Below are positions 1 through 64,000 of a DNA stretch of 64,000 bases, piece after piece. This DNA is from a virus. The DNA is taken from positions 62,001 to 126,000 of IMG/VR virus record IMGVR_UViG_3300034073_003542. One strand, given 5' to 3'. Both the position numbers and the translations under genes were made by a program. Each line of letters opens with the position of its first letter. Position 1 is the stretch's first letter. The notes under the pieces were generated by a model that had not been told where the DNA came from, made no database searches, and saw only the letters and a list, made by a program, of their open reading frames with translations.

Positions 1-592
1 CATTAGTAAGATCAACTTGAATAGGAAGATTGTCCTTATCAATTAGCTGGGCCTCAAGAAATAGCTGACTACCGAAAATCGTCTTGAGATATTCAACGTG
101 TTTCACGCCTAGCTCTAACCAGTTTTCTCGCAATCGCCCATAGTCTTCAACAATTTCATCTGCTAAACTTGATCCTAAATGACCAGTTATACCTATTAGA
201 TTTCCACTATTCAATTTCTTAATGGACTCAAAATCTAGTCTTGGTTTATAATAGAAATTTTCAGGTAAATTACTTGTGGAAACAATTTTAATCAGATCTT
301 TCCATCCTTGTAGGTTTTTGCATAAAACTAAGAAGTGAGACAAACTTTTATTTGATTCATCTTGAATTGTTGGATCATTTTTACATATATATAACTCGCA
401 ACCCAAAATAGGTTTGATTTTTGCTGCTTTTAAGCTCTTATAGAATTTTACAACGCCCGCTATGGAGCCGTGGTCGGTAATAGCACAAGCTGTTGCTCCG
501 ATAGCTTTGCATCTTTGAGCAATTTTGTCTGTTTTGCTGAGTCCGTCAAGCAAAGAAAAATGCGATTTACGAATGGACGTGTAGCGGCACAT
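1..592 (-). CDS. dnaE: DNA polymerase III alpha subunit, N-terminal PHP domain (partial, runs off the window)
   Basis: Family C replicative polymerase. The visible 197 residues are the PHP domain: SHFSLLDGLSK near the start, then AITDHGSIAG and KPILGCELYI, all hallmarks of bacterial and phage Pol III alpha. The open frame starts at the ATG at 592. In this frame the metal-binding LHVHS motif is missing (the residues read SIRKS). The motif YVPLHVHS is instead encoded in the +1-related frame by a 20-codon ORF whose ATG is at 629 and whose TAA is at 567-569. Either the gene truly starts at 592 with a changed N terminus, or there is a frameshift (see findings). The C terminus lies beyond position 1. 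Confidence 0.85.
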   Translation of the reverse strand, partial: MCRYTSIRKSHFSLLDGLSKTDKIAQRCKAIGATACAITDHGSIAGVVKFYKSLKAAKIKPILGCELYICKNDPTIQDESNKSLSHFLVLCKNLQGWKDLIKIVSTSNLPENFYYKPRLDFESIKKLNSGNLIGITGHLGSSLADEIVEDYGRLRENWLELGVKHVEYLKTIFGSQLFLEAQLIDKDNLPIQVDLTN

Positions 593-631
593 ACCTGGCC
601 GACACGTCCAAAATTTTCTCCTCTGTCATAA

Positions 632-1678
632 TTATTCTATTGTTCCTGGAGCCTTATAATGAGCAACACTATAGTCTTTTGGTTGATATTTCTTGATGGT
701 ATCATTCATACCCATTAGATTAATATCGTGTCTGATTTGTTCACACATAGTCATTGGTGATCCGTTCTCGCATACTTGACCGTCGCGGTACTCTATAATA
801 GGCAGAATTGTGGGATGTCCAACAAACGTGTTTTTACCGAAATAGCAAAACTTCTTACATCTCCACGATTTAGAAAGTTTTGGTTTCTTGCATCTTTTAA
901 TTGCCTCAAATTTAACACGAAGCATTTCTTCGGTTTCGGCCAAATCATCCTTGCTAAAACACACAGAAAAAGGTCCGCCATCATTAATAAAATTGATAGT
1001 CACAATAATATGTTCATATTGAGGATACATTTTACTAATAGCATAATGATATATTCTTAATTGAGGGTCTTTGTAGAGTTTGGCTAAGGTTTTTTCTTCT
1101 CCTGTCGCCCAATCTTTTCTTCTTCCTGTTTTTAAATCGATAATTTCTAATGTATCTTTATTTTCCTGTACTATAAGGTCTATTGTTCCTTTGATTCCTA
1201 ATTTTCCCCTAATTTTTCCTTCAGGTAAATCGTACTCATAATTCGCCCATTCTTTATCAATAATGATATCAAAATGTCCCTCACTACTAAAGATGTTTCT
1301 GTTGCGTGGATCAAACATCCCATTGTGTGATGTGAGCATCGTATTGACCCATTTGAGGCATTCTTTTAAATCTTTGGGTGTCCAGACAAGGTTTTTAGAT
1401 GCGGCCGTGTAATGATCGTATATGGATTTGGTCAATTTTTCGACATTATACTTTTTAATATCAATCTTGCCAATCATATCATCTGTATAAGATTTTGTAC
1501 CATTTTGTTCACATAATTTAATTTCGGCCAAAATTTCCATAACCTTATGGCAAATACTACCTTTATCTGCTGCTTTTCCTGATGGGCTTTTAATACCAAT
1601 ATTATATTCAAGAAAATAGGCGTGTTCACAGAGGCTATGTGTGTTATATGATGAACTTCTGAGATATGTTATTATCAT
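632..1678 (-). CDS. Cas4/RecB-like PD-(D/E)XK exonuclease with probable Fe-S cluster
   Basis: Predicted single-strand DNA exonuclease of the Cas4/RecB nuclease family, 348 residues. Visible motifs are H44 in ICHKVME, D167 in GTIDLIV, the D181-L-K183 catalytic core in EIIDLKTG, and a QLRIYHYA motif IV near 206-213. C17 (SLCEHAYFLEY) plus C274, C278 and C303 or C312 have the one-plus-three arrangement that binds a 4Fe-4S cluster in Cas4. No cas genes are nearby, so a role in phage recombination or DNA end processing is more likely than CRISPR adaptation. The start overlaps the stop of the dNMP kinase gene by 4 bases, which suggests translational coupling. Confidence 0.8.
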   Translation of the reverse strand: MIITYLRSSSYNTHSLCEHAYFLEYNIGIKSPSGKAADKGSICHKVMEILAEIKLCEQNGTKSYTDDMIGKIDIKKYNVEKLTKSIYDHYTAASKNLVWTPKDLKECLKWVNTMLTSHNGMFDPRNRNIFSSEGHFDIIIDKEWANYEYDLPEGKIRGKLGIKGTIDLIVQENKDTLEIIDLKTGRRKDWATGEEKTLAKLYKDPQLRIYHYAISKMYPQYEHIIVTINFINDGGPFSVCFSKDDLAETEEMLRVKFEAIKRCKKPKLSKSWRCKKFCYFGKNTFVGHPTILPIIEYRDGQVCENGSPMTMCEQIRHDINLMGMNDTIKKYQPKDYSVAHYKAPGTIE

Positions 1679-2316
1679 AATTTTCCTTGTAAAAATTTTC
1701 TTATCATATTATTCCGGTCTTCAATACTTAGCTCACCAGGAATAATACAATCAAATATAGATTGATCACATTGATCTGGATCTAAACCTCTTTCGCTCAT
1801 AGCCTGGGAATTAAAAGGATTTCTTTCCAATTTTATAATGATTCCTCCGCGATTCTTGACGGCAGCGCCCTCATTAGCACCAAACCTTAAATCGTTTATC
1901 AAGGCAATAGCTGGTCGGTCTTTATCTATAAGTTTTAGCGTAGCATCAACCCAAACATCTTCATACATACGCCTAAAAATGCCCGTACCAACAAATTCCA
2001 TAACCTCACGAGCGGTCATAAATCTTTGAGCTTCGATATGATTTTTAACAGGCCATGGATATTGATCAGTCCCCCAGCCAGGCATATCAACCCATTTTAA
2101 TTTAGTGGGAGTATTTTTATCTTCATCAGAACCATAACATTGTTTATATGTTAATCCTAAGATATTGATACAGACATCTCGTTTTAGAGGATCAGCAAAG
2201 CTGTAAATTTTAACATTACCAAGAATGAATTTATCTAAATACAGTCTCTCAACAAACTCTGCACTAGTAGATTTCCCACTTTGTTTTTTGCCCGCAAAGG
2301 CTATGATTTTAGTCAT
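1675..2316 (-). CDS. Deoxynucleoside monophosphate kinase
   Basis: Phosphorylates dNMPs to dNDPs in the phage dNTP pathway. From the ATG at 2316 the protein begins MTKIIAFAG and has a P-loop GKKQSGKST at about residues 9-17. The later segments TAREVMEFVGTGIFR and ALINDLRFGANEG are typical of T4 gene 1-like dNMP kinases. An in-frame TTG lies one codon upstream at 2319; ATG is preferred because GGAGA sits about 9 bases before it. The gene follows the primase by 80 bases and overlaps the nuclease gene downstream. It would act with the dUTPase, dCMP deaminase and ribonucleotide reductase encoded further upstream. Confidence 0.8.
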   Translation of the reverse strand: MTKIIAFAGKKQSGKSTSAEFVERLYLDKFILGNVKIYSFADPLKRDVCINILGLTYKQCYGSDEDKNTPTKLKWVDMPGWGTDQYPWPVKNHIEAQRFMTAREVMEFVGTGIFRRMYEDVWVDATLKLIDKDRPAIALINDLRFGANEGAAVKNRGGIIIKLERNPFNSQAMSERGLDPDQCDQSIFDCIIPGELSIEDRNNMIRKFLQGKL

Positions 2317-2396
2317 CAAACATATCTCCGTTTAGTTATCAATCATCCATCATAAGTAAAAATAACACAAATAGTATTACAAATATTGGCATAGTT

Positions 2397-3554
2397 TTAT
2401 AACCTCAGTTTTTGTATAGCTTCTTTAATTTCAATCTCAATTTCTTCCGAAGATAATTCGGCAACGTCATTTTTAGATATCTTTAATCTATATGTCTTAT
2501 AGGTATTTTGGCACTTCTTTATAATTTTTTCCGCAGCTATATCTCCAGGTCCATCATTATCGGTAAGGATGATAAGATTCATAGCGCCGCTACCATCTAA
2601 TAATATCTTTTGAAAGTCGCTCATGTTAGTTCCAAATATCGCTACTGCATTATGTATCCCGTTTTCTTCTAATTTCCATACATTACCTGGGCTTTCAACA
2701 ATGATTGCTGTAGCAGAATCTTGAATGTATTTTTTAGCGAACCACATATTATATAGGTGATTTTCTGTTTTAGATCCAAAGCTATGTTTCCATTTACTAT
2801 AAAGATATGCGTAAGCGGGATCGGGACACGCCCCTGTATGATATAATTCACACTTATCACAAACTGGTAATATAGAGCGGCCAGTACATCCAACCATATA
2901 AGAGTAACTATTATCATAAATAGGAACAACAACACGATTACTCATACTTTTGTGTTGTTCCTTACATAAACCAACATCATATTTACGCAATATTTCTGCG
3001 CTATATCCTCTATCAAGATAATATTGGGCGGGTATTTCAAGTTTCTTTATTATTTGATTTCTTGTTATTTTGCTGTCTGGTTCATCTATTGATTTCTGCA
3101 TATATCCAATCATACTAGAAAACTTTTGTTTTTCTTTGAATGTTTTGGATACCTTAATATCTTTAAGTGATTTATTTAGAAATTTCTCTATAAAGGTAAT
3201 AGTATCTTCAAAACTCACCATAGGATCGCCATTCTTGGTCCAATTTAATTGTTCGCGTGAAAGTATACCGCGAACAAAACCTATTATGGAACCCTTGAAA
3301 ATTTCGTGACAGTTATGTGTTCTACACTTCCAGTTTCCTCTATAAGTATCTCCTTCTGGATAAATGTTGATGGCGCTCTCATTGTCTCCACCATGAATGG
3401 GACACGACATAGTAATCATACGATTAGCGTATTTGTAATCGATGTGATATAAATCTAAAAACTCTTCTATTTGGTCACAAAGACTGTCACACAAGATTTT
3501 TAGCTTATACTGATCAATCAAACGGGATTTCTGGTTCATTATTGTCGTTGTCAT
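2397..3554 (-). CDS. DnaG-type DNA primase (zinc finger plus TOPRIM)
   Basis: Synthesises RNA primers at the replication fork with the DnaB helicase encoded just upstream. An N-terminal zinc-binding element (C51, H54, C77, C82/H83 in CPIHGG and CRTHNCH) is followed by a primase core. The TOPRIM motifs are E287 (AIIVESPG) and D332-x-D334 (ILTDNDGPGD). An extra Cys cluster, CDKCELYHTGAC at about 232-243, may bind a second zinc. The 385 residues make it shorter than bacterial DnaG, and there is no obvious C-terminal helicase-binding domain. The start overlaps the end of the helicase gene by 41 bases; an internal ATG at 3539 is an alternative start. No strong ribosome-binding site is visible. Confidence 0.85.
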   Translation of the reverse strand: MTTTIMNQKSRLIDQYKLKILCDSLCDQIEEFLDLYHIDYKYANRMITMSCPIHGGDNESAINIYPEGDTYRGNWKCRTHNCHEIFKGSIIGFVRGILSREQLNWTKNGDPMVSFEDTITFIEKFLNKSLKDIKVSKTFKEKQKFSSMIGYMQKSIDEPDSKITRNQIIKKLEIPAQYYLDRGYSAEILRKYDVGLCKEQHKSMSNRVVVPIYDNSYSYMVGCTGRSILPVCDKCELYHTGACPDPAYAYLYSKWKHSFGSKTENHLYNMWFAKKYIQDSATAIIVESPGNVWKLEENGIHNAVAIFGTNMSDFQKILLDGSGAMNLIILTDNDGPGDIAAEKIIKKCQNTYKTYRLKISKNDVAELSSEEIEIEIKEAIQKLRL

Positions 3555-5412
3555 CTTTTAGTTCGAAACCATCCTCTTCTTTATTATTGCCGTTCATAAT
3601 TTCTAATTTGGTTTTGCCCTCTGTAATTTTGGCACACCATCCCTTCATATGACAATTGATATAGTCATTACTGTCTAATCCTCCTCCGTGCCTACTAACA
3701 ATTGGAATTAGTTTACGATTACCATTATTAGGTCCGTCTTGTGCTAATTCTTCATCTGTTTTCTTTTTGAAGATAGAAAAATTAGAACACAACCATATGA
3801 TTCGGTCTGATCCACTAGCTGCCGACGTATCTTCCGAATTAATTCCGTCACGGTTTAGCTGCATAAAAGCTAGAATTGGAACCTGATAACGAACTGCAAA
3901 ATTATGTAAGCTGGTCATCATAAACCCAAGAACTTGATATTCTTTCATATCTTGAGAAATACCCTTACTATCCATTAATTTCAGATAGTCATAAATAATA
4001 ACACATGGTTTAGCATGGCCGTTTGCGTCGAGTCCAACTTCTTTTAGTAACCATCTACGCATAATAGCTAATTGTTCTTCGAACTCCATACCAGCTATTG
4101 TTTTGTAAAATAGTTTAGCTTGTTTCAATTCGTTAGCGGCTTCAAAAACCTTCTGTTTAATATTGGGCGATTGAGCAAATGTTCCTTTTTCGATAGAATT
4201 GATTTCTGTTTCCGTCATCATAGCCAATATTCTATATTTATGATCTTTGATGCTCATTTCAGTATCCATATTCAATACTGGTAGTTTATGGGTACAGGCT
4301 ATATATCGACCCATATTATCAGCCATTTGAGTTTTTCCAGTATTTTTTGTAACAACATAATTATCTGTTACATAAAGCTCGGCTTTTGTATTAACACTAA
4401 TACATTGTACTATTTTTTTGCCAATATTTTCTACTTTAGCTATCTGGTAATAAACTAGATCATTATTTATAAAGACAGGTATTTGCCAGTTTAATACATT
4501 ACTACTATACATTAATTCTTTTAGAGTAGTTTTGATTGGATGTTGTGAATTTATTTGTTTAGCTAGCCAAAAATGGTCAGAACAACATTCGGCATAGGCT
4601 CCATTAGACAATGTTATTCTATATACTTCTTTTTCGCCAAAAGGATAAACTCCTATAACTTCACACGTTGCGTTATTTTTTGACGGATCTACCAAAATAT
4701 CGCCAATCTTAACGTCACCCATTCTAATCCAACCATTTGGTGTTAAAATTTTAGCATCAAGAGGTTGCGCTTTTGGCCTCGCCCCAATAACATTGACTGT
4801 TCCTTTTCTTAATCCACCCCCAATAGATTGATCAAAAATAGGAAATCCTGTTGGAATGCCTACTTGGTCTACTGGATTATCTATTAGGTCTTGTAGAAAA
4901 CTATCTATATCTTTACTAATTTCTTCTGGATGATTTTCTGTGTCATTTAATAGAGAAGAGAAATCAAAAATTGCATCTTCTGCAATACCCAAAATATTCG
5001 TTACTGTTTCATTTCCCGTAATATCTAGCAGCTTATCTCCTGCTGTTTCAAGCTGTGTTCTAAGAAGACGCGCTATTTCTAGTTTACGTATTTTTGCAGC
5101 AAACCTTCTAACATTATCTATTGCTACTGGAAACTCCAAAATAGCTTTTAAATGCAGAGCTTCTTCTTTTTTTTCTATTTGTTGGGTTAGAGTTAAATCT
5201 TGGGCGGCGCTATAAATACTCGCCAAATCAATCTTAGAGAACTTATTGTTGTGTTCACAAATATGTTTAAGAATCTTGTATATTACTACATTACTATCAA
5301 CAGTAAAAGTAGAGGGTTGTATAATATCTGCGACATCTAAGTACGCATCTTCTCCATAACGACAAATTCCAGCCAATACCGCTCGTTCTGCCGCAGGATC
5401 GCATAATATCAT
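3514..5412 (-). CDS. dnaB: Replicative DNA helicase DnaB, intein-containing precursor
   Basis: Hexameric fork helicase. The N-terminal DnaB domain (AERAVLAGICRYG onwards, residues 1-110) is followed by a RecA-type ATPase domain. After removal of residues 215-357 the Walker A reads ARPKTGKT. Further helicase motifs are LNMDTEMS, CVIIYDYLKLMD (Walker B), AFMQLNRDG and an Arg-finger-like SRHGGG. The mature protein would be about 489 residues, normal for the family. The intein interrupts the P-loop, so an unspliced precursor should be inactive. The gene follows a small AT-hook/zinc protein gene, and the sequence CATCAACCTCC just upstream of the start provides a good Shine-Dalgarno (read as GGAGG). 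Confidence 0.92.
   Translation of the reverse strand: MILCDPAAERAVLAGICRYGEDAYLDVADIIQPSTFTVDSNVVIYKILKHICEHNNKFSKIDLASIYSAAQDLTLTQQIEKKEEALHLKAILEFPVAIDNVRRFAAKIRKLEIARLLRTQLETAGDKLLDITGNETVTNILGIAEDAIFDFSSLLNDTENHPEEISKDIDSFLQDLIDNPVDQVGIPTGFPIFDQSIGGGLRKGTVNVIGARPKAQPLDAKILTPNGWIRMGDVKIGDILVDPSKNNATCEVIGVYPFGEKEVYRITLSNGAYAECCSDHFWLAKQINSQHPIKTTLKELMYSSNVLNWQIPVFINNDLVYYQIAKVENIGKKIVQCISVNTKAELYVTDNYVVTKNTGKTQMADNMGRYIACTHKLPVLNMDTEMSIKDHKYRILAMMTETEINSIEKGTFAQSPNIKQKVFEAANELKQAKLFYKTIAGMEFEEQLAIMRRWLLKEVGLDANGHAKPCVIIYDYLKLMDSKGISQDMKEYQVLGFMMTSLHNFAVRYQVPILAFMQLNRDGINSEDTSAASGSDRIIWLCSNFSIFKKKTDEELAQDGPNNGNRKLIPIVSRHGGGLDSNDYINCHMKGWCAKITEGKTKLEIMNGNNKEEDGFELKDDNDNNEPEIPFD
4342..4770 (-). 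other. DnaB mini-intein (143 residues, class 3 features, no endonuclease)
   Basis: Residues 215-357 of the helicase precursor. It begins A-Q-P-L-D-A-K-I-L-T-P and ends VVTKN before extein Thr358. With Ala as residue 1, the joined exteins give a standard ARPKTGKT P-loop. Block B is CSDHFW with Trp282, block F holds Cys337 (VQCISV), and Thr355 precedes the terminal Lys-Asn. This Trp-Cys-Thr set defines class 3 inteins, which splice from an internal Cys rather than from residue 1. The usual penultimate His is Lys356. No LAGLIDADG or HNH domain is present, so it cannot home on its own. Confidence 0.8.
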
Positions 5413-5432
5413 TAAACATCAACCTCCTTTTA

Positions 5433-5846
5433 TTAGCCCGGATTCATAGCACAACCATTACATTTATATCGAGCTTTATCGAACACAAAATCAGAAGAAA
5501 CTTTTTCTTTATCTCCGCATACCCTGCACCTCACCTCTATCATATTGGCTTTTCGGCTTCTTGGCGAAGGAGGAAGTTTGTTTAGTTTCTTATCAATAGC
5601 CACATCGCTCTTAAACATACTTTTTTCGCTCATTGTGTCGAACAAATTTGTCGATGTTTTTCTGGCGCGACTTGGCTCAGTTTTTGATTTTGGTGTCGAT
5701 ACTTTTTTAGTTTTGGTCTTTGGGCGACCCCGTTTTTGTGTTGATGATGTCGAAGTATCAACCTCTTCATCGTCTACTTCTTCTGTTGTTAATCCTTTTT
5801 GGAGAATAGCTATTAGCTGTTTAATATCATCATTATCAAGTGGCAT
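5433..5846 (-). CDS. Small AT-hook and zinc-ribbon protein, function unknown
   Basis: 137 residues. An acidic N terminus is followed by a basic, low-complexity stretch containing KRGRPK (residues 38-43), a typical AT-hook minor-groove binder. The C terminus has two CxxC pairs (C107/C110 and C129/C132) that should form a zinc ribbon. This suggests a DNA-binding accessory protein. It lies 20 bases upstream of the helicase gene and overlaps the next upstream gene by 11 bases, within the replication operon, so a role at the fork or as a transcription factor is plausible but not shown. Confidence 0.65.
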   Translation of the reverse strand: MPLDNDDIKQLIAILQKGLTTEEVDDEEVDTSTSSTQKRGRPKTKTKKVSTPKSKTEPSRARKTSTNLFDTMSEKSMFKSDVAIDKKLNKLPPSPRSRKANMIEVRCRVCGDKEKVSSDFVFDKARYKCNGCAMNPG

Positions 5847-6327
5847 TTTTCACCTTATTTCTTTGTATAGCTAATAGTATATCAGATAGGCTCTTAGTAC
5901 TATTTGCTAGGTAACTTAATCTGTCAGAACGTTGTTTTGCGAATAGTTTAATTTTTTGTAGGGCTTGAGCGCTATCGTTGTGTTTTATTGCTTGTATGCT
6001 TTTTTCTATATAGCCATAACCTTTGTAGTTATTAATATCGTCAGCAATCACTTCCTTAACTTTCTCTTCTGCCCAATTTAGTCTTGCTAATTCTCTATTG
6101 ATTGTTCTTTGTAGATGAAAAGAGTATTGGGCTAGACGATAGCTTATTTGGGCACAATCTTCTGGCCCTAATTTTTCTAGGGCATTTCTATCCATTGTTA
6201 AATATGTATTAAGTTCTTCTTCTGGAAGTATAGTGGGAGCATATTTTGGTAATCCTATACTTTGTTCGTATTCATCAAGGATTTTATCCCAACTTTGAAT
6301 TTGATCTTTTGCAGTTTGATTACTCAT
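5836..6327 (-). CDS. Unknown helical protein in replication operon
   Basis: 163 residues, rich in Leu, Gln, Lys and Glu, with long predicted helices (about 65-160) and no cysteine cluster or enzymatic motif I recognise. It overlaps the genes on both sides (8 bases with the nuclease-fold gene upstream, 11 bases with the AT-hook gene downstream), so it belongs to the RecA-to-DnaB transcription unit. Its size and helical nature would fit a helicase loader or a single-strand DNA mediator, but that is only a positional guess. Confidence 0.6.
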   Translation of the reverse strand: MSNQTAKDQIQSWDKILDEYEQSIGLPKYAPTILPEEELNTYLTMDRNALEKLGPEDCAQISYRLAQYSFHLQRTINRELARLNWAEEKVKEVIADDINNYKGYGYIEKSIQAIKHNDSAQALQKIKLFAKQRSDRLSYLANSTKSLSDILLAIQRNKVKNAT

Positions 6328-6721
6328 TAAGTAACGCTCCCCAATTTTCTATTTGATTGTAAGGAAAGACTATATATTTAATTCCATTAATTTCACACCA
6401 TTCTTTTTTCTCATTATCCCTTTTTTGTCCCAATAAAAATTGCAGCTTGTTGGTATGGAAAAATGGACAAAACTCATAATGTTGTTCTCCATGAACTTCT
6501 ACACATAATTTTTTAAGAGGCAAATAAAAGTCCAGATAAAGAGTTTCATTGCGACGTAAGGGAATTGGTACTTCTTCTAATAGTTGTAGGGTTGGATACG
6601 TGTCAACTAGTAGTTTTCTTGCCGCTAAATGATATTGGGATTTGTTTATATCATTAGCTTTAGCAAAATTGCCAGTAAGATTCCAATTATGTAACTGGTT
6701 ATCTAAATCTTTTATTCGCAT
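6320..6721 (-). CDS. PD-(D/E)XK nuclease-fold protein (Vsr/DUF559-like)
   Basis: 133 residues. The segment LYLDFYLPLKKLCVEVHGEQHYEF (about residues 81-104), followed by KRDNEKKEWCEINGIKYIVFPY, matches the core of Vsr/DUF559-type endonucleases: an Asp, then an E-V-H-G-E-Q-H catalytic strand, then an amphipathic helix and a final strand. A role in recombination or repair is likely given its place directly downstream of recA. The start ATG overlaps the last codons of recA, indicating coupled translation. Confidence 0.65.
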   Translation of the reverse strand: MRIKDLDNQLHNWNLTGNFAKANDINKSQYHLAARKLLVDTYPTLQLLEEVPIPLRRNETLYLDFYLPLKKLCVEVHGEQHYEFCPFFHTNKLQFLLGQKRDNEKKEWCEINGIKYIVFPYNQIENWGALLNE

Positions 6722-8757
6722 TTAATACCCATAGTTTCCTTAACTGTTTTTAGTAAATCTAGATATACTTCTGGATGTTCTACTAGATAGTTTCTTACTT
6801 TTTCTATTCCTTGGAATTTTGGGGTATCTTTGACCGTTTTGAGCGTATACCAAGCGCCAGCCTTTGTAATTAAGCCCATATCGGCAGCTAGGTTAGCTAC
6901 GTCCGTTTGTTTATCTAGACCTTGACCGTATCTTAAATAGGCTGTAGCTGTACGATTAGGAGATCCTAGTGACGACCAAACAACTTGCCATTCAACTTCT
7001 TGACCAATTTGTTCTCCGTCAGTAGTTAGTGTCCAACCAGTAGTTTTTTTTGCTCGTAGCTTAACATCGGTCTGATATGTTATGGCCTGTCCACCCTTTT
7101 CTTTCCATTCTGATCCATAGCCAGTTGGATTACCCATTAAATGTGTAATGCCTATGACTATGTTTTTGTTGACCGGAATAACATTTCCAACCTTTCTACA
7201 GAACTTAGCTAATAGCTTTGCTCCGTCTGCTCGTTGCATTTTATCCATGTCACTGGTAATTTCAGCTTCTGTACACAGAGCGGAATAGCTGTCTACTATC
7301 AATATACAGCCAGGAACTTCATTGATAATTTTTTCTCCTATCTGGAGATATTCTTCTGCGTGTAAAATTTTCCCTTCTTGCGATCCTATGACATGGAAAC
7401 GATTTAAGTCTAGTCCAGATATACCTTCTAAGTCTCGCTTTTTAAGTCTACCTTCAATGTTTAGATAATACACTTCACGCGGTTTCTTAAGTGTTCCTTG
7501 GTATTCTGATTTTTGTGCAGTAGCGGCGAAATCTAAAGATAAACTAGTATTGTGCGTTACAATAAAATCATTTGTTAAATATAGTCCGTCTGGATTTTCG
7601 ATTTTAATACACATAGCTTCTTCGTTAGCGACCTTTTCAACTTTTGTAATTGTTCTAAATAAGTTAGGTTTGATTCTCACTTTTCCGGTCTTTTTTCTAG
7701 GAAGACTAAATAGTTTATCTAGAGTATTTCCACTAATAGTTAATCTATAGGATGGAAATTTTTTGCCATTTTTGCCAGAATAGCTAGTGAATCTTTTCTT
7801 GATTCTACACAAATAACCTAGGCTTTGTGCTAATTCTTGTACATCTTTAGCTAGCTGTTTCGATGTTGTAGAGTACTCTGTTCTATTTCTCTCCATATTA
7901 GATCCGTCTGTGTCCATTAATCCTTGCATTAATTTAAAGCGATTAGTCGTGCTAGCATATAAATATTCTTTAGGAATAAATTTGTTATGTGAATTTTTAC
8001 CAAATAAGTTTAGTGTTTTTAATTTGGCTCTAAGAGTATTTTCAAGCAAGAGTCCTCCACCAAAATTACCACTAATTGAATAGTCATATTTATCTTTACG
8101 TTTAAAAGATAAGTTATTTTCGTCACAATATTTTTGGAATTTGTCTAAAATATATTCATCTCCACTAGATATTATTATCGATTTAGTAATGCCTCCATCA
8201 CCAATCAAACATCCTAAAATATATGGATCTATTGGTAGCCTTTTTTCTTGTTTAAAATAAACAGGCTTAGTAACTGGAATCTTCCATTTCCATCTATCAG
8301 TATATTTTAATCCTTCGTCTAATATTTCTTTAAGAGTAATAGTTTTCCAATTTGTTTGTCTATTATTTTTTGATACAGTCCAGTTATGATCTAATCCACA
8401 ATAGGTTTTGGACCCATCATTAAATGTTACTCGATATATATCTTTTTTCCCTTGTGGGAATAGGCCAACAACTTTAGTGGTTTTACCATTAGGGCTGCAT
8501 ACCAAATCTCCAACTTTTAGGTTTTTTAGTTGTGTTGGTCCTTTAGGTGTGTAGATTATATCTGTTAATCTTTGTAGTTTACCTACTTTGGGCTGACCAG
8601 TTAATATAAAAAAACTGCCTTCTGGAACCCCACCATTGAGAGCAATATCAAGTCCGGGGCTAATAGGAATAATAACCTGTTTTCTATCAATAATGCTATT
8701 AGCGCTCGAAATTATATTTTCGCCAAATTCTTTACTAATATCTTCTTTAACTGCCAT
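6712..8757 (-). CDS. recA: RecA/UvsX-like recombinase, intein-containing precursor
   Basis: Strand-exchange recombinase. Residues 32-60 (ISPGLDIALNGGVPEG, ILTGQPKVGK) lead into the Walker A, which is split after Lys60 and completed by TSLSLDF after residue 403 (joined: GQPKVGKTS). Later motifs are CILIVDSYSAL (Walker B), VIGITHLMGNP and the GSEWKEKGGQAITYQTD loop. The mature extein is about 338 residues, normal for phage RecA. It starts within the end of the upstream gene (11-base overlap). The gene's intein keeps the ATPase site broken until splicing. Confidence 0.9.
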   Translation of the reverse strand: MAVKEDISKEFGENIISSANSIIDRKQVIIPISPGLDIALNGGVPEGSFFILTGQPKVGKLQRLTDIIYTPKGPTQLKNLKVGDLVCSPNGKTTKVVGLFPQGKKDIYRVTFNDGSKTYCGLDHNWTVSKNNRQTNWKTITLKEILDEGLKYTDRWKWKIPVTKPVYFKQEKRLPIDPYILGCLIGDGGITKSIIISSGDEYILDKFQKYCDENNLSFKRKDKYDYSISGNFGGGLLLENTLRAKLKTLNLFGKNSHNKFIPKEYLYASTTNRFKLMQGLMDTDGSNMERNRTEYSTTSKQLAKDVQELAQSLGYLCRIKKRFTSYSGKNGKKFPSYRLTISGNTLDKLFSLPRKKTGKVRIKPNLFRTITKVEKVANEEAMCIKIENPDGLYLTNDFIVTHNTSLSLDFAATAQKSEYQGTLKKPREVYYLNIEGRLKKRDLEGISGLDLNRFHVIGSQEGKILHAEEYLQIGEKIINEVPGCILIVDSYSALCTEAEITSDMDKMQRADGAKLLAKFCRKVGNVIPVNKNIVIGITHLMGNPTGYGSEWKEKGGQAITYQTDVKLRAKKTTGWTLTTDGEQIGQEVEWQVVWSSLGSPNRTATAYLRYGQGLDKQTDVANLAADMGLITKAGAWYTLKTVKDTPKFQGIEKVRNYLVEHPEVYLDLLKTVKETMGIKCE
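7549..8577 (-). other. RecA intein with LAGLIDADG endonuclease (343 residues, class 3 features)
   Basis: Residues 61-403 of the recombinase precursor. It starts Leu-Gln-Arg-Leu-Thr-Asp-Ile-Ile-Tyr-Thr-Pro, has block B with Trp126 (LDHNW), block F with Cys383 (AMCIKI) and ends Thr401-His-Asn403 before extein Thr404. Leu at residue 1 cannot start classical splicing, but Trp-Cys-Thr is the class 3 signature, where the internal Cys is the first nucleophile. Two LAGLIDADG helices are visible, LGCLIGDGG (about 181-189) and LMQGLMDTDG (about 276-285), so homing activity is plausible. Confidence 0.85.
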
Positions 8758-9193
8758 TATTTTGCTCCTCTGTATCTTCGTCTAGGGATTTCAATTTAGA
8801 TAAGATATTATTAACTGTTGGAATTTTTCTATCAAACTTAATATCTTTTTTTCTTTCTAGATTCATTTTTAGTTCTTTGTTCTGTGAATCTAAAAGTTTC
8901 TGCTCTTTCTCTATAATAGCAATCAAACTGGGCGCTCGCAAAGAGTATAATCTCTGTGCTTTTGGATCTCGTAACGCTTTAACTATTGCTGCTGGATCAT
9001 ACTTTTTAACAAGCTTATTTGCTGTAGCTATTTGGTTTCTATAAAAAGCCGCCCATTCTTTAGATACCCAAAATCGATAGTGTAGATCTTTTTTATCGTA
9101 TCGAGCCTTATTTTCACAGATTATCTCTGTAATATATTGAGCAGCGGTAACGGTTTTGCCGTTACTATACTTGGAAGGATATCTATTAGACAT
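8747..9193 (-). CDS. Unknown protein upstream of recA
   Basis: 148 residues with a basic, helical central region (WVSKEWAAFYRNQIATANKLVKKYDPAAIVKAL as a rough description of residues 43-75) and a charged C-terminal tail. No catalytic motif is recognised. The stop overlaps the recA start by 11 bases, and the gene follows the HTH-type gene by 3 bases, so it is co-transcribed with the recombination genes. The pattern of aromatic and basic residues would fit a small nucleic-acid-binding protein, but there is no direct evidence. Confidence 0.6.
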   Translation of the reverse strand: MSNRYPSKYSNGKTVTAAQYITEIICENKARYDKKDLHYRFWVSKEWAAFYRNQIATANKLVKKYDPAAIVKALRDPKAQRLYSLRAPSLIAIIEKEQKLLDSQNKELKMNLERKKDIKFDRKIPTVNNILSKLKSLDEDTEEQNNGS

Positions 9194-9196
9194 TGA

Positions 9197-9553
9197 TTAC
9201 TTTGGGCGAAAAATTGCGTCTTTGTTTCGAATACTGATAGGATTTGACTTATTCTTTTTTCTGTGTTCATCAGCTAGTTCTGTGAAACCCTTTGTTGTTA
9301 TAGTAACAGTACTATTACCGTCAGCATCTTTCTTTTCGACCAACGGAAGATTTTTCTTTCGCTTTTTGGCAACGGCGGGTTCGTTCTTGTTTTTCATTTT
9401 CTTGTTAGCTTGAGTATTAACTTCTGCTTTTTCCAAGCATTTGATTACTTGATCAACAGATAATTTAAGAGCCTCAGAAATTTCTTCTGCGTCTTTCCCT
9501 TCATTATTCATCCAGTAAATTGCATATGTTTGTGTTTTATTTAGTCTAGCCAT
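9197..9553 (-). CDS. Small protein with N-terminal helix-turn-helix
   Basis: 118 residues. The first 45 (MARLNKTQTYAIYWMN, then GKDAEEISEALKLSVDQVIKCLEKA) read as a sigma-4-like or resolvase-like helix-turn-helix. A Lys-rich linker follows (KKMKNKNE, KKRKKNLP), then a short C-terminal segment containing TVTITTKGFTELADEHRKKNK. It is probably a DNA-binding regulator. It abuts the genes on both sides (shared bases at 9553 upstream and a 3-base gap downstream). Confidence 0.6.
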   Translation of the reverse strand: MARLNKTQTYAIYWMNNEGKDAEEISEALKLSVDQVIKCLEKAEVNTQANKKMKNKNEPAVAKKRKKNLPLVEKKDADGNSTVTITTKGFTELADEHRKKNKSNPISIRNKDAIFRPK

Positions 9554-9942
9554 TAATTATTCTCCTTGTTTGCCTTGCTCAACCATGATCTATTTAGTGT
9601 TCGTAGATAATTGACATATAACTCAAAAACCTTTGGATTAACCTCAATAAAATTTGTAACCTCGTCTGTTCGTTTCAGTAATGTGTTTGATTGATTTGTT
9701 ACTAGTGGATTTGGATCAAATATATTTCTACGATCATCTACTCTAACAAAAAATCTAGTTTTTCCATTATTTGTTATTGTTTTTGCATAAACGTCTTTGT
9801 CGTTTTTAAGAGCTTTTTCTGTTTTGATGCGAGGGTTTAGTAAATCGTCTAAGAAATCGTTTTTCTTTTTGTGTCCAAAAAATTCATATTCGTTATTGTC
9901 TGATACATTCGGATCTATTTTAAAAATACATTCTTCTGCCAT
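9553..9942 (-). CDS. Unknown small protein
   Basis: 129 residues, no recognised domain. It begins MAEECIFKIDPNVSDNNEYE and contains a short KTRFFVRVDDRRNIFDPNP segment that resembles a small beta structure, ending in a helical VNYLRTLNRSWLSKANKE. It is spaced 1 base from the FmdB-type gene upstream and touches the HTH gene downstream, so it belongs to the same operon. Nothing in the sequence indicates a specific function. Confidence 0.6.
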   Translation of the reverse strand: MAEECIFKIDPNVSDNNEYEFFGHKKKNDFLDDLLNPRIKTEKALKNDKDVYAKTITNNGKTRFFVRVDDRRNIFDPNPLVTNQSNTLLKRTDEVTNFIEVNPKVFELYVNYLRTLNRSWLSKANKENN

Positions 9943-9943
9943 A

Positions 9944-10324
9944 TTAAATCTTCTTTCTTGGGTTCTTTTTTCTTCTAACTTTTTGTGAATTATCAGACCA
10001 TTTAACTGTTTGGTCTGTATTCATCCTTTTCATTCCTTTTGGTAACGCTCCCTTTTGGCGATAGTCATAGTGTTTCTTTTGTAGTCTACTCTTATGGTCG
10101 TCGCTAAATCTATCTCTATTGCGATCAGCTAATTCTCCAAGAGTAAGTTGATCATCGCTTTTTTTTACACTAGTGATCTGTGTAGCAACGTCCAACATAT
10201 AGTTACGGTGCGTTTTTTTACTATTGCAATGAAGACATTTGGGCGATTCTTGATAGTCTTTTATAAAGAAAAAGAGTTCAAATTTTTCGCCGCATTTATC
10301 GCATCCATAACTATACGTTGGCAT
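9944..10324 (-). CDS. FmdB-type zinc-ribbon protein
   Basis: 126 residues. The N terminus MPTYSYGCDKCGEKFELF with C8/C11 and then C30/C33 (PKCLHCNSKK) is the FmdB/CxxC_CxxC_SSSS zinc-ribbon signature, a putative regulatory domain common in bacteria and phages. The remainder is basic and probably disordered (RNRDRFSDDHKSRLQKKHYD). It overlaps the start-proximal end of the HNH gene by 14 bases. Function in phages is unknown; a regulator or structural zinc protein is possible. Confidence 0.7.
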   Translation of the reverse strand: MPTYSYGCDKCGEKFELFFFIKDYQESPKCLHCNSKKTHRNYMLDVATQITSVKKSDDQLTLGELADRNRDRFSDDHKSRLQKKHYDYRQKGALPKGMKRMNTDQTVKWSDNSQKVRRKKNPRKKI

Positions 10325-10907
10325 TTTGCTTATAACTTTCTGGTAAATATATCGCCCACTCTTCAGGAATACTATCCTTTATTTTAGTTAGATATCTGTT
10401 GATTGGCAAGAATTTACTGCTCTTAGCTGGAACATATGGTAAATGTAGTAATGGCATTTGTGCTTGTTGGGGAGTTCTATTTCCCTTTTTATGATTACAT
10501 TTGACACAACTAGTTGCTATATTTGTCCATACTGTAGGAGTTCCCTTTTTATAGTTCCATAAGCTCTTAGGTATTACGTGATCATATGTTAATTCGCTAC
10601 TATCAAATATCTTATGACAATATAAACAAGTATAATCATCTCTTATGAAAACATTTCTTCTATTAAAGGCGATTCCATGACGACTTGTTTTGAAGAACTT
10701 ACGTGTTCTTACAACAGCAGGAATAGGATACTTACGATCATGAGCACCCTGAATAAAATCATCCTTATAAAAGTCTAGAATATCTACGCCATGTTTATCA
10801 TCTTCTGTATATCCTAAACTCCAACTCATTGCACGAGTCCAAGATACTATACAAAGCGGACTATAATCAGCATTCAAAACTAAACATCTACTGTTTTTGG
10901 TTTTCAT
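10311..10907 (-). CDS. HNH endonuclease
   Basis: 198 residues. A zinc-stabilised HNH core is present: CLYCHKIF, then ELTYDHVIPKSL (catalytic DH), then a second CxxC in SCVKCNHKKGNRT with the final Asn/His. The N-terminal segment RCLVLNADYSPLCIVSW is typical of stand-alone phage HNH proteins of this family. It could be a homing endonuclease or a functional nicking enzyme. The upstream gap of 30 bases to phoH contains no clear promoter. Confidence 0.8.
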   Translation of the reverse strand: MKTKNSRCLVLNADYSPLCIVSWTRAMSWSLGYTEDDKHGVDILDFYKDDFIQGAHDRKYPIPAVVRTRKFFKTSRHGIAFNRRNVFIRDDYTCLYCHKIFDSSELTYDHVIPKSLWNYKKGTPTVWTNIATSCVKCNHKKGNRTPQQAQMPLLHLPYVPAKSSKFLPINRYLTKIKDSIPEEWAIYLPESYKQNANV

Positions 10908-10937
10908 CGTACAATTCCGAATTAACTATCGTTCCTA

Positions 10938-11684
10938 TTAACTAGACTTTTTGCTATTTTCGTATTCTTTTTCTTCCAACATCTCTAGTCTGTCTAATAT
11001 TTTCTCAATTATGGGATTACGAACAATATCAGTGGTTTCTAGTACAGAAACGCCGATTCCATCTATCCCATACAAAGAGTCAATCATATACTTAAATCCG
11101 CCTCTCATATGATATGGTAGATCAGATTGAGATACGTCGCCAGTAATCACCATTTTACTGTCTCTGCCTATTCGTGTCAAGAGCATTTTTAGTTGATCAT
11201 AGCTTGCGTTTTGGCATTCGTCCGCAATTATAAAACAATTATGAAAATTACGACCCCTCATAAAACCAAATGGAACAATCTCAATCTTATTACTAGCCTT
11301 TAATGAAACATATGTTCCAGCAGCAGAATAATTATTAATCTCATCTAATATTGGTAATAAATACGGATGTAATTTTTCTTCGAAAATTCCTGGTAGAAAA
11401 CCAAGCTTTTCGCCAGCCTCTACAACTGGTCTAGTTATAATAATTTTATTAACTTTATCTTCTAACAAATACTCCAGCGCAGTACCTACTGCACAAGAAG
11501 TTTTTCCGCTCCCTGCTGGGCCATGACACAAAACAATGCTATTTTGATTTATTTTATTGATATAGTCGGCTTGATTAGCAGATCTAGGTTTTACTTTATG
11601 TCTATTAGCAAATCCCTTAAAATTTGTTGGCGGTCCAATATCATTAGTAGCATCTATAACCTTCTTTTTTCTAGTTTTTCTCAA
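10938..11684 (-). CDS. phoH: PhoH-like ATPase
   Basis: 248 residues. Walker A GPAGSGKT (55-62), Walker B CFIIADECQNAS and the characteristic ITRPVVEAGEKLGFLPG segment identify a PhoH family P-loop ATPase, often linked with RNA handling or phosphate stress and very common in phages. The frame opens with TTG at 11684, with AAAGGA about 8 bases upstream; no ATG lies nearby at the N terminus. A late-type promoter box sits 46 bases upstream, overlapping the end of the dUTPase gene. Confidence 0.88.
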   Translation of the reverse strand: MRKTRKKKVIDATNDIGPPTNFKGFANRHKVKPRSANQADYINKINQNSIVLCHGPAGSGKTSCAVGTALEYLLEDKVNKIIITRPVVEAGEKLGFLPGIFEEKLHPYLLPILDEINNYSAAGTYVSLKASNKIEIVPFGFMRGRNFHNCFIIADECQNASYDQLKMLLTRIGRDSKMVITGDVSQSDLPYHMRGGFKYMIDSLYGIDGIGVSVLETTDIVRNPIIEKILDRLEMLEEKEYENSKKSS

Positions 11685-11729
11685 AGTTAGGTTCCTTTTA
11701 GGGAAGTGTGTTTATAGTAAAATCCTACC

Positions 11730-11742
11730 ATTATATACACTA
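11730..11742 (-). promoter_or_regulatory. Phage promoter box TAGTGTATATAAT (phoH)
   Basis: Copy of the recurring box TRGTGTATNNTAA, here overlapping the dUTPase stop codon and 46 bases upstream of the phoH start. The core TGTATATAAT also resembles an extended -10 element. It has no matching -35. Confidence 0.5.
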
Positions 11743-12159
11743 TCCGCTTGATCCAAACCCCTTTTCGCCCCTATTGGTTTCTGTCAATTCGTCGGTTTCC
11801 ACCATAGGGAAATTAAAATGTTGCTCAATAATGACTTGGGCGATTTTGTCTCCATAAGTTATTTCAAATGTTTTTTCTTTGTCTGTATTAATTAGTACAA
11901 CTTTATATTCGCCCGAATATCCACTATCACAAACTCCTGCTAAAACATCAATACCTTGTTTAGCAGCAAGTCCTGATCTTGGGGCGATTCGTGCATAGAA
12001 CCCATCAGGTAATTGTAAACAAATTCCTGTGCCGACAATAGCTCTTTCTCCAGGGGGAATAGAAACCTGTTCGACGGCAAATAAATCAGCCCCTGCGTCT
12101 GTTGGATTATTTCTTTTGGGCGTTATTGCTAATTCATGAATCTTCTTTACTTTAATCAT
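11740..12159 (-). CDS. dut: dUTPase (trimeric type)
   Basis: Hydrolyses dUTP to dUMP and pyrophosphate, protecting DNA from uracil and feeding dTMP synthesis. The five motifs are visible: DAGADLFA, APRSGLAAK, GVCDSGYSGEY, GDKIAQVIIEQ and the C-terminal RGEKGFGSSG. The frame is open up to 12183, but AGGAGG just before two consecutive ATG codons supports a start at 12159 (MIKVKKIHEL), giving 139 residues, which is the usual length. The gene follows the nrdA stop by 11 bases. Confidence 0.93.
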   Translation of the reverse strand: MIKVKKIHELAITPKRNNPTDAGADLFAVEQVSIPPGERAIVGTGICLQLPDGFYARIAPRSGLAAKQGIDVLAGVCDSGYSGEYKVVLINTDKEKTFEITYGDKIAQVIIEQHFNFPMVETDELTETNRGEKGFGSSG

Positions 12160-12170
12160 CATTCCTCCTA

Positions 12171-13829
12171 TTAGGCTTCGCAACTAGAACAGCTCAGAAG
12201 ATTTCTTGCTAATTCCTGAGCAGGATTTGCGCTCCTCTGATAATAAAATGTTTTAACTCCCATCCTCCATCCCTCAATTAGTAGATCGCTAACTTGTTTT
12301 GGTGGAGTATTGGGTGGAACCATAAGATTTAAGGATTGTGCTTGATCTATATATTGTTGACGATTAGCTGCTTGAATAACAATTTCTTTTTGGCTAATCT
12401 CACCAAAGGTCTTAAACACATCTTTTTCTTCTTGAGATAGAAAATCTAAATGTTGAACAGAACCACCCTTAACCAATATGCTCTTCCACACTTCATCATT
12501 ATGTTTATCATATTTTTTCAATAGATCTTTTAGGTGAGGATTTTTAAATGTAAATTTGCCCTTAGCTAAATTCTTAACAAAGTAATTACTGTTAAGCGGC
12601 TCTATACTGGGGCTAACTTGTCCCAATATAAAGGAACTACTTGTTGTTGGAGCAATAGCAAGAGTTGTAACATTTCTTCGCCCATAGCCCTCTAATATTG
12701 GAGCTTCTCCAAATTTTTCGGCTAATTCAATAGTAGCCCTATCCGCCTTTTCTCTTATTGTTTTCCAGATTTGTCCATTAATCATCTTAGCTTGTAGACT
12801 TTCAAATGGAATCATTTTGCTCTGTAGGTATGAATGCCACCCCAATCCGCCCAAACCTAATGCTCTTTGGTTTAGGGCAAAGTTTCTAGCGCTCTTCATA
12901 AATCTTATATTTTCTGTTTTATCTACAAACTCTTGATTAACAGCGTCTAAGAAATATATCATAGTTTCTACTGCATCTGTTTCGGCTATCTCATCCCAAT
13001 GCAATAGATTAAGACTACTTAGTACACACACAAAACTATTGTTCTCATCTGAAAAAAGATTTATTTCCGAGCATAGATTTGACCCACTTATCTTCATGCT
13101 CTTATCTTTATACACTTGAGGAGCATTATTATTTACTGTGTCGGTAAAGAATATATAAGGATAACCAGTTTCAAACCTCTTTTGGATAATTTTGGCCCAA
13201 ATCTTTCTCTTAGACTTATCTCCCTCAACCATACTATTCATCCAAGCATCAGTAATAGTAACCCCAATGCTCATATTCTGAATAGAATGACCTTCTCCTC
13301 TAATCTGCAAAAACTCTTCAATATCCGGATGTTCTACCGGGAGATATGCTGCAAAAGATCCTCTACGTTGCTGACCTTGAGTGATAACATTTGTAGCAGT
13401 ATCGAACATTTCCATGAAATGTACTGGCCCACTACTTTCGCCCCCAACACTAATCTTAGCTCCACGACCTCTTAGATCACCAAAATAACCACTGGTTCCT
13501 CCACCCACTTTGCTCATCATTCCAACTTCTGCTGTTTTGTACAAGATACTAGTGATTGTATCGTCTATATAACTCCCAAAACAAGAAACAGGTAATCCTC
13601 GTTTATTTCCGAAATTCGTAATGACTGGTGTGCTTAATGAATAAAAACCTTTTGATAAATAGTTATAGAATTTATCAGAGAACCCAGATACACCCAATAT
13701 CTTTTCTGCATTATCTGAAATTTGTCTATATCGTACTTCTGGCTCTGTACCTTCTTCTAGGTAACCGCGTTCTAAAAATAGTCTTGAGTGCTTATTTAGC
13801 CAATAAAATGGTTCATTTACTTTTGTCAT
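12171..13829 (-). CDS. nrdA: Ribonucleotide reductase class I alpha subunit
   Basis: Reduces ribonucleoside diphosphates to deoxy forms with NrdB. Active-site residues are C83 (LPVSCFGS), C253 in SNLCSEI with neighbouring Asn and Glu, C268 (FVCVLSSLNL) and the C-terminal shuttle pair C547/C550 (SCSSC). The protein has 552 residues and lacks the N-terminal ATP-cone, so overall dATP feedback inhibition is probably absent, as in many phage enzymes. It lies 24 bases downstream of nrdB. An AT-rich TATAAATA run directly precedes the start codon but is too close to serve as its promoter. Confidence 0.95.
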   Translation of the reverse strand: MTKVNEPFYWLNKHSRLFLERGYLEEGTEPEVRYRQISDNAEKILGVSGFSDKFYNYLSKGFYSLSTPVITNFGNKRGLPVSCFGSYIDDTITSILYKTAEVGMMSKVGGGTSGYFGDLRGRGAKISVGGESSGPVHFMEMFDTATNVITQGQQRRGSFAAYLPVEHPDIEEFLQIRGEGHSIQNMSIGVTITDAWMNSMVEGDKSKRKIWAKIIQKRFETGYPYIFFTDTVNNNAPQVYKDKSMKISGSNLCSEINLFSDENNSFVCVLSSLNLLHWDEIAETDAVETMIYFLDAVNQEFVDKTENIRFMKSARNFALNQRALGLGGLGWHSYLQSKMIPFESLQAKMINGQIWKTIREKADRATIELAEKFGEAPILEGYGRRNVTTLAIAPTTSSSFILGQVSPSIEPLNSNYFVKNLAKGKFTFKNPHLKDLLKKYDKHNDEVWKSILVKGGSVQHLDFLSQEEKDVFKTFGEISQKEIVIQAANRQQYIDQAQSLNLMVPPNTPPKQVSDLLIEGWRMGVKTFYYQRSANPAQELARNLLSCSSCEA

Positions 13830-13853
13830 AAATATTTATATCCTAATTAACTT

Positions 13854-15800
13854 TTAAAATAATTCGTCTACACTAAAACATACTGAATTTTTAGAGTATT
13901 CAACTGGTCTTGAGTTAAAGAAGTCTGTCATATTATTGCCTAGAATCTGTTCATCAAACCATGTTGTTTTTTTAAGCATTTCGTTGTCTACTCCAAATAC
14001 TGATTCATAGCCAATTTCTTTCAGAGAGGCATTTAAGCGATCCTTAATATATTCTTTCAAAAGATTTGAATTAAGATATTCGCTCTCATATCCATTAACG
14101 ATCCAATCAATGATCTCGCACTCATATTTTACTGCTTCTTTGGCTTCGTGCAAGATTTTTTTCTCTAGCTGTTCATCGAATAGGTCTGGATGTTCTTCTT
14201 TAATAGTATTAATGATTTTTATTCCAATCATAGAATGCAAACAATTTCCTGCAATAAATGTTTTACCGTCTAGTCTTGTTATAATAGCTCCAGAATCCAC
14301 TGATACGCAATATACATTGCCATTGTATTTAGTTATAGTTTTCTTTATTCCGTGTGAAACTGGATTATGGTCTATTTTTCTTAATCCAAGCTTATAACAT
14401 GGACTATCTTCATATCCTTCTTTTGTATTAGCATAGTAACTTGTTGCATACCCAGCACATATTGCTATAGATTGAACCATATCGATACACGATTTATTAG
14501 TAGAAGAATACCCTATACTGTCAGAGTCAGACCTTTTATATCCATCCCACTCAACTACTTCTTGTATAAAGTCTTCACACCATTCTAGAGATTTATTTTT
14601 AAGATCGACCCAATCAAAAGATTTATAGTCAAAATCATGATTAAATGTTATTCTATAGATAACTTCATTATCTTTATTTGGTTCTGATTTAGTATATGGA
14701 ATATTGCTCTTATTTAATATCCATTCCAGTCTCTCTTTTTTTCTATCCTTAGTTAATGCAAAAGAGTGTGTTTGCCCGCCATTTTTTCCTCTTTTTATTT
14801 TTTCTGCTTTGGTATTTTTCCAATACAAAATAGATCCGTCTGCTTGAATAGCTATCTTAAGTCTGTCTTCGTAAGACAAAATATTGTCTCCATCATTGTT
14901 TAATGTGCCACTAATTGGTATTTTTATATTTTTATGTAACTTAAGATCAATTGCTTTCTTTTTTTTGTAGTTGTCATAATTATCAAAGTAAACCATATCA
15001 TGATTTGGAGTAACTATGCACTTGTTTCCAGATCTACTAAAAGCGATAACATCTCCAGTATATTTTTTATTAGTTTTATGATTGACTTTAGTAAATTCTA
15101 TTAATCCTTCTGGAGTATATTGAGCTACATCATCTCCTACATTAATATCTCTAAAATCTACCCATCCTTTTGGGGTTAGTATTTCAGTGCCTTCAATATA
15201 GCATTCTTCTCTTGATGTATACTCAACCTGCTTATTTGTATCTTTTAGCATATTCTTAAATCGCCCAAAATAGCTAATAGTATAAAACTGACTAAATAGA
15301 GCAATATTTTCAACAAATAAAGTAAACAAAATTAATGAATAGATGAATTGTTTTTTATTATCTTCGTGGAATTTGTGTAGATGTTTGCGTAAGTAGTTTA
15401 CGCGTCCCTTAATAATATCTAATTCTAAAATCTTCTCAAAATTATCATCAATACCAAGTACTTCTAATAAACGCTCATAAGCATCCCCATGAATGACTTC
15501 AACATGAGCCATTGTATAACCAAGATCATTAAGAGAAGGATGAGGTAAATTCTCTCCCAGCTTCGCCCAAAACTTCTTGACCGAAATCTCTAATTGACCA
15601 ATTGTTGAAAGGGCGCGAATTATAATCTGTTGTTCTTGATCTGTTAAATTAACCAAAAAATCCTGTTTGTCGCTTTGGAAGTTGAATTCTCTGTGCGTCC
15701 AGAAGCCGTTGTGCATAGCTTCAATAAAGTCTTGGGTCCAGGGATAGTGATCAGGTTTACGGGAAATTTGTTCATTAAATATCATCTTTGATTGCTCCAT
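13854..15800 (-). CDS. nrdB: Ribonucleotide reductase class I beta subunit, intein-containing precursor
   Basis: Radical-generating subunit. Iron ligands and the tyrosyl radical are in place: E101-x-x-H104-x-x-x-Y108 in EVIHGDAY, E164 in LFVENIALF, and E199 with H522, which become ECLH after splicing. The intein occupies residues 200-519, so the mature protein is about 328 residues, a normal NrdB length. It ends SKNSVCFSVDELF, a C-terminal tail suited to NrdA binding. The gene lies directly upstream of nrdA. The start has no strong Shine-Dalgarno; a 44-codon membrane-protein ORF precedes it. Confidence 0.93.
   Translation of the reverse strand: MEQSKMIFNEQISRKPDHYPWTQDFIEAMHNGFWTHREFNFQSDKQDFLVNLTDQEQQIIIRALSTIGQLEISVKKFWAKLGENLPHPSLNDLGYTMAHVEVIHGDAYERLLEVLGIDDNFEKILELDIIKGRVNYLRKHLHKFHEDNKKQFIYSLILFTLFVENIALFSQFYTISYFGRFKNMLKDTNKQVEYTSREECYIEGTEILTPKGWVDFRDINVGDDVAQYTPEGLIEFTKVNHKTNKKYTGDVIAFSRSGNKCIVTPNHDMVYFDNYDNYKKKKAIDLKLHKNIKIPISGTLNNDGDNILSYEDRLKIAIQADGSILYWKNTKAEKIKRGKNGGQTHSFALTKDRKKERLEWILNKSNIPYTKSEPNKDNEVIYRITFNHDFDYKSFDWVDLKNKSLEWCEDFIQEVVEWDGYKRSDSDSIGYSSTNKSCIDMVQSIAICAGYATSYYANTKEGYEDSPCYKLGLRKIDHNPVSHGIKKTITKYNGNVYCVSVDSGAIITRLDGKTFIAGNCLHSMIGIKIINTIKEEHPDLFDEQLEKKILHEAKEAVKYECEIIDWIVNGYESEYLNSNLLKEYIKDRLNASLKEIGYESVFGVDNEMLKKTTWFDEQILGNNMTDFFNSRPVEYSKNSVCFSVDELF
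14244..15203 (-). other. NrdB intein (320 residues) with degenerate LAGLIDADG region
   Basis: Residues 200-519 of the precursor. It starts C-Y-I-E-G-T-E-I-L-T-P-K-G-W (block A), has block B CIVTPNHD, block F VYCVSVDSG, and ends FIAGN before extein Cys520. Cys at residue 1 makes it a standard class 1 intein, though the penultimate His is Gly. The middle (IAIQADGSI about 317-325 and VVEWDGYKRSDSD about 415-427) resembles the two LAGLIDADG helices of a homing endonuclease, with WDG in the second helix where D-x-D-G is usual. Confidence 0.85.
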
Positions 15801-15830
15801 TTAAAATAGGTGTACTTTGTCTCCACAATG

Positions 15831-15965
15831 TTACAGTTTTTTATTCAACAGAGCTACCATGCCTATTAAAACGGATGCTCGAAAGGAGGTTTCCGCTGTA
15901 GAATGTCCATAAAAAAGATCATATGAGTATATCAGCATGGAAATATAAAAAATAACATTCATCAT
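15831..15965 (-). CDS. Small membrane protein, 44 residues
   Basis: A short open frame in the 190-base gap between the dCMP deaminase and nrdB genes. It begins MMNVIFYISMLIYSYDLFYG and ends RASVLIGMVALLNKKL. Two hydrophobic segments suggest a small inner-membrane protein. A phage promoter box lies 26 bases upstream of the start, which supports expression. The Shine-Dalgarno is weak (AGAGACAGAT). No homologue is recognised and the call rests on the open frame, hydrophobicity and promoter. Confidence 0.45.
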   Translation of the reverse strand: MMNVIFYISMLIYSYDLFYGHSTAETSFRASVLIGMVALLNKKL

Positions 15966-15990
15966 ATCTGTCTCTGTTGTTTTGGTAATC

Positions 15991-16003
15991 TTACAATACA
16001 CCA
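15991..16003 (-). promoter_or_regulatory. Phage promoter box TGGTGTATTGTAA (small ORF and nrdB-nrdA)
   Basis: Matches the recurring TRGTGTATNNTAA box. It overlaps the stop codon of the dCMP deaminase gene and lies 26 bases before the 44-residue ORF and 191 bases before nrdB. Confidence 0.45.
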
Positions 16004-16485
16004 CTCAATTGTTTCAGCCAATCATAGTTTGGCTCAAAATATTCTATTTCGATACCTGTCATTTTAACAAATTGGTCAAATAGTTTTTGTTGATTTTCAT
16101 CAAATAGATGAGTCCCATGAGATTTAGCCATAACGATTTTTGTGATGCCATTTTGCCACAGCGTCATGGCGCAATTATTGCAACATTGACCGGTTACATA
16201 TGCTATTGCGTTGTCTGGCCTAATAACACAATTAGCCAAACTATTTATTTCACTATGGATGAAGACCGCATATTTAGCGGGTCTTTCTAAGGGTAGTTCT
16301 TTATCGTGCATTCCTTTGGGAAATCCATTATAGCCAACCCCCAATATCCTATTTTGTCTATCCGTAATGACACAGCCATGTTGCGTATGAATATCGTGCG
16401 ATCTTTGTGAGGCTACTTTTGCTAGACCAAGAAAATAATTGGTCCAGTCGGGTCTTGTGCGATGTGTTGGATTTTCGTTTGGCAT
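15991..16485 (-). CDS. dCMP/deoxycytidylate deaminase
   Basis: Converts dCMP to dUMP for thymidylate synthesis. The zinc site is H79-S-E81 (FIHSEINSL) with C104 and C107 (CCNNC), numbered from the upstream GTG at 16491. The N-terminal RPDWTNYFLGLAKVASQRS is typical of phage dCMP deaminases. I prefer the ATG at 16485 (MPNENPTH), giving 164 residues. The sigma-70 promoter upstream would start RNA at about 16487, so the transcript would be almost leaderless and no Shine-Dalgarno is present. Confidence 0.88.
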   Translation of the reverse strand: MPNENPTHRTRPDWTNYFLGLAKVASQRSHDIHTQHGCVITDRQNRILGVGYNGFPKGMHDKELPLERPAKYAVFIHSEINSLANCVIRPDNAIAYVTGQCCNNCAMTLWQNGITKIVMAKSHGTHLFDENQQKLFDQFVKMTGIEIEYFEPNYDWLKQLSGVL

Positions 16486-16493
16486 AGTCACAT

Positions 16494-16522
16494 ATTATAT
16501 CGAGAGACAGCCTATGTGTCAA
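16494..16522 (-). promoter_or_regulatory. Sigma-70 promoter for the dCMP deaminase gene
   Basis: Perfect TTGACA (16517-16522) and TATAAT (16494-16499) with a 17-base spacer. The expected transcription start is 1-3 bases before the deaminase ATG. Confidence 0.75.
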
Positions 16523-16536
16523 GTTGTCGTTATTAG

Positions 16537-19053
16537 TTAGATGTATGAAGAAAAGAATCCTCCGGCTAATATTTTATTATCGCTTTGAAGCTCTATTGAC
16601 ATTATATTTGGATTATCAAATCCCGTAGAGGTTATGAAGGATGTATCTAAAGAGCCGTCAGAGTTTAGTCTAGCCATACCGTTTCTTGTTACTTCATTAT
16701 ATGATGTAAACTGTCCAACACAAACGATTTTTCCATCTGGCTGTATTATAGTTTTTCTTACTCTATTATTAAATCCAGTGCCGCCAACATTAAACGTATT
16801 GTCTATAGATCCATCTGTATTTATTCTAGTTATTCTATTTTGGGTAACCCCATTATAGCTAGTGAATTGACCACAGCATATAATTTTACCATCAGATTGT
16901 ATTGATATATGTTCAACTGGTTGAAAAAATCCGACCCCAATATTAAATGTATTATCAATAGAACCATCAGTATTTATTCTAACTATTCTATTTGTTGCAT
17001 ATCCATTATATGAGACAAAATATCCTCCAATAATTAATTTTTGATTCGACTGAACAGCTACGCATAGCGTTGTATTGTTGAATCCAGACCCTATATTAAA
17101 TGTCTCATCTATAGACGCATTAGAATTTAATCTAACGACATATGGGCAGCTAGTTGATTGATAAGAAGAAAACCTACCCACACATACAATTTTTTCGTCA
17201 TTTTGTATTGCTGAACCGTATATATGATCACTAGCTCCAGCATTCACATTAAATGTGTTATCTACAGACCCGTCTGTATTAAGTCTAACTATTCTGTTTG
17301 TTGGTAAAGTGAATTCTCCAACTACAACAATTTTATTGTCTGGCTGTATAATAATATTATATGGAGGAAAATTTAACCCTTGAGTGAATGGCATATCTAC
17401 AGTTCCGTTAGAATTGAGTCTAATAAGTGCAAATTTTGCGACACCATTATAAGAGCGAAAGCCTCCGCCTATTAGTATCTTATTATCTGCTTGAACTTTA
17501 ATTGTTGTAACTGAGTTGTCAAAACCAGTACCAACATTAAAGTCGTTGTCTGCTACTGAATTAGAATTTAAACGAATAATATTGCGATAATTAGTATTAA
17601 TAATATCCTCAAAAGACTCGCCAATTGTATCAGTAATACAATCAGCTATTTGTTTTCCTACACTGCTAACCGTAGCACAGTTTTTTAGTCTTGCTCCGAT
17701 AGAGTCAGTGGTTGTTAGTTCCGAAACCGGTGTGTTCCAGAAATCTTGAGTATTTTCTATTTGTAGTGTTCCAAGAGTATTATCTACTGGCACATTTATC
17801 AGTACAGAATTTATCGGCGGTACTATCATAGTACCAGTAACCGCCACATTATAAACAATGCCATCTCTAACATCTTCTGGATTTACATCTATAGCTCCAA
17901 CCGGATCTACAAGAGCTTTTTTAGTTGAAAGATAACGATACATCAAAATTTTATTATTTGTAACATCTTTAAATCTTATTGTTCCGTTGGTTGGACTAGC
18001 GCCCAAATCACCATATTCAGCTTCTTCTATATAACATACTCTAGTTGATACACAACTGACACCAGGTCCGCCCGCTACTCCAGAGCCGCCTATTGCTTTG
18101 AATAAATTTATATCACCTCCAGAAGCGCCAGTTATATTAAGACCTATTGCTGATAAACTAGAACTTCCTCCCGTAGCAATACCGGCACCGCTGACAGTCA
18201 AAGTACCGCCTGCGCTAAAATTGACTGCGTTAGCAGATGAAACTGAATGACCATTAATGCTGCCAACAATAATAGTGTTCCCACTTGCTTGAGTGATGTT
18301 AGCACCGACACTACTAGTGCCTGATCCGGCACTTATATTTCCTATTATATTTATATTTAAATTTGTACTTGTACTTATTATTTCTAAACCAGGAGCAGCA
18401 GTTCCTCCTGTAACATTGCCATTAATTGTAATTGTAGCAAGTACACTTGATAAAGTTGAATAGTAAAAACCATTTGCTCCCGTATTTACTGAGCCGCCCG
18501 TTACATTGCCATTAATTGTAATAGAAGAATTGTCGCCAGTTATATATAAACCCCAAGCACTATTTGCCGAGCCGCCGGTTACGTTTCCATATATAATAAT
18601 AGTGGAATTTGAACCGCTACAAGCAAATCCAAAACCAGATGTGCTTGTTCCTCCTAATATATTTCCTGTTATTGTAATAACACCATTACTTCCTGACCAT
18701 ATTAATCCATCACCTGTCGTCCCGCCAGTTATATCTCCATTAATTGCAAGAGTTCTGTTCGCTGTAGAGTTAGTAAATAAATTGTTTACACCCCCAGTGA
18801 TTAAGTCACAATTTAAAGTCAAACCACTAGCTGCTAATTGAAAAGTGCCACTAGCTGTAGCTCCATCAAAATTTGTATTTCTAATAGAATCTACTGTGAA
18901 TCCAACATTAACCTGAATAATAAAACCATTACTCATCAACACATCAGACGCAGTAAAGCTTCCAAAATAATCTCCTGCTGTGCCTGCGGGCGTAGTTGCC
19001 CAAACATCTACATCATTCACATTACCATTTTTTCTTGCAAAATATGTTGCCAT
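16537..19053 (-). CDS. Tail fibre with glycine-rich beta-repeat region and delta-60 propeller repeats
   Basis: Large virion surface protein, 838 residues from the ATG at 19053 (GGAG about 7 bases upstream; a TTG codon opens the frame at 19065). The N terminus MATYFARKNGNVNDVDVW starts a module shared with the next gene upstream. It continues into INGNVTGG-type repeats that suggest a beta-helix, a conserved ARLKNCATV element, and seven C-terminal repeats of the delta-60/DUF5122 type (pattern: D-x-K-I-x-x-x-G-x-F near a Y-N-G and R-L-N-x-D-G-S). The last region should fold as a propeller and may contact the host surface. Confidence 0.75.
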   Translation of the reverse strand: MATYFARKNGNVNDVDVWATTPAGTAGDYFGSFTASDVLMSNGFIIQVNVGFTVDSIRNTNFDGATASGTFQLAASGLTLNCDLITGGVNNLFTNSTANRTLAINGDITGGTTGDGLIWSGSNGVITITGNILGGTSTSGFGFACSGSNSTIIIYGNVTGGSANSAWGLYITGDNSSITINGNVTGGSVNTGANGFYYSTLSSVLATITINGNVTGGTAAPGLEIISTSTNLNINIIGNISAGSGTSSVGANITQASGNTIIVGSINGHSVSSANAVNFSAGGTLTVSGAGIATGGSSSLSAIGLNITGASGGDINLFKAIGGSGVAGGPGVSCVSTRVCYIEEAEYGDLGASPTNGTIRFKDVTNNKILMYRYLSTKKALVDPVGAIDVNPEDVRDGIVYNVAVTGTMIVPPINSVLINVPVDNTLGTLQIENTQDFWNTPVSELTTTDSIGARLKNCATVSSVGKQIADCITDTIGESFEDIINTNYRNIIRLNSNSVADNDFNVGTGFDNSVTTIKVQADNKILIGGGFRSYNGVAKFALIRLNSNGTVDMPFTQGLNFPPYNIIIQPDNKIVVVGEFTLPTNRIVRLNTDGSVDNTFNVNAGASDHIYGSAIQNDEKIVCVGRFSSYQSTSCPYVVRLNSNASIDETFNIGSGFNNTTLCVAVQSNQKLIIGGYFVSYNGYATNRIVRINTDGSIDNTFNIGVGFFQPVEHISIQSDGKIICCGQFTSYNGVTQNRITRINTDGSIDNTFNVGGTGFNNRVRKTIIQPDGKIVCVGQFTSYNEVTRNGMARLNSDGSLDTSFITSTGFDNPNIMSIELQSDNKILAGGFFSSYI

Positions 19054-19067
19054 TATTATCTCCAAAT

Positions 19068-20414
19068 TTATTGATTAAGCGCTGTCGATAATTGTTGAGC
19101 TACTGAGTCTATGGTAGCACAATTTTTTAGTCTTTCTCCGATACTTCCTGGCGTATTAATTGATGATATTGGAGTGTTCCAAAAACCTCCTAATGGAAGA
19201 TTCCATGTTCCAGTACCGCTATCAACAGGCACTCCTATTAATACAGATTCATATGGTGGCATATATAAAGTACCAGTTGTAGCAGTTAAATTGTATGCTG
19301 TGCCATATCTAACATGTGATGGATCAACAATTGGATAAGAAGCGGGGTCTATTAGTGTTTTTTTTGTGTCTAAGTAGCGATATATTAATGCAACATTACT
19401 TAAATTATCGGTTAATCGTATTGGTCCTATTGTTGGAGAAGCGCCCAAATCACCATATTCAATACCAGTTAAATATATGATCCCGCCCGCACCGGTATTA
19501 GATGCCCCCGCTCCGCCGATTTGTGTTGAGCCTCCTATTGCTATTCCACCTATTGTAGCCTCTACTGTAGCTCCATCTATGTATAATCCATGAGAACCAC
19601 TTTCTGTTCCACCAACAACGTCGCCATCTATATTAACAGGACACGCTCCTGCTGTGGGAGTAAAGTATATTCCTGCTGCGTTTGTATTTGTCCCACCATA
19701 CACACTTCCACCTATGTCTATTGCTGTTGTAGAAGCTGTTGTTATGTTGATACCTCTAGCCGTTGCTCCACTTCCGCCATAAACGCTTCCGTCTATATTT
19801 ATTATATGGTTAGATCCACCTAAGCTAATTCCATAAGAAGTACCACCAGAGCCTGCGCTTACATCTCCACTTATATTAATGGTTAGGCCTGTACTTGATG
19901 AAGATATTCCAACCATTCCACCAACCGATCCACCAGTGACATTACCGTTTATTGTTATATTTTGTGTGTTTGCCCCAACAGTTAAAACTTGTGAATTAGT
20001 TCCGTCGTCTCCTATAAGATTTCCATTAATAGTTACTACACAATTTGTTCCTGTAATTCTAAAACCGTTTGGTGCGGCGGCACCTACAATGTTTCCGTTT
20101 ATTACTATAGAACTATTTGCTGTAGTTAGAGACAATAAAGCAACTGCTCCAGATCCGGTAGCATAAACTTCTGCTGTTAGCGTAATGCCATTATTTATAT
20201 TGAATCCGCCAGTAGCAGTAGCGCCACCGGTGTTGTCTCCCCTAATTTGAGCAACAGTAGTATTAACATTTATTGTAATAGTAAAAGAATTACAAACTAA
20301 TATGTCACTACTAGTAAAACTACCAAAATAATCACCAGCAGTTCCAGTTGGAGTGGTCGCCCAAACATCAACATCGTTTATATTTCCAGTTTTTCTTGCA
20401 AAATATGTTGCCAT
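19068..20414 (-). CDS. Tail fibre paralogue (beta-repeat region)
   Basis: 448 residues from the ATG at 20414. It is a paralogue of the first half of the downstream fibre gene: same MATYFARK start, same DVDVWATTPTGTAGDYFGSF block, same INGNVTGG-like repeats and the same C-terminal ERLKNCAT element, but no delta-60 repeats. The two genes probably arose by duplication. GGGGTGT precedes the start. It is likely a trimeric fibre or fibre-associated protein; no enzymatic motif is seen. Confidence 0.7.
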   Translation of the reverse strand: MATYFARKTGNINDVDVWATTPTGTAGDYFGSFTSSDILVCNSFTITINVNTTVAQIRGDNTGGATATGGFNINNGITLTAEVYATGSGAVALLSLTTANSSIVINGNIVGAAAPNGFRITGTNCVVTINGNLIGDDGTNSQVLTVGANTQNITINGNVTGGSVGGMVGISSSSTGLTINISGDVSAGSGGTSYGISLGGSNHIINIDGSVYGGSGATARGINITTASTTAIDIGGSVYGGTNTNAAGIYFTPTAGACPVNIDGDVVGGTESGSHGLYIDGATVEATIGGIAIGGSTQIGGAGASNTGAGGIIYLTGIEYGDLGASPTIGPIRLTDNLSNVALIYRYLDTKKTLIDPASYPIVDPSHVRYGTAYNLTATTGTLYMPPYESVLIGVPVDSGTGTWNLPLGGFWNTPISSINTPGSIGERLKNCATIDSVAQQLSTALNQ

Positions 20415-20442
20415 CATACACCCCGTATTTTTTATTATATTG

Positions 20443-21423
20443 TTATGTATATGTTACAGTTTCTCTATCATCCCACTTAACATTTGTAGCAACAGTAAAG
20501 CTGAATACGCTTCCATCAGAATTATAAACAGTTTTTTTGATTGTCCAAACAGAATCTGATGTTAATGAATTTGTTGGTGCTGTTCCTATATAATTTGTAG
20601 AATCAACCGTATCTGAAAGAACATATCCAAAAGTAAATATTGATGTTATTGTTAAGCTATTTGCTTCATCAACATAGTCTAAAATTATTCCAGTTCCAGC
20701 AACCAATAAATTAGATACTTCATCATCTATATATTCGTTTAAAGCTACTCCACTCACATTAATAGTATGGGCATTAAAGTTTCCATTAATATCTAAGGTA
20801 GTTGTGGGAGACGTAGTTCCAATACCAATACTTGTTCCGCTTTGATAAATAACGCTTTGATTTATGTCGTTTGATCCGTCAAACTTACTTAAATATCCGT
20901 CTATGCCACTAATGCTCGGCAATAATCCGCTAACCGACGCATTAAAGTCTGTTATGTCGGAGCTTACATGGATGTGTCCTTCTAAGCTATAATCTCCAGA
21001 CGGCTGAACTCCTGTTACTGTTATTGTTAGAGTATCGATACCATCATCGTATGCTAATCCAATATAATCTCCTTCTACAAGCAAAGCTGCTACTCTATCA
21101 TCAACTTCTTCTTGGGTTAATCCTCCGCCAACACCAGTATAAGCTATTGTGTATAGATTATCTACAAAAGATATTGATATATCTCCACTACCAGATATAG
21201 CTGGGATTAAACCACTAACAGCTGTGTTAAAATCAGTAATGTTTGTTGTTGTGTGTGTGTGGTTTGTACCAGCATATGTTAATGTATTCCAATCATTAAC
21301 TCCATCCCCAATCTTATATTTTAGTGTATCTGTTTCGTAGCACCACTCGCCTGCCGCAAGGGTTGGATTAATTAAAGATAATGCTGCTGCTGTACCACGT
21401 TTTATTTGAATTTGTGTAGACAT
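20443..21423 (-). CDS. Tail fibre with hyaluronidase/major-tropism-type N-terminal domain
   Basis: 326 residues. The start MSTQIQIKRGTAAALSLINP with GEWCYETDTLKYKIGDG is the short attachment domain found at the N termini of many phage fibres. Two GHTH-ITDF repeats follow (NHTHTTTNITDF and GHIHVSSDITDF) with the GLLPSISG linkers also present in the giant fibre gene upstream. The C-terminal domain (VLSDTVDSTNYIGTA onward) looks globular. AGGAGA lies at good spacing before the ATG. Confidence 0.75.
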   Translation of the reverse strand: MSTQIQIKRGTAAALSLINPTLAAGEWCYETDTLKYKIGDGVNDWNTLTYAGTNHTHTTTNITDFNTAVSGLIPAISGSGDISISFVDNLYTIAYTGVGGGLTQEEVDDRVAALLVEGDYIGLAYDDGIDTLTITVTGVQPSGDYSLEGHIHVSSDITDFNASVSGLLPSISGIDGYLSKFDGSNDINQSVIYQSGTSIGIGTTSPTTTLDINGNFNAHTINVSGVALNEYIDDEVSNLLVAGTGIILDYVDEANSLTITSIFTFGYVLSDTVDSTNYIGTAPTNSLTSDSVWTIKKTVYNSDGSVFSFTVATNVKWDDRETVTYT

Positions 21424-21431
21424 GATTTCTC

Positions 21432-21608
21432 CTAAGCTACTTCTCCAGCGTCTGCGATAGATACAGTAGACAAATCAACAATTTCATTGTTATCTTTTTT
21501 TGTATAAGCTTTTCCATCTGTTGTATTGACAACAATTTCTCCAACCGATATTTCGTCGGCCGTTGGAATTGCTCCTGGTGTATTGTTTCGTTTTTGCAGT
21601 ATTACCAT
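21432..21608 (-). CDS. 58-residue tail-fibre N-terminal module, free-standing
   Basis: A short open frame between two fibre genes. It begins MVILQKRNNTPGAIPTADEI and contains SVGEIVVNTTDGKAYTKKDN, clearly related to the first 50 residues of the two fibre genes at 21913 and 24192 (TTGELAINSADG and TTGEIALNTADG). The start overlaps the stop of the upstream gene (ATGGTAA). It is either a genuine mini-protein capping the fibre or the remnant of a fibre that lost its C-terminal part. Confidence 0.65.
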   Translation of the reverse strand: MVILQKRNNTPGAIPTADEISVGEIVVNTTDGKAYTKKDNNEIVDLSTVSIADAGEVA

Positions 21609-21913
21609 ATATCAGATGTTGGAATTAGGGGAATAATATCTCTTAATAAAACAATTTCGGTTCCAGCTACTATTGTAGCTACATTACTATTAATCCACAT
21701 ATTATGTAATAATCCTCCGGGTTGAATTTCAGTTAATATATCTGCACATAACATATATTTACCGTTAGTTAATAAAACTGGACTAGGCACACAATTGGTA
21801 TCTCCAAATTGTGTCCATTTATTTTCAACCTCTGCTGCTAGTTCTGAAGAAAATATTAGTGCGTATTCGCGCAATACTTCAATGTTTGAGTTTAGTAGCG
21901 ATTCAAACGTCAT
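21602..21913 (-). CDS. Small unknown protein between fibre genes (assembly candidate)
   Basis: 103 residues from the ATG at 21913, which overlaps the upstream stop as TAATG and has GGGGAGG 6 bases before it; the frame is open further upstream to 21949 but that start is much less supported. The sequence (MTFESLLNSNIEVLREYA, later LLTNGKYMLCADILTEIQPGG) has no recognised domain. Small proteins between fibre genes are often fibre chaperones or caps, which is the only functional hint. Confidence 0.6.
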   Translation of the reverse strand: MTFESLLNSNIEVLREYALIFSSELAAEVENKWTQFGDTNCVPSPVLLTNGKYMLCADILTEIQPGGLLHNMWINSNVATIVAGTEIVLLRDIIPLIPTSDIW

Positions 21914-24195
21914 TATGGCCTCCCCATAGAATTTCGTGCATTTCGCCATATTAATGCGAATATGGCGTGTTGTTCTGGTGTCATGGTTTCTCCAATAAAA
22001 TATCCACGAGCAGTAGCATTAGATTTTGCGTCTCCATAAACAATAGTTGTTGGAACCCCGCCAGAAACATTTTGATACGACCTAGCAAGAACGCAAAAAT
22101 CTCCTTCAGGCATTTGGTTGTATGCGGCTGCTGATGTTATTTGTGTACTACCCTTTTGTACACCATCCTCAAATAATCGCATATCCGTTGCTGATGCCCT
22201 ATTAACCACTTTTAAATTTGGTGATGATGTATAAGTATTTATTCCAACGTGTAACGACTGACCTCCTGGAAATGTGTTATTTCCAGAAATCCATAGTCTT
22301 CCTCTTGGTGGAGTCGGACTACCTTCATTAAAAAATACACCACAATGACCATATTGCGTACTTGATGTAAAAGCATTAGCTAAATCTAATCCTATGCTAT
22401 GGGTGGACCAATCTAATTTAATAGTTGGTAAAGGTACTGTGCGTATATATTTAGTAGAAGCATTTCCAGGCAAGCCTCTATTTAAAGAATAATCTGAAGA
22501 TATAAATGCTACGTTAGTATCAGTACTATTACCATAAGTAGTCCCAAAAGGAATATCTCCTAAATAAAGAGGCACAAGAGCAGCATTAAGGTTAGAACCT
22601 GTAAATAAGTTTAATCTATAAAATTTGTTTCTTAGACCAGCCGCATCAACATCTTGACAAAATTTATTTACAATACTAGCTACTAAAAATGAAACTGTGC
22701 CATTGTTCGTATAAACCCTATTAATCCAATCTTGTGCTTCGGGATGCGAAACCGTTGGTTTAACATCAATATTATAATATTGACCTACTAACGATTCTAA
22801 TCCTAACCTATTAGAATATTGGTTTGTAGCATAATAAATTAATTCATGAATGTTAGCGTCTATAGGACGACCAGCCACTCTTCCATTACTCACCCAAAAT
22901 CTTGATACACTACTTGTTAATGGAGTATTTGTTGTATACTTTAAGTCTCCATCACGATATGTATAAGAGTTTGTGCCATCCCAACTACCTGAATGTAAAT
23001 GGGTTGTGTTAAGCACAGGCGGATTATTACCAGCGGCAGTATCATTTCTACGCCAGTTCATATATGAGTTTACAGCATTTTCAAGTCCACCCCCATCAGT
23101 ATTGAATATATTAAAATAACCGCGACCAGAACCCGTAGTGCCACGAGAACCCACAGTAATTAAATAATCAGCAGTTGGAGATAAACTTACATCTCTATAT
23201 AAAGTACGACTAGGAGCAAATGCTATATATGGTCTGTTGTTATGTATTAATTGATAGCCAGTAACTGAACAAAAGGGACGTTGACCTACCGATGGTGGTG
23301 TTAAATGTCGATTATTGCCGCTTTGATCATACCAAGTATGAACTAATGAGCATCCGTAAGGTAAGGTTGTTGTTGTTTTAAGCTCTGTTGGTGAGTCAGC
23401 TATTTCTAATTGGAAGCCATAAAATTCTACAACACGAGCCGCAAAACTATCAAAATAAAATCCTATTGCTCCATCAGCTAGTGTATAAGTAAAACTTATT
23501 GAGTGTCTAGTCCAATCTGAAGTAAAAACTTTAGCGACTGTAACGCCTCGATTTGTAAGGTTTGAGCGTAGAACTGTGTTTAATGTATTGCTGCCAGAGA
23601 CTAATCGCGCCCAAAAAGAAAAGGTTACTCTTCCGTTTAAAGATGGTAAAAATCCTCTAGCGTACGAATCGGTTGGTGTACCAAACCTCCTATTTACGGT
23701 ATCTGGAAAAGTTACTTGTGCAGCGTTGGTTCCGCCAAAAGGATCGGTTGCTCCAACGGTTTGTGTTGGATAATTTACAACGCCAAATATAACATTGGTT
23801 CTATAGTCATTAATGCCCCAATTTACAGAAGGATAAACAGCATTTCCTCCAGAACTAGACGCCCATCTACCAGCATAACCACTACTAATCTCATCCGCCG
23901 TAAAATCGCGCTCTATTGAGTCATGACTACGAACTAGTCGCACAACCGGACCAGTATATATTGAAGATAGTTGACGTAAAGAATAAGCACCAGCCGCTCC
24001 AGGATACGCATCAAGTACTGGGGCTAATATTTCCCCGCCATCTGCTGTTGCGCTAGTTAATTTTACAATATTGTTAGTTGTTATTTTTGTGTATACCACA
24101 CCATCAGCAGAATTAATCGCAAGCTCTCCTGTTGTAAGCTGATTAGAATCAGGTATACTATTAGACACTGCCGAATGTTTGTGTTTGATTATCAT
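21913..24195 (-). CDS. Tail fibre with arabinofuranosidase-like/concanavalin-like domains
   Basis: 760 residues. The N-terminal attachment module has LTTGELAINSADG. A domain follows starting AYSLRQLSSIYTGPVVRLVR and containing VHTWYDQSGNNRHL, a combination seen in AbfB/arabinofuranosidase-like and phage fibre proteins that bind or cut glycans. Two regions resemble concanavalin-like jelly rolls (FSFWARLVSGSN and LITVGSRG through DANIHELIYY). It overlaps the neighbouring fibre gene by ATGA at its start. A host-glycan receptor-binding role is likely; catalytic residues cannot be assigned. Confidence 0.7.
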   Translation of the reverse strand: MIIKHKHSAVSNSIPDSNQLTTGELAINSADGVVYTKITTNNIVKLTSATADGGEILAPVLDAYPGAAGAYSLRQLSSIYTGPVVRLVRSHDSIERDFTADEISSGYAGRWASSSGGNAVYPSVNWGINDYRTNVIFGVVNYPTQTVGATDPFGGTNAAQVTFPDTVNRRFGTPTDSYARGFLPSLNGRVTFSFWARLVSGSNTLNTVLRSNLTNRGVTVAKVFTSDWTRHSISFTYTLADGAIGFYFDSFAARVVEFYGFQLEIADSPTELKTTTTLPYGCSLVHTWYDQSGNNRHLTPPSVGQRPFCSVTGYQLIHNNRPYIAFAPSRTLYRDVSLSPTADYLITVGSRGTTGSGRGYFNIFNTDGGGLENAVNSYMNWRRNDTAAGNNPPVLNTTHLHSGSWDGTNSYTYRDGDLKYTTNTPLTSSVSRFWVSNGRVAGRPIDANIHELIYYATNQYSNRLGLESLVGQYYNIDVKPTVSHPEAQDWINRVYTNNGTVSFLVASIVNKFCQDVDAAGLRNKFYRLNLFTGSNLNAALVPLYLGDIPFGTTYGNSTDTNVAFISSDYSLNRGLPGNASTKYIRTVPLPTIKLDWSTHSIGLDLANAFTSSTQYGHCGVFFNEGSPTPPRGRLWISGNNTFPGGQSLHVGINTYTSSPNLKVVNRASATDMRLFEDGVQKGSTQITSAAAYNQMPEGDFCVLARSYQNVSGGVPTTIVYGDAKSNATARGYFIGETMTPEQHAIFALIWRNARNSMGRP

Positions 24196-25085
24196 AGAAC
24201 TGCTGCGATTGTTGTTAGATATGTACTAATTCTGGCCTCTAGTTTAGCAAGATCAAGTCCTGCGCCTATAGAATAGAAAGCTAAACGACTACTAGCAAAA
24301 TATGCTCCATCACTAAAGACCAAAAAATTTGCAGAGCCTGGAGTGCTACTATTTTGTTGTATTTCGACATTAGTACTAGCATTACGTGCAATATACCCCG
24401 ATGAATCTGTTCGACTAACGCCCTCAAAACCCAAAGTTACTGCTGGAAATGACGCTATGGTTACTCCACGAGATTGAGTTAAAAGGGCGACTGATCGATA
24501 TATAGCAGATCCTGCGGAACTAAAACTACCAGGATTAGCTCCTATGTGTAACCGTGTTGCAATACCTAGTGCGGTTGCCCATGTGGCTACGTGTTGATCA
24601 TTCTGTGGATTTGCGTTATTAGCATAGTTTGTATTTATATATGTACTGACAGAATTGCCCTGTATACCTGTTTCACGGTTATAATTAGCTGCTGCGAAAC
24701 CAAAGTTGGTTGGCGCTGGCCCCCGTAACGGTATCATACATCCATCAACTGTTCTAGGACCGGCCAACAAACACATTGCTCCAATACTATCCCACAATTG
24801 ATCATATTTTAGTCCAACAATTAAATTATAAATAGCCGCCCTAACACCTTGCTCTAGTATTGTTGTGTCAGCGACTTCGACTGCGTTTATATATGCCACG
24901 GCATCCATATCGATTTCCCCACCATCTAATATATCTGGTTTACGCAAATCAATAACTGAATCATCTGTTTTTTTTATGAACCATGTGCCGTCTGCTGTAT
25001 TTAGTGCTATTTCGCCAGTTGTTAGGTCGCCAGAACCAGGAATTGAGCCTGGAGTGCTACTACGCTTATGTAGAATGTTGGTCAT
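24192..25085 (-). CDS. Tail fibre with shared N-terminal module
   Basis: 297 residues. It begins MTNILHKRSSTPGSIPGSGD and LTTGEIALNTADG, the same attachment module as its neighbours. The rest (GLKYDQLWDSIGAMCLLAGP, then a beta-rich C terminus with SDGAYFASSRLAFYSIGAGLD) looks like a phage lectin-type receptor-binding domain. The ATG overlaps the stop of the giant fibre gene as TAATG. Together with the genes at 21432, 21913 and 20443 it forms a bank of alternative fibre tips. Confidence 0.7.
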   Translation of the reverse strand: MTNILHKRSSTPGSIPGSGDLTTGEIALNTADGTWFIKKTDDSVIDLRKPDILDGGEIDMDAVAYINAVEVADTTILEQGVRAAIYNLIVGLKYDQLWDSIGAMCLLAGPRTVDGCMIPLRGPAPTNFGFAAANYNRETGIQGNSVSTYINTNYANNANPQNDQHVATWATALGIATRLHIGANPGSFSSAGSAIYRSVALLTQSRGVTIASFPAVTLGFEGVSRTDSSGYIARNASTNVEIQQNSSTPGSANFLVFSDGAYFASSRLAFYSIGAGLDLAKLEARISTYLTTIAAVL

Positions 25086-28000
25086 TAGTAGTTTCCTCCA
25101 TCAATTGTGTCCGTAGTTGTTAAAAGCCCATCTGTGGTTGTAACAACGATTTGATTAGCTATAGAACCAATTTTACCATCATTAGTAATGTTGCCATGGG
25201 TATGATTATCTAGTGCTACGCCAGTTCCATTAACTAATAATGTAGTAAAATCTCCGCTACTACTTGGAATCCAGTAGTCAGTAGAGCTATCGTATTGTAA
25301 AAATTGACCATGGGTTACGCCACTAATGTTTACATCATGATTATCATCAAGATGACCATAACTAGTTGGTCTTACAAAAATTTTACCATTACTAGCTGCG
25401 TCTAAAATAATAGCTGCTGATATGCTATGCTTAGGCTCAATATTGGTTAATTTACCAGGAATTGTTGGATGGACATAAAGAATATCTCCAGCAACCCAAG
25501 TTTCATCTCCAACAGCAAATGGTGATGCTACATTACCTCTAGTATCAATATTATTGATATGCCCAAAATTCATAGCATATCCATTATTATTATCGTTTAT
25601 ATCTTCTAGTACTAATCCAATAAATCTTATTTCTCTAATAGTTCCATCAGAAACATATAAGTCTGGTGTTATAATACCGTTAGAATGAACTCCACTAGCA
25701 TAAACGACTTGGCCTTTATATAATACAGATCCTGTTGTGTTTCGTATTCTATAAACATTATGTTCGCCAACATTAATAGTAGCATCATCTGTTAATGCAA
25801 TATCCATTGTCCCTTCGGTATCATTCCATCCTATCTGACCTTGGGTAAGAATAGGAGCGGCATCTAGATCTAGTTGAATTTTATCAAAAGCTGGCGCTGT
25901 TACTGTATTAATCGTAAGAATTCCACTCGCATCAACATAATCAAGATTAATATTATTTCCTGCTACTAAAAAACTATTACCTAAATTGTCTTGAATATCT
26001 TCTAAAATAATATCGACTGTATAAATTCCGCTATTTGAGACGACTGAAATACCACTACCACCAACAATATCTTTAACTGGCAATAGACCACTCACAGACG
26101 CAGCAAAGTCAGTAATATCTGTTGCTGTGTGAGTATGACCGCTTATACTTACAGGAATATTATTAACAAACAAATTTTCACTAAAATTACCGGAACCAGT
26201 AATGTCTAATGTATATAAAGGAGTGTCTGTGCCTATGCCAAATTTACCGTCATGTGTTAATCTTGCTCTTTCTATACTTCTAGGCTTAAAAATAATATTT
26301 TGATTAATACTACTGTTAGAGATGTGTCCAATGGTAACAGGGCCAGTATATCCCATAACCATTGCTGTGCCGTCTTGATTTCCAACTTTTACATATGCTC
26401 CTGCATCTAAATATAGATTACCAGAATTATCTCCCCTTACTTTGCAGCTTGTATCGGCTATTCCTGTTCCTGTTTTTATGTAAATTGTTCCTAAACTATT
26501 ACTAGGACCCCTAACATACACACTTCCGGCAATATCTAATAGCCCACTAGGGCTTGTTGTTCCAATTCCAATATTTGTTCCGCTTTGGTAAATTACGCTG
26601 TTTCCTAATTCATCTATATCATTAAACTTTGGTAAATATCCAAGAGTACCACTTATAGTTGGAAGCAAGGCTATTACTGATGTATCAAAATCTGTAATAT
26701 CGTTACTATTATGAGTATGTCCGTTTATAGAATAGTCGCCACTAGGCTGTAGTCCTGTTACTTCAATGGTATAAACGTTGTTATCCTCGGTAACCGCCAC
26801 ATAGCCACTTCCTGCTACAGAAATAGTTGCTGGAATAGTCGGAAGTAAACCGCTAACTGCGGAATTAAAGTCTGTGATTTCGTTTGCGGTATGGGTATGG
26901 CCCACCAAAGAGTAATCACCGCTAGGCTGGAGGCCACTGGTAGAAATTGTTAAACTATCACCTAAATCATCATAATTCAATATAATATAAGAACCAGCAA
27001 CAAGTAAACTGTTTATTCTATCATCTACTTGTTCACTTGTTAGCCCAAAATCTCCAGTAACACTTACAGTATAATCAGTTCCACTATTAGATATATCAAT
27101 ACCGCTTCCTGCTGTCAGGGATGTTATAGGCAATAAACCACTAACGCTACTATTAAAGTCTGTAATTTCGCTTGCAGTATGAGTATGTCCTGCCAGGGAG
27201 TAGTTGCCGCTTGGCTGCACACCAGTTATCGCAATAGTGTAAACGTTGTTGGCAAAGGTAGATGTGGCGTACCCCGTACCAGTAACGCTCGGAAGTAAAC
27301 CGCTCGTGGCCGAGTTGAAGTCAGTAATGCTGCTGGCGATGTGAGTGTGTCCAATATCAGATTTTTGAGCTAATCCACTAGCTACAGTTGTAGCAAAATT
27401 TGGATCATCACCTAAAGCAGCGGCTAATTCGTTTAAAGTGTCTAAAACTGCTGGAGCAGATTCTACCAGATTACTGATTTCTGCTCTAACAAATGCTGTA
27501 CTAGCTATTTGATTTGTATTTGTTCCACTAGGTGCTGTTGGTGATGTTGGTATTCCAGAAAAATTAGGACTGATTAGCGGAGCATAGTTGATTAATAATC
27601 CACTAACAGAAGCGTTAAAATCAGTGATGTCGTTACTAATATGAGTATGATTATCAAGAGAATAGTTGCCACTTGGCTGTAAACCAGTTACAAAAATAGT
27701 ATAAGTATCATTATTAAGTTCTGCTACGGCATAACCACTACCCTCCACGTTAATCTCTGTAGGAAGCAATCCACTTACCGCTGTACCAAAATCAGTAATG
27801 TCACTTGAAAGATGGGTGTGTCCGTCAAGAGAGTAGTTGCCGCTTGGCTGTAGCCCCGTTACTTCAACAGTATAAATGTTCGCATCTTCTGTGACTACTA
27901 TATAACCACTTCCCGCTACTGTAATAGTAGCTGGAATGCTCGGCAACAAACCACTAACTGCGGAATTAAAATCGGTGATTTCGTTTGCTGTGTGGGTATG

Positions 28001-28519
28001 TCCTTCGATAGAGTAGTCACCACTTGGTTGTAATCCTGTTACTATAACTGTGTAAGTACTGTTGTTCTCGTTGACTATTACATAGCCGCTACCTTCTACT
28101 ATAATTTCCGCTGGTAGCAAACCACTTACCGTTATGTCGAAATCAGTAATGTTGCTCGCAGTATGAGTGTGTCCTACTGTTGAGTAGTTACCACTTGGTT
28201 GTACCCCTGTTATCTCAATAGTATAGACATTGTTAGCGAAAGTGGACGTGGCGTATCCCGTACCAGTAACACTTGGAAGTAAACCGCTTGTTGCTGAGTT
28301 AAAATCTGTGATTTCACTACTGGTATGGGTATGTCCTACTAAACTTATATTGTCTGGAATAAGTAGAGAACCTATTACAGCTTCAACTGATTCAGTAGCG
28401 GCTTCGATATTAATGGATTCAATTGGAGTAGTTACGGCTACATCTATACTGTTTTGCTCAAAAGAGCTTGGTGTAACTGTTATAGTATAGGTCTGTTCCG
28501 TAACCTGAACCGTACTCAT
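25085..28519 (-). CDS. Giant tail fibre with GHTH-ITDF-SGLLP repeats
   Basis: 1144 residues from the ATG at 28519 (TAATG overlap with the upstream gene; an in-frame GTG lies 3 codons earlier). The N-terminal half carries about ten repeats of the pattern GHTH-x3-x-ITDF-N-x2-VSGLLP separated by V-x-G-x-GY and YTI-x-VTGLQPSG linkers, the standard trimeric fibre-shaft repeats of phages. The middle has SVIYQSGTNIGIGTTSPSG and YTLDITGSGNF, both common fibre modules. The C terminus has GVTHGQFLQYDSSTDYW. Near-identical DNA copies within the gene make it prone to recombination. Confidence 0.8.
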   Translation of the reverse strand: MSTVQVTEQTYTITVTPSSFEQNSIDVAVTTPIESINIEAATESVEAVIGSLLIPDNISLVGHTHTSSEITDFNSATSGLLPSVTGTGYATSTFANNVYTIEITGVQPSGNYSTVGHTHTASNITDFDITVSGLLPAEIIVEGSGYVIVNENNSTYTVIVTGLQPSGDYSIEGHTHTANEITDFNSAVSGLLPSIPATITVAGSGYIVVTEDANIYTVEVTGLQPSGNYSLDGHTHLSSDITDFGTAVSGLLPTEINVEGSGYAVAELNNDTYTIFVTGLQPSGNYSLDNHTHISNDITDFNASVSGLLINYAPLISPNFSGIPTSPTAPSGTNTNQIASTAFVRAEISNLVESAPAVLDTLNELAAALGDDPNFATTVASGLAQKSDIGHTHIASSITDFNSATSGLLPSVTGTGYATSTFANNVYTIAITGVQPSGNYSLAGHTHTASEITDFNSSVSGLLPITSLTAGSGIDISNSGTDYTVSVTGDFGLTSEQVDDRINSLLVAGSYIILNYDDLGDSLTISTSGLQPSGDYSLVGHTHTANEITDFNSAVSGLLPTIPATISVAGSGYVAVTEDNNVYTIEVTGLQPSGDYSINGHTHNSNDITDFDTSVIALLPTISGTLGYLPKFNDIDELGNSVIYQSGTNIGIGTTSPSGLLDIAGSVYVRGPSNSLGTIYIKTGTGIADTSCKVRGDNSGNLYLDAGAYVKVGNQDGTAMVMGYTGPVTIGHISNSSINQNIIFKPRSIERARLTHDGKFGIGTDTPLYTLDITGSGNFSENLFVNNIPVSISGHTHTATDITDFAASVSGLLPVKDIVGGSGISVVSNSGIYTVDIILEDIQDNLGNSFLVAGNNINLDYVDASGILTINTVTAPAFDKIQLDLDAAPILTQGQIGWNDTEGTMDIALTDDATINVGEHNVYRIRNTTGSVLYKGQVVYASGVHSNGIITPDLYVSDGTIREIRFIGLVLEDINDNNNGYAMNFGHINNIDTRGNVASPFAVGDETWVAGDILYVHPTIPGKLTNIEPKHSISAAIILDAASNGKIFVRPTSYGHLDDNHDVNISGVTHGQFLQYDSSTDYWIPSSSGDFTTLLVNGTGVALDNHTHGNITNDGKIGSIANQIVVTTTDGLLTTTDTIDGGNY
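25270..28360 (-). repeat. GHTH-ITDF shaft repeats in giant fibre gene
   Basis: About ten coding repeats of roughly 45-75 residues each in the giant fibre gene, with long stretches of near-identical DNA (for example around 27180-27340 and 28170-28330). They encode the GHTH, ITDF and SGLLP blocks. Confidence 0.65.
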
Positions 28520-28917
28520 TATAAACACTCAAGGTTACTAGTATATAAACTATATCTTTTGACGAGAGTAATTTTTCCGTACAAAACTCTAACAACTATA
28601 TTGCCTCCGCCCGTATAAAGATCTGTTGGACTTTCCAATTCTAAGTCATATTTGGCAGAATTAAATGTGTAGCCGTTTGTTACAGTGGCAGGGATTTGAA
28701 ATACTACTTCTCCACTTGGTCCACAGGTTAAATTATACAGGGAGGGATCTGTATTTTCTGATGTAAAAACTTGGGTATTTCCGTCATTTGTTAACCAGCT
28801 TATTCGGGCGCACCAATTAGTTAAATCTACCGGATTATTATCTGCGTCATTATAAGTAAAAGTTACGCTATAAGACGAACCCTGTTCAATTGAAAAATCA
28901 TATTTACCGGCAGCCAT
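28519..28917 (-). CDS. Small beta-rich structural protein at head of fibre operon
   Basis: 132 residues starting MAAGKYDFSIEQGSSYSVTF with YNDADNNPVDLTNWCARISW, a pattern frequent in phage baseplate/fibre-connector proteins with an immunoglobulin-like fold. The gene sits directly upstream of the giant fibre with a 1-base overlap (TAATG) and downstream of a phage promoter box, so it opens the fibre operon. A Shine-Dalgarno TTAGGAGA is about 8 bases before the ATG. The connector role is inferred from position. Confidence 0.6.
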   Translation of the reverse strand: MAAGKYDFSIEQGSSYSVTFTYNDADNNPVDLTNWCARISWLTNDGNTQVFTSENTDPSLYNLTCGPSGEVVFQIPATVTNGYTFNSAKYDLELESPTDLYTGGGNIVVRVLYGKITLVKRYSLYTSNLECL

Positions 28918-28941
28918 ATATATCTCCTAATTAAGTTAATG

Positions 28942-29193
28942 TTATTTTGTAGCATTTAACTTATTATACACTATAAGACTGATAGCTGCCCCTCCAATAC
29001 CATAAACAATTCCCGTAGGTTGTATTCTATCATATGAACCTATGGCATATAAAATTGCTCCCCCAACATATGAACCAACAACACCAAGAGCTACGGTTTG
29101 AAAAAAGCCCATCTTTTCTTCGCCAGGAACTACAGCTTTAGCAATACTCCCAACAAAAATGCCGTATACGCACCATATTAATAAACTAAACAT
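28942..29193 (-). CDS. GlsB/YeaQ/YmgE-type small membrane protein
   Basis: 83 residues with three hydrophobic segments and the glycine patterns of the transglycosylase-associated (GlsB/YeaQ/YmgE) family: VYGIFVGSIAKAVVPGEEKM, then GVVGSYVGGAILYAIGS, then YGIGGAAISLIVYNKL. The cellular family is stress-linked inner-membrane protein of unclear function. In this position, just after the fibre promoter and among other membrane proteins, a role in lysis or envelope stress is possible. It overlaps the upstream gene by 8 bases. Confidence 0.7.
   Translation of the reverse strand: MFSLLIWCVYGIFVGSIAKAVVPGEEKMGFFQTVALGVVGSYVGGAILYAIGSYDRIQPTGIVYGIGGAAISLIVYNKLNATK
28961..28973 (-). promoter_or_regulatory. 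Phage promoter box TAGTGTATAATAA (fibre operon)
   Basis: Copy of the recurring box, 44 bases upstream of the structural gene at 28917 and located inside the end of the upstream membrane-protein gene. Confidence 0.55.
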
Positions 29194-29572
29194 TTGCGGC
29201 CTCCATTAATGAATATGTGTCTTCCTGACCTAGATTTTCTCCTGTATCTAATATGGCATTCAATAATGACATACTATATTTAGCATATTGATCTTTGCTC
29301 ATTTTTTGACGCATTATTTTTTTGATTCTCATTTTAGTAAAATAACCGCGCTTCATTGAAAACATTCTAATTTCTGAACCGTAAAAATCAGCAGCATCTT
29401 TGGCTCCAAAATTACATGTTTTTGATTTATTACATTCTTGTAGTACTCGTATTAAACCAATAATAATACTAATAATCATAAGTACAGCGATAAAACTACC
29501 AAATTCTTCTTCAGCTGGTATATTAGCTTGCTCTCTTATTTTTTCGGCTAATTTTTTAACGCGTGGATTCAT
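29186..29572 (-). CDS. Single-span membrane protein, unknown
   Basis: 128 residues. An amphipathic N terminus (VKKLAEKIREQANIPAEEEF) leads into one strong transmembrane segment (FIAVLMIISIIIGLIRVL, about residues 26-43), then a basic C-terminal domain (KRGYFTKMRIKKIMRQKMSKD). No family recognised. Located in the lysis/membrane gene cluster; an antiholin, holin or spanin-like role is conceivable but unproven. Confidence 0.55.
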   Translation of the reverse strand: MNPRVKKLAEKIREQANIPAEEEFGSFIAVLMIISIIIGLIRVLQECNKSKTCNFGAKDAADFYGSEIRMFSMKRGYFTKMRIKKIMRQKMSKDQYAKYSMSLLNAILDTGENLGQEDTYSLMEAANV

Positions 29573-29579
29573 ATATTGC

Positions 29580-29981
29580 CTATCTTCTATAAATAGTTGT
29601 TGGTTTGGCGGGTTTGCTCGGTGCTGGTTTAATGGGACACTTACCTTCTTTGCATTGATCTTCGGATTCCTTTTGTGGAGATAGAATAATCGGCGGATGC
29701 TCTAAAGCTTCTTCTTGAGGAAGATCGCCCGATTTATTATCTGGAACACAATAAGGACACTCTATATCCACAACAACAATAGTGTCGCCACTTTTAATTA
29801 TCCCTTTTCCTTTACATATAGGACATTTACTTCTAGGATATTTCTTTTCGATATCGATCTTCCTAGATTTAATCTTAGCTCCTGCAACAATAACAGCGGC
29901 TGTGGAGCCAATACCATAAGCGTTAACAGAAGTTATGCAGAGAATGAGAATTAGGGCGATTTTGAGTAATTTATTTTTCAT
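29580..29981 (-). CDS. Exported small protein with DnaJ-type zinc motif
   Basis: 133 residues from the ATG at 29981, chosen because AGAGGA precedes it by 5 bases; the longer frame to 30059 lacks that support. MKNKLLKIALILILCITSVN (residues 1-20) followed by AYG is a signal peptide or lipoprotein-like signal. A CPICKGKG motif and a later CPYC resemble one DnaJ-type zinc-binding repeat. The C terminus is proline and lysine rich. The start overlaps the upstream gene by 11 bases. Possibly periplasmic; function unknown. Confidence 0.55.
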   Translation of the reverse strand: MKNKLLKIALILILCITSVNAYGIGSTAAVIVAGAKIKSRKIDIEKKYPRSKCPICKGKGIIKSGDTIVVVDIECPYCVPDNKSGDLPQEEALEHPPIILSPQKESEDQCKEGKCPIKPAPSKPAKPTTIYRR

Positions 29982-30159
29982 CTTCGTCCTCTTTTCTAAA
30001 TATTCTTCTTCTTTTCTTTTTAGGTGGAGTAGGTTCGTCTGGAGGTACGGGTTCATCAACTTTGGGCAAATTAGCTGTAATGATTTTTAAGACACCTAAT
30101 ATAAAAGCAGTTATAATTGCTATTAATCTATTGAGGGCGATTTTGTCTAGAATTCTCAT
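29971..30159 (-). CDS. Small single-span membrane protein with proline-rich charged tail
   Basis: 62 residues from the ATG at 30159 with GAGGTG 5 bases before it; the frame extends to 30258 without a good start. It begins MRILDKIALNRLIAIITAFI, which leads into a transmembrane helix, then VDEPVPPDEPTPPKKKRRRI and an acidic end. The layout (one helix, then proline-rich extension) resembles small spanin-type or connector proteins of phage lysis cassettes, though no family match is claimed. Confidence 0.5.
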   Translation of the reverse strand: MRILDKIALNRLIAIITAFILGVLKIITANLPKVDEPVPPDEPTPPKKKRRRIFRKEDEDEK

Positions 30160-30178
30160 CGTTACACCTCGTTGTAAG

Positions 30179-31099
30179 TCAATATGTGAAGCCGTAATCT
30201 GGAAGTTTTTGTGGTTTGAAGCCGTCGAAATTAGAAAAAGCATATGTTCTACCAGCATTGATCATACCTTGCATAGTTTCTGCTTTAATCAAAAAACATC
30301 CATCTGGTATTGGTCCCCAGGAGGGATGTCCACCCTGACACCAAGCTCCCCAGCTATTAATTATCATAAAATCCATATTTCCTTGCGTATCGTCACAAGC
30401 TCCTACACACATACAATGATTCCAACTACCAGAAGGTTTACAAAAACCTTTTGAATCTCTTTTTGAGCTAAAACCATAATTGCTTCCAACACTTAAGCCA
30501 TATCCATTAGCTAGGGCGTCACGAGCTTCTTCTACGGTTTTAATAAGACTAACTGTACGAACCTGATGATCATTAGCAATATCTATAACTTTATCTGGTA
30601 CTCCGCGACCACCCCATGAGTTGCCAATTGAAAACTTATATTTTGATAAATCAACTATTCCATCGTAGTTTTGCCTTAATAATATACCACCAACAGTGCT
30701 AACAAATTTTGCTGCACGAGCTGGGTCCATTCCTCCACCAGAAAACCCTCTATAGCCATAAATTCCTTCTGTGGCTCCAATAGAAATATACGCTTCTGGT
30801 TCTCCATCTATATCTATTTCTACACAACGCGTTATATCACAAGCATTTCGTGTGCCATGAGAAGTACAGTCTGGTCCGGTTTGTCTTTCTTTAAAAGCTC
30901 GTTTCTTGTCCATTTTTTCATAACTTTTATATGGTACACTTAATTTACCCTTACCTGATTTAGCAATTTTTTTAGCAGCATCGCCGAAGTATGGATATTT
31001 TGAGTGGGTTAATAGTTCTTCATAAATATGTGGTTCGTTAATACATCCGACATATCCATTAGAATACTTTTCTAATAACTCTTTGGGACTTAATGGCAT
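30179..31099 (-). CDS. Papain-like (C1 family) cysteine protease
   Basis: 306 residues. Catalytic residues are visible as C78 (GPDCTSHGTRNA), H228 (SGSWNHCMCV) and N248 (FMIINSWGAW), the Cys-His-Asn order of the papain clan. The fold elements AYISIGATEGIYGYRG and GGGMDPARAAKFVSTVGG match C1A-type peptidases found in large phages. No signal peptide is seen. In this cluster of membrane and exported proteins it could act in virion maturation, host-protein degradation or lysis; the sequence does not decide. Confidence 0.8.
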   Translation of the reverse strand: MPLSPKELLEKYSNGYVGCINEPHIYEELLTHSKYPYFGDAAKKIAKSGKGKLSVPYKSYEKMDKKRAFKERQTGPDCTSHGTRNACDITRCVEIDIDGEPEAYISIGATEGIYGYRGFSGGGMDPARAAKFVSTVGGILLRQNYDGIVDLSKYKFSIGNSWGGRGVPDKVIDIANDHQVRTVSLIKTVEEARDALANGYGLSVGSNYGFSSKRDSKGFCKPSGSWNHCMCVGACDDTQGNMDFMIINSWGAWCQGGHPSWGPIPDGCFLIKAETMQGMINAGRTYAFSNFDGFKPQKLPDYGFTY

Positions 31100-31101
31100 A
31101 A

Positions 31102-31596
31102 TTATTTACTCCCTTCAACAGCGCCCCAACAAATCGCCCTGAAAGCTTCTACTGCTTTTTTTCTTGATTCTGGTGCTAGAGGCACAATATCGTCACCCAA
31201 AACACCCTTAACTAATTCATTACATAAAGCCATAGTTTTTGGATATTTATCTTTCATTTTAAGTTCCATCATATGACCACTCATACTATTTATTTCCCTA
31301 ACTTCGCTCGTATTTGAAACAGCTTCTTTATCGCCCTCTAAACTAATAGCAAGAGCAAGATCGCCCATTAATTTGGCGAATTCAAGAGCATCGCTTTTTC
31401 TTGAAAATCCGCCCTCTTCTTTAAAAGTCTCCCCAATCTCTTTTGCTTTTTCTAATAAGATGGGATCAGTAGGAGCCACAACATCAATAGCTACTACGTC
31501 TGTTTGATTATTATTCCAATTAAGATTAGGATTGTTATATACGCCAAAACCTATTAAAGCCAAAGCCACCCATAATACCATTGAATTTTTCATCAT
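31102..31596 (-). CDS. Membrane-anchored or exported protein, unknown
   Basis: 164 residues. MMKNSMVLWVALALIGFGVY is an N-terminal transmembrane or uncleaved signal segment; the remainder is soluble and helical (EFAKLMGDLALAISLEGD, then MALCNELVKGVLGDD) and ends with FRAICWGAVEGSK. AAGAGGTG precedes two consecutive ATG codons; the second (31593) has the better spacing. It lies 2 bases upstream of the protease gene, and the two may work together. Confidence 0.55.
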   Translation of the reverse strand: MMKNSMVLWVALALIGFGVYNNPNLNWNNNQTDVVAIDVVAPTDPILLEKAKEIGETFKEEGGFSRKSDALEFAKLMGDLALAISLEGDKEAVSNTSEVREINSMSGHMMELKMKDKYPKTMALCNELVKGVLGDDIVPLAPESRKKAVEAFRAICWGAVEGSK

Positions 31597-31603
31597 ACAC
31601 CTC

Positions 31604-32032
31604 TTATTTTTTGTCTTTGCCGCAAGCGGTTACGCTAAGATGAGGAAACATTTGGTCAGCAATTTCAATAGCTTGATCACAACCAGCTTGCACAGCAAGA
31701 TCACGAGTTTGTTTCCAGCTAACAATTAACTTAAAGAATACATCAGAAGATTCGTTTTTATCGTTCAAACTTACTGGTTTTGGAGCCGCAAGAATATCAA
31801 ATATGTCTCCAGACAATGGCTTGGTTTCTACTGGTGTTGTAGTCCCACCAGCAGGTTTAATCTTGCCTACCATATTTGTCACAAAATCTTTGACAGCGCC
31901 CAGCTTGTTTCCGAACAAATACCAGACTGCTAAACCAACACCGCCCAACAACACTAAAGTTTGTCCGTTTAAACTCTTGCTAAATTCTTCGAAGTTTTGC
32001 GTTGCGAATTCCATACCTGTAGCTAGTAACAT
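31604..32032 (-). CDS. Single-span membrane protein, unknown
   Basis: 142 residues with one hydrophobic segment (TLVLLGGVGLAVWYLFG, about 25-41), a KxxG-rich linker with TTTPVETKP, and a soluble C-terminal region including FFKLIVSWKQTRDLAVQAGC. The start is uncertain: the ATG at 32032 and a second at 32014 (MEFATQNF) are both possible. Like its downstream neighbour it has a C-terminal helical domain of similar size, so the two may be partners at the membrane. Confidence 0.5.
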   Translation of the reverse strand: MLLATGMEFATQNFEEFSKSLNGQTLVLLGGVGLAVWYLFGNKLGAVKDFVTNMVGKIKPAGGTTTPVETKPLSGDIFDILAAPKPVSLNDKNESSDVFFKLIVSWKQTRDLAVQAGCDQAIEIADQMFPHLSVTACGKDKK

Positions 32033-32062
32033 TTTAATACCCGATACCTTTCGTTAATGTGT

Positions 32063-32506
32063 TTATGTGGTCTTTTTGAAATATCCGATTTTATTGAAAG
32101 TTGATACTATAACATCAATACTGCTAGATACCATTAACAATAAAATTTTCTTTATATACTTATGAATGAGTCCCTCGAAAATAGAAGGAATGAGTGGTAG
32201 ATCTACTGCTATAAAAACAGTATCATATAATTTTTCTATAAGGTGTAACGCTAGGGTTTTTTTATCAGCTCCTACAACTGATTCGCCCGCATATTTTTCG
32301 ATAAGGATAACTATTTCACTAGCTGTTCCTTGAAGAATTTTCCATGCTTCATTTATAGCGAGACGCTTTACTTCGCCCAGATTAGTCTTTATCGTTTGGG
32401 CTAGGTTTTGTGTTTCTAGCTTTAGTTGTTCTAGATTTGGTAGTGTTGCTAATTTTTCGAGACTTTCTGGATTTAGTTGATTTTCGAGGTTTGCTTGTTC
32501 TGACAT
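32063..32506 (-). CDS. Helical protein with hydrophobic C terminus, overlapping the holin-like gene
   Basis: 147 residues. A Leu/Gln/Asn-rich coiled N terminus (ESLEKLATLPNLEQLKLETQ) is followed by a helical region and a hydrophobic stretch near the C terminus (PLIPSIFEGLIHKYIKKILL then LMVSSSIDVIVS). A clear GGAGA lies 6 bases before the ATG at 32506. The first 125 bases are read in another frame as the basic tail of the upstream gene, an unusually long overlap. It may insert into or associate with the membrane; function unknown. Confidence 0.55.
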   Translation of the reverse strand: MSEQANLENQLNPESLEKLATLPNLEQLKLETQNLAQTIKTNLGEVKRLAINEAWKILQGTASEIVILIEKYAGESVVGADKKTLALHLIEKLYDTVFIAVDLPLIPSIFEGLIHKYIKKILLLMVSSSIDVIVSTFNKIGYFKKTT

Positions 32507-32756
32507 TGGTTTTCTCCGTAGCTTCTTTTTGGGCCACTATTTTTTTTACTTGCATTCTGCCCGCAATATATCTATAAAGAATAAATAACTGCCCACCTAT
32601 TAATATACACGATTCTATGCCGTGGGTTGCTATATTTGTTAATTCATCCGTTTGGTCTTTTTCGGAGATTATGCCGGTTAGAAAAAGGCCCGAAAAAACG
32701 AAACTTGATAATACCACCCACCACTCTGTGGTCTTCCATCCAGGTTTATTTGCCAT
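32382..32756 (-). CDS. Holin-like two-helix membrane protein with basic tail
   Basis: 124 residues. Two hydrophobic segments (WWVVLSSFVFSGLFLTGII about 12-30 and IESCILIGGQLFILYRYIAG about 47-66) are joined by a short polar loop and followed by a very basic tail (KPRKSTKSRKSRKISNTTKS) of about 55 residues. Size, topology and charged C terminus fit a phage holin. GGGGTG precedes the ATG, and a phage promoter box lies 32 bases upstream. No biochemical proof from sequence alone. Confidence 0.65.
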   Translation of the reverse strand: MANKPGWKTTEWWVVLSSFVFSGLFLTGIISEKDQTDELTNIATHGIESCILIGGQLFILYRYIAGRMQVKKIVAQKEATEKTNVRTSKPRKSTKSRKSRKISNTTKSRTTKARNTKPSPNDKD

Positions 32757-32787
32757 ATTTCACCCCATATAAATAAAAGCTACTATA

Positions 32788-32800
32788 TATGTATACACCA
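32788..32800 (-). promoter_or_regulatory. Phage promoter box TGGTGTATACATA (holin-like gene)
   Basis: Copy of the recurring box, 32 bases upstream of the holin-like ATG, in a 70-base intergenic gap with no other feature. Confidence 0.55.
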
Positions 32801-32826
32801 TAATATGATAGCTTAATATTTGTTAA

Positions 32827-33435
32827 TTATAGAACTGAGGCTTCTCTAAACGCTTGATCCACTTGAGCTTCTGTTAAACCTAGTGCTGTAGCCATAGGAA
32901 TTAACCAACTATGTGTACGTTCTATATAAGGAGCATACTCCCACTCTATTTTAACACTATCTCGTGTTGCTTGATCTGCGATACTATCAATAGCTGCTTC
33001 AATATTGGTCATACTAATTCCGTGTGCTACAAGCCACAATCGAATCTGACGAGCAGAGACAGACGGAGGAATCGAATTTTCGTCTGGTTGAGGTATTTCA
33101 GGCCATGGAATTGGTTGACCTGACACAACAACATCCGGTAAATCTCTCAAAGCTTGCCTATAAACAGCCCAAGCAGACTTAACAGCCCCAGATAAAGGAG
33201 CATCATTAGCTTGAGTCCAATCTGTTGCTGTTAACACAAGTCCGCGAACATGGCGCATATATTCGGTTTCGTCAGAAGGTGGAGGGTTTTTGCTGGCTAG
33301 TGACAAAACTGAATTAATAAGCCAACCTCCACCATTTTTGACGGCCACAGAACCGTTGTCGAATAAAATTTCAGAGTTGGGTGAAAGTCCCAAAGCTTCC
33401 ATATCCTGCCAATTAATTCCAATAAATATGCTCAT
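32827..33435 (-). CDS. Tail-fibre assembly/chaperone-like protein
   Basis: 202 residues. The segment VLTATDWTQANDAPLSGAVK then SAWAVYRQALRDLPDVV is the hallmark of phage tail-fibre assembly and XkdW-like chaperone domains. The C-terminal part (SARQIRLWLVAHGISMTNIE, then TALGLTEAQVDQAFREA) is the matching C-terminal helical domain. It overlaps the upstream lectin-fold fibre gene by 4 bases, consistent with folding that fibre. Confidence 0.75.
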   Translation of the reverse strand: MSIFIGINWQDMEALGLSPNSEILFDNGSVAVKNGGGWLINSVLSLASKNPPPSDETEYMRHVRGLVLTATDWTQANDAPLSGAVKSAWAVYRQALRDLPDVVVSGQPIPWPEIPQPDENSIPPSVSARQIRLWLVAHGISMTNIEAAIDSIADQATRDSVKIEWEYAPYIERTHSWLIPMATALGLTEAQVDQAFREASVL

Positions 33436-34331
33436 GTTACATTAAACCTCGTCGATGAAAAGGTAACCTGATTAACGGACGCATCGCCGTTATTGTTTGT
33501 AAACATAGTGACTGCTCCACCGACATTTGTTGCTTCTGTTGGTCCGCCGGTTTTTGTACCAACTAGAACTCCATCTTGATATAGCCGAATATTGCCTAGT
33601 CCATCACTATAAAGAATAAAGTCGTGAGATACATCGTTTCCAAATGTTGCGTCGATAGACATTGTATCAAGAGAAACGCCGTCATGAGACATAATCTCAA
33701 GATTATTTCCAACGCTTCTAAACCCAATTCCTATTTGATCAAGAGCTATTGATGGATCTAGTGAAAGAGATCTACCCCAAGACATACCAGTGATAAAATT
33801 TGGAGATGCGTCAAACTCGTGTCGTGCAATGCGTACAAATAGAAATCTTGGTTTATTCCAATCAATACCAAATAATCCGCCGCGCCTATACATTAATGAA
33901 TTATTATTTAAGCCAGAATTACAATAAAATACAGATCTAGCTGTAGTTGAAGTATTAGTTCTCCATGTTATTCCATGTGTTCCAAAACCGTATGGGCTAA
34001 CACCAGAAGATACTCCGCCTGTTGGAAAATATTCAGTAACTCCCAAACTTGCTATCACTGCTTTATCTGGTGATATAATAGTATTCTCGGAAGTGCCATA
34101 TAATGCGTCATTTAAGTCCGCAAACTCTCCACCACCCCCACCCAACTCAAATATAGTTCCGTCTTCTTTTGCTGCGTAAAGCTTCTCTTGGTCGTAGTCA
34201 ATACAAAGATCTTTAAAATTAAGGTTTGTAGGCGCGCCCGTTTCTTCGTTCTCAACTAGACGTTGCTCTCTATTAAATTTGACGATTCCAAAAAATCTAG
34301 AAATAAGTGATGGGTGGGTAAAAAATTGCAT
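33432..34331 (-). CDS. Concanavalin/LamG-like fibre protein
   Basis: 299 residues. The sequence runs through a jelly-roll-like domain with NKPRFLFVRIARHEFDASPN, GIGFRSVGNNLEIMSHDG, then DFILYSDGLGNIRLYQDGVL, the usual strand pattern of LamG/concanavalin folds. A glycine run (LGGGGGEF) precedes it. It is a likely receptor-binding or appendage protein. A phage promoter box lies 46 bases upstream of the ATG. The assembly protein is encoded immediately downstream. Confidence 0.65.
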   Translation of the reverse strand: MQFFTHPSLISRFFGIVKFNREQRLVENEETGAPTNLNFKDLCIDYDQEKLYAAKEDGTIFELGGGGGEFADLNDALYGTSENTIISPDKAVIASLGVTEYFPTGGVSSGVSPYGFGTHGITWRTNTSTTARSVFYCNSGLNNNSLMYRRGGLFGIDWNKPRFLFVRIARHEFDASPNFITGMSWGRSLSLDPSIALDQIGIGFRSVGNNLEIMSHDGVSLDTMSIDATFGNDVSHDFILYSDGLGNIRLYQDGVLVGTKTGGPTEATNVGGAVTMFTNNNGDASVNQVTFSSTRFNVT

Positions 34332-34376
34332 TTTAACTGATCCTGTATTTTGTCTTTTATTGATATTAGCTCTGTA

Positions 34377-34389
34377 TTATTATACACCA
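34377..34389 (-). promoter_or_regulatory. Phage promoter box TGGTGTATAATAA (fibre gene at 34331)
   Basis: Copy of the recurring box in a 97-base gap, 46 bases upstream of the ATG. Its TATAAT core also makes it the copy closest to a host -10 element, but no TTGACA lies at the proper distance. Confidence 0.6.
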
Positions 34390-34428
34390 AAACCAAGAAA
34401 GCTAATACTAGAAATAAATGACAAATTT

Positions 34429-36027
34429 CTATTGATCTTCTCTTGTATTAATACTAGCATTTACATAAGTGGCAGTACCAGTAACAGCTCTTGCGGCTAA
34501 AGTTAGAGTTTCCCCTGGTTGAATTGTTATTTCGTCTTCAAATTCATATGCTCCTCCTCCGTTTTGAGCTAAAGCATAAGCAAATTGTACTTGACTTTTT
34601 TCACTAAAAGAACAAGTAGTTGCCGCAGTATCCCAGTACACACAACTATCAGGATCAAACCGGCTAAAGTTTGGTGTTCCGTTAAGCGTTGCGTTTTTTA
34701 TTAAGTAAAAGGTGATGGGTGTGGCATCATCGTGAGCAGCACTAATACTTAATGGATAAACAATCGATTGGTTGGCTCGTTCTGGTACTCCACTATGACC
34801 GTGAGTTAAGTCATTTCTAATAGTAAATAGGGGATAGTATGTACTAGCCGCACTACCAACATAATTATTGGTTTCTACAAAAGGACACATTCTTGGGCCG
34901 GTTAGCTTCTTTTTTCCTTCTATAAATCCAGCAAATGAAGCGCATTTAACACTAACGTCGGTAGTAGATCCGGCCGAATAGGCAGCCATAGTAAAAGGAA
35001 AAGATGGTTGTGTGATATTTACCGCTGTCCTTAAATTAACCATACGTAAAGTGTGAACAGTAACCATATCGGGATTATTACCAGCTTGTCCGTGTTCTAC
35101 CTGAAAAACAACATCTCCAAAACCCAAATACTGAATATTAATTTGATAAATATTTCCTTTTAATGGATCTAATATCATGCCGCTTTCGCCAGTGCCGTCC
35201 ATTGGATCGCCGTTCCAGCTTACTTGTGGAATCCATGTATCAGTACTAGCTACGCCCGCGAGTGTTTCTGTGAATGTTCCTGCTGCTGGTACTCCAGCAC
35301 CACTTTGTGCTACGGAAAATGCACCAGTCTTATCCCCCACCGAATCTGCTAAAAACACTACTGTTGATCCACGAGCCAAAGCTTTCCATCCGGCATATGT
35401 TCCTTGACTAATTTCGTATGCTGTTTTTGTTGTACTTCCGTTATTTGTGGCTGTAACTGTATAGGTAGTACCAGCTAAAGTAATTTGATAATTGTTGGTT
35501 GAGGTGCTAGCAGTTGTTATAGTGAGAGTTTGAATTTCTCTAACTCCTCCATTAGAATATAGAATCCCAAAAGAGGTTCCATTATAACCAAAATAGAATC
35601 CAGCTTCACCAGTACCCAAACCAGCAACAAGGATAGAACTAGCTGTTGGATTAGAAAACATTGCAGTAAATTTGCCAACCACGCCCTGACCAGCTCTGTA
35701 TCTTAGTCTTTTTCTAGATTGAATAGTAGCAAAAGAATAAGCATTAGTACCAGTAGAACAAGAAAAAAAATTATCAGTACCAGATATTTGTCCTGAAGTT
35801 ACTCCACTAGGGCTTATAGCGTTTCCTATTGTTGTAATAATAGCGTCAGAATTAACACCATAAACAGCATCAGCCTGAAAAATTGGCTCTAGATTTTCTA
35901 CATGAATAGAGCCAAACGGTAGTCTTGGAGCATGAATAGCTACCTCCAAATGTCCTTCTGGCGTAGATGCCATAGGTATATAATTTCCTGCGTCTGTTTG
36001 TGCTGTTATTGCTCTAATATATGTCAT
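34429..36027 (-). CDS. Large beta-rich virion structural protein
   Basis: 532 residues starting MTYIRAITAQTDAGNYIPMA, with EVAIHAPRLPFGSIHVENL, a long beta-rich centre (GLGTGEAGFYFGYNGTSFGI, ILDPLKGNIYQINIQYLGFG) and a C-terminal VQFAYALAQNGGGAYEFEDE. The centre looks like the fibre or appendage proteins found in many large aquatic phages; no enzyme motif is seen. It is transcribed from the terminator-promoter junction at 36.4-36.5 kb, downstream of the small fibre module gene. Confidence 0.6.
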   Translation of the reverse strand: MTYIRAITAQTDAGNYIPMASTPEGHLEVAIHAPRLPFGSIHVENLEPIFQADAVYGVNSDAIITTIGNAISPSGVTSGQISGTDNFFSCSTGTNAYSFATIQSRKRLRYRAGQGVVGKFTAMFSNPTASSILVAGLGTGEAGFYFGYNGTSFGILYSNGGVREIQTLTITTASTSTNNYQITLAGTTYTVTATNNGSTTKTAYEISQGTYAGWKALARGSTVVFLADSVGDKTGAFSVAQSGAGVPAAGTFTETLAGVASTDTWIPQVSWNGDPMDGTGESGMILDPLKGNIYQINIQYLGFGDVVFQVEHGQAGNNPDMVTVHTLRMVNLRTAVNITQPSFPFTMAAYSAGSTTDVSVKCASFAGFIEGKKKLTGPRMCPFVETNNYVGSAASTYYPLFTIRNDLTHGHSGVPERANQSIVYPLSISAAHDDATPITFYLIKNATLNGTPNFSRFDPDSCVYWDTAATTCSFSEKSQVQFAYALAQNGGGAYEFEDEITIQPGETLTLAARAVTGTATYVNASINTREDQ

Positions 36028-36036
36028 TATTACTCC

Positions 36037-36381
36037 TTAAATAATATACCATGCAGATCCATCACATTGAATAGTGAGCGAATCATATTGAGATGATAAG
36101 GTAATAGTTGTTTCGCCGTCTATTGTTTCGCTGGTACTCCCGTCAATAGTAATAGTATTGCTAGAAGAGTCTATTTTTTTAATATAGTATAATACACCAG
36201 AAGCAGTACTAGTTTGTGGTAGATTTACTGTTATATTATTGCTTGTACAATCACATAAGATGGTGTGATTAGTTGTATCTAATGTAATTGACGCAGAAGT
36301 AGTAGTTTCTATTGGCAGACTAATAGATTGATTTAGAATAGCTTTGTTGGTCGTTATTTGGTCAAAAGTGGATAGTGTCAT
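36037..36381 (-). CDS. Small fibre-type domain protein
   Basis: 114 residues. The block ITVNLPQTSTASGVLYYIKK followed by IDSSSNTITIDGSTSETIDG and SLTIQCDGSAWYII is a common stand-alone phage fibre tip domain. The gene follows a phage promoter box by 26 bases and precedes the large structural gene by 9 bases. Confidence 0.7.
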   Translation of the reverse strand: MTLSTFDQITTNKAILNQSISLPIETTTSASITLDTTNHTILCDCTSNNITVNLPQTSTASGVLYYIKKIDSSSNTITIDGSTSETIDGETTITLSSQYDSLTIQCDGSAWYII

Positions 36382-36406
36382 ATTGAGTTCCTATTTTGTG
36401 ACTAAT

Positions 36407-36419
36407 TTAGGATACACCA
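36407..36419 (-). promoter_or_regulatory. Phage promoter box TGGTGTATCCTAA (gene at 36381)
   Basis: Copy of the recurring box, 26 bases upstream of the ATG and just downstream of a terminator hairpin. The 13 bases are identical to the copy at 55824-55836. Confidence 0.65.
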
Positions 36420-36445
36420 TACAGCTTTGAATGTTAAGCATATCA

Positions 36446-36472
36446 ACAAAAATGCCGCCCTAAAAGAGCGGC
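36446..36472 (-). terminator. Rho-independent terminator after the gene at 36501
   Basis: On the minus strand GCCGCTC pairs with GGGCGGC around a 5-base loop and is followed by ATTTTTG. It ends the sulfotransferase unit just before the promoter box at 36407-36419. Confidence 0.75.
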
Positions 36473-36500
36473 AAATTTTAGCGTCTAAATAAAGATGTTA

Positions 36501-36842
36501 TTATTCTGGTGTTGGTTCAGGAATAGTAACTGTTCCGTCCTCATTAAGAGTAGCTTGACCAATAAGAGCTTGTCCCTCAGTAATGCTATCTGGCTTAACG
36601 CCCGCTAGAAGCTGTCCTAATAGGTAGTGTAAGGTAAATACTTCTGCGGCATCTGTTCCTAGAGCAGCAGCAATTTCATTAGGAGTAGCTCCTTGTCCAT
36701 TCGCCCAAAATATTTTAGCTCCCTGGTTATATGCTTGTGCCATCTGTAGATAGCTTTGACGAGCCATTTGCTTTAGGCGATTAGCTGCTTGTGTAGCTGG
36801 TGGAACTTGTGGGCCTGCGTTTCCTTGTTCAAGAATGCTCAT
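36501..36842 (-). CDS. Unknown small phage protein
   Basis: 113 residues: MSILEQGNAGPQVPPATQAA, then NRLKQMARQSYLQMAQAYNQ, a GATPNEIAAALGTDAAEVFT helix-turn region, and an acidic proline-rich end. The middle contains a pattern similar to small DNA-binding or scaffold helices, but no family is recognised. It starts 2 bases after the sulfotransferase gene and is followed by a terminator. Confidence 0.55.
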   Translation of the reverse strand: MSILEQGNAGPQVPPATQAANRLKQMARQSYLQMAQAYNQGAKIFWANGQGATPNEIAAALGTDAAEVFTLHYLLGQLLAGVKPDSITEGQALIGQATLNEDGTVTIPEPTPE

Positions 36843-36843
36843 A

Positions 36844-37644
36844 TTATTGTCTCCATATTTCTAGGTTACTATATTTTTCTACTAATTGTTTACCCAAAAT
36901 TTTATCAGCGCGAAGAGGTACTGGTAAAACTTGTGGACGAATTGTGTGAAGATCGGGAATTCTGTGAACGCCCGCATCATCTTCTTTTGTATACTGCTCT
37001 ACATTTGAAAAATTATGTTCAAAATAGGGCTTCTCCAAATAATCATACACCATTTTTAGGGTTTGGTGGGGCTTAGAAGTCAAATCATCAAATTCAACGA
37101 ATAAGAGGTCTTTTTGGAATCCTCTACTAATTGCGTCTTTTACTCGATTATAGGCTAACCCTACTGGTTGGGCTGCACCAGCCCAAATATCGCATCTGCC
37201 TTCTACTGTTTGGGCCTTGATATAATTTTCGCCCTCAAAATTCCATTGAGATTGTCCTGTGGTTTTTCTCCATAAGGATTCAAAACTTGCTAGAATTTCG
37301 CCCAAATTCCTAACTGGCACAATAATCTTTGGAGTTTTACCCAAGATAAATTGAGCCATTTCAATAAGGCTTAACCAACCACGACCTTTATCGATTATGA
37401 TTTCTTTATTTGTCTGATGATAGTTATTAATTATACTCTGCAAAACTACCCTTAATTGATCGTAGTTAATTCCTTCGGCTTGATGTTCTATTAAATGATC
37501 CCATTGATTACGAACACCAAATAAAACATCATGTAATCCAGAAGTAGCTTTACTAACAAAGCAATTTGGATTTTGAGCTAAAATGTTACAAAGTAAGGTA
37601 CTTCCTGCGCGTGGAAGCCCGCTAATAAAAATAAAGTCCTTCAT
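36844..37644 (-). CDS. Sulfotransferase (PAPS-dependent)
   Basis: 266 residues. GLPRAGSTLL (residues 9-18) is the 5'-phosphosulfate-binding loop and IIVPVRNLGEILASFESLWR gives the 3'-phosphate-binding strand-helix, as in cytosolic and Golgi-type sulfotransferases. It would transfer sulfate from PAPS to a hydroxyl or amine; the acceptor is unknown. A near-perfect sigma-70 promoter and an AGGAG ribosome-binding site precede it. Sulfotransferases occur in other environmental phages, for instance in some cyanophages. Fibre genes lie on both sides. Confidence 0.8.
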   Translation of the reverse strand: MKDFIFISGLPRAGSTLLCNILAQNPNCFVSKATSGLHDVLFGVRNQWDHLIEHQAEGINYDQLRVVLQSIINNYHQTNKEIIIDKGRGWLSLIEMAQFILGKTPKIIVPVRNLGEILASFESLWRKTTGQSQWNFEGENYIKAQTVEGRCDIWAGAAQPVGLAYNRVKDAISRGFQKDLLFVEFDDLTSKPHQTLKMVYDYLEKPYFEHNFSNVEQYTKEDDAGVHRIPDLHTIRPQVLPVPLRADKILGKQLVEKYSNLEIWRQ

Positions 37645-37678
37645 TGGATTCTCCTGTGTGTCTAGAAATATCTAGGTT

Positions 37679-37707
37679 ATTATAGATTAGGAGACATGAT
37701 TTGTCAA
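37679..37707 (-). promoter_or_regulatory. Sigma-70 promoter for the sulfotransferase gene
   Basis: Perfect TTGACA (37702-37707) and TATAAT (37679-37684) with a 17-base spacer, 35 bases upstream of the ATG. Expected to be read by host RNA polymerase early in infection. Confidence 0.8.
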
Positions 37708-37728
37708 GTGTTGAAGACTCATATTTGA

Positions 37729-39294
37729 CTAAGGAGTTCCCCAACTTACTTGAGCAATATCTACAACCGCCACCCATCTTATATTTTTCGCCGCAACGCC
37801 CGTTACTCTTATTTCTAAAGCTTCGTTTGTGTCATCAGCTACTACAGAGGCGGTAGCTGTGGAGAGCGAAGCGTCCGTGTCTGTTGTGGAAGTAACCGAA
37901 CCAATAAGAGCGGTTCCATTTGCCGCATTATGTCTTATACCACCCTCAAACTTCCACCAAGCTCCTTCATTATCGGTATCGTTATAAGCAGAAAGTTTAA
38001 CGGTGAATTGCCAAGTTGTTTCGGCTGGAATTGTTAAACGAGCAGAACTTCCGTTAAGAAATAAAACCTGGTTTGCTGTAGCATCAGTAGTAGCGCGACG
38101 AGCTACAAGGATAAGATGTTGGGCGTCACCAGCAGTAGCGAATTGTCCTGCCGCATGAGCAAGAGAGCCATAGAGAGAGGCTTTTGCGTAAGATCCACCA
38201 GGAACAGAACTATAAGTAGCAGAAGCTGTGTTTGAGCGACCTCCTCCTACAGAGCTATAATTAGCAGAAGCTTGGTTTAATAAACCTCCAACCGCAGAAC
38301 TATAAGAGCCAGAAGCTGTGTTTTGTCTACCTCCTCCTACTACCGAACACGAAAAGCCAGAAGATGTGTTTGATTTACCTCCTCCAACAGAATTATGATA
38401 GCCACTTGCTTCATTTGATTCGCCTCCCACTATAGAACTATAATAACCAGAAGCTGTGTTTTGGCGACCTCCTCCTACAGAGCTATAATTTTGTGTTGCT
38501 GAGTTGAAAAAACCTCCCCCTACATAACTCCAATAGGCAGAAGCTGTGTTTGAGCGACCTCCACCAACAAAACCACAATAAGAAGAAGCTGTGTTTAAGT
38601 AACCTCCTCCTACAGAACTCGCATAGGCAGAAGCTTGGTTTTGGTAGCCTCCTCCTACAGAACTCATATCGGCAGAAGTTATATTGTATTTACCTCCTCC
38701 TACAAAACTATGAGAACCAGAAGCTGTGTTGCCGTTACCTCCTCCAACAGAACTATAGGTGGCAGAAGCTGTATTTGATAGACCTCCTCCAACAGTAGAG
38801 CTTTGTCCAGTTGCTTGGTTTGATTGACCTCCTCCAACAGTAGAGTTTTGTCCACTTGCTTCGTTTGATTGACCTCCCCCCACGGTTGATCCGTAGTTGC
38901 TTGCTTGATTGGAATAGCCGCCCCCAATGGTTGTGTATTCGCTGCTTGCTTGGTTGGAATTGCCGCCCCCAACGGTTGTGTAGAGGCCGCTTGCTGAATT
39001 GTACGAGCCGCCTCCAACGGTTGCGTAGGAGCCGCTTGCTGTGTTGAAAAAGCCGCCTCCAACGGCTGCGTAGTGGCTGCTTGCTTGATTGTTGCGACCG
39101 CCCCCAACGGCTGTGTAGTAGCCGCTTGCTGAATTGGAATGGCCGCCTCCAATAACTGAATAATTTCCAGACGCAACCTGTGAGCTAACACTACGATATT
39201 GCTGTAAATCAATAGCATTTACTCCTCTTGCATCTCCTTCTATATCTAACTGAAAAACTTCTGTTGATAAATTAGTTGTTGTTACTTTTTTCAT
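37729..39294 (-). CDS. Tail fibre of YadA-head-like repeats, shorter paralogue
   Basis: 521 residues. After a short N-terminal module (VTTTNLSTEVFQLDIEGDAR) come about 21 fifteen-residue repeats of the type VGGG-x-x-N-x-ASG-x-Y-S-x, which match the left-handed beta-roll of the YadA/trimeric-autotransporter head. The C-terminal domain begins AHAAGQFATAGDAQHLILVA and ends VAVVDIAQVSWGTP, shared with the neighbouring paralogue. It is probably a trimeric fibre. The DNA repeats give strongly biased codon patterns. Confidence 0.8.
   Translation of the reverse strand: MKKVTTTNLSTEVFQLDIEGDARGVNAIDLQQYRSVSSQVASGNYSVIGGGHSNSASGYYTAVGGGRNNQASSHYAAVGGGFFNTASGSYATVGGGSYNSASGLYTTVGGGNSNQASSEYTTIGGGYSNQASNYGSTVGGGQSNEASGQNSTVGGGQSNQATGQSSTVGGGLSNTASATYSSVGGGNGNTASGSHSFVGGGKYNITSADMSSVGGGYQNQASAYASSVGGGYLNTASSYCGFVGGGRSNTASAYWSYVGGGFFNSATQNYSSVGGGRQNTASGYYSSIVGGESNEASGYHNSVGGGKSNTSSGFSCSVVGGGRQNTASGSYSSAVGGLLNQASANYSSVGGGRSNTASATYSSVPGGSYAKASLYGSLAHAAGQFATAGDAQHLILVARRATTDATANQVLFLNGSSARLTIPAETTWQFTVKLSAYNDTDNEGAWWKFEGGIRHNAANGTALIGSVTSTTDTDASLSTATASVVADDTNEALEIRVTGVAAKNIRWVAVVDIAQVSWGTP
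38170..39174 (-). repeat. 45-base repeat array in shorter YadA-like fibre
   Basis: Tandem repeats of 45 bases encoding VGGG and N-x-ASG blocks; conserved core on the plus strand includes cctcctaca and agctgtgtt. Confidence 0.7.
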
Positions 39295-39306
39295 TCTAAC
39301 CTCTTA

Positions 39307-41742
39307 TTACGGAGTTCCATAACTTGTTTGTACTATATCTACTACGGCCACCCAACGTATATTTGTTACAGCGATGCCTGTCACCTGGATCTCAAGAGAC
39401 TTACTTGTGTCATTTGCAACTATAGATGCGGTTGTTGTACTAAGAGCAGCGTCTTTTTCTTCTAAGACTTGGGTTACTGTTCCAACTATAGCTGTTGTAT
39501 CAGATCCATCTCTTTTTATGGCTCCAACAAATTCCCATGCTGCTGCCGCATCATTTGTGTCGTCATAAGCACTTAAATTAACTGTAAATTTCCATACAGT
39601 TTTAGCGACCGGTAGAATTAATTCGTCGTCTGTTCCATCTAAGAATAGAACTTGGTTAGCTGTGTCGTCCGTGGTTTCTCTGCGAGCTATAAGGATTAAA
39701 TGTTGGGCGTCTCCTCCAGCAGCGAATTGTCCTGCTGCATGAGCAAGAGCGCCCCAGTGAGCGGCTTTTGCTTGGTATCCACCCGGAATGGTTGCGTAGC
39801 TATTGCTTGCTGAATTGGCAGAGCCTCCTCCAATAATTGATTTATCTCCGCTTGCTGTGTTATTTACTCCACCAACAATACATGACAAATATCCACTAGA
39901 CGTATTTTGTGTACCTCCAACAGTAGCTGTCCATCCTCCGATTGCTATGTTATTACTGCCACCACCTATAAAACTATATTGATTACTTACTGTATTGAAG
40001 CCGCCACCAGCAATGGTTGCGCATTGGTCTGTTGCTGAATTGGAACGACCGCCTCCTACTGTTGCGTAGTTGGCCGAGCTTGTGTTACTGCGACCCCCAT
40101 TGATAACGCTAGAAGTTCCACTAGCAGCATTTAGTCCTCCGCCTCCAATAAAACTATCGTTTCCTGAAGCTGAATTTTGATACCCACCAACTACAGAACT
40201 ACATGTTGCTGTCGCTTCGTTGCTATATCCCCCAAGAACAGCACTATTGCCTCCAGAACTTGTGTTATAACGACCACCCGCTACTGTTGCGTAATCATAA
40301 GTTGCTGAGTTGGATCGACCCCCACCTACTATTGCATAGTTGGCAGAGCTTGTGTTGGAAAGGCCGCCTCCTACTGTTGCGTATTGGTAAGAGGCTGAGT
40401 TGGAGCGACCTCCTCCTACTGTTGCGTAGTAGCCAGAGCTTGTGTTGGAATAACCGCCTCCTACTGTTGCGTATTGGGCAGAGCTTTGGTTGGAATAACC
40501 GCCTCCTACTGTTGAGGCGTAGCCAGAGCTTTGGTTGTAACGACCGCCTCCTACTGTTGCGTAATTGTTAGAGGCCGAGTTGGATTGACCGCCTCCTACT
40601 GTTGCGCATTGGGCAGAGCTTTGGTTGGAATAGCCGCCTCCTACTGTTGCGTAATTGTTAGAAGCTGAGTTGTAGCGACCGCCTCCTACTGTTGCGCATT
40701 GGGCAGAGCTTTGGTTGGAATGACCGCCTCCTACTGTTGTTGATAGGGCAGAGCTTGTGTTTTCGCGACCTCCTCCTACTGTTGCGTAATAGGCAGAGCT
40801 TTGGTTGAAAAGACCGCCTCCTACTGTTGCGTAATTGGCAGAGCTTGTGTTGGAATAACCGCCTCCTACTGTTGCGTAATAGGCAGAGCTTTGGTTGAAA
40901 CTACCGCCTCCTACTGTTGCGTAATTGGCAGAGCTTGTGTTGGAAAGGCCGCCTCCTACTGTTGCGTAGTTATATGTTGCTGAATTAGATTGACCTCCTC
41001 CAACAGAACTATAATTACCAGAAGCTGTGTTGTACCAACCACCACCAACTGTTGATGCATAATAACCAGAAGCAGTATTACCTTGTCCGCCGCTTACTGT
41101 AGAAGAAAAAGCACTTGATGTATTAGAAGAACCTCCCCCAACTACTGATGAATTATTTGTTGCTTGATTAAAACCCCCACCACCAACAAAAGAATAATCA
41201 CCAGTACTTTGATTCGTTGTTCCGCCTACAACAATAGAGTGTTGTGAGCTTGCTGTATTACTAAAACCCCCCACTATTACCGATCCATATCCTGATGCTA
41301 CTTGGTTCGCAGCGAATCTAGTTTTTTGTAAATCAACTGCGTCTTCTCCTCTAGCATCACCGTCAGCGGTTCTTTGTATGGCACCTGTTCCGTTTTGGGC
41401 AAGAATCAGCGATCCGTTAGTATTGGTGCTTGTTACAGTATTACCATCAAAAGTAAGATTATCAACATCGATATCACCAGTAACAGTAAGGGTTGTTCCG
41501 TCAAAAGTTAGATTAGCTTCGGCGTTTAAGCCATCTATATCTCCAGTATTAGTAATAATACGATTATCGCCGGGATTTAAAACAACAGCCGCGCCATCAG
41601 AAGCTAAATTTACCAAATCACCAACTGTTATCTTTTTGGTTTCCTGATCACCAGTGGGATCATCCATGATCAAAATAACATCATCTAGAGATAGATCTCC
41701 GCTACCTGTTGGAAATTCATTAAATCTTAAAATTCTAGGCAT
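39307..41742 (-). CDS. Tail fibre of YadA-head-like repeats, longer paralogue
   Basis: 811 residues. The N terminus MPRILRFNEFPTGSGDLSLD leads into a neck and then about 34 fifteen-residue repeats (YATVGGG-x-x-N-x-SSA-x). Several groups of repeats are nearly identical at DNA level (for example 40340-40960), suggesting recent expansion or conversion. The C terminus matches the downstream paralogue (AHAAGQFAAGGDAQHLILIA through VAVVDIVQTSYGTP). It lies 12 bases upstream of that paralogue. Confidence 0.82.
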   Translation of the reverse strand: MPRILRFNEFPTGSGDLSLDDVILIMDDPTGDQETKKITVGDLVNLASDGAAVVLNPGDNRIITNTGDIDGLNAEANLTFDGTTLTVTGDIDVDNLTFDGNTVTSTNTNGSLILAQNGTGAIQRTADGDARGEDAVDLQKTRFAANQVASGYGSVIVGGFSNTASSQHSIVVGGTTNQSTGDYSFVGGGGFNQATNNSSVVGGGSSNTSSAFSSTVSGGQGNTASGYYASTVGGGWYNTASGNYSSVGGGQSNSATYNYATVGGGLSNTSSANYATVGGGSFNQSSAYYATVGGGYSNTSSANYATVGGGLFNQSSAYYATVGGGRENTSSALSTTVGGGHSNQSSAQCATVGGGRYNSASNNYATVGGGYSNQSSAQCATVGGGQSNSASNNYATVGGGRYNQSSGYASTVGGGYSNQSSAQYATVGGGYSNTSSGYYATVGGGRSNSASYQYATVGGGLSNTSSANYAIVGGGRSNSATYDYATVAGGRYNTSSGGNSAVLGGYSNEATATCSSVVGGYQNSASGNDSFIGGGGLNAASGTSSVINGGRSNTSSANYATVGGGRSNSATDQCATIAGGGFNTVSNQYSFIGGGSNNIAIGGWTATVGGTQNTSSGYLSCIVGGVNNTASGDKSIIGGGSANSASNSYATIPGGYQAKAAHWGALAHAAGQFAAGGDAQHLILIARRETTDDTANQVLFLDGTDDELILPVAKTVWKFTVNLSAYDDTNDAAAAWEFVGAIKRDGSDTTAIVGTVTQVLEEKDAALSTTTASIVANDTSKSLEIQVTGIAVTNIRWVAVVDIVQTSYGTP
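39777..41292 (-). repeat. 45-base repeat array in longer YadA-like fibre
   Basis: About 34 tandem 45-base coding repeats; the most homogeneous block (40300-40990) repeats cctcctactgttgcgta with an alternating gcagagctttggttg or gcagagcttgtgttg segment. Confidence 0.8.
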
Positions 41743-41761
41743 TAGTTTTCTCCATTATTTT

Positions 41762-41950
41762 TTAGCCCCCGACTATAATTTGTTCTTCAAATCTATCTTG
41801 ATATTTTGATTCTATTTCTGCAATCGTATCGCATTCTGAAGGAGCCTTCTTTATCAAGAGATATGCACCACCATCAGGACGAGCATTAACATATGCGCGC
41901 TTTTCATTAATAGGATTACCGCTTGCAATTGCTATGATGTCAGTTGCCAT
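41762..41950 (-). CDS. Small unknown protein between fibre and membrane genes
   Basis: 62 residues: MATDIIAIASGNPINEKRAY, then GGAYLLIKKAPSECDTIAEI and a charged end. No domain recognised. Its stop lies 20 bases before the fibre gene and its start touches the stop of the upstream coiled-coil gene, so it is co-expressed with fibre genes. Confidence 0.55.
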   Translation of the reverse strand: MATDIIAIASGNPINEKRAYVNARPDGGAYLLIKKAPSECDTIAEIESKYQDRFEEQIIVGG

Positions 41951-42318
41951 TATTTATCTCCTTTGTTGTGTCTGTCTCGATATTCTTCTTCTGTTTCATC
42001 CATACGCTCTTCTAAGCTTTCTAGTGTTTTGCTAAGAGTAGCTATATTGATTTTTAATTCTGTCATCACCTCTATTACTTTTTGTAGAGTAATACTAAGC
42101 GCCCCATAAGCTTCTTTATTACTAGCTAACCTTTCCATAATAAATTCACGATCTTTACTATAAGGCGATTCTGTAAGTATCATTTTTGTTATTTCTTCTT
42201 TATTAACTAGTTTGCGTCCCACGCCCACCCAAAATCCAGCCAGCGTTATAATAATAGTAATTGACGCAGTAGAAACAGTCTGCCAAAAATGAATAATAGC
42301 TTCATGATCATCTGGCAT
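41950..42318 (-). CDS. Membrane-anchored coiled-coil protein
   Basis: 122 residues. One transmembrane helix (TASITIIITLAGFWVGVG, about residues 17-34) is followed by a long heptad-patterned helix (MERLASNKEAYGALSITLQK, MTELKINIATLSKTLESLEE) and a charged tail. The topology could fit an inner-membrane spanin or a DNA-ejection or holin-type protein. A phage promoter box lies 32 bases upstream, and a GGAGAAATAAA ribosome-binding site precedes the ATG. Confidence 0.55.
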   Translation of the reverse strand: MPDDHEAIIHFWQTVSTASITIIITLAGFWVGVGRKLVNKEEITKMILTESPYSKDREFIMERLASNKEAYGALSITLQKVIEVMTELKINIATLSKTLESLEERMDETEEEYRDRHNKGDK

Positions 42319-42349
42319 TTTATTTCTCCTTTAATTATATTCTCTATTT

Positions 42350-42362
42350 GATAGATACACCA
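42350..42362 (-). promoter_or_regulatory. Phage promoter box TGGTGTATCTATC (gene at 42318)
   Basis: Copy of the recurring box, 32 bases upstream of the ATG and immediately downstream of a terminator. Confidence 0.6.
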
Positions 42363-42368
42363 GCCGAT

Positions 42369-42403
42369 AAAAAAACCAAAGATGTCCAAAAACATCCTTG
42401 GTT
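42369..42403 (-). terminator. Rho-independent terminator after the gene at 42434
   Basis: On the minus strand AACCAAGGATGT pairs with ACATCTTTGGTT (one mismatch) around a 6-base loop, followed by seven bases TTTTTTT/A-rich. It separates the structural gene at 42434 from the promoter box at 42350. Confidence 0.8.
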
Positions 42404-42433
42404 AATTTAATACTCAGTAATTACTAAAAAGAA

Positions 42434-42928
42434 TTAGTAGCTGTCGTTTGTTGGTTCACCGCCAGTAGTATATGTTACTTTTTCGCCACGAGTAGCGTAA
42501 TCAACATAAGTTGATCCGGTAATAGCTTTGTGGAAAGTATCGTCAGCATCAGTTGGAGGAGTTGTCCAGGCGCCCGAATAGATATCCCAGTATCCAGCGC
42601 GAATAGCTGTTGCAACCTTATTGGTCTTAACAGCTTCGATACGATGAACACCCTGAGTTAATTCAGGAACAAGGGCTGGACTAAGAGTTCCAGCATCAAC
42701 ACCACCACGAGTATAAGACATAAGAGGAGCAACTGGATTCGAGTCATCATAAAGAAACTCACCAGCACTATAAGCTTCGGCAATATCGCCTCCATCATAA
42801 ACATACTTATTATCAGGAGCGTGCGCGCCTAAGTCAGTACCGGATAAAATTGCGCTTGTGGCTGGACCAAGTACTGCTCCATTATTGTTGTCAGTTGCGC
42901 CACTACCTAAAGCTGTTGTTGTTGCCAT
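42434..42928 (-). CDS. Probable abundant structural protein, monocistronic
   Basis: 164 residues: MATTTALGSGATDNNNGAVL, Ala/Gly/Thr-rich N terminus, then KYVYDGGDIAEAYSAGEFLY and an ordered C-terminal part (GYWDIYSGAWTTPPTDADD). No enzyme motif. A strong terminator follows and codon use is cleaner (more GC at third positions) than in neighbours, so it may be highly expressed, for example a decoration or major tail component. This is inference from the terminator and composition only. Confidence 0.55.
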   Translation of the reverse strand: MATTTALGSGATDNNNGAVLGPATSAILSGTDLGAHAPDNKYVYDGGDIAEAYSAGEFLYDDSNPVAPLMSYTRGGVDAGTLSPALVPELTQGVHRIEAVKTNKVATAIRAGYWDIYSGAWTTPPTDADDTFHKAITGSTYVDYATRGEKVTYTTGGEPTNDSY

Positions 42929-43005
42929 TTTTTAAACTCCATACGAATATTGTGTTTAGATAAAATACTAGAAAGCATCACTAGTACATTACCCCAAACA
43001 GGAGC

Positions 43006-43671
43006 TTAAACTGAAATTTTATTAAAAAGTTCTAGGCCAGAAGTATAGAAAAATCGCACACCAGAGATATTTGGTGTATTTTTGATGAGTTTTACATGTT
43101 TGTCATTATAAACATTGCCAGTACAAATAGATCTAATATTACTCTTCATCGTTAAAAAGTTGCATGCAATTAAATTATCCTCAACATTATCAAGTGTCGC
43201 CCCACTACTAGTAAAAACCGTATCCAGATTAAACTCCTGCAAAATCTTACAAACTTTATCCAGAGTTTCGTGCTTAAATATCCTATATTCTAGAATATAA
43301 CGAATTCCCACATTTTCTGGCCCACATAATTCTGTGAGAGCTTTAATTTCTTCCCTAAATTTGTCATATTTTCGATTTGTGATAACTTTGGTCGGAATCA
43401 TTAAATCGACGTATTTTACTTTGGCAGAATGTTTGATGATTTGACCCACCATAAATACACGACTTTTCCAATCGGCCAGCCCATAAGGAAAATCTAAGAC
43501 ACACGAAACCGGAATTTTAGCAGGGATGCGGTTTTCCATGAGTTTGATGGTATTTAGACTATAAGGCAAAACCGAAATAGATGTAGCACCATATTTTAGG
43601 GCTTTTGTTATTTCTTCTTGTGTTTCGTGCTCATTTAGCTCATAATTATAGCAAGCATAATCTATTATCAT
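43006..43671 (-). CDS. DeoC-fold protein lacking the catalytic lysines
   Basis: 221 residues with the TIM-barrel signature strands of deoxyribose-phosphate aldolase: VSCVLDFPYG (about 55-64), YVDLMIPTKVITN (about 87-99) with a conserved Asp, GIRYILEYR (about 122-130) and VFTSSGATLD (about 152-161). The Schiff-base Lys and the second Lys of DeoC correspond here to Arg124 and Phe153. An aldolase activity of the usual type is therefore unlikely. It starts 4 bases before the end of the ClpP-like gene. Confidence 0.65.
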   Translation of the reverse strand: MIIDYACYNYELNEHETQEEITKALKYGATSISVLPYSLNTIKLMENRIPAKIPVSCVLDFPYGLADWKSRVFMVGQIIKHSAKVKYVDLMIPTKVITNRKYDKFREEIKALTELCGPENVGIRYILEYRIFKHETLDKVCKILQEFNLDTVFTSSGATLDNVEDNLIACNFLTMKSNIRSICTGNVYNDKHVKLIKNTPNISGVRFFYTSGLELFNKISV

Positions 43672-44384
43672 AATTTGCTCATGTAGTTTTTGATAAAATC
43701 AATATTGGGGAATTTTTTACTACCCAATACACCGTCCGCAAAACCATAATCAACAGCTTCTTCGCTATTCAAGATCCAATCTATTTTTGTTGCCAATTGA
43801 TTAACGATGTGCTTTTTAGCCATCATTTTTTTCCAATTTTTCTCTTTATATATCTTACTGTTAATACACCTTTCAGTAAAGATATTAATCATCTTCTCGG
43901 ATTCCTTCTCGCTCCACTGAACAGAACTTAATACAGCTTTGTGTTCATTTTCAATAGAGATCGAACCATAATGAATTAAAAAGTTGCTGTTTTGGCTCAA
44001 TATTCTTAGATCTGCCCCCTGCAAAATAACGCTACTTGACGATTCAACTTTTCCATACGCTACAATACAAATAGGACTTTTACTTGCACGTATATTGTCG
44101 AATATACCCAGACAGTCTTGCCAATCACCACCAGGCAAGTGCATATGAACAAGAATGGGCGATAAAGAGAGAGTATTTAAATACCGTAAATTTTTTTCAA
44201 AGATAACAGCAGAACGATAATCTACACCCGCCTCGTCTTTATCGTCTGATATATATGAGTGTAAATATATCTCTCTATTAGGAATATCAATATTATAATC
44301 GTGTATATATTGAAATTCTGTTAGACGATCTTCTTTTGATTTTTTGTCTTGCTCTTTTTTAGTTGTATTAGTTTTGTTGGTCAT
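43668..44384 (-). CDS. ClpP/S14-like serine protease
   Basis: 238 residues. After a Lys-rich N terminus the core matches the ClpP fold: ILVHMHLPGGDWQDCLGIFD, IVAYGKVESSSSVILQGAD and FLIHYGSIS, placing the nucleophile at Ser115 (or 116) and His138. In phages such proteases often mature the capsid, but this one lies away from a recognisable capsid gene, so the substrate is open. The gene overlaps the next upstream gene by 17 bases and the DeoC-like gene by 4 bases. Confidence 0.75.
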   Translation of the reverse strand: MTNKTNTTKKEQDKKSKEDRLTEFQYIHDYNIDIPNREIYLHSYISDDKDEAGVDYRSAVIFEKNLRYLNTLSLSPILVHMHLPGGDWQDCLGIFDNIRASKSPICIVAYGKVESSSSVILQGADLRILSQNSNFLIHYGSISIENEHKAVLSSVQWSEKESEKMINIFTERCINSKIYKEKNWKKMMAKKHIVNQLATKIDWILNSEEAVDYGFADGVLGSKKFPNIDFIKNYMSKL

Positions 44385-44814
44385 GAAAGTTATTTATTCG
44401 TTGTTGGATATCTGTCATCACCTCTTTATCTGCAAAACACTTACCAATACCAATTCTAAATCTATAACGGGTAAAAGGGTCTAAGATTTCAACGCCAGGA
44501 CATTCTTCAATAATATCTAATACGTTTTGGGATATATTAAAGTTAGTATGCCCAACCCAAAAATTAAAAATCTTACTAGAAGAAGTATGTTCGTTATACG
44601 GAATAATGCCCATAGGAGTCTGAATAACTCGCACTTGTTTTGGCATATGTTTTTCTATACGTTCCTCAAATATCATTGAGGCTTCGCTATCATCATCGTC
44701 ACCGTATTGATTCCATTTGACCTCGCCCGTATCTTCTCCAAACGGATCAACCCATTTTTCCCATTTTATCGTGGGATTTGTGGGACTATCATCGTCTATG
44801 TCATTTTGGTACAT
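44368..44814 (-). CDS. Unknown acidic protein
   Basis: 148 residues with a strongly acidic N terminus (IDDDSPTNP, DDDDSEAS) and an ordered C-terminal half (FNFWVGHTNFNISQNVLDII, then YRFRIGIGKCFADKEV). No family recognised. It overlaps the ClpP-like gene by 17 bases, which suggests coupled expression with the protease. Confidence 0.55.
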   Translation of the reverse strand: MYQNDIDDDSPTNPTIKWEKWVDPFGEDTGEVKWNQYGDDDDSEASMIFEERIEKHMPKQVRVIQTPMGIIPYNEHTSSSKIFNFWVGHTNFNISQNVLDIIEECPGVEILDPFTRYRFRIGIGKCFADKEVMTDIQQRINNFHDQQN

Positions 44815-44815
44815 A

Positions 44816-45220
44816 TTATTCCCTTTTTGAGAAATCTGTGGGTCGAACCACAGGAGTATTTTTATTTATTGATCGATTATGTCTGGCTTTATGCAACTCT
44901 TCCCATGTTGCTATGATTGTCATAACCTTATCTTTTACCGGAGGACTATTAATTGCGATATCTTTTAAGGTCGCTAACATAGAAGAAAAATATAAACCAG
45001 CATTCAAACTATCTATCATATCTGCAAAAGCAACCATTCTGTTTGGATCATTATCGTCTTGAATAACAATCTTAATATATGGCTCATTAGTATCAGGAGT
45101 TATGCAAAGCACGATGTGGTCGCCCATTTCTTCGTCTTTGAGTTCTGGTTTTTGGGGAGTTTCAACAACTGTATTATTGTTAATTAGCTCTTTCAGTTTT
45201 GTCCATAATTTGTTTATCAT
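44816..45220 (-). CDS. Unknown protein
   Basis: 134 residues. The N terminus is basic (MINKLWTKLKELINNN), the centre contains a beta-type segment (HIVLCITPDTNEPYIKIVIQ) and the C terminus is helical. No family recognised. It starts 4 bases inside the upstream gene and ends 1 base before the acidic-protein gene, so it is part of the same short operon. Confidence 0.55.
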   Translation of the reverse strand: MINKLWTKLKELINNNTVVETPQKPELKDEEMGDHIVLCITPDTNEPYIKIVIQDDNDPNRMVAFADMIDSLNAGLYFSSMLATLKDIAINSPPVKDKVMTIIATWEELHKARHNRSINKNTPVVRPTDFSKRE

Positions 45221-45606
45221 TGCAGTTTTTGTGTGACCTCTAATAGAATGTGACTATGAGTATTAGGTACATGATAATTGAACTCAATCCAATGAACATT
45301 ATTAAGGTTTTGACTTTTGGGCGTTAATAGTCCGTGTATAATATATAGAGTATTTTCTTCTTCACTAATTTGTGGTAATCTATTCTTTATTGAGATAAGT
45401 TGTGAAATTAGTTCCAGGTCGCTGATAAATATATATTCTTTGAGTTTTTGGGCGATATACATAACAGGATTATCAAAATACTCGTCAGACACTTCCAATA
45501 AAGGTAGTTCAATTTCGTCAGATTTTGTTGATAAAACAAACTGTTTATTCTTGGCAATATCTGTTGCTAATAATACACAAGCTATTTTTGTGTTATGATT
45601 TTCCAT
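45217..45606 (-). CDS. Possible Nudix-related or unknown protein
   Basis: 129 residues. The opening KIACVLLATDIAKNKQFVLS then EIELPLLEV recalls the first strands of a Nudix fold, but the Nudix box (G-x5-E-x7-RE) is absent, so no catalytic function is claimed. It is the first gene of the 43-45.6 kb operon and has AGGAGCTAA before its ATG and a sigma-70-like promoter upstream. Confidence 0.5.
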   Translation of the reverse strand: MENHNTKIACVLLATDIAKNKQFVLSTKSDEIELPLLEVSDEYFDNPVMYIAQKLKEYIFISDLELISQLISIKNRLPQISEEENTLYIIHGLLTPKSQNLNNVHWIEFNYHVPNTHSHILLEVTQKLQ

Positions 45607-45636
45607 TTAGCTCCTCTTCATTTCGATTTACAATTT

Positions 45637-45665
45637 ATGATAGGTCATTCTGAAAGTAAATGCAA
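45637..45665 (-). promoter_or_regulatory. Sigma-70-like promoter upstream of the gene at 45606
   Basis: TTGCAT (45660-45665) and TATCAT (45637-45642) with a 17-base spacer, 31 bases upstream of the ATG. Two mismatches to consensus overall, so weaker than the other host-type promoters. Confidence 0.45.
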
Positions 45666-45677
45666 GTTCGTACTTGT

Positions 45678-46016
45678 TTACTTATTGATATTGACTATTT
45701 CTGTATCTTTAAAAAGATGGCTCAATTTTTCTATTTCTGGTTTATCATATAATCTATTTCGGCATTGACACTTAGGACATATCCATTGACCTTCATGCCA
45801 AGTTCTATAAGATCCACCATAACCACACTCTTCTTCATGGGTTTGTTGATCAATGTATGTTAGTTCTCTTATTTCCCAGCCGCGCAAACAATCTATGTTT
45901 CCGCACCTTACCAAAGTGTGCGATAATTTGTCGTTAATAGCTTTATATACTAAATTCAGTTGATCTTGTAAATCTTGTTTTTTAGCTTCAAGTTCCGCTA
46001 GTGTGGGCGTCTTCAT
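45678..46016 (-). CDS. Zinc-binding protein, unknown
   Basis: 112 residues. A coiled N terminus (LEAKKQDLQDQLNLVYKAIN) is followed by two Cys pairs (RCGNIDC and ICPKCQC) plus C65 that could hold one or two zinc ions. No family recognised. It overlaps the upstream gene by 29 bases and precedes the promoter at 45637-45665. Confidence 0.55.
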   Translation of the reverse strand: MKTPTLAELEAKKQDLQDQLNLVYKAINDKLSHTLVRCGNIDCLRGWEIRELTYIDQQTHEEECGYGGSYRTWHEGQWICPKCQCRNRLYDKPEIEKLSHLFKDTEIVNINK

Positions 46017-46413
46017 CTACTTTATTTCTCCTGTCTAATTCGTCTGCAATAATTCTTAGGTCATAGCTAGATAAGCAACTTCCTGTTTCTAACCAATAAG
46101 ACCAAACTCCATCCCCAGGTCGCCTATCTATAGAATTATCTTCTTTGCAGGTTTGTAAAACTCGTTTTTTGTATTCTATATTATTGCATTGTAACTTTGC
46201 TTGATCTAAAGTGTCATAAGTTTCATGTAATTTTTCGTTAATATAAACAGAAAAAATAGGAACAGTTTTATATTTTTCACCAGCATTGACAATAGTATAA
46301 TATGGCTCTATTACTACTTTTTTATCTTCTACGACCAGATATTCTGCGCAATCATAATGACTAAAAGCTCTGTGTTTATATTCACCTATAGTATGCCATA
46401 CTAATCTAGACAT
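45988..46413 (-). CDS. Unknown protein downstream of the NAMPT-like gene
   Basis: 141 residues from the ATG at 46413, which has AGAGG 6 bases upstream; a longer frame extends to 46440 without such support. MSRLVWHTIGEYKHRAFSHY begins a compact domain with VEDKKVVIEPYYTIV and a C-terminal SYDLRIIADELDRRNK. No family recognised. It follows the 53-residue ORF and may belong with it to the NAMPT transcription unit. Confidence 0.55.
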   Translation of the reverse strand: MSRLVWHTIGEYKHRAFSHYDCAEYLVVEDKKVVIEPYYTIVNAGEKYKTVPIFSVYINEKLHETYDTLDQAKLQCNNIEYKKRVLQTCKEDNSIDRRPGDGVWSYWLETGSCLSSYDLRIIADELDRRNKVDEDAHTSGT

Positions 46414-46567
46414 TCCAAACCTCTTGAACAGCCACAACAAAGTGATAATCCGTATTCCAGCTTTGAGAAGGTATTAAAGCTACTGCCTCTAATATATGAT
46501 GTGCTTCTAAATACTCCCAACGTAGTTTATCTGTTTGTTCCTGAATTGTTATTCTGAATTTTCTCAT
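46406..46567 (-). CDS. 53-residue protein coupled to the NAMPT-like gene
   Basis: Open frame starting MRKFRITIQEQTDKLRWEYL and ending HFVVAVQEVWNV. Its ATG overlaps the stop of the NAMPT-like gene as ATGA, and its stop overlaps the next gene, so it is tightly embedded in the operon. The amphipathic pattern suggests a small folded or partner protein. No homologue recognised. Confidence 0.6.
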   Translation of the reverse strand: MRKFRITIQEQTDKLRWEYLEAHHILEAVALIPSQSWNTDYHFVVAVQEVWNV

Positions 46568-48078
46568 ACGATATAAAGTCTCCTACGAATATCTGCCAAG
46601 GTATGATCTACCAACAAATTACCGTCTTGGAATACCGGCACTAGTTCGCCACCCTCTTCTTCTTCGTGTGTTACTTGATCCCGAAGAACATACTCGCCGC
46701 TCACTAAATCAACTCTCAAAAGTCCTCTGGCGGATTTCTTCATCCCGTCATCAGTCACAGGGTCTTTGAAAATTTCTCGTGGCTGTCCGTCCACTTCACA
46801 GTAGGTACTTTTTACAGCAATTCCTAAAGAATCTCTGGTGTTGTAATTGTAGGTATAGGAACCAATCCCAAAGACGATGTTGTTACTGGCAAATCCCTTC
46901 TTAGCAAGACGTTCACAAATTGCTTCTGCTCGTTCTCGGCTAATAGAATCTCCATAGATACAACCGATATGAGGATCAAGTTCCTTGAATCCCTTAGAAT
47001 TGACTTTACCACCAAATACTTCCCAAAGAAGTTCGATGACACCTTTATATTCGGACTCACTATGATTTTGTTTGTAGTAATCTGAACAGTTTTCATATGG
47101 TAATATTGTACCATCATTGGTTCTAGGATTAGTATTTAGCCCACAAACAATATCTACAGGATCGCCGCTATCTGGACGAATAACCATCTTTCCTTCTCTG
47201 CTCAAGATTTTGTCCTTGAGTTTTGTGCAGAAGGTCGTGCATACTTGCCATAGGTCGAAAGAATCCGAAACAATACTAACAATACCACTTGGGAATTGAT
47301 CTAGGATTCTATTAAAGGAATCAATTTCTTGTTCTTTTCCGTAGCTTGTCATGACAGAATGTTCGGAAGCCGGGACAGAACTACCAATCAATTCTGTTTC
47401 CATATTGGCGTTGTAGTATTCTTCAAGCATAAATACGCTAGGAATAGTATCAGTACCAGTAAAACTCAGAAGATGACCAGCTTGATTAAACGTACTTTCT
47501 GTGCTAGAACGACCTCTTTGACTAAAATCATGACCTTGCCATTGAACAAAACTACGATCATCACAAGTTTTATCGGCCCAATTTTCAAGAATTTTGCGGT
47601 ATTCTCGGGCGATAGTTGCATTGACACACAAATCCCAAATACACGTACTCATTTGTGTTTCAAGAAAATTTACCAACCAAGCAAAATCGTCATGAGTATT
47701 TGTAATAGTAAAGAAAGGAACCTTTTCTCTTACAAGACTTCCTTCTGGTAAAGCTTTAATCAAAATAGGAAGATGCCCAAGATCATGTAGCTTCTCGATA
47801 TGTTCGGTTGGCATATCGTAGAAACTAAAATGTTTGTGGAAACGCTTGAATTGCTGGACTACTTTTTCTTTTGGTTGTTCAAAAAAGTTTCTGTTCCATT
47901 GACCTAATAGGTATTCTTTAAGATAGTATTGTAATCCGAAGAAAACGGATCTATCTGTTTGCATATGTTTGAAAGAGCGAGGAGTAAAATTAGAATATAG
48001 ACGAGTAATCCCACCTGGATACATTAGGTGGTGAAACTGTTTGTAGGAATCACTATTAAGAATCGGCAAAATTTCCAT
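46564..48078 (-). CDS. Nicotinamide phosphoribosyltransferase-like enzyme (NAMPT/Namat type)
   Basis: 504 residues, the normal NAMPT length. Conserved elements are LNSDSYKQFHHLMYPGG at the N terminus, DFSQRGRSSTESTFNQAGHL (about 184-203), SVPASEHSVM with active-site His240, and IRPDSGDP (300-307), the NAMPT signature around the diphosphate site. The usual reaction joins nicotinamide to PRPP to form NMN; close phage relatives instead use ADP-ribose pyrophosphate to make NAD+ directly (Namat in NARP1). No NMN adenylyltransferase is visible in the window. A consensus sigma-70 promoter lies upstream. Confidence 0.9.
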   Translation of the reverse strand: MEILPILNSDSYKQFHHLMYPGGITRLYSNFTPRSFKHMQTDRSVFFGLQYYLKEYLLGQWNRNFFEQPKEKVVQQFKRFHKHFSFYDMPTEHIEKLHDLGHLPILIKALPEGSLVREKVPFFTITNTHDDFAWLVNFLETQMSTCIWDLCVNATIAREYRKILENWADKTCDDRSFVQWQGHDFSQRGRSSTESTFNQAGHLLSFTGTDTIPSVFMLEEYYNANMETELIGSSVPASEHSVMTSYGKEQEIDSFNRILDQFPSGIVSIVSDSFDLWQVCTTFCTKLKDKILSREGKMVIRPDSGDPVDIVCGLNTNPRTNDGTILPYENCSDYYKQNHSESEYKGVIELLWEVFGGKVNSKGFKELDPHIGCIYGDSISRERAEAICERLAKKGFASNNIVFGIGSYTYNYNTRDSLGIAVKSTYCEVDGQPREIFKDPVTDDGMKKSARGLLRVDLVSGEYVLRDQVTHEEEEGGELVPVFQDGNLLVDHTLADIRRRLYIV

Positions 48079-48121
48079 TATTTTCTCCTGTAAGATTAAC
48101 TCTCTGTCGCCCTATGTTGCT

Positions 48122-48149
48122 ATTATACCAAGTCTGGTGAGTCTGTCAA
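48122..48149 (-). promoter_or_regulatory. Sigma-70 promoter for the NAMPT-like gene
   Basis: Perfect TTGACA (48144-48149) and TATAAT (48122-48127) with a 16-base spacer, 44 bases upstream of the ATG. It would let host polymerase transcribe the gene immediately after infection. Confidence 0.75.
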
Positions 48150-48164
48150 GCCCTGGCTGTGTTT

Positions 48165-48431
48165 CTAGTCCTTTGACAATTCTTCATTAAAGACCCATTC
48201 TGTATACTTGTTGATTTTTTCTCTATCTATTTTAGTATAGTTATCTATTACCCAATTATATTGATCTTTTATTTCTTGTTTAAGGGATTTAATAAAAGAT
48301 TTGGAGCCTCCATATGATACTGCATTCCACACACGAGACAAAGCTAACAAATATTCTTCTGTTTCAGTATTTCGTGATTCGCCAATTTCTTCTAACAAAT
48401 CAACCATTTCTTCTATAGAAACTTTTTTCAT
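48165..48431 (-). CDS. Small helical protein, unknown
   Basis: 88 residues, Glu- and Lys-rich: MKKVSIEEMVDLLEEIGESR, then LLALSRVWNAVSYGGSKSFI and a C terminus ending WVFNEELSKD. No family recognised. It lies 2 bases downstream of the 94-residue gene and upstream of the NAMPT promoter. Confidence 0.55.
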   Translation of the reverse strand: MKKVSIEEMVDLLEEIGESRNTETEEYLLALSRVWNAVSYGGSKSFIKSLKQEIKDQYNWVIDNYTKIDREKINKYTEWVFNEELSKD

Positions 48432-48433
48432 TT

Positions 48434-48718
48434 TTAATATCCTCTTCTTAATTTTTCTAGTCTATCTTTTTCTTGCATTTCTCTTATTAGGTCTATTGGT
48501 GTTTGATTAAATGAATTTTCTGTTTGGACTAAAGCAATTTCAATTATCTCCCAGTTCTCTAGATCTTTTTTAATTCTAGGGTTTATCATTATTTCACGAA
48601 GATGTAGTTTGATGTGTCCTATATGATTCCAAGTTTTTCCTTTGTTAGACCATTGTGGATCATAACCACCCTTACTATATAATCCTGTTTTCTTGTGTCT
48701 AATTTTATAGATAAACAT
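48434..48718 (-). CDS. Small conserved phage protein (YKIRHKKTGLYSKGG type)
   Basis: 94 residues starting MFIYKIRHKKTGLYSKGGYD followed by GKTWNHIGHIKLHLREI. This pattern occurs in small proteins of unrelated large phages; no function known to me. The ATG follows the stop of the two-helix membrane-protein ORF directly. Confidence 0.6.
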   Translation of the reverse strand: MFIYKIRHKKTGLYSKGGYDPQWSNKGKTWNHIGHIKLHLREIMINPRIKKDLENWEIIEIALVQTENSFNQTPIDLIREMQEKDRLEKLRRGY

Positions 48719-48889
48719 TTATTTACTCCAAAATGCTAAATAAGGTAAAGCTAACGGCCATAAAATCGCAAAAACAAAAGGTTTCCACAAATCTTCATTT
48801 TTGCCGCCTAAAATAGCAAGAAAAAGATAAGCAATAAACGAAACAACAACTCCACCGCAATATATGCCTAATAAAAACATACTCATCAT
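48719..48889 (-). CDS. 56-residue two-helix membrane protein between NADAR and downstream genes
   Basis: Open frame starting MMSMFLLGIYCGGVVVSFIA with a second hydrophobic segment FVFAILWPLALPYLAFW. The ATG overlaps the NADAR stop as ATGA and the stop touches the next ATG, so the frame is locked into the operon. It is probably an integral membrane protein. No homologue is recognised. Its position next to NADAR and the PRPP-synthetase-like gene is the main clue. Confidence 0.6.
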   Translation of the reverse strand: MMSMFLLGIYCGGVVVSFIAYLFLAILGGKNEDLWKPFVFAILWPLALPYLAFWSK

Positions 48890-49386
48890 ACTGATTGATC
48901 TTCCAAAAATTTTGGTATAAAATAGTTGTCTCGTATGTCAGTTAGAATTTCGCCCAATAAATTCTGTCCACGCCATTTTGTTGGATCTTGGGCGTCAGGA
49001 TGATTTTCCGCAAGACCGATCCCCCAAATTTTATCGTAAGGGCTTGCTTCTACCAGAAGTGTTTTTGCGGTCATTAAAAGTTGTGCGCGTAAATCTTCAT
49101 TTTGCTCAAATTTAAGGATATTGCCCATACGCACTATACTCTTACAATTCTGTTCCCAAATAACAGCATTAAAATTAACTACTTGTCTACCTAATTGTTT
49201 TTGTTCTCTTGGATCTTCTGACAAAAGAATTAAAGACTCGGTTTTAGAATCACCAAAAAGTCTAGCTTTCTCAGCCATCATAAACTGTTCTGCACAATTA
49301 TATGCACGACCATTTAGATAAAAATTGCTTTTATACCACTGAGAAAAAGGTCCGCTCCAAAAGAAGGTAAATTTGTCGTATTTCAT
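48886..49386 (-). CDS. NADAR-family enzyme (YbiA-like)
   Basis: 166 residues. FTFFWSGPFSQWYKSNFYLN, NCAEQFMMAEKARLFGD, then KIWGIGLAENHPDAQDP and KWRGQNLLGEILTDIR are the hallmark blocks of NADAR/YbiA proteins. Family members are N-glycosidases acting on ADP-ribosyl or phosphoribosyl compounds; some remove ADP-ribose from guanine in DNA. In a phage this fits undoing host ADP-ribosylation defence (DarT1-type) or handling NAD breakdown products. It abuts the PRPP-synthetase-like gene with no gap. Confidence 0.88.
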   Translation of the reverse strand: MKYDKFTFFWSGPFSQWYKSNFYLNGRAYNCAEQFMMAEKARLFGDSKTESLILLSEDPREQKQLGRQVVNFNAVIWEQNCKSIVRMGNILKFEQNEDLRAQLLMTAKTLLVEASPYDKIWGIGLAENHPDAQDPTKWRGQNLLGEILTDIRDNYFIPKFLEDQSV

Positions 49387-50148
49387 TTAAGCTCCAACAG
49401 TGGCTAGAGACACTTCGCCTGTCCGATTAAAAATCCTCTTGATTCCAGCTTCTTCTAGAACCCCAAGTCCCTTAGAATATATTCCGTGACTTGTATATAA
49501 ATAAACCGAAGCCACATCCTTAGAGTATAAGAGCTTTGCGGCCTCAATAAATGTTCGACCTCCATCGCAAATATCATCAATAATTAAAACGCTATGTCCC
49601 GCAAGATCGTATGTTTGTTCAGATATTTTTAGTCCAGTAATTTGACCAGTTAATTGATCTCTTTCTTTATCTAAAACGACTGTGTGAAATCCAGTAGGAA
49701 CGCAATGCTCATAGCGAATTAAACTACCGTGATCTGGATAACAGATAAAGTCGGGTCGAACTTCCCTAAGAACATCGTATATTTCTGATGTTGGCTCAAT
49801 ATCTACAAAATTTGATGGAAGTAAATGTTTAGAATGAGCATCATAAGTATATACGCGATTATAAAAAGGAGCAATAATCTTCAAGAAGGTATTGAGTCCA
49901 AAAGTCGTATCATTTGCAATAGGTTTATCTTGACGACCATAAGGAAGAAACGGAATATATAGATTAGCGTTATGTTGAAGTAAATCTCCCAACTGACAAA
50001 CAGTAACTAATTCATGGTCGCCCTCATAAATCCATTCAACATCACAACGCTTACATTCTAACAATTCATCATCAAGCTTCCACACTTGTTGAGTCTTATC
50101 TGGAAAAATGGTTGGAATAATTTTTTCGCCGTTCAATGTTACTGACAT
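49387..50148 (-). CDS. PRPP synthetase-like enzyme (Prs/Adps type)
   Basis: 253 residues, shorter than bacterial Prs (about 315). NLYIPFLPYGRQDKPI is the ATP-binding region, TYDAHSKHLL matches the D-x-H catalytic segment and VLIIDDICDGGRTF (187-200) is the PRPP-binding loop. Two reactions are possible: ribose-5-phosphate to PRPP, or ADP-ribose to ADP-ribose pyrophosphate as in Adps of the NARP1 pathway. It starts 10 bases inside the end of the glycosyltransferase gene. The partner NAMPT-like gene lies 1.3 kb downstream. Confidence 0.85.
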   Translation of the reverse strand: MSVTLNGEKIIPTIFPDKTQQVWKLDDELLECKRCDVEWIYEGDHELVTVCQLGDLLQHNANLYIPFLPYGRQDKPIANDTTFGLNTFLKIIAPFYNRVYTYDAHSKHLLPSNFVDIEPTSEIYDVLREVRPDFICYPDHGSLIRYEHCVPTGFHTVVLDKERDQLTGQITGLKISEQTYDLAGHSVLIIDDICDGGRTFIEAAKLLYSKDVASVYLYTSHGIYSKGLGVLEEAGIKRIFNRTGEVSLATVGA

Positions 50149-51221
50149 TTTTCAATAGTCTCCTTAATAATCTTAGCAGTATTTTCCCAAGTAAACTTCT
50201 TACACGTACCTAAACCATGAGCATTATATACGATACGATTCTCATAACAATGTCTCATATATTGTTTTGTTTGCTGGAATTGTTTTTCGCCCAGTTTTGC
50301 CCATTTTCCTGTTCCAAAAAACCATTTTCCGTCATTAGCTACTTCCAATTCATCAATATCAACAAGGAATGAATTGTCTTTAGTACAATATTGAGTATGA
50401 GCGGAATAGTTAGTTGCTATGATCGGTTTATTCAATGCCATACTTTCCAGAATTGAATTATTCCATCCTTCTGCTCTTGATAAAAATACTCCACAATGCC
50501 CTAACGATATATATTGTGCTAAATGATGTTGTGTTGGTAGTCTCTCAAATATTTTGATCTTCTTTTGTAGAGGAGATAGTTTGACTAGATTTTCCCATTG
50601 AGCTGTTTCTTCTGCGTTTAAGAACGGATTTGCGGGAAGTAACCATAATTCTACATTATCTGTTTGACTAAATGTGTTATTGAAGCATTGTATGAGAAAA
50701 TCGTGAGCTTTTCTTGTTTCCCATTTACCAATATGAAAAAACACATATGGTTGTTGTGGGTCTTCGATCTTTATTCTACGCTCGTCTTTAAAAATGTCAA
50801 GGTCAACTGCTAGAGGGGCTACATAAACAGGCTTGACTACTCCATTATCAATTAGGACTTGTTTTGCCCATTCGCTCGACACAAATATTCCGTCGCATGA
50901 ATTTAGGTGTACGCGCTCTTGATCTGTTAATTGATCTACTTCAAAAAAAACATGACTGAAATATGGACCACTTCCTATTCTTTGGGCGAGGTCAAATTGA
51001 TGCCAGATTTTTAAGCAGGGAGCTTTGTAGTCAAAGTTTTGGGCGTTTCCATAAGTCTCTTGAACTATAGCTTTTTCTATGTCGTTATTGAGTTGAATAT
51101 TTTGGGTACTCATAGGAAACAAACTAATATCAACTCCAAGATTATGTAATCCTTTTAGGATGTTGACGCTTGTAATTCCATAGCCAGTTGTGCCTAGTGG
51201 ACACTGTAGATTAAGTTTCAT
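50139..51221 (-). CDS. Glycosyltransferase, GT-B fold (family 4-like)
   Basis: 360 residues. The N terminus begins GTTGYGITSVNILKGL (glycine loop), and the C-terminal half has FFHIGKWETRKAHDFLIQCF and VFLSRAEGWNNSILESMA with the E251-x7-E259 motif of retaining GT4 enzymes, then ATNYSAHTQYC. It transfers a sugar from an activated donor; the acceptor is unknown (phage DNA base, virion or host glycan). It starts 1 base from the HNH-type gene upstream. Confidence 0.82.
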   Translation of the reverse strand: MKLNLQCPLGTTGYGITSVNILKGLHNLGVDISLFPMSTQNIQLNNDIEKAIVQETYGNAQNFDYKAPCLKIWHQFDLAQRIGSGPYFSHVFFEVDQLTDQERVHLNSCDGIFVSSEWAKQVLIDNGVVKPVYVAPLAVDLDIFKDERRIKIEDPQQPYVFFHIGKWETRKAHDFLIQCFNNTFSQTDNVELWLLPANPFLNAEETAQWENLVKLSPLQKKIKIFERLPTQHHLAQYISLGHCGVFLSRAEGWNNSILESMALNKPIIATNYSAHTQYCTKDNSFLVDIDELEVANDGKWFFGTGKWAKLGEKQFQQTKQYMRHCYENRIVYNAHGLGTCKKFTWENTAKIIKETIEKCQ

Positions 51222-51970
51222 TATATTTTATCTTTCCATTCTTTTGATATTTCATGACATGTTCTTATAAAGTATTCTAAATCAAAATCACTTTTCATTC
51301 GTTGTAGGTCTTTGTGTACCCAGCCTATATTATCAATAGTATATCCTTTACTTGAGTCTATTCTATCTAAGGACGCTGTTTTGTTGTGTACTGATATTTC
51401 TCTACCAGTTAAATAACATTTATGGTTTTGTTTTTCTAGCAATAAATCCATATCTTCTATTGTTAGAGAAAATTTTCTATTTTTACTTTTAGCTCCCAAC
51501 TTAACTTGGGCAAAATAAGTTCCTGTTATATTTTTTGTACCTTTATAAGAAACATGATCAATTCCGCGTTTTCTTCTACTACAATTTTTACATACTTTAG
51601 TTTTTCCTAATTCACTAGCTTTTGTCACATATTCATATCCGCATACACAACGAATTAATATTTTTCTTCTATTATTAATAAGCTCTTTAGTATATCCAAT
51701 AACAGTAAAATTATTAATTATATCTCCAGACTTATATTTATGTAAATTATTTTTAGCAAAGCAACTTTTACAAGAATTAATTCTTTTTATATTTCCTGTA
51801 GGAACTATTCTAATTTTTCCACATTCGCATCTAACTTTAACGTGCCAAGCTTTGTTTCTTCTAAAAGGTTTTTTTGATATTACTGTATAAAGACCATATT
51901 TATCTCCATATTTTGTAATAATTCTTTTTGTTTTGTGGTTTTTACTATCTTTTTGTTTCAATTTTTTCAT
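51221..51970 (-). CDS. HNH homing endonuclease with zinc-finger DNA-binding repeats
   Basis: 249 residues. Two CxC or CxxC zinc modules (VRCECGKI with SCKSC; IRCVCGYEY with VCKNC) precede a C-terminal HNH-like core CYLTGREISVHN, ASLDRIDSSKGYTIDNIGW (catalytic D-x-I-D and Asn) typical of free-standing phage homing endonucleases. The gene is inserted between GMP reductase and glycosyltransferase genes with overlapping ends, and its Lys/Asn-rich, very AT-rich coding differs from both neighbours. Confidence 0.8.
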   Translation of the reverse strand: MKKLKQKDSKNHKTKRIITKYGDKYGLYTVISKKPFRRNKAWHVKVRCECGKIRIVPTGNIKRINSCKSCFAKNNLHKYKSGDIINNFTVIGYTKELINNRRKILIRCVCGYEYVTKASELGKTKVCKNCSRRKRGIDHVSYKGTKNITGTYFAQVKLGAKSKNRKFSLTIEDMDLLLEKQNHKCYLTGREISVHNKTASLDRIDSSKGYTIDNIGWVHKDLQRMKSDFDLEYFIRTCHEISKEWKDKI

Positions 51971-53070
51971 ATCAGATATTGTGGATTCTTATTGTCATGA
52001 ATTTTTGTTACTCTTATAAAACTCGCGCATTTATTCATATCTTTAATACATACTGCTCCAATATAAGAGCAACATGATCTTATTCCTCCTAGTAGTTCAT
52101 TAATAATATTTTGTATTGGTCCTTTATATGGAACCGTAATTTTAGTTCCTTCACTAGCTCTATAGTCTTTTTTTGTGTCTTCATATATCGCTTGTGCATA
52201 ATGTGTTGACATCCCATAATATGTAAAGTTAATTTTTTGTGGGATTTTCTTTGGGTCGATACTACAATAATCATAAGTCCATTCACCAACACATTCATCT
52301 ACACCAGAAAAATAGCCGCCAAGACAAATAAAATCAGCCCCAGCACATAACGCTTTCGCTATATCTCCTGAATTTTTATGTCCACCATCAGAACAAACTA
52401 GTCCTATTTTTTTAGGTTCCTTTTGTTGTCCATGAGCTATATATCCATTATTTATAACACAACTTAATTGAGGAAATCCACAACCTGTAACAAATCTTGA
52501 AAGACAAGCCGATCCACCACCAATTCCAACCTTAACAATATCAACCCCGCCATGAATAATAAGTTCTTGTGTAGAAGCCGTGTTAGTTACATTTCCAGCC
52601 ATAATTATTGAATCTTCAAAATGTGATCTAACTTCTTTGCAATACTTAACAAAACTATCCATATGTCCATTAGGAACATCAATACAGATATTGGGCGACT
52701 CTATATCTAGGGCCAGAAGCTGATTGTCTAGCTCTATTAGTTTGCTTAGTTCGCTCTTTTTATATCCTATACTAATCCAAACATAAGGTATATTTTGTGG
52801 TTTCTGTTTAAAGTACTGTACTAATTCTTCTACAGAATGATACTTATGCAAAACAGCAATCATGTTATTGTCAGCCATCTTATCTGCAATAGGGAATGAG
52901 CAAAATCCCATATTGGCACACATAACTGGTGTACCTTTCCATGTTCTAGGAGAATGATAAAACTTAAATTCGCGCAAAATCTCAATATCTGCTCTACTAT
53001 CAACAGTAGATCTTTGCGGTTCAATAAGAACATCGTCAAAATCCAATTGGATTTCATTGTTGATTTTCAT
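51967..53070 (-). CDS. guaC: GMP reductase (IMPDH/GMPR family)
   Basis: Reduces GMP to IMP with NADPH. 367 residues with no CBS domains, as in GMPR. Key blocks: PVMCANMGFCSF, MAGNVTNT, VKVGIGGGSACLSRFVTGCG with the catalytic Cys189, GLVCSDGGHKNSGDIAKAL and the C-terminal YKGPIQNIINELLGGIRSCC. GMPR and IMPDH share these, but the TGCGFPQLS segment and lack of CBS domains favour GMPR. It would rebalance purine pools or supply precursors for modified bases. Confidence 0.85.
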   Translation of the reverse strand: MKINNEIQLDFDDVLIEPQRSTVDSRADIEILREFKFYHSPRTWKGTPVMCANMGFCSFPIADKMADNNMIAVLHKYHSVEELVQYFKQKPQNIPYVWISIGYKKSELSKLIELDNQLLALDIESPNICIDVPNGHMDSFVKYCKEVRSHFEDSIIMAGNVTNTASTQELIIHGGVDIVKVGIGGGSACLSRFVTGCGFPQLSCVINNGYIAHGQQKEPKKIGLVCSDGGHKNSGDIAKALCAGADFICLGGYFSGVDECVGEWTYDYCSIDPKKIPQKINFTYYGMSTHYAQAIYEDTKKDYRASEGTKITVPYKGPIQNIINELLGGIRSCCSYIGAVCIKDMNKCASFIRVTKIHDNKNPQYLI

Positions 53071-53116
53071 CGAAACAAATTCTCCTCAAGACAAATTTAG
53101 CGTGTCACTATGTATG

Positions 53117-53803
53117 TTATTTAACTAGCTGTCTAATGTTTTCCAAGCCCTTCTTTATATTAAGACGAACGGCTTCGCGTGACACCCCGAATTCTTTTCC
53201 TATATCATTCAGGCTCAAATCGTCAATATAGTATCTCTTGATTTGTTCTTTCTGTTTTTCGTTAACTACTCCTGATTCTAACAGAGCATTAAGGTCTTGT
53301 TTTATGAGATTTATTTGTTCATTGCTTGATGACTCAAATGATGGATCAGTTTGTTTTGGATCAGCAAAAATTTCATGTAGAGAATATTCTTGGTCGTTAC
53401 TTGGTTTAGTAATTCTATCTAAACTAATCATTTGATAAGGGCCGTTTTCTTTTTTGTATTTGCCACTAACATAAGACTTGATTGCCCATATCGCACACTG
53501 ATTCCTATATGAATATGCTGTTTTTGATTTTTGTGTCTTTCCTTTTCTTGTTGGATCAAATCTACTATCGCCCAACATAATTGCTGTAGCAACGTCACTA
53601 ATAGCGTCCTCGCTTTGTAACATTTCGTTTTTGAGTCCTGTATAAAACTTTGGAGCAAATTTACTAATCATTTTTTTGGCTAGTGTTAAGTAATCGCCCA
53701 AAGATGCGCATTGTGTCATTGTTTGCATATTTTTCCTTTTCTTTTTCTTGTTAGTTGTCCTAGTACTAGTTTTTTTAGTACTGTTTTGATTTTTCCTGTT
53801 CAT
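53117..53803 (-). CDS. Phage RNA polymerase sigma factor
   Basis: 228 residues. A Lys-rich N terminus precedes a region-2-like block (CASLGDYLTLAKKMISKFAP through RNQCAIWAIKSYVSGKY) and a region-4 HTH at the C terminus (EKQKEQIKRYYIDDLSLNDI, GKEFGVSREAVRLNIKKGLE). It likely redirects host RNA polymerase to phage promoters, and is the obvious partner for the TRGTGTATNNTAA boxes. Its own gene has a host-type sigma-70 promoter upstream, as expected for a middle or early regulator. Confidence 0.85.
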   Translation of the reverse strand: MNRKNQNSTKKTSTRTTNKKKKRKNMQTMTQCASLGDYLTLAKKMISKFAPKFYTGLKNEMLQSEDAISDVATAIMLGDSRFDPTRKGKTQKSKTAYSYRNQCAIWAIKSYVSGKYKKENGPYQMISLDRITKPSNDQEYSLHEIFADPKQTDPSFESSSNEQINLIKQDLNALLESGVVNEKQKEQIKRYYIDDLSLNDIGKEFGVSREAVRLNIKKGLENIRQLVK

Positions 53804-53819
53804 TACGCTTCAAGTTCCT

Positions 53820-53847
53820 ATTGTACCATGAGCTTCCTGTGTGTCAA
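53820..53847 (-). promoter_or_regulatory. Sigma-70 promoter for the phage sigma-factor gene
   Basis: Perfect TTGACA (53842-53847) and TACAAT (53820-53825) with a 16-base spacer, 17 bases upstream of the ATG. Confidence 0.7.
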
Positions 53848-53870
53848 GCGAGTCGCTGGTGACGCTAATG

Positions 53871-54737
53871 TTAGTAGTTTTCATAATAATTTTTCCAAGA
53901 TTTGAATGAAGAATATTTAATATTATTATGTTTACAAAATTCTCTTTTAGATAAACCAGAATCTTTCCATTCTCCATATTTTTGTTTTTTGTATTCTAGA
54001 TCTTTAACTCGCACAGATTTCTGAATAGGCTTCTTATCTCTAATATAACTACATTTCCACAATGAAATTGTTCTACTGTCAACACCTATTAATTTTGCGT
54101 AATCTGTTTGAGTTAAACCTAGTTCTTTCATTTTTTTTATATGTTTAATTTTATTGTTTGCTGTCAAGTTTCTTAGGTCTGGACGATATTTCCTAATCCA
54201 CCAATTAAATAAATTATTTTTAATATCATATTTTTTACAAATATTCTTTTTTTCTATAGGAAATGAATTTTCCCACTCATTCAAAATCTTATGAATTTGC
54301 TTCAAAGAAAATGTTAGTCTTTCGTCTCTTTGGATATTCCAGTATTTTTGGTTCCTATTTAAACAGGAATTAGACATATTTTTTCTATGATGTGTAGTAA
54401 ATTTTTTGCCAATATTGGAAAATTTAATATCTTCAGATTCCGTTAATATATTAGTTAATATTCCTGTCTTGTCTTCAATTTTACCAAACCATCTTATAAG
54501 AAAACTTTCTTTTCTCAGGGCTTCTTCGTATGAATCGCACTCATATAAAACTTTAATGAGCGCACCGTACTTATTTATATATGCTTTTTTTATAGGATTG
54601 TTTGCTCTGTTTTTATGGCTATTTATTCTTCTTTTTATGTCTTTAGTTATCCCTATATAAAATAGGCCATCGTCTACTTTATTGGTGATATATTTAAAAT
54701 TTTTTTCCTTATATAGTCCATAAACATAAATTTTCAT
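53871..54737 (-). CDS. GIY-YIG homing endonuclease
   Basis: 288 residues from the ATG at 54737 (a GTG at 54755 opens the frame; the ribosome-binding site is weak). DGLFYIGITKDIKRRINSHK carries the catalytic Tyr-Ile-Gly and Arg of GIY-YIG nucleases, followed by YINKYGALIKVLYECDSYEE and the conserved Glu. The C-terminal half contains two HTH-like units (LGLTQTDYAKLIGVDSRTIS and GLSKREFCKHNNIKYSSF) that would read the target. Very AT-rich and Lys/Asn-rich, unlike neighbouring genes. It lies next to the sigma-factor gene. Confidence 0.85.
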   Translation of the reverse strand: MKIYVYGLYKEKNFKYITNKVDDGLFYIGITKDIKRRINSHKNRANNPIKKAYINKYGALIKVLYECDSYEEALRKESFLIRWFGKIEDKTGILTNILTESEDIKFSNIGKKFTTHHRKNMSNSCLNRNQKYWNIQRDERLTFSLKQIHKILNEWENSFPIEKKNICKKYDIKNNLFNWWIRKYRPDLRNLTANNKIKHIKKMKELGLTQTDYAKLIGVDSRTISLWKCSYIRDKKPIQKSVRVKDLEYKKQKYGEWKDSGLSKREFCKHNNIKYSSFKSWKNYYENY

Positions 54738-54769
54738 ACGTTTGCTAATTCTCACTTAATACATTGACT

Positions 54770-55807
54770 TTACCAGCTCCACTTGCACGACCACCACCTA
54801 GCTTTCCATTTTGGACCAGGATTATCACAATTGTGCCTAGCCCTAAAACTTTTTCTTCGTTCTGGATCGTTTTTCTTGATTCGCATGTTCGGATCGCCAA
54901 ATCTTAAAATAATCACTTTACCTTTTTCGTTTTTTACATATACTGCAAATTTTTTCGGACCATCTGGTGTACGAAAAGGTTTATTAAGCTTTACTTTACG
55001 CCCCTGATATTCTTCTGCTCTGCCCATGTATAATAACTGTTGACCATCTTTCTTATGTAAACCAGTTCTATCGAAGAAGAATATTTCATTTGTTGTTGGA
55101 TCTCTATATTTAAATAGGGCTGATTCCATTTCTTGTTTGTTTTCTTCTTCATTTTCGTCTTCATGCTCGTATTCGTCTTCATATTTTCCAGGCTCATAAT
55201 ATTTAACAAAATCATAAACATTTTGTATATATATTTCTGCCTTAGAAATCATATCTTTTGTCCAATCTTGAAACTCTACTTCCGTATTCATGACTTTTAG
55301 AAGCTCTGTAACTTCCATTAATTGGTCATGCATTTTTTGAATTTGCTCCAAAGCCATCTCGTCACCGCTACTAGATTGCGCTTTTTTCCAAGATTCTGGG
55401 TCTGGTCTGTCTTTGTCTCCTGGTTTTGCGGGTCTATACTTTTTACCCTCCCTTTGGCGCTTTCTTCTAATATTTTCCCAAAGACCTGGTCGTTCTTTTG
55501 CGCAATCCCATTCTTCTACTGTTTCACCAAAATCTTCATATTCATCCTCTAATGGAACATAGAAATTTATTGGCGATAGCTCTTCTGTGACCCCGTCTTC
55601 TTCGCATTCACAGTCGCTATAAGTAATTTGTTCTTGAAGGGCTTCCAAAATTTCGCTGACTACAGAACCTTTTGTGTTAGCTTGTCTATTACAAATAGCG
55701 TATCTTTGTCCTTTGTCTGGATATTCTTTATTCATAACGGGATCACTCATACATCTAGACATAAATTTGTCAATTTTTTCATCTTTTTCTCTTTTAGGTA
55801 TTGGCAT
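54770..55807 (-). CDS. Conserved phage protein with MPIPKREKDE start, probable virion morphogenesis
   Basis: 345 residues from the ATG at 55807, chosen because AAAGGAGA precedes it; the open frame reaches back to a TTG within the promoter box. The N terminus (MPIPKREKDEKIDKFMSRCM then EYPDKGQRYAICNRQ) and the C terminus (ILRFGDPNMRIKKNDPERRK, SFRARHNC, PGPKWKARWWSCK) are modules I recognise as recurring in large phages, where they accompany head or structural genes. The middle is acidic and coiled. A phage promoter box lies 17 bases upstream. Exact function unknown. Confidence 0.65.
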   Translation of the reverse strand: MPIPKREKDEKIDKFMSRCMSDPVMNKEYPDKGQRYAICNRQANTKGSVVSEILEALQEQITYSDCECEEDGVTEELSPINFYVPLEDEYEDFGETVEEWDCAKERPGLWENIRRKRQREGKKYRPAKPGDKDRPDPESWKKAQSSSGDEMALEQIQKMHDQLMEVTELLKVMNTEVEFQDWTKDMISKAEIYIQNVYDFVKYYEPGKYEDEYEHEDENEEENKQEMESALFKYRDPTTNEIFFFDRTGLHKKDGQQLLYMGRAEEYQGRKVKLNKPFRTPDGPKKFAVYVKNEKGKVIILRFGDPNMRIKKNDPERRKSFRARHNCDNPGPKWKARWWSCKWSW

Positions 55808-55823
55808 ATATTTTCTCCTTTGA

Positions 55824-55836
55824 TTAGGATACACCA
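55824..55836 (-). promoter_or_regulatory. Phage promoter box TGGTGTATCCTAA (gene at 55807)
   Basis: Copy of the recurring box, identical to the one at 36407-36419, only 17 bases before the ATG. Confidence 0.6.
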
Positions 55837-55837
55837 A

Positions 55838-56377
55838 TTAAGCAATAGACATATCTAAAAATCTCCAGCGATCAAAATCGTCAATAATAACAGATTCATT
55901 GATATGATATAAATAACTCTTAAGATCATCCCATGAAGAAAAAATCATTTCATGAGGTATTGTTCCAAATAACCAGTCCGGAGCATTTTCTTTACCTTGC
56001 TCCATATGTACCAATATAGCTTTTCTTAAATTGTTTGCAGAAAAACATTCCTCCCATGTACCTACTGCGTAATGATCTAGATCAATATTAACTATTAAAA
56101 AATCACTAAGATCAACAAGACGAAGATCAACCTTTCTAATAGTTTTCATAATTTTGGAGAGTTCATCGTATTTACCTTCTTTTTTTAGTTGTTGTTTAAG
56201 AATGTGTGTCTCATCATCCTCTTTACCTATATTCATGGGTTTTTTAAGAGGATTGAACACCACCACACCTAAACTCTGCAAAAATGGAGTAATATCTTCT
56301 CTCCAGCCTCTACCTCTATCCTTTACTCTATCCATTGCTCCTGCAAGATAAACTCTCTGATTAGATAACCTATTCAA
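55838..56377 (-). CDS. Nucleoside 2-deoxyribosyltransferase-like protein (DUF4406-type)
   Basis: 179 residues. QRVYLAGAMDRVKDRGRGWR, then TIRKVDLRLVDLSDFLIVNI with DHYAVGTWEE is the pattern of nucleoside 2-deoxyribosyltransferases and related SLOG-fold proteins: Y-L-A-G-A-M, an Asp pair, and a G-T-x-x-E motif with the probable nucleophile Glu. It may exchange bases on deoxynucleosides or bind nucleotide-derived ligands. It touches the GT2 gene upstream. Confidence 0.7.
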   Translation of the reverse strand: MNRLSNQRVYLAGAMDRVKDRGRGWREDITPFLQSLGVVVFNPLKKPMNIGKEDDETHILKQQLKKEGKYDELSKIMKTIRKVDLRLVDLSDFLIVNIDLDHYAVGTWEECFSANNLRKAILVHMEQGKENAPDWLFGTIPHEMIFSSWDDLKSYLYHINESVIIDDFDRWRFLDMSIA

Positions 56378-57136
56378 TCAAATCTCCTTAATAAAACCCT
56401 TGATTGTATTCTCTCTAAAAATATCTAGATAAGGTTGCTTGCTACGATGTACTTCTTCCAAACATCTTGCCAAATGTTCTGGATTTGTGCTTCTACCTTG
56501 GGGGTTTTCATAATACAATCCCACTGGATGATTTAGTAATTCCAATTTTGCTCCACCAAATGCACACCGAAGCCAAAATTCTCCGTCTGCGGCAGAAAAA
56601 TAGCTTTCGTCAAAATATCCAAAACGGTCATGCAAACTCTTTCTCCAAAGAGGCATACAATGAGGACTATTGTGATTTAATAAATTTTCAAGAGAAAAGC
56701 TAGAAATAGGATAAACTAAATTATAGCTATTGTCCTCATATTTTTCGTTGGCTGTTCTTGAAACATAAGTGATACCATAAGCTACATCAATATGGGGTTT
56801 TCTTACTAGAAGTTTATATAGTAATTCTATTCCATGACACGGTTTACGGTCATCAACATTCCAGTTGCCTATAATGTCAGCCTGACATTGTTTAATTGCA
56901 ATATTCCATGCTGGATAAAGTCCTGGATCTTCATCTAATCGAATATATTTAACGTTTTCATACATCCTACTCCTTGGCTCGATATACTTTCTTTCATTTT
57001 CTGGAGAATTACAGTCCAAGATAACAAATTCTGTATCTTCAAACATAGTTTGCTTGAAGACATCTTCCAGATATCCCTCTATAAATTTTTCACCCTTATA
57101 GACAGAACAGAAGATAGATACTTTGTATTTTTTCAT
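56378..57136 (-). CDS. Glycosyltransferase family 2
   Basis: 252 residues. KVSIFCSVYKGEKFIEGYLE, FVILDCNSPENERKYIE and NWNVDDRKPCHGIELL give the GT-A fold with the D-x-D-like metal motif VDD. It transfers a sugar from a nucleotide donor; the target is unknown. It lies between the actin-like and deoxyribosyltransferase-like genes with 1-base or no gaps, so it is part of the 53.9-58.5 kb operon. Confidence 0.82.
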   Translation of the reverse strand: MKKYKVSIFCSVYKGEKFIEGYLEDVFKQTMFEDTEFVILDCNSPENERKYIEPRSRMYENVKYIRLDEDPGLYPAWNIAIKQCQADIIGNWNVDDRKPCHGIELLYKLLVRKPHIDVAYGITYVSRTANEKYEDNSYNLVYPISSFSLENLLNHNSPHCMPLWRKSLHDRFGYFDESYFSAADGEFWLRCAFGGAKLELLNHPVGLYYENPQGRSTNPEHLARCLEEVHRSKQPYLDIFRENTIKGFIKEI

Positions 57137-58146
57137 TATGAAAGAACCTTAGAGGCAATTAAACATCCTTTAGAAACGCTGTGTAGAGGATCTACGGCAT
57201 GAACAACTTCACTAATTTTGACAGGAAAATCTAATTCGCCCAATTTCTTTTTGAATGTATCTACATATCCGTCAGCTTTTGATGTTCCGCCCGCGATAAC
57301 TATTTTAAGTGGATCTTTGAACTTTGGCAAAGCTTTATGTCCACCTAGAGCAAAAGCTAATTGTTTAACTGTATAATCAATTAATCTTTCATAATATGTA
57401 GCAACAGCCTCTAAGATCGGATTAGGATTAGTTTCGCCCACTTTAAATCCACCGCCCTCTTTTTCGGCTTGTACAACGCTGTCTGGTTCACCAGTTGCAA
57501 CGGCACTCATACGATCAATCCAGTCGCCCGATTTTGTTGTACTAAATACAACCGTTGGTTCACCATTCAACATCACACAAACATTTGTCATTCCAGAACC
57601 ACAACTAATAGCAATACCAGTATAATCGTCATTCTCAAGTTCAGCGTAACACAGAGCTTCTGCTTCGTTGATAGCTCTGGCATCATACCCACATTCAGTT
57701 AAGATAGATTTTACAACATCTTCATGATAACCAACGTCAAAATCTTCTGTTTCTTGGTCTACTGGTTGAGCAGGAACGCAGAACACTAATTTGTCGCCTG
57801 GGTTAGCTGCTTGCCCAACAACTTCTTTGAGAATAAACGCTAGAACTCTTTTTGCATCCTTTTCTTTGGCCGACACTACTCCTCTATACATGGGGCGTTT
57901 TGCTGTGTCGTTTCGCTCAATAGCTTTTTCAATTGCGTCTTTACCAAGTATGATAAATGAGCCATCAACGTCCTTGATAAAGGTTTTTCCTGCTAAACCC
58001 TTCTCGATCATTTTTGTGGCTACAGGAGTAGTAGGCTTAATAACATAAAAAGCATCACGAAATTCTTTATATTCGACATTGCCAGCATCATTGTCTTTTG
58101 ACAAAACAATAAAACTCGTACCCACATCTAAACCAACATTTGCCAT
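57136..58146 (-). CDS. Actin/ParM-like ATPase
   Basis: 336 residues from the ATG at 58146 with GGAG about 7 bases upstream; an open frame extends 33 codons further but without such a site. Actin-fold motifs are VGLDVGTSFIVLSKD (phosphate 1), GIAISCGSGMTNVCVMLNGE (phosphate 2) and KIVIAGGTSKADGYVDTFKK (adenosine), plus an EAEALCYA connector. Size and motifs fit ParM, Alp or MreB relatives that polymerise with ATP. It may move or position phage DNA or replication sites. A short membrane-protein gene lies just upstream. Confidence 0.8.
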   Translation of the reverse strand: MANVGLDVGTSFIVLSKDNDAGNVEYKEFRDAFYVIKPTTPVATKMIEKGLAGKTFIKDVDGSFIILGKDAIEKAIERNDTAKRPMYRGVVSAKEKDAKRVLAFILKEVVGQAANPGDKLVFCVPAQPVDQETEDFDVGYHEDVVKSILTECGYDARAINEAEALCYAELENDDYTGIAISCGSGMTNVCVMLNGEPTVVFSTTKSGDWIDRMSAVATGEPDSVVQAEKEGGGFKVGETNPNPILEAVATYYERLIDYTVKQLAFALGGHKALPKFKDPLKIVIAGGTSKADGYVDTFKKKLGELDFPVKISEVVHAVDPLHSVSKGCLIASKVLS

Positions 58147-58165
58147 AATTTTACTCCTATTATTA

Positions 58166-58477
58166 CTATTTTTTGAGACCTTTGAGTTTGTCAACTGCCG
58201 ACGATATATTTTCGTCAGATTTTTTGGTTTCGCCCAGCGACCCATATTTTTTTTCCATGCCGTCAGTTGTGATTTTGGTCACTATTTTCTGATCTTCTAT
58301 AGATATAGTATTGGGGCGAGCTTGATTGTCAACATCCTTTTGCTTCTTAAAGAAAGATTGTGAAGGGGTTCCGAAATTTTGCTGACTATTCAATTTTCCT
58401 ATTAAATATCCCAACAATCCAATAATAATATTGGAAGATAGTACGGATGCGATAATGAGTGAATCGGTATGAGACAT
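58166..58477 (-). CDS. Short membrane-anchored protein upstream of actin-like gene
   Basis: 103 residues. One N-terminal transmembrane helix (LIIASVLSSNIIIGLLGYLI, about 6-25) is followed by a polar tail with KKYGSLGETKKSDENISS and a Lys-rich end. It is separated from the actin-like gene by 19 bases and touches rmlC. A membrane anchor for the filament protein is a reasonable hypothesis. Confidence 0.55.
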   Translation of the reverse strand: MSHTDSLIIASVLSSNIIIGLLGYLIGKLNSQQNFGTPSQSFFKKQKDVDNQARPNTISIEDQKIVTKITTDGMEKKYGSLGETKKSDENISSAVDKLKGLKK

Positions 58478-59046
58478 TATAATTGGCTTAAATATGGTAG
58501 GTTTTTATCTTTTTCTGAGAGGATAATATCCTCAATACCGATAGGATATTCTATATTTACGTCAGGATCATTCCATTTTAGACCTTGCTCTGTTTTTGGA
58601 TTGTGAGAAGATTCTGTCGTTAAATATTGGAATATAGACCTATCCGATATTGTTAATACACCATGAGCGAAACCGGGAGGAATATACATCATTTTTCCCT
58701 CTGGTTTATCTAAACAGCCATATCCCCATAGATAATCATTTCCCACTAAAATGTGTGCTGTATATTTACCAAATGTTTTAGATCCTTTTCTTACATCAAC
58801 AGCAATATCAAATATTCCACCAATAATTGGTTTAACTATTTTACCTTGACTATCGGCCCCAGTATGAAAATGAAGACCTCTTAATACGCCATATTTAGAG
58901 CTAGCTAATTTTGATTGTTTTACTTCTACATTTAATTGATCCTTATTAAAAGTTTCACATAAATATCCTCTATCGTCCTCATAATAATCATGATGAATCA
59001 ATAGAACCTCTGGCAGTATTGTGTCTTTTTCAAATCTAATATTCAT
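58477..59046 (-). CDS. rmlC: dTDP-4-dehydrorhamnose 3,5-epimerase
   Basis: 189 residues, standard RmlC length. DDRGYLCETFNKDQLN, SKYGVLRGLHFHTGADSQGK, FDIAVDVRKGSKTFGKY and YIPPGFAHGVLTISD are the cupin blocks of RmlC with the active-site His in HFHTG and the LRGLH motif intact. It would act with the reductase RmlD encoded 3 kb upstream on the deoxysugar made from dTDP-glucose; rmlA and rmlB are not in the window. Confidence 0.88.
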   Translation of the reverse strand: MNIRFEKDTILPEVLLIHHDYYEDDRGYLCETFNKDQLNVEVKQSKLASSKYGVLRGLHFHTGADSQGKIVKPIIGGIFDIAVDVRKGSKTFGKYTAHILVGNDYLWGYGCLDKPEGKMMYIPPGFAHGVLTISDRSIFQYLTTESSHNPKTEQGLKWNDPDVNIEYPIGIEDIILSEKDKNLPYLSQL

Positions 59047-59681
59047 CTTTTTAAGTTTCTTCCTATTAAATATCCATTACGACTATTTTTGTTATCAATA
59101 AGGATTTCAAACTCCTCGCTGTTCGCCCTGATATATTCTGCCGCATCATAATTTTTAAGAGTTTCTGTATCGTCCAAGACTATGATTTTTGATCTACCTT
59201 TTAGAATAAAAAATTCAGCTTTAGAACAATATTCTCCTCCATCAAGTATAAGTAAATCTATTTCGTGTGGTATTTTATTTAAGGCTATTGGAGACTCTTT
59301 GTGTTCTCTAATTGATTCCTTAAACCATTCTTTTTGTTGCTCTCTAGAATATGTTGTAAAAAATCTATCTGGATAATTATCTAGATTAATAAGATCTTCT
59401 TCTATTGTAATTCGCCCAAATACTAAATCTACTATCCATAAATCGTCTTTAAGATTTTTTTGAGCTTCTAAATATCTGTCATAATTAGCTTCTATTGACA
59501 TTACTAATGAAGGACTAGATAATATCCATTTACTAGAATCTTTCCATCCATCAATGATACATTTGGTTGAACCCAATCCATTCCATGTACCAATATCTAC
59601 TATTGTTCTTATGTCTTGATGTTTGGCAAGCTCGTAAATCTTTTGTCCTATTTCGGAATCTCTATTGATTTGTCCGCTCAT
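59043..59681 (-). CDS. SAM-dependent methyltransferase-like protein
   Basis: 212 residues. TIVDIGTWNGLGSTKCIIDG is a SAM-binding motif I, with SIEANYDRYLEAQKNLKDD and DLLILDGGEYCSKAEFFILK as later strands of the Rossmann methyltransferase fold. Similar proteins are found in polysaccharide and phage sugar clusters. The acceptor is unknown. It overlaps rmlC and the radical SAM gene by 4 bases each. Confidence 0.65.
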   Translation of the reverse strand: MSGQINRDSEIGQKIYELAKHQDIRTIVDIGTWNGLGSTKCIIDGWKDSSKWILSSPSLVMSIEANYDRYLEAQKNLKDDLWIVDLVFGRITIEEDLINLDNYPDRFFTTYSREQQKEWFKESIREHKESPIALNKIPHEIDLLILDGGEYCSKAEFFILKGRSKIIVLDDTETLKNYDAAEYIRANSEEFEILIDNKNSRNGYLIGRNLKR

Positions 59682-61054
59682 GATTTAGGGAAGTTTGTTG
59701 GACTTCCATCCTTTGAGTATTCTGAAAATTTAGGTCGATAATTATCTCCAAGCCAATCCATAGTCTTCGCTAAAACTCCATCATGTTCTGGACTACCATC
59801 ATACAATTCAAATTTTGAAAGGGTTCCAGAGTTGTCCAGACTACTCAATTCTTCCCATAGTTCTGTTCCTGGAAATGGTATACAATCACTTATTTGCCAA
59901 TGAACTTTATTGTTATTTTGCGCGCCTATTGCGGCTAATTCTTTCAGTGTTGCTTGATCTTTTTCCCAAGAATTATCTTTTTCTCCTGGTAGATTTTTCA
60001 TTGTAGTAAAATGAAATTCCATATTGGAAAAATGAGTAACTAAATATTTGAGGTTATCGTATGACACTTTTGTGTCCATATGCTTCTTTACGTTGTCTGA
60101 CAAAACCTGATTAAAAGTTTCTACTCCAAATCTCATGCCAACACAACCAGAGTCTACCATTATATCATAAAGCTCTGGCTTACTCGTATCTATTCTACCC
60201 ATCATTGTCCAGGGCAAACCAAGCTTTTTTAATCCGTCACACATTTCTGTGATTCGCTTTGGACCCAAATTCCAAGTATCATCATCAAAAAATATGCTCT
60301 TGAGTGAGTCTCCAAGTAATGTTCGCATTTGATTTAATTCATCTATAACAGCACTAGCTGATCTACTTCTATACTTACCATTATTAATAACATTAGGCCA
60401 TTGACAATAAGTACACTTAAATGGACATCCGCGAGAAGTACTAATAGTTAATTGTATTCTGGGCGTTCCCATAGAAGGATCGTAATAATTTGCGATATAA
60501 GATGGGCGGAGTGGTAGAAAATTATCACCATTTGGTAGAGTGTCTAGATTTGTTAAGTGTTCAAATTTATAGATAGATTTAGATTCATTTCCTTTTTGGC
60601 AAATATCTAAGGCCGGGATATCATATTCACCAATAATACAATTATCAATATAATCCAGTTTTATACATTCTTCTGCATAAACCTTCATATGAGGTCCACA
60701 AAACACATTTCTACAATTTAGTTCTTGTTTTGCCCATTGAGCGAACTCTCTATTTAGTTCATATGTTGGAGTTGAAACATCGTAAAAAACAACATCTGGT
60801 TTATACTCCAGGAACATACGCTTAGAATTATTGAGATTACTATGTCGTAATGCAACACCATCATATAATTCTACTTCAAATCCATGAGACTGAACATATT
60901 TAGCAGCATAACCCAACCAAAAAGGAAACGGAGCATACCCATGAAAGTGTGATCCTTTATTTGTCCAAGGCCAACGAGAACCAGCATTTGGTCCTGTATG
61001 AATCTCTCCATTGATTATTCTAACGTATGGTATATTTGCGAATAAAATTTTCAT
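59678..61054 (-). CDS. B12-binding-type radical SAM protein
   Basis: 458 residues from the ATG at 61054, which overlaps the upstream stop as ATGA (a start 4 codons earlier is less likely). The N-terminal half resembles a cobalamin-binding Rossmann domain (YVQSHGFEVELYDG, DVVFYDVSTPTYELN) and is followed by the radical SAM motif C-P-F-K-C-T-Y-C (C210, C214, C217) and FFDDDTWNLG. Such enzymes do methylations or C-C bond chemistry on sugars and other substrates. Its place among sugar genes suggests modification of a glycan. Confidence 0.82.
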   Translation of the reverse strand: MKILFANIPYVRIINGEIHTGPNAGSRWPWTNKGSHFHGYAPFPFWLGYAAKYVQSHGFEVELYDGVALRHSNLNNSKRMFLEYKPDVVFYDVSTPTYELNREFAQWAKQELNCRNVFCGPHMKVYAEECIKLDYIDNCIIGEYDIPALDICQKGNESKSIYKFEHLTNLDTLPNGDNFLPLRPSYIANYYDPSMGTPRIQLTISTSRGCPFKCTYCQWPNVINNGKYRSRSASAVIDELNQMRTLLGDSLKSIFFDDDTWNLGPKRITEMCDGLKKLGLPWTMMGRIDTSKPELYDIMVDSGCVGMRFGVETFNQVLSDNVKKHMDTKVSYDNLKYLVTHFSNMEFHFTTMKNLPGEKDNSWEKDQATLKELAAIGAQNNNKVHWQISDCIPFPGTELWEELSSLDNSGTLSKFELYDGSPEHDGVLAKTMDWLGDNYRPKFSEYSKDGSPTNFPKS

Positions 61055-61920
61055 GATTGTATCCATTCCTTAAAATTTGCTAGTCTGTGTTTTATAGTAT
61101 GATTTTCAATAGTTTTGTGGTAAGCTGTTTGACGAAATGGCATAGTATAGTCGGGATGCTTTAAATAGAACTCTATAGCCTTTTCGCACTCAGTCTTATT
61201 TTTTACGAATACCATACATCCATCAAAATTATCAACTAAATCTTGTGACGTATCAGAAATAATAAAACCTTGACATGCCATGATATTAAAAAGACGAAAA
61301 TTAAAAGTTCCATAATCAAGATGTTCTTTCAAATGAGCGTTGAGACAAATAATGGAACTAGTATATAACTTTCTTTCACCTTCTAATGATATCTTTCCTT
61401 TGCAACATTCGTCATTCCATGATTGTGGATTTCCATAAATAGAAAGTCCATATGGTTTTGCAGATAGGATATAGTCTTCTGTTGTTTGTTTATCTCTTAT
61501 ATTATTCCCAACAAAACAGCAGTTAATATAGAAATTGCTATCAAAATCTGGATAATAAATATCTGGATCTGTTCCGAATTGACAAACCAATCCTTCTTCC
61601 TCACATGCTTCTTGCATTTTTTTTGATGTAAAAATGTATTTATTATAGCGATGTTTGTGTTGCTGGAACATTTCTACTGTGCCGGGCCAATAAGGCTTTG
61701 GAAACACATTTTGTAGATATAGAACTTTAATGGGCGAATTTGAATTGTCTTGTAGTAGAGGGCTAAAAGATATGGAAATGTCGTGATCGCCAGGAGCGTT
61801 AAGGGTCGCCCCTAATTCTTTTGCCCACATTCTTGCTAGAAGCTCGTCACCTTGGACATTGGCTCCATTATTTTGTATTGTTAAAGAAGTTGTTGATGTT
61901 GATAAGATATTAATTTTCAT
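61051..61920 (-). CDS. Glycosyltransferase-like protein (CgeB/GT1-type)
   Basis: 289 residues. VLYLQNVFPKPYWPGTVEMF, YIFTSKKMQEACEEEG and CCFVGNNIRDKQTTEDYILS, with RLFNIMACQGFIISDTSQDL toward the C terminus, resemble CgeB-like and GT1-type glycosyltransferases that lack a clear N-terminal acceptor domain. It overlaps the RmlD gene by 11 bases and belongs to the sugar operon. Confidence 0.7.
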   Translation of the reverse strand: MKINILSTSTTSLTIQNNGANVQGDELLARMWAKELGATLNAPGDHDISISFSPLLQDNSNSPIKVLYLQNVFPKPYWPGTVEMFQQHKHRYNKYIFTSKKMQEACEEEGLVCQFGTDPDIYYPDFDSNFYINCCFVGNNIRDKQTTEDYILSAKPYGLSIYGNPQSWNDECCKGKISLEGERKLYTSSIICLNAHLKEHLDYGTFNFRLFNIMACQGFIISDTSQDLVDNFDGCMVFVKNKTECEKAIEFYLKHPDYTMPFRQTAYHKTIENHTIKHRLANFKEWIQS

Positions 61921-62749
61921 GAGTCATCCTAAAAAGCCCCTGATCTATTGTATTTGGTAGATCGTCAAACATCCTGTTGTATTTTGCTGGATTTAGAGAT
62001 ATGTCTTTTGGAAATCTTGTTGGGATTGTGTCTATGGGCTTTAATAGTTTTTCGTTTTTACCAAAAGCCAGAGCTACTTTCTTATAAAGATTGTATCGAT
62101 TTGATGCCCATGCAGCAAGATGAATAAGTTTAATTTTATTTACATCGTCAAACATAACTCGCTCAAGCATTTCGGCAAAATTTATAACATATGTTGGGCT
62201 ATTAATCACTTTTCTATAACACTCTATAATTTCACCTTTATCTAATTCATCTAATAGCCATTTTATCCACGGAGATCCACTTCCATAAAGACCAGAAGTT
62301 CTAACTACAATACCATTTGAAGCATCGTTTGTTGTGATTTCTCCCAACATCTTACTAATTCCATAAAAAGTTTTGGGGTTCGCTTGACTCTTTTCTGTAT
62401 AAATTCCTCCTTCATCACCAGAAAAAACATAGTCTGTTGATATATAAATAAATTTTATGTCACTAATAATTGTTTCAAGAATTGTTTTGGGTGCTTCTGT
62501 ATTTATTTGTGTGGCTAATTCTTTATTTTGTTCACATAAATTAATATCTTTTATACCAGCAGCATAAATTATATGTGAATAATAGGGTTTATTTTTAGAG
62601 CTAAAATATTTTCTTACATCCACATCATTGGTTAAATCAAGGTCTTTTCTTCCTATAATATGTGTGGTATACTTTTGAGAAAAAAATTTGTAAAGATTAG
62701 TCCCAACAAATCCGTTTCCCACTATCAATATTTGTTTTTGTGGGTGCAT
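61910..62749 (-). CDS. rmlD: dTDP-4-dehydrorhamnose reductase-like SDR (RmlD)
   Basis: 279 residues. ILIVGNGFVGTNLYKFF is the NAD(P)-binding glycine motif, IYAAGIKDINLCEQN and FIYISTDYVFSGDEGG are the usual SDR strands, and FYGISKMLGE carries the Tyr-x3-Lys pair. The family is extended SDR of RmlD type; substrate assignment to dTDP-4-dehydrorhamnose is inferred from the nearby RmlC. It starts at the stop of the exostosin-like gene with a single shared base. Confidence 0.8.
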   Translation of the reverse strand: MHPQKQILIVGNGFVGTNLYKFFSQKYTTHIIGRKDLDLTNDVDVRKYFSSKNKPYYSHIIYAAGIKDINLCEQNKELATQINTEAPKTILETIISDIKFIYISTDYVFSGDEGGIYTEKSQANPKTFYGISKMLGEITTNDASNGIVVRTSGLYGSGSPWIKWLLDELDKGEIIECYRKVINSPTYVINFAEMLERVMFDDVNKIKLIHLAAWASNRYNLYKKVALAFGKNEKLLKPIDTIPTRFPKDISLNPAKYNRMFDDLPNTIDQGLFRMTHEN

Positions 62750-63552
62750 TATGTTTCTGTTTCTTGTGCCGCTTTTTTAATTCGATTAATCCAATAGCTT
62801 TGACTAGTTATAGATAATTGATAAGTTTTACCAATAGTGATATTATACAAATCTTCCATATGTTGTTTATCTCTTAGTTCATCAATATCGTTTATAATAA
62901 TAATAGGCAATTTTTCATACATTTCATAAATTTTGTAGTCGCCTATCTTTACAGTAATTGGAATCCTGCCAGCATACAGAGTTTCCCATAGACGATGCGT
63001 GTCAACCCCGTTTCCCGCTGGACACAGGTTCATTTTATATTTCTTGACCTCTGACACCCACTCTTTAATGGAAAGCGTAGGGGATTCGCAAACGATATGA
63101 GAGCAATTAGAAGCAATATTCCAAACCTTGTTTCTGTGTTCAGTATTTGTTTTGATGTTAAAGTTACAGTAAATAAATTCACTAATTGATTCTGGCTGCA
63201 TATAATTTAAACAGTCCATTTTTTCTTGTACGCGATTTCCCCAGCCAACTCCGTGTCCGTTTCTTATGCACTCGTCACGGTTTTCAATTCCTATTGGAAT
63301 TGGCTCTATGATTGGATTTTTAGATACTGCGTTTTGACAAAACCATTTTGTAATATTTTTGGGCGCTAAATCTAGAATATGATCAGTGATCGGATAATCA
63401 GAGTTACCTGTAATTAAAATAACATCATGATCAAGCAAGCTTATTTGTCCAAAATCTTCTTGTAAAAAATCAGTTTTACAAAACCACACCTTATCTCCAT
63501 CATGAAGATTGGCGAAATTATTAAGTTGTATAAAATCAAGATTTCTGTTCAT
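62749..63552 (-). CDS. Exostosin-like/GT47-type glycosyltransferase
   Basis: 267 residues from the ATG at 63552 (the frame extends 6 codons further). PIIEPIPIGIENRDECIRNG, then MNLCPAGNGVDTHRLWETLY and AGRIPITVKIGDYKIYEMYE match the C-terminal half of exostosin family and phage WcaK-like proteins (the P-x-G-N-G-x-D-T-H-R motif and WE-x-LY-x-G-x-I-P). It is likely a sugar transferase acting in the same pathway. Confidence 0.72.
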   Translation of the reverse strand: MNRNLDFIQLNNFANLHDGDKVWFCKTDFLQEDFGQISLLDHDVILITGNSDYPITDHILDLAPKNITKWFCQNAVSKNPIIEPIPIGIENRDECIRNGHGVGWGNRVQEKMDCLNYMQPESISEFIYCNFNIKTNTEHRNKVWNIASNCSHIVCESPTLSIKEWVSEVKKYKMNLCPAGNGVDTHRLWETLYAGRIPITVKIGDYKIYEMYEKLPIIIINDIDELRDKQHMEDLYNITIGKTYQLSITSQSYWINRIKKAAQETET

Positions 63553-63916
63553 AAGATTTTTCTTCCACAAAGTCTGATCCAGTTAAGTCGTTAAGCTTAC
63601 GTTTTAGTTCAGCTCTCTTATCATTAAATGTATATACATCACGAGCAAGCTGGATAAACTCGTCATCAAATTCTTTTAATCTTTCTTTGACACGAATTTT
63701 GTCTTCAGTTTCCCACAAAATATGATTTACTTCACTTAACGTCACATAATATTGAATAATTTCTGGACGCACCATCCAAATCGAACAAATCTCATATAAA
63801 TAATGATATTCTTTTTTAACATTAGCTAGTTTTTGTGGATCTTTTACTTTATCTAATTTAATACTTAGAATGTTCAATTTATCCAAAATCTCGCCGCTAG
63901 AAACCTCGATCTGCAT
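63536..63916 (-). CDS. DUF6165-type helical protein
   Basis: 126 residues from the ATG at 63916 with GGAGG 7 bases upstream. The N terminus MQIEVSSGEILDKLNILSIK with KVKDPQKLANVKKEYHYLYE is the signature of the DUF6165 family, found beside glycosyltransferases and sulfotransferases in bacteria and phages. The rest is helical and charged. The start overlaps the stop of the upstream partial gene (TAATG). Confidence 0.7.
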   Translation of the reverse strand: MQIEVSSGEILDKLNILSIKLDKVKDPQKLANVKKEYHYLYEICSIWMVRPEIIQYYVTLSEVNHILWETEDKIRVKERLKEFDDEFIQLARDVYTFNDKRAELKRKLNDLTGSDFVEEKSYEQKS

Positions 63917-64000
63917 TATACTTCCTCCCAAATTTTGGTTGTTGTCATGTCGCTATAAGGCAATAGATGTTTATTTTTGTGATAGAATAGCTTTCCAGAA
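63916..64000 (-). CDS. C terminus of a truncated upstream gene (partial)
   Basis: Only the last 27 residues (SGKLFYHKNKHLLPYSDMTT then TKIWEEV) and the stop at 63916-63918 are inside the window; the gene continues beyond 64000. The stop overlaps the next gene start as TAATG. Position suggests another sugar-pathway gene; the fragment is too short to name it. Confidence 0.6.
   Translation of the reverse strand, partial: SGKLFYHKNKHLLPYSDMTTTKIWEEV

Follow-up and report, generated by a model that had tools for sequence, protein, structure and literature searches.

How does a phage make use of a Nampt-like enzyme, a NADAR enzyme and an enzyme resembling phosphoribosyl pyrophosphate (PRPP) synthetase (Prs) when the three are encoded close together? 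We examined such a locus in a 64,000-nt stretch of DNA (here, the window) that spans positions 62001 to 126000 of a 209,847-base, possibly incomplete virus record. All three genes are full-length in the list of open reading frames and lie on the minus strand, where a sequence-only reading had placed them: the Nampt-like gene at 46564-48078, the NADAR gene at 48886-49386, and the Prs-like gene at 49387-50148. The stop codon of the Prs-like gene touches the start codon of the NADAR gene (TAA followed by ATG, 0 bp gap), which confirms the abutment described in that reading. The Prs-like and Nampt-like genes are 1.3 kb apart, with the NADAR gene and three small ORFs between them. The window also contains genes for GMP reductase, a DeoC-like aldolase, and ribonucleotide reductase (RNR). 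A search of the phage collection for near-identical phage records returned none.

Two routes to NAD+ bear on this question. Classical, or NARP2-type, salvage combines Nampt with an NMN adenylyltransferase (NMNAT), with or without Prs. The NARP1 route instead relies on Adps, a relative of Prs, and Namat, a relative of Nampt. The founding paper on NARP1 is reportedly that of Osterman et al. (2024), in which NARP2 is also said to be defined.

The Nampt-like protein carries a Namat-type adenine clamp

The gene at 46564-48078 encodes a 504-aa protein that we annotate as Namat-like, a predicted nicotinamide ADP-ribose transferase, based on its identity, clamp residues, and tree placement. It matches PF04095 (1.3e-43), PF18127 (1.2e-10), and PHROG 448 (5.5e-187), and it is 49% identical to the Namat of SPbetaL1, for which structures are available (9w5w/9w5x), versus 33% to Xcc Nampt. 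Both the NAMPT signature IRPDSGDP and the catalytic His240 named in the sequence-only reading are present. The catalytic set is intact (D10, Y12, F185, R188, D210, H240, R301, and D303), with every residue identical to its counterpart in the SPbetaL1 core (D13, Y15, F189, R192, D215, His245, R306, and D308).

In addition to the NMN-site residues, the protein has the adenine "selectivity clamp" (helix GSYTYNYNTRD and K37-H38, including Y408, Y412, T414, and D416) that Nampts lack. Y408 and Y412 align with F392 and Y396 of SPbetaL1 Namat, whereas the corresponding residues are A/K in Xcc Nampt and G/K in human Nampt. The helix matches the published Namat consensus GSX-X-X-TRD, in which positions 3 and 7 are aromatic (PMC12774641). 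From its alignment with R40-V41 of SPbetaL1, K37-H38 appears to provide the stacking expected of the clamp loop (Arg, or Lys/Tyr followed by a stacking residue). We looked in this protein for the helix typical of clampless Nampts (GxGGxLLQ...RD) and did not find it. In our tree, the protein falls with Namats (SH-aLRT 100); because H. ducreyi NadV sits within the Namat clade yet lacks the clamp aromatics, we rejected tree placement alone as proof of function.

Phylogeny places the Prs-like protein with phage Adps

The gene at 49387-50148 encodes a short, 253-aa variant of Adps, a predicted ADP-ribose pyrophosphokinase according to its tree position, loop, motif, and AlphaFold model. It matches PF00156 (5.2e-9) and PHROG 619 (1.8e-48), and every NCBIfam model for true Prs scored below its cut-off. 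The protein groups with phage Adps and is split from five true Prs at SH-aLRT 99; thus, the phylogenetic check proposed for the two enzymes came out in favor of Adps and Namat. It contains the loop IIDDICDGGRTF and the motif HGIYSK. The Adps-type core of the loop, DDICDGGRT, is unlike the DDMxDTGGT of the Prs type. In the Adps/Namat pair of phage DyoEdafos, which has been tested biochemically (PMC13232231), the Adps loop reads DDICDGGGT and the Namat clamp helix reads GSFTYQHNTRD.

The best relatives of the Adps-like protein in viral contigs adjoin Namat-family genes, and Adps is paired with Namat at nearly all loci of these relatives. Counting against the NARP1 reading, identity to characterized or reference Adps is only 27 to 34%. 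The AlphaFold model (pLDDT 86.7) has a PRPP-synthetase fold, and searching by fold does not tell Adps and Prs apart.

NARP1 versus classical salvage

If the locus encodes NARP1, Adps would convert ADP-ribose and ATP to ADP-ribose pyrophosphate, which Namat would then join to nicotinamide, yielding NAD+ in one step without NMNAT; the sequence support for both steps is strong. If it instead encodes classical salvage, the Prs-like enzyme would make PRPP, the Nampt-like enzyme would make NMN, and an NMNAT supplied by the host would complete the synthesis of NAD+. The Prs fold of the Adps-like model is compatible with classical salvage, as is the finding that Namat retains some Nampt activity in vitro and can use PRPP (PMC12774641). 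At two loci, L007 and L012, relatives of the window's Adps lie beside clampless Nampt-like enzymes, indicating that an Adps-type loop can accompany such an enzyme. These two loci are exceptions among the unique Namat/Nampt proteins that we compared: the clampless proteins were mostly beside a Prs of the DDMxDTGGT type and an NMNAT-type gene, and clamp-bearing ones were never paired with a Prs-type loop.

The protein pair in the window has the clamp residues, a loop that is not of the DDMxDTGGT type, and tree positions apart from both Prs and Nampt. In phages that carry the classical set, an NMNAT-type gene lies beside Nampt, but this phage's record has none: the absence that the sequence-only reading had noted in the window extends to the full 209,847-base record, possibly incomplete, in which we detected 0 matches to PF01467, while 14 of 14 control genomes were positive. 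Based on the clamp, loop, trees, and absence of NMNAT from the record, we rejected classical salvage, which we judge to be very improbable. The identification of the pair as Adps and Namat, and hence of the locus as NARP1, is well supported by the same features.

The locus resembles the NARP1 loci of SPbetaL1, Bas63, and DyoEdafos in its two enzyme families, clamp, catalytic residues, grouped genes, and lack of NMNAT. It differs in three ways: the NADAR gene and three small ORFs intervene between adps and namat, a separate promoter match precedes namat, and the Adps is a short, divergent variant (253 aa).

NADAR recurs beside NAD+ genes

The gene at 48886-49386 encodes a 166-aa NADAR, a predicted ADP-ribosyl hydrolase that matches PF08719 (8.7e-50) and the TIGR02464 model for riboflavin-intermediate N-glycosidases (1.8e-45). 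Seven residues (E33, K40, R67, W77, E113, D118, and W121) are invariant across nine relatives and align with E43, K50, R79, W89, E125, D130, and W133 in the structure of a NADAR from P. nicotianae. The enzyme is of the YbiA type, with the catalytic Glu/Lys pair (E33, K40) and a last-strand Glu113. It shares the superfamily and the conserved catalytic Glu and Lys with the NADARs of DarT1-NADAR toxin-antitoxin systems and with T4 gp30.3; however, its last strand has neither the Asp of the DarT1-linked type (BC4488) nor the His of the T4 gp30.3 type, and we recognized no toxin gene in the operon.

Of 65 distinct phage NADARs similar to that of the window, 24 had Namat/Nampt genes no more than 10 kb away (14 NARP1, 10 Nampt). 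When the count was restricted to contigs that are 80 kb or longer and carry genes of both kinds, 13 of 28 NADARs were this close, compared to 2.5 expected; none of 200,000 simulations reached this number. The linkage of NADAR to NAD+ rebuilding is not due to chance. A Macro gene is often near these loci as well, although we found none in this phage, and the genes linked to NADAR include SIR2 and SLOG in addition to those for NAD+ rebuilding and Macro. Similar neighborhoods were described by Iyer et al. (2022), who found phage NADARs near NadM, NadV, Macro, SLOG, and SIR2 (PMC9503650). In both cases NADAR adjoins NAD+-making genes; their partner was classical salvage, in work that predates NARP1, whereas the partner here is an ADP-ribose-using route.

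The NADAR/Macro cassette is commonly directly after adps. Recurring orders are Adps-Macro-NADAR-Namat (L143, L186), Adps-NADAR with a 1-nt overlap (L180), and Adps-Namat-NADAR (L006, L250). The place directly after adps is that of RyDEP in phage DyoEdafos, where the order is Adps-RyDEP-Namat and RyDEP has been shown to supply ADP-ribose to NARP1 (PMC13232231). The window is thus like DyoEdafos in having a gene for a predicted ADP-ribose-releasing enzyme directly after adps and before namat, but NADAR has an unrelated fold and probably a different substrate. A search of the record for the RyR domain (PF02026) gave 0 matches, as did the control genomes.

Seen from the NARP1 side, NADAR was within 10 kb in only 3 of 98 distinct loci; NARP1 therefore does not need NADAR, and we rejected NADAR as a general NARP1 component. 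Most of the NARP1 links come from one NADAR clade with nine members, so independent events may be few.

A possible source of ADP-ribose for NARP1

We consider the locus to be probably a NARP1 counter-defense module with NADAR as an ADP-ribose-releasing accessory enzyme. Judging from its family, NADAR would hydrolyze an ADP-ribose conjugate to free ADP-ribose. Its substrate would most likely be phage DNA or RNA that is ADP-ribosylated on guanine, or possibly a small ADP-ribose-based signal. NAD-cleaving defenses themselves directly yield free ADP-ribose and nicotinamide. We infer that the product of NADAR feeds Adps. More tentatively, NADAR may be a working third enzyme that releases ADP-ribose from ADP-ribosylated nucleic acid or an ADP-ribose-based immune signal and passes it to Adps and Namat, with Macro, NADAR, and RyDEP as interchangeable NARP1 cassettes for ADP-ribose release.

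A competing explanation, which we regard as rather unlikely, is that NARP1 is real and NADAR acts independently, removing ADP-ribose from guanines of the phage's DNA or RNA as protection from a DarT1-like defense, with any recycling incidental. T4 NADAR and other NADARs do cleave guanine-ADP-ribose in vitro (PMC11125620, PMC11833690), phage genes for ADP-ribose processing cluster generally (PMC9503650), and 95 of the 98 NARP1 loci have no NADAR within 10 kb. Furthermore, 10 of the 24 links are to routes with Nampt, Prs, and NMNAT, in which ADP-ribose is not a direct substrate; protection against ADP-ribosylation may therefore be the main role of NADAR. Independence does not account as readily for the abutment to adps, seen here, in L180, and via Macro in L143 and L186, or for a position identical to that of the proven feeder RyDEP. 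We find it hard to credit that the cluster instead serves general metabolism, with NADAR as a YbiA-like N-glycosidase clearing reactive riboflavin intermediates and the other genes contributing to nucleotide supply rather than counter-defense. Such a role would agree with the TIGR02464 match and with the presence of genes for GMP reductase, a DeoC-like aldolase, and RNR, but the genes linked to NADAR are those for NAD+ rebuilding, Macro, SIR2, and SLOG, we noted none for riboflavin among its recurrent neighbors, and NARP1 in other phages has been demonstrated to defeat NAD+ depletion (PMC12774641).

For NARP1, which recycles ADP-ribose into NAD+, the broader issue is where ADP-ribose comes from beyond the products of NADases. 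RyDEP has begun to provide an answer, and the recurrent NADAR/Macro cassette beside adps points to conjugates as a further source that phages may draw on. If NADAR does act as a third enzyme of the pathway, such phages would convert the defense's own chemical mark back into NAD+. The link to adps also offers a concrete, cheap biochemical test for phage NADARs, which are poorly understood.

Small ORFs, neighboring genes and promoters

Three small minus-strand ORFs separate NADAR from namat. The one downstream of NADAR encodes a predicted membrane protein of 56 aa (48719-48889); the other two are 94 aa (48434-48718) and 88 aa (48165-48431) long. None has relatives among the other fetched loci. 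The membrane protein has no significant family match; its best profile match is GhoT/OrtT at E = 0.19, which leaves a toxin of that type unsupported. The sequence-only reading had suggested a counter-defense unit larger than NARP1 that included this protein. The enlargement by NADAR is supported by a linkage to NAD+ genes far above chance and by the RyDEP parallel, but the membrane protein, absent from the other fetched loci, does not share in that support. A group 1 glycosyltransferase gene (50139-51221, minus strand; PF13692, 6.6e-13) shares 10 nt with the 5' end of adps and is an operon neighbor outside the pathway.

Upstream of namat is an early-type promoter match (48122-48149, minus strand; TTGACA-N16-TATAAT, 12/12, with TG before the -10 element), one of approximately 40 such sites in the record, most of them at 125 to 210 kb, compared to 1.05 expected in shuffles. 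Another match (53820-53847, minus strand; TTGACA-N16-TACAAT) precedes the run of sigma factor, GMP reductase, HNH, glycosyltransferase, adps, and NADAR genes. These matches suggest early expression.

A NARP1-type locus with NADAR directly behind adps

The window (positions 62001-126000) belongs to a virus record totalling 209,847 bases, which, judged from its structural genes, is that of a tailed phage. A sequence-only reading had placed NAMPT-like, NADAR, and Prs-like genes at 46564-50148, with NADAR abutting the Prs-like gene. All three are there, complete and on the minus strand: the Prs-like gene at 49387-50148, the NADAR gene at 48886-49386, its ATG touching the stop codon of the Prs-like gene, and the NAMPT-like gene at 46564-48078, separated from NADAR by three small ORFs. 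The arrangement is the same in IMGVR_UViG_3300035670_000020, which comes either from this phage or from one nearly identical to it. A GMP reductase-like gene (51967-53070; PRK05096, 1.4e-101, 340 bits, below the cut-off of 397) lies in the same gene run, upstream of the Prs-like gene. Elsewhere in the window, a DeoC-like (deoxyribose-phosphate aldolase) protein is encoded at 43006-43671 (1.9e-15, below cut-off), with a ClpP-type head protease as its neighbor.

Identity of the two NAD+ enzymes

The sequence-only reading had proposed that the NAMPT-family enzyme is a Namat and the Prs-family enzyme an Adps, naming phylogenetic placement as a check, and the window proteins do group with Namats and with Adps. 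All sequence tests made identify the NAMPT-like enzyme as a Namat. Its identity is 49% with SPbetaL1 Namat, whose structure is solved, against 33% with Xcc Nampt, and the enzyme retains the catalytic His240 and the NMN-site residues. The adenine clamp defined by the published Namat structure has two parts: a GSX-X-X-TRD helix carrying two aromatics, and a loop that supplies a stacking residue (PMC12774641). The window helix reads GSYTYNYNTRD, with Y408 and Y412 at the aromatic positions (A/K in Xcc Nampt and G/K in human Nampt), and K37-H38 occupies the loop. In the tree, the protein falls inside the Namat clade with SPbetaL1 and ICP1 (SH-aLRT 100). Clade membership alone is no proof, because H. 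ducreyi NadV (plasmid pNAD1, L114), a classic NAMPT, also falls there, yet carries Q and R in place of the two aromatics (GAQTYQRNTRD).

The Prs-like enzyme is, by placement, an Adps: a split with support 99 sets five true Prs apart from every phage Adps, and the protein from the window sits among nine short Adps (support 96). Its loop, DDICDGGRT, is the most frequent Adps form in this dataset; that of E. coli Prs is DDMIDTGGT. The pair from phage DyoEdafos, whose activity has been biochemically tested (PMC13232231), has the Adps loop DDICDGGGT and the Namat helix GSFTYQHNTRD. An AlphaFold model of the window protein (pLDDT 86.7) adopts a PRPP-synthetase fold, which does not discriminate Adps from Prs because it is expected for both.

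NARP1 versus the classical route

Across all collected proteins, Namat/Nampt proteins bearing the clamp were never beside a Prs-type loop, and clampless ones mostly occurred with a DDMxDTGGT-type Prs and an NMNAT-type gene. The exceptions, loci L007 (Adps 9920-10744, Nampt-like 11462-12889) and L012, pair clampless Nampt-like enzymes with DDICDGG partners, and therefore an Adps loop does not settle the question on its own. These Nampt-like enzymes (GVGGLLLQ) branch just outside the Namats, and their partners are Adps relatives from the window's own subclade; they are possibly intermediates or a PRPP-using variant. By sequence, the window sits on the NARP1 side for both clamp and loop. The sequence-only reading saw no NMNAT gene in the window, and none was found across the 209,847-base record either.

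The Namats of L089, L096, L196, L197, and L200 are 64-77% identical to that of the window, whereas their Adps are just 25-29% identical and have other loops (DDIGTGFGT, DDLLDGGAS). L002 and L005 have the closest Adps (about 42%), but their Namats reach only 48-50% identity. Because the nearest Namats and nearest Adps come from different loci, the window's adps and namat were probably joined by exchange. On its unusual loop, DDIGTGFGT, the Adps of L089, L096, L196, and L197, beside the Namats closest to the window's, is a separate Adps variant. A single 377-amino-acid ORF in L019 / L098 (9186-10319) matches both Adps and Namat, possibly a natural fusion or a sequence error.

NADAR and Macro genes near NARP1

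We kept the best 80 of 387 loci from a scan of NADAR relatives; in 32 of these 80, a Namat/Nampt gene lies no more than 10 kb away. Once near-copies had been removed and a few linked loci reached from the NARP1 side had been added, the set held 65 distinct NADARs, of which 24 are linked (14 to NARP1, 10 to Nampt). Where a contig of 80 kb or more carries both genes, these lie at most 10 kb apart in 13 of 28 cases (2.5 expected under uniform placement), a number reached in none of 200,000 simulations. In these linkage figures, the family model (PF04095) picks up nicotinate enzymes too, linked NADARs were in the query alignment, and one NADAR clade supplies most NARP1 links (9 of 14 rows). Other recurrent neighbors of NADAR are Nuc_deoxyri_tr2, DUF1937, SIR2, and SLOG genes. 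Seen from NARP1, NADAR is a rare neighbor (3 of 98 distinct loci, though all within 205 bp), and Macro genes are commoner (14 of 98, six within 500 bp). Macro-domain genes adjoin adps in many NARP1 loci (L053, L061, L129, L143, L169, L180, L186, L192, and others).

Macro or NADAR genes are repeatedly placed directly after adps: Adps-Macro-NADAR-Namat in L143 and L186 (overlaps or 0 bp), Adps-Macro in L061, and Adps-NADAR in L180 (1-nt overlap) and the window (0 bp). The order in DyoEdafos is Adps-RyDEP-Namat, where RyDEP turns 2'cADPR into ADP-ribose, which NARP1 converts to NAD+ (PMC13232231). RyDEP there and NADAR in the window each stand directly behind adps, and this positional parallel is the main argument that NADAR may, by analogy, feed ADP-ribose to NARP1.

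Seven NADAR residues (E33, K40, R67, W77, E113, D118, and W121) are unchanged across nine relatives; their aligned counterparts in the P. nicotianae NADAR structure are ligand-binding and catalytic residues. On the last strand the window protein has Glu (YbiA type), where T4 gp30.3 has His and DarT1-linked NADARs have Asp. NADARs tested so far act on ADP-ribosylated guanine, in DNA and in RNA, and strip off the ADP-ribose (PMC11125620, PMC11543638, PMC11833690).

NARP1 is an already known pathway with a wide distribution; the window Namat has matches in 1,941 phage records, Nampts among them. A 2022 paper had described NADAR next to NadM and NadV (PMC9503650). Because our literature search, which did not reach the founding NARP1 paper, gave no paper with both NADAR and NARP1, the NADAR/Macro cassette within NARP1 operons is, to the extent that this could be checked, a variant not described before.

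Promoters and RNA genes

About 40 near-perfect sigma-70-type sites (TTGACA-N15-18-TATAAT/TACAAT) occur in the record, against 1.05 expected. More than 30 are concentrated at 125-210 kb, mostly on the minus strand, and this is likely the early region. Only four fall in the window, itself mostly structural. One, a 12/12 consensus match, is immediately upstream of namat, and another precedes the sigma-factor gene opening the gene run that leads to adps and NADAR; these consensus matches suggest early expression of namat and of the adps/NADAR run. The 125-210 kb part also has tRNA genes, about 24 clustered at about 203-206 kb (pieces L278 and L279) and one tRNA-Cys near 175.8 kb; the window itself has none. 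A tmRNA gene missed by ARAGORN (Rfam RF00023, 96.9 bits) lies on the minus strand at about 142,845-143,194 of the record (L275:17845-18194), just behind an early-type promoter.
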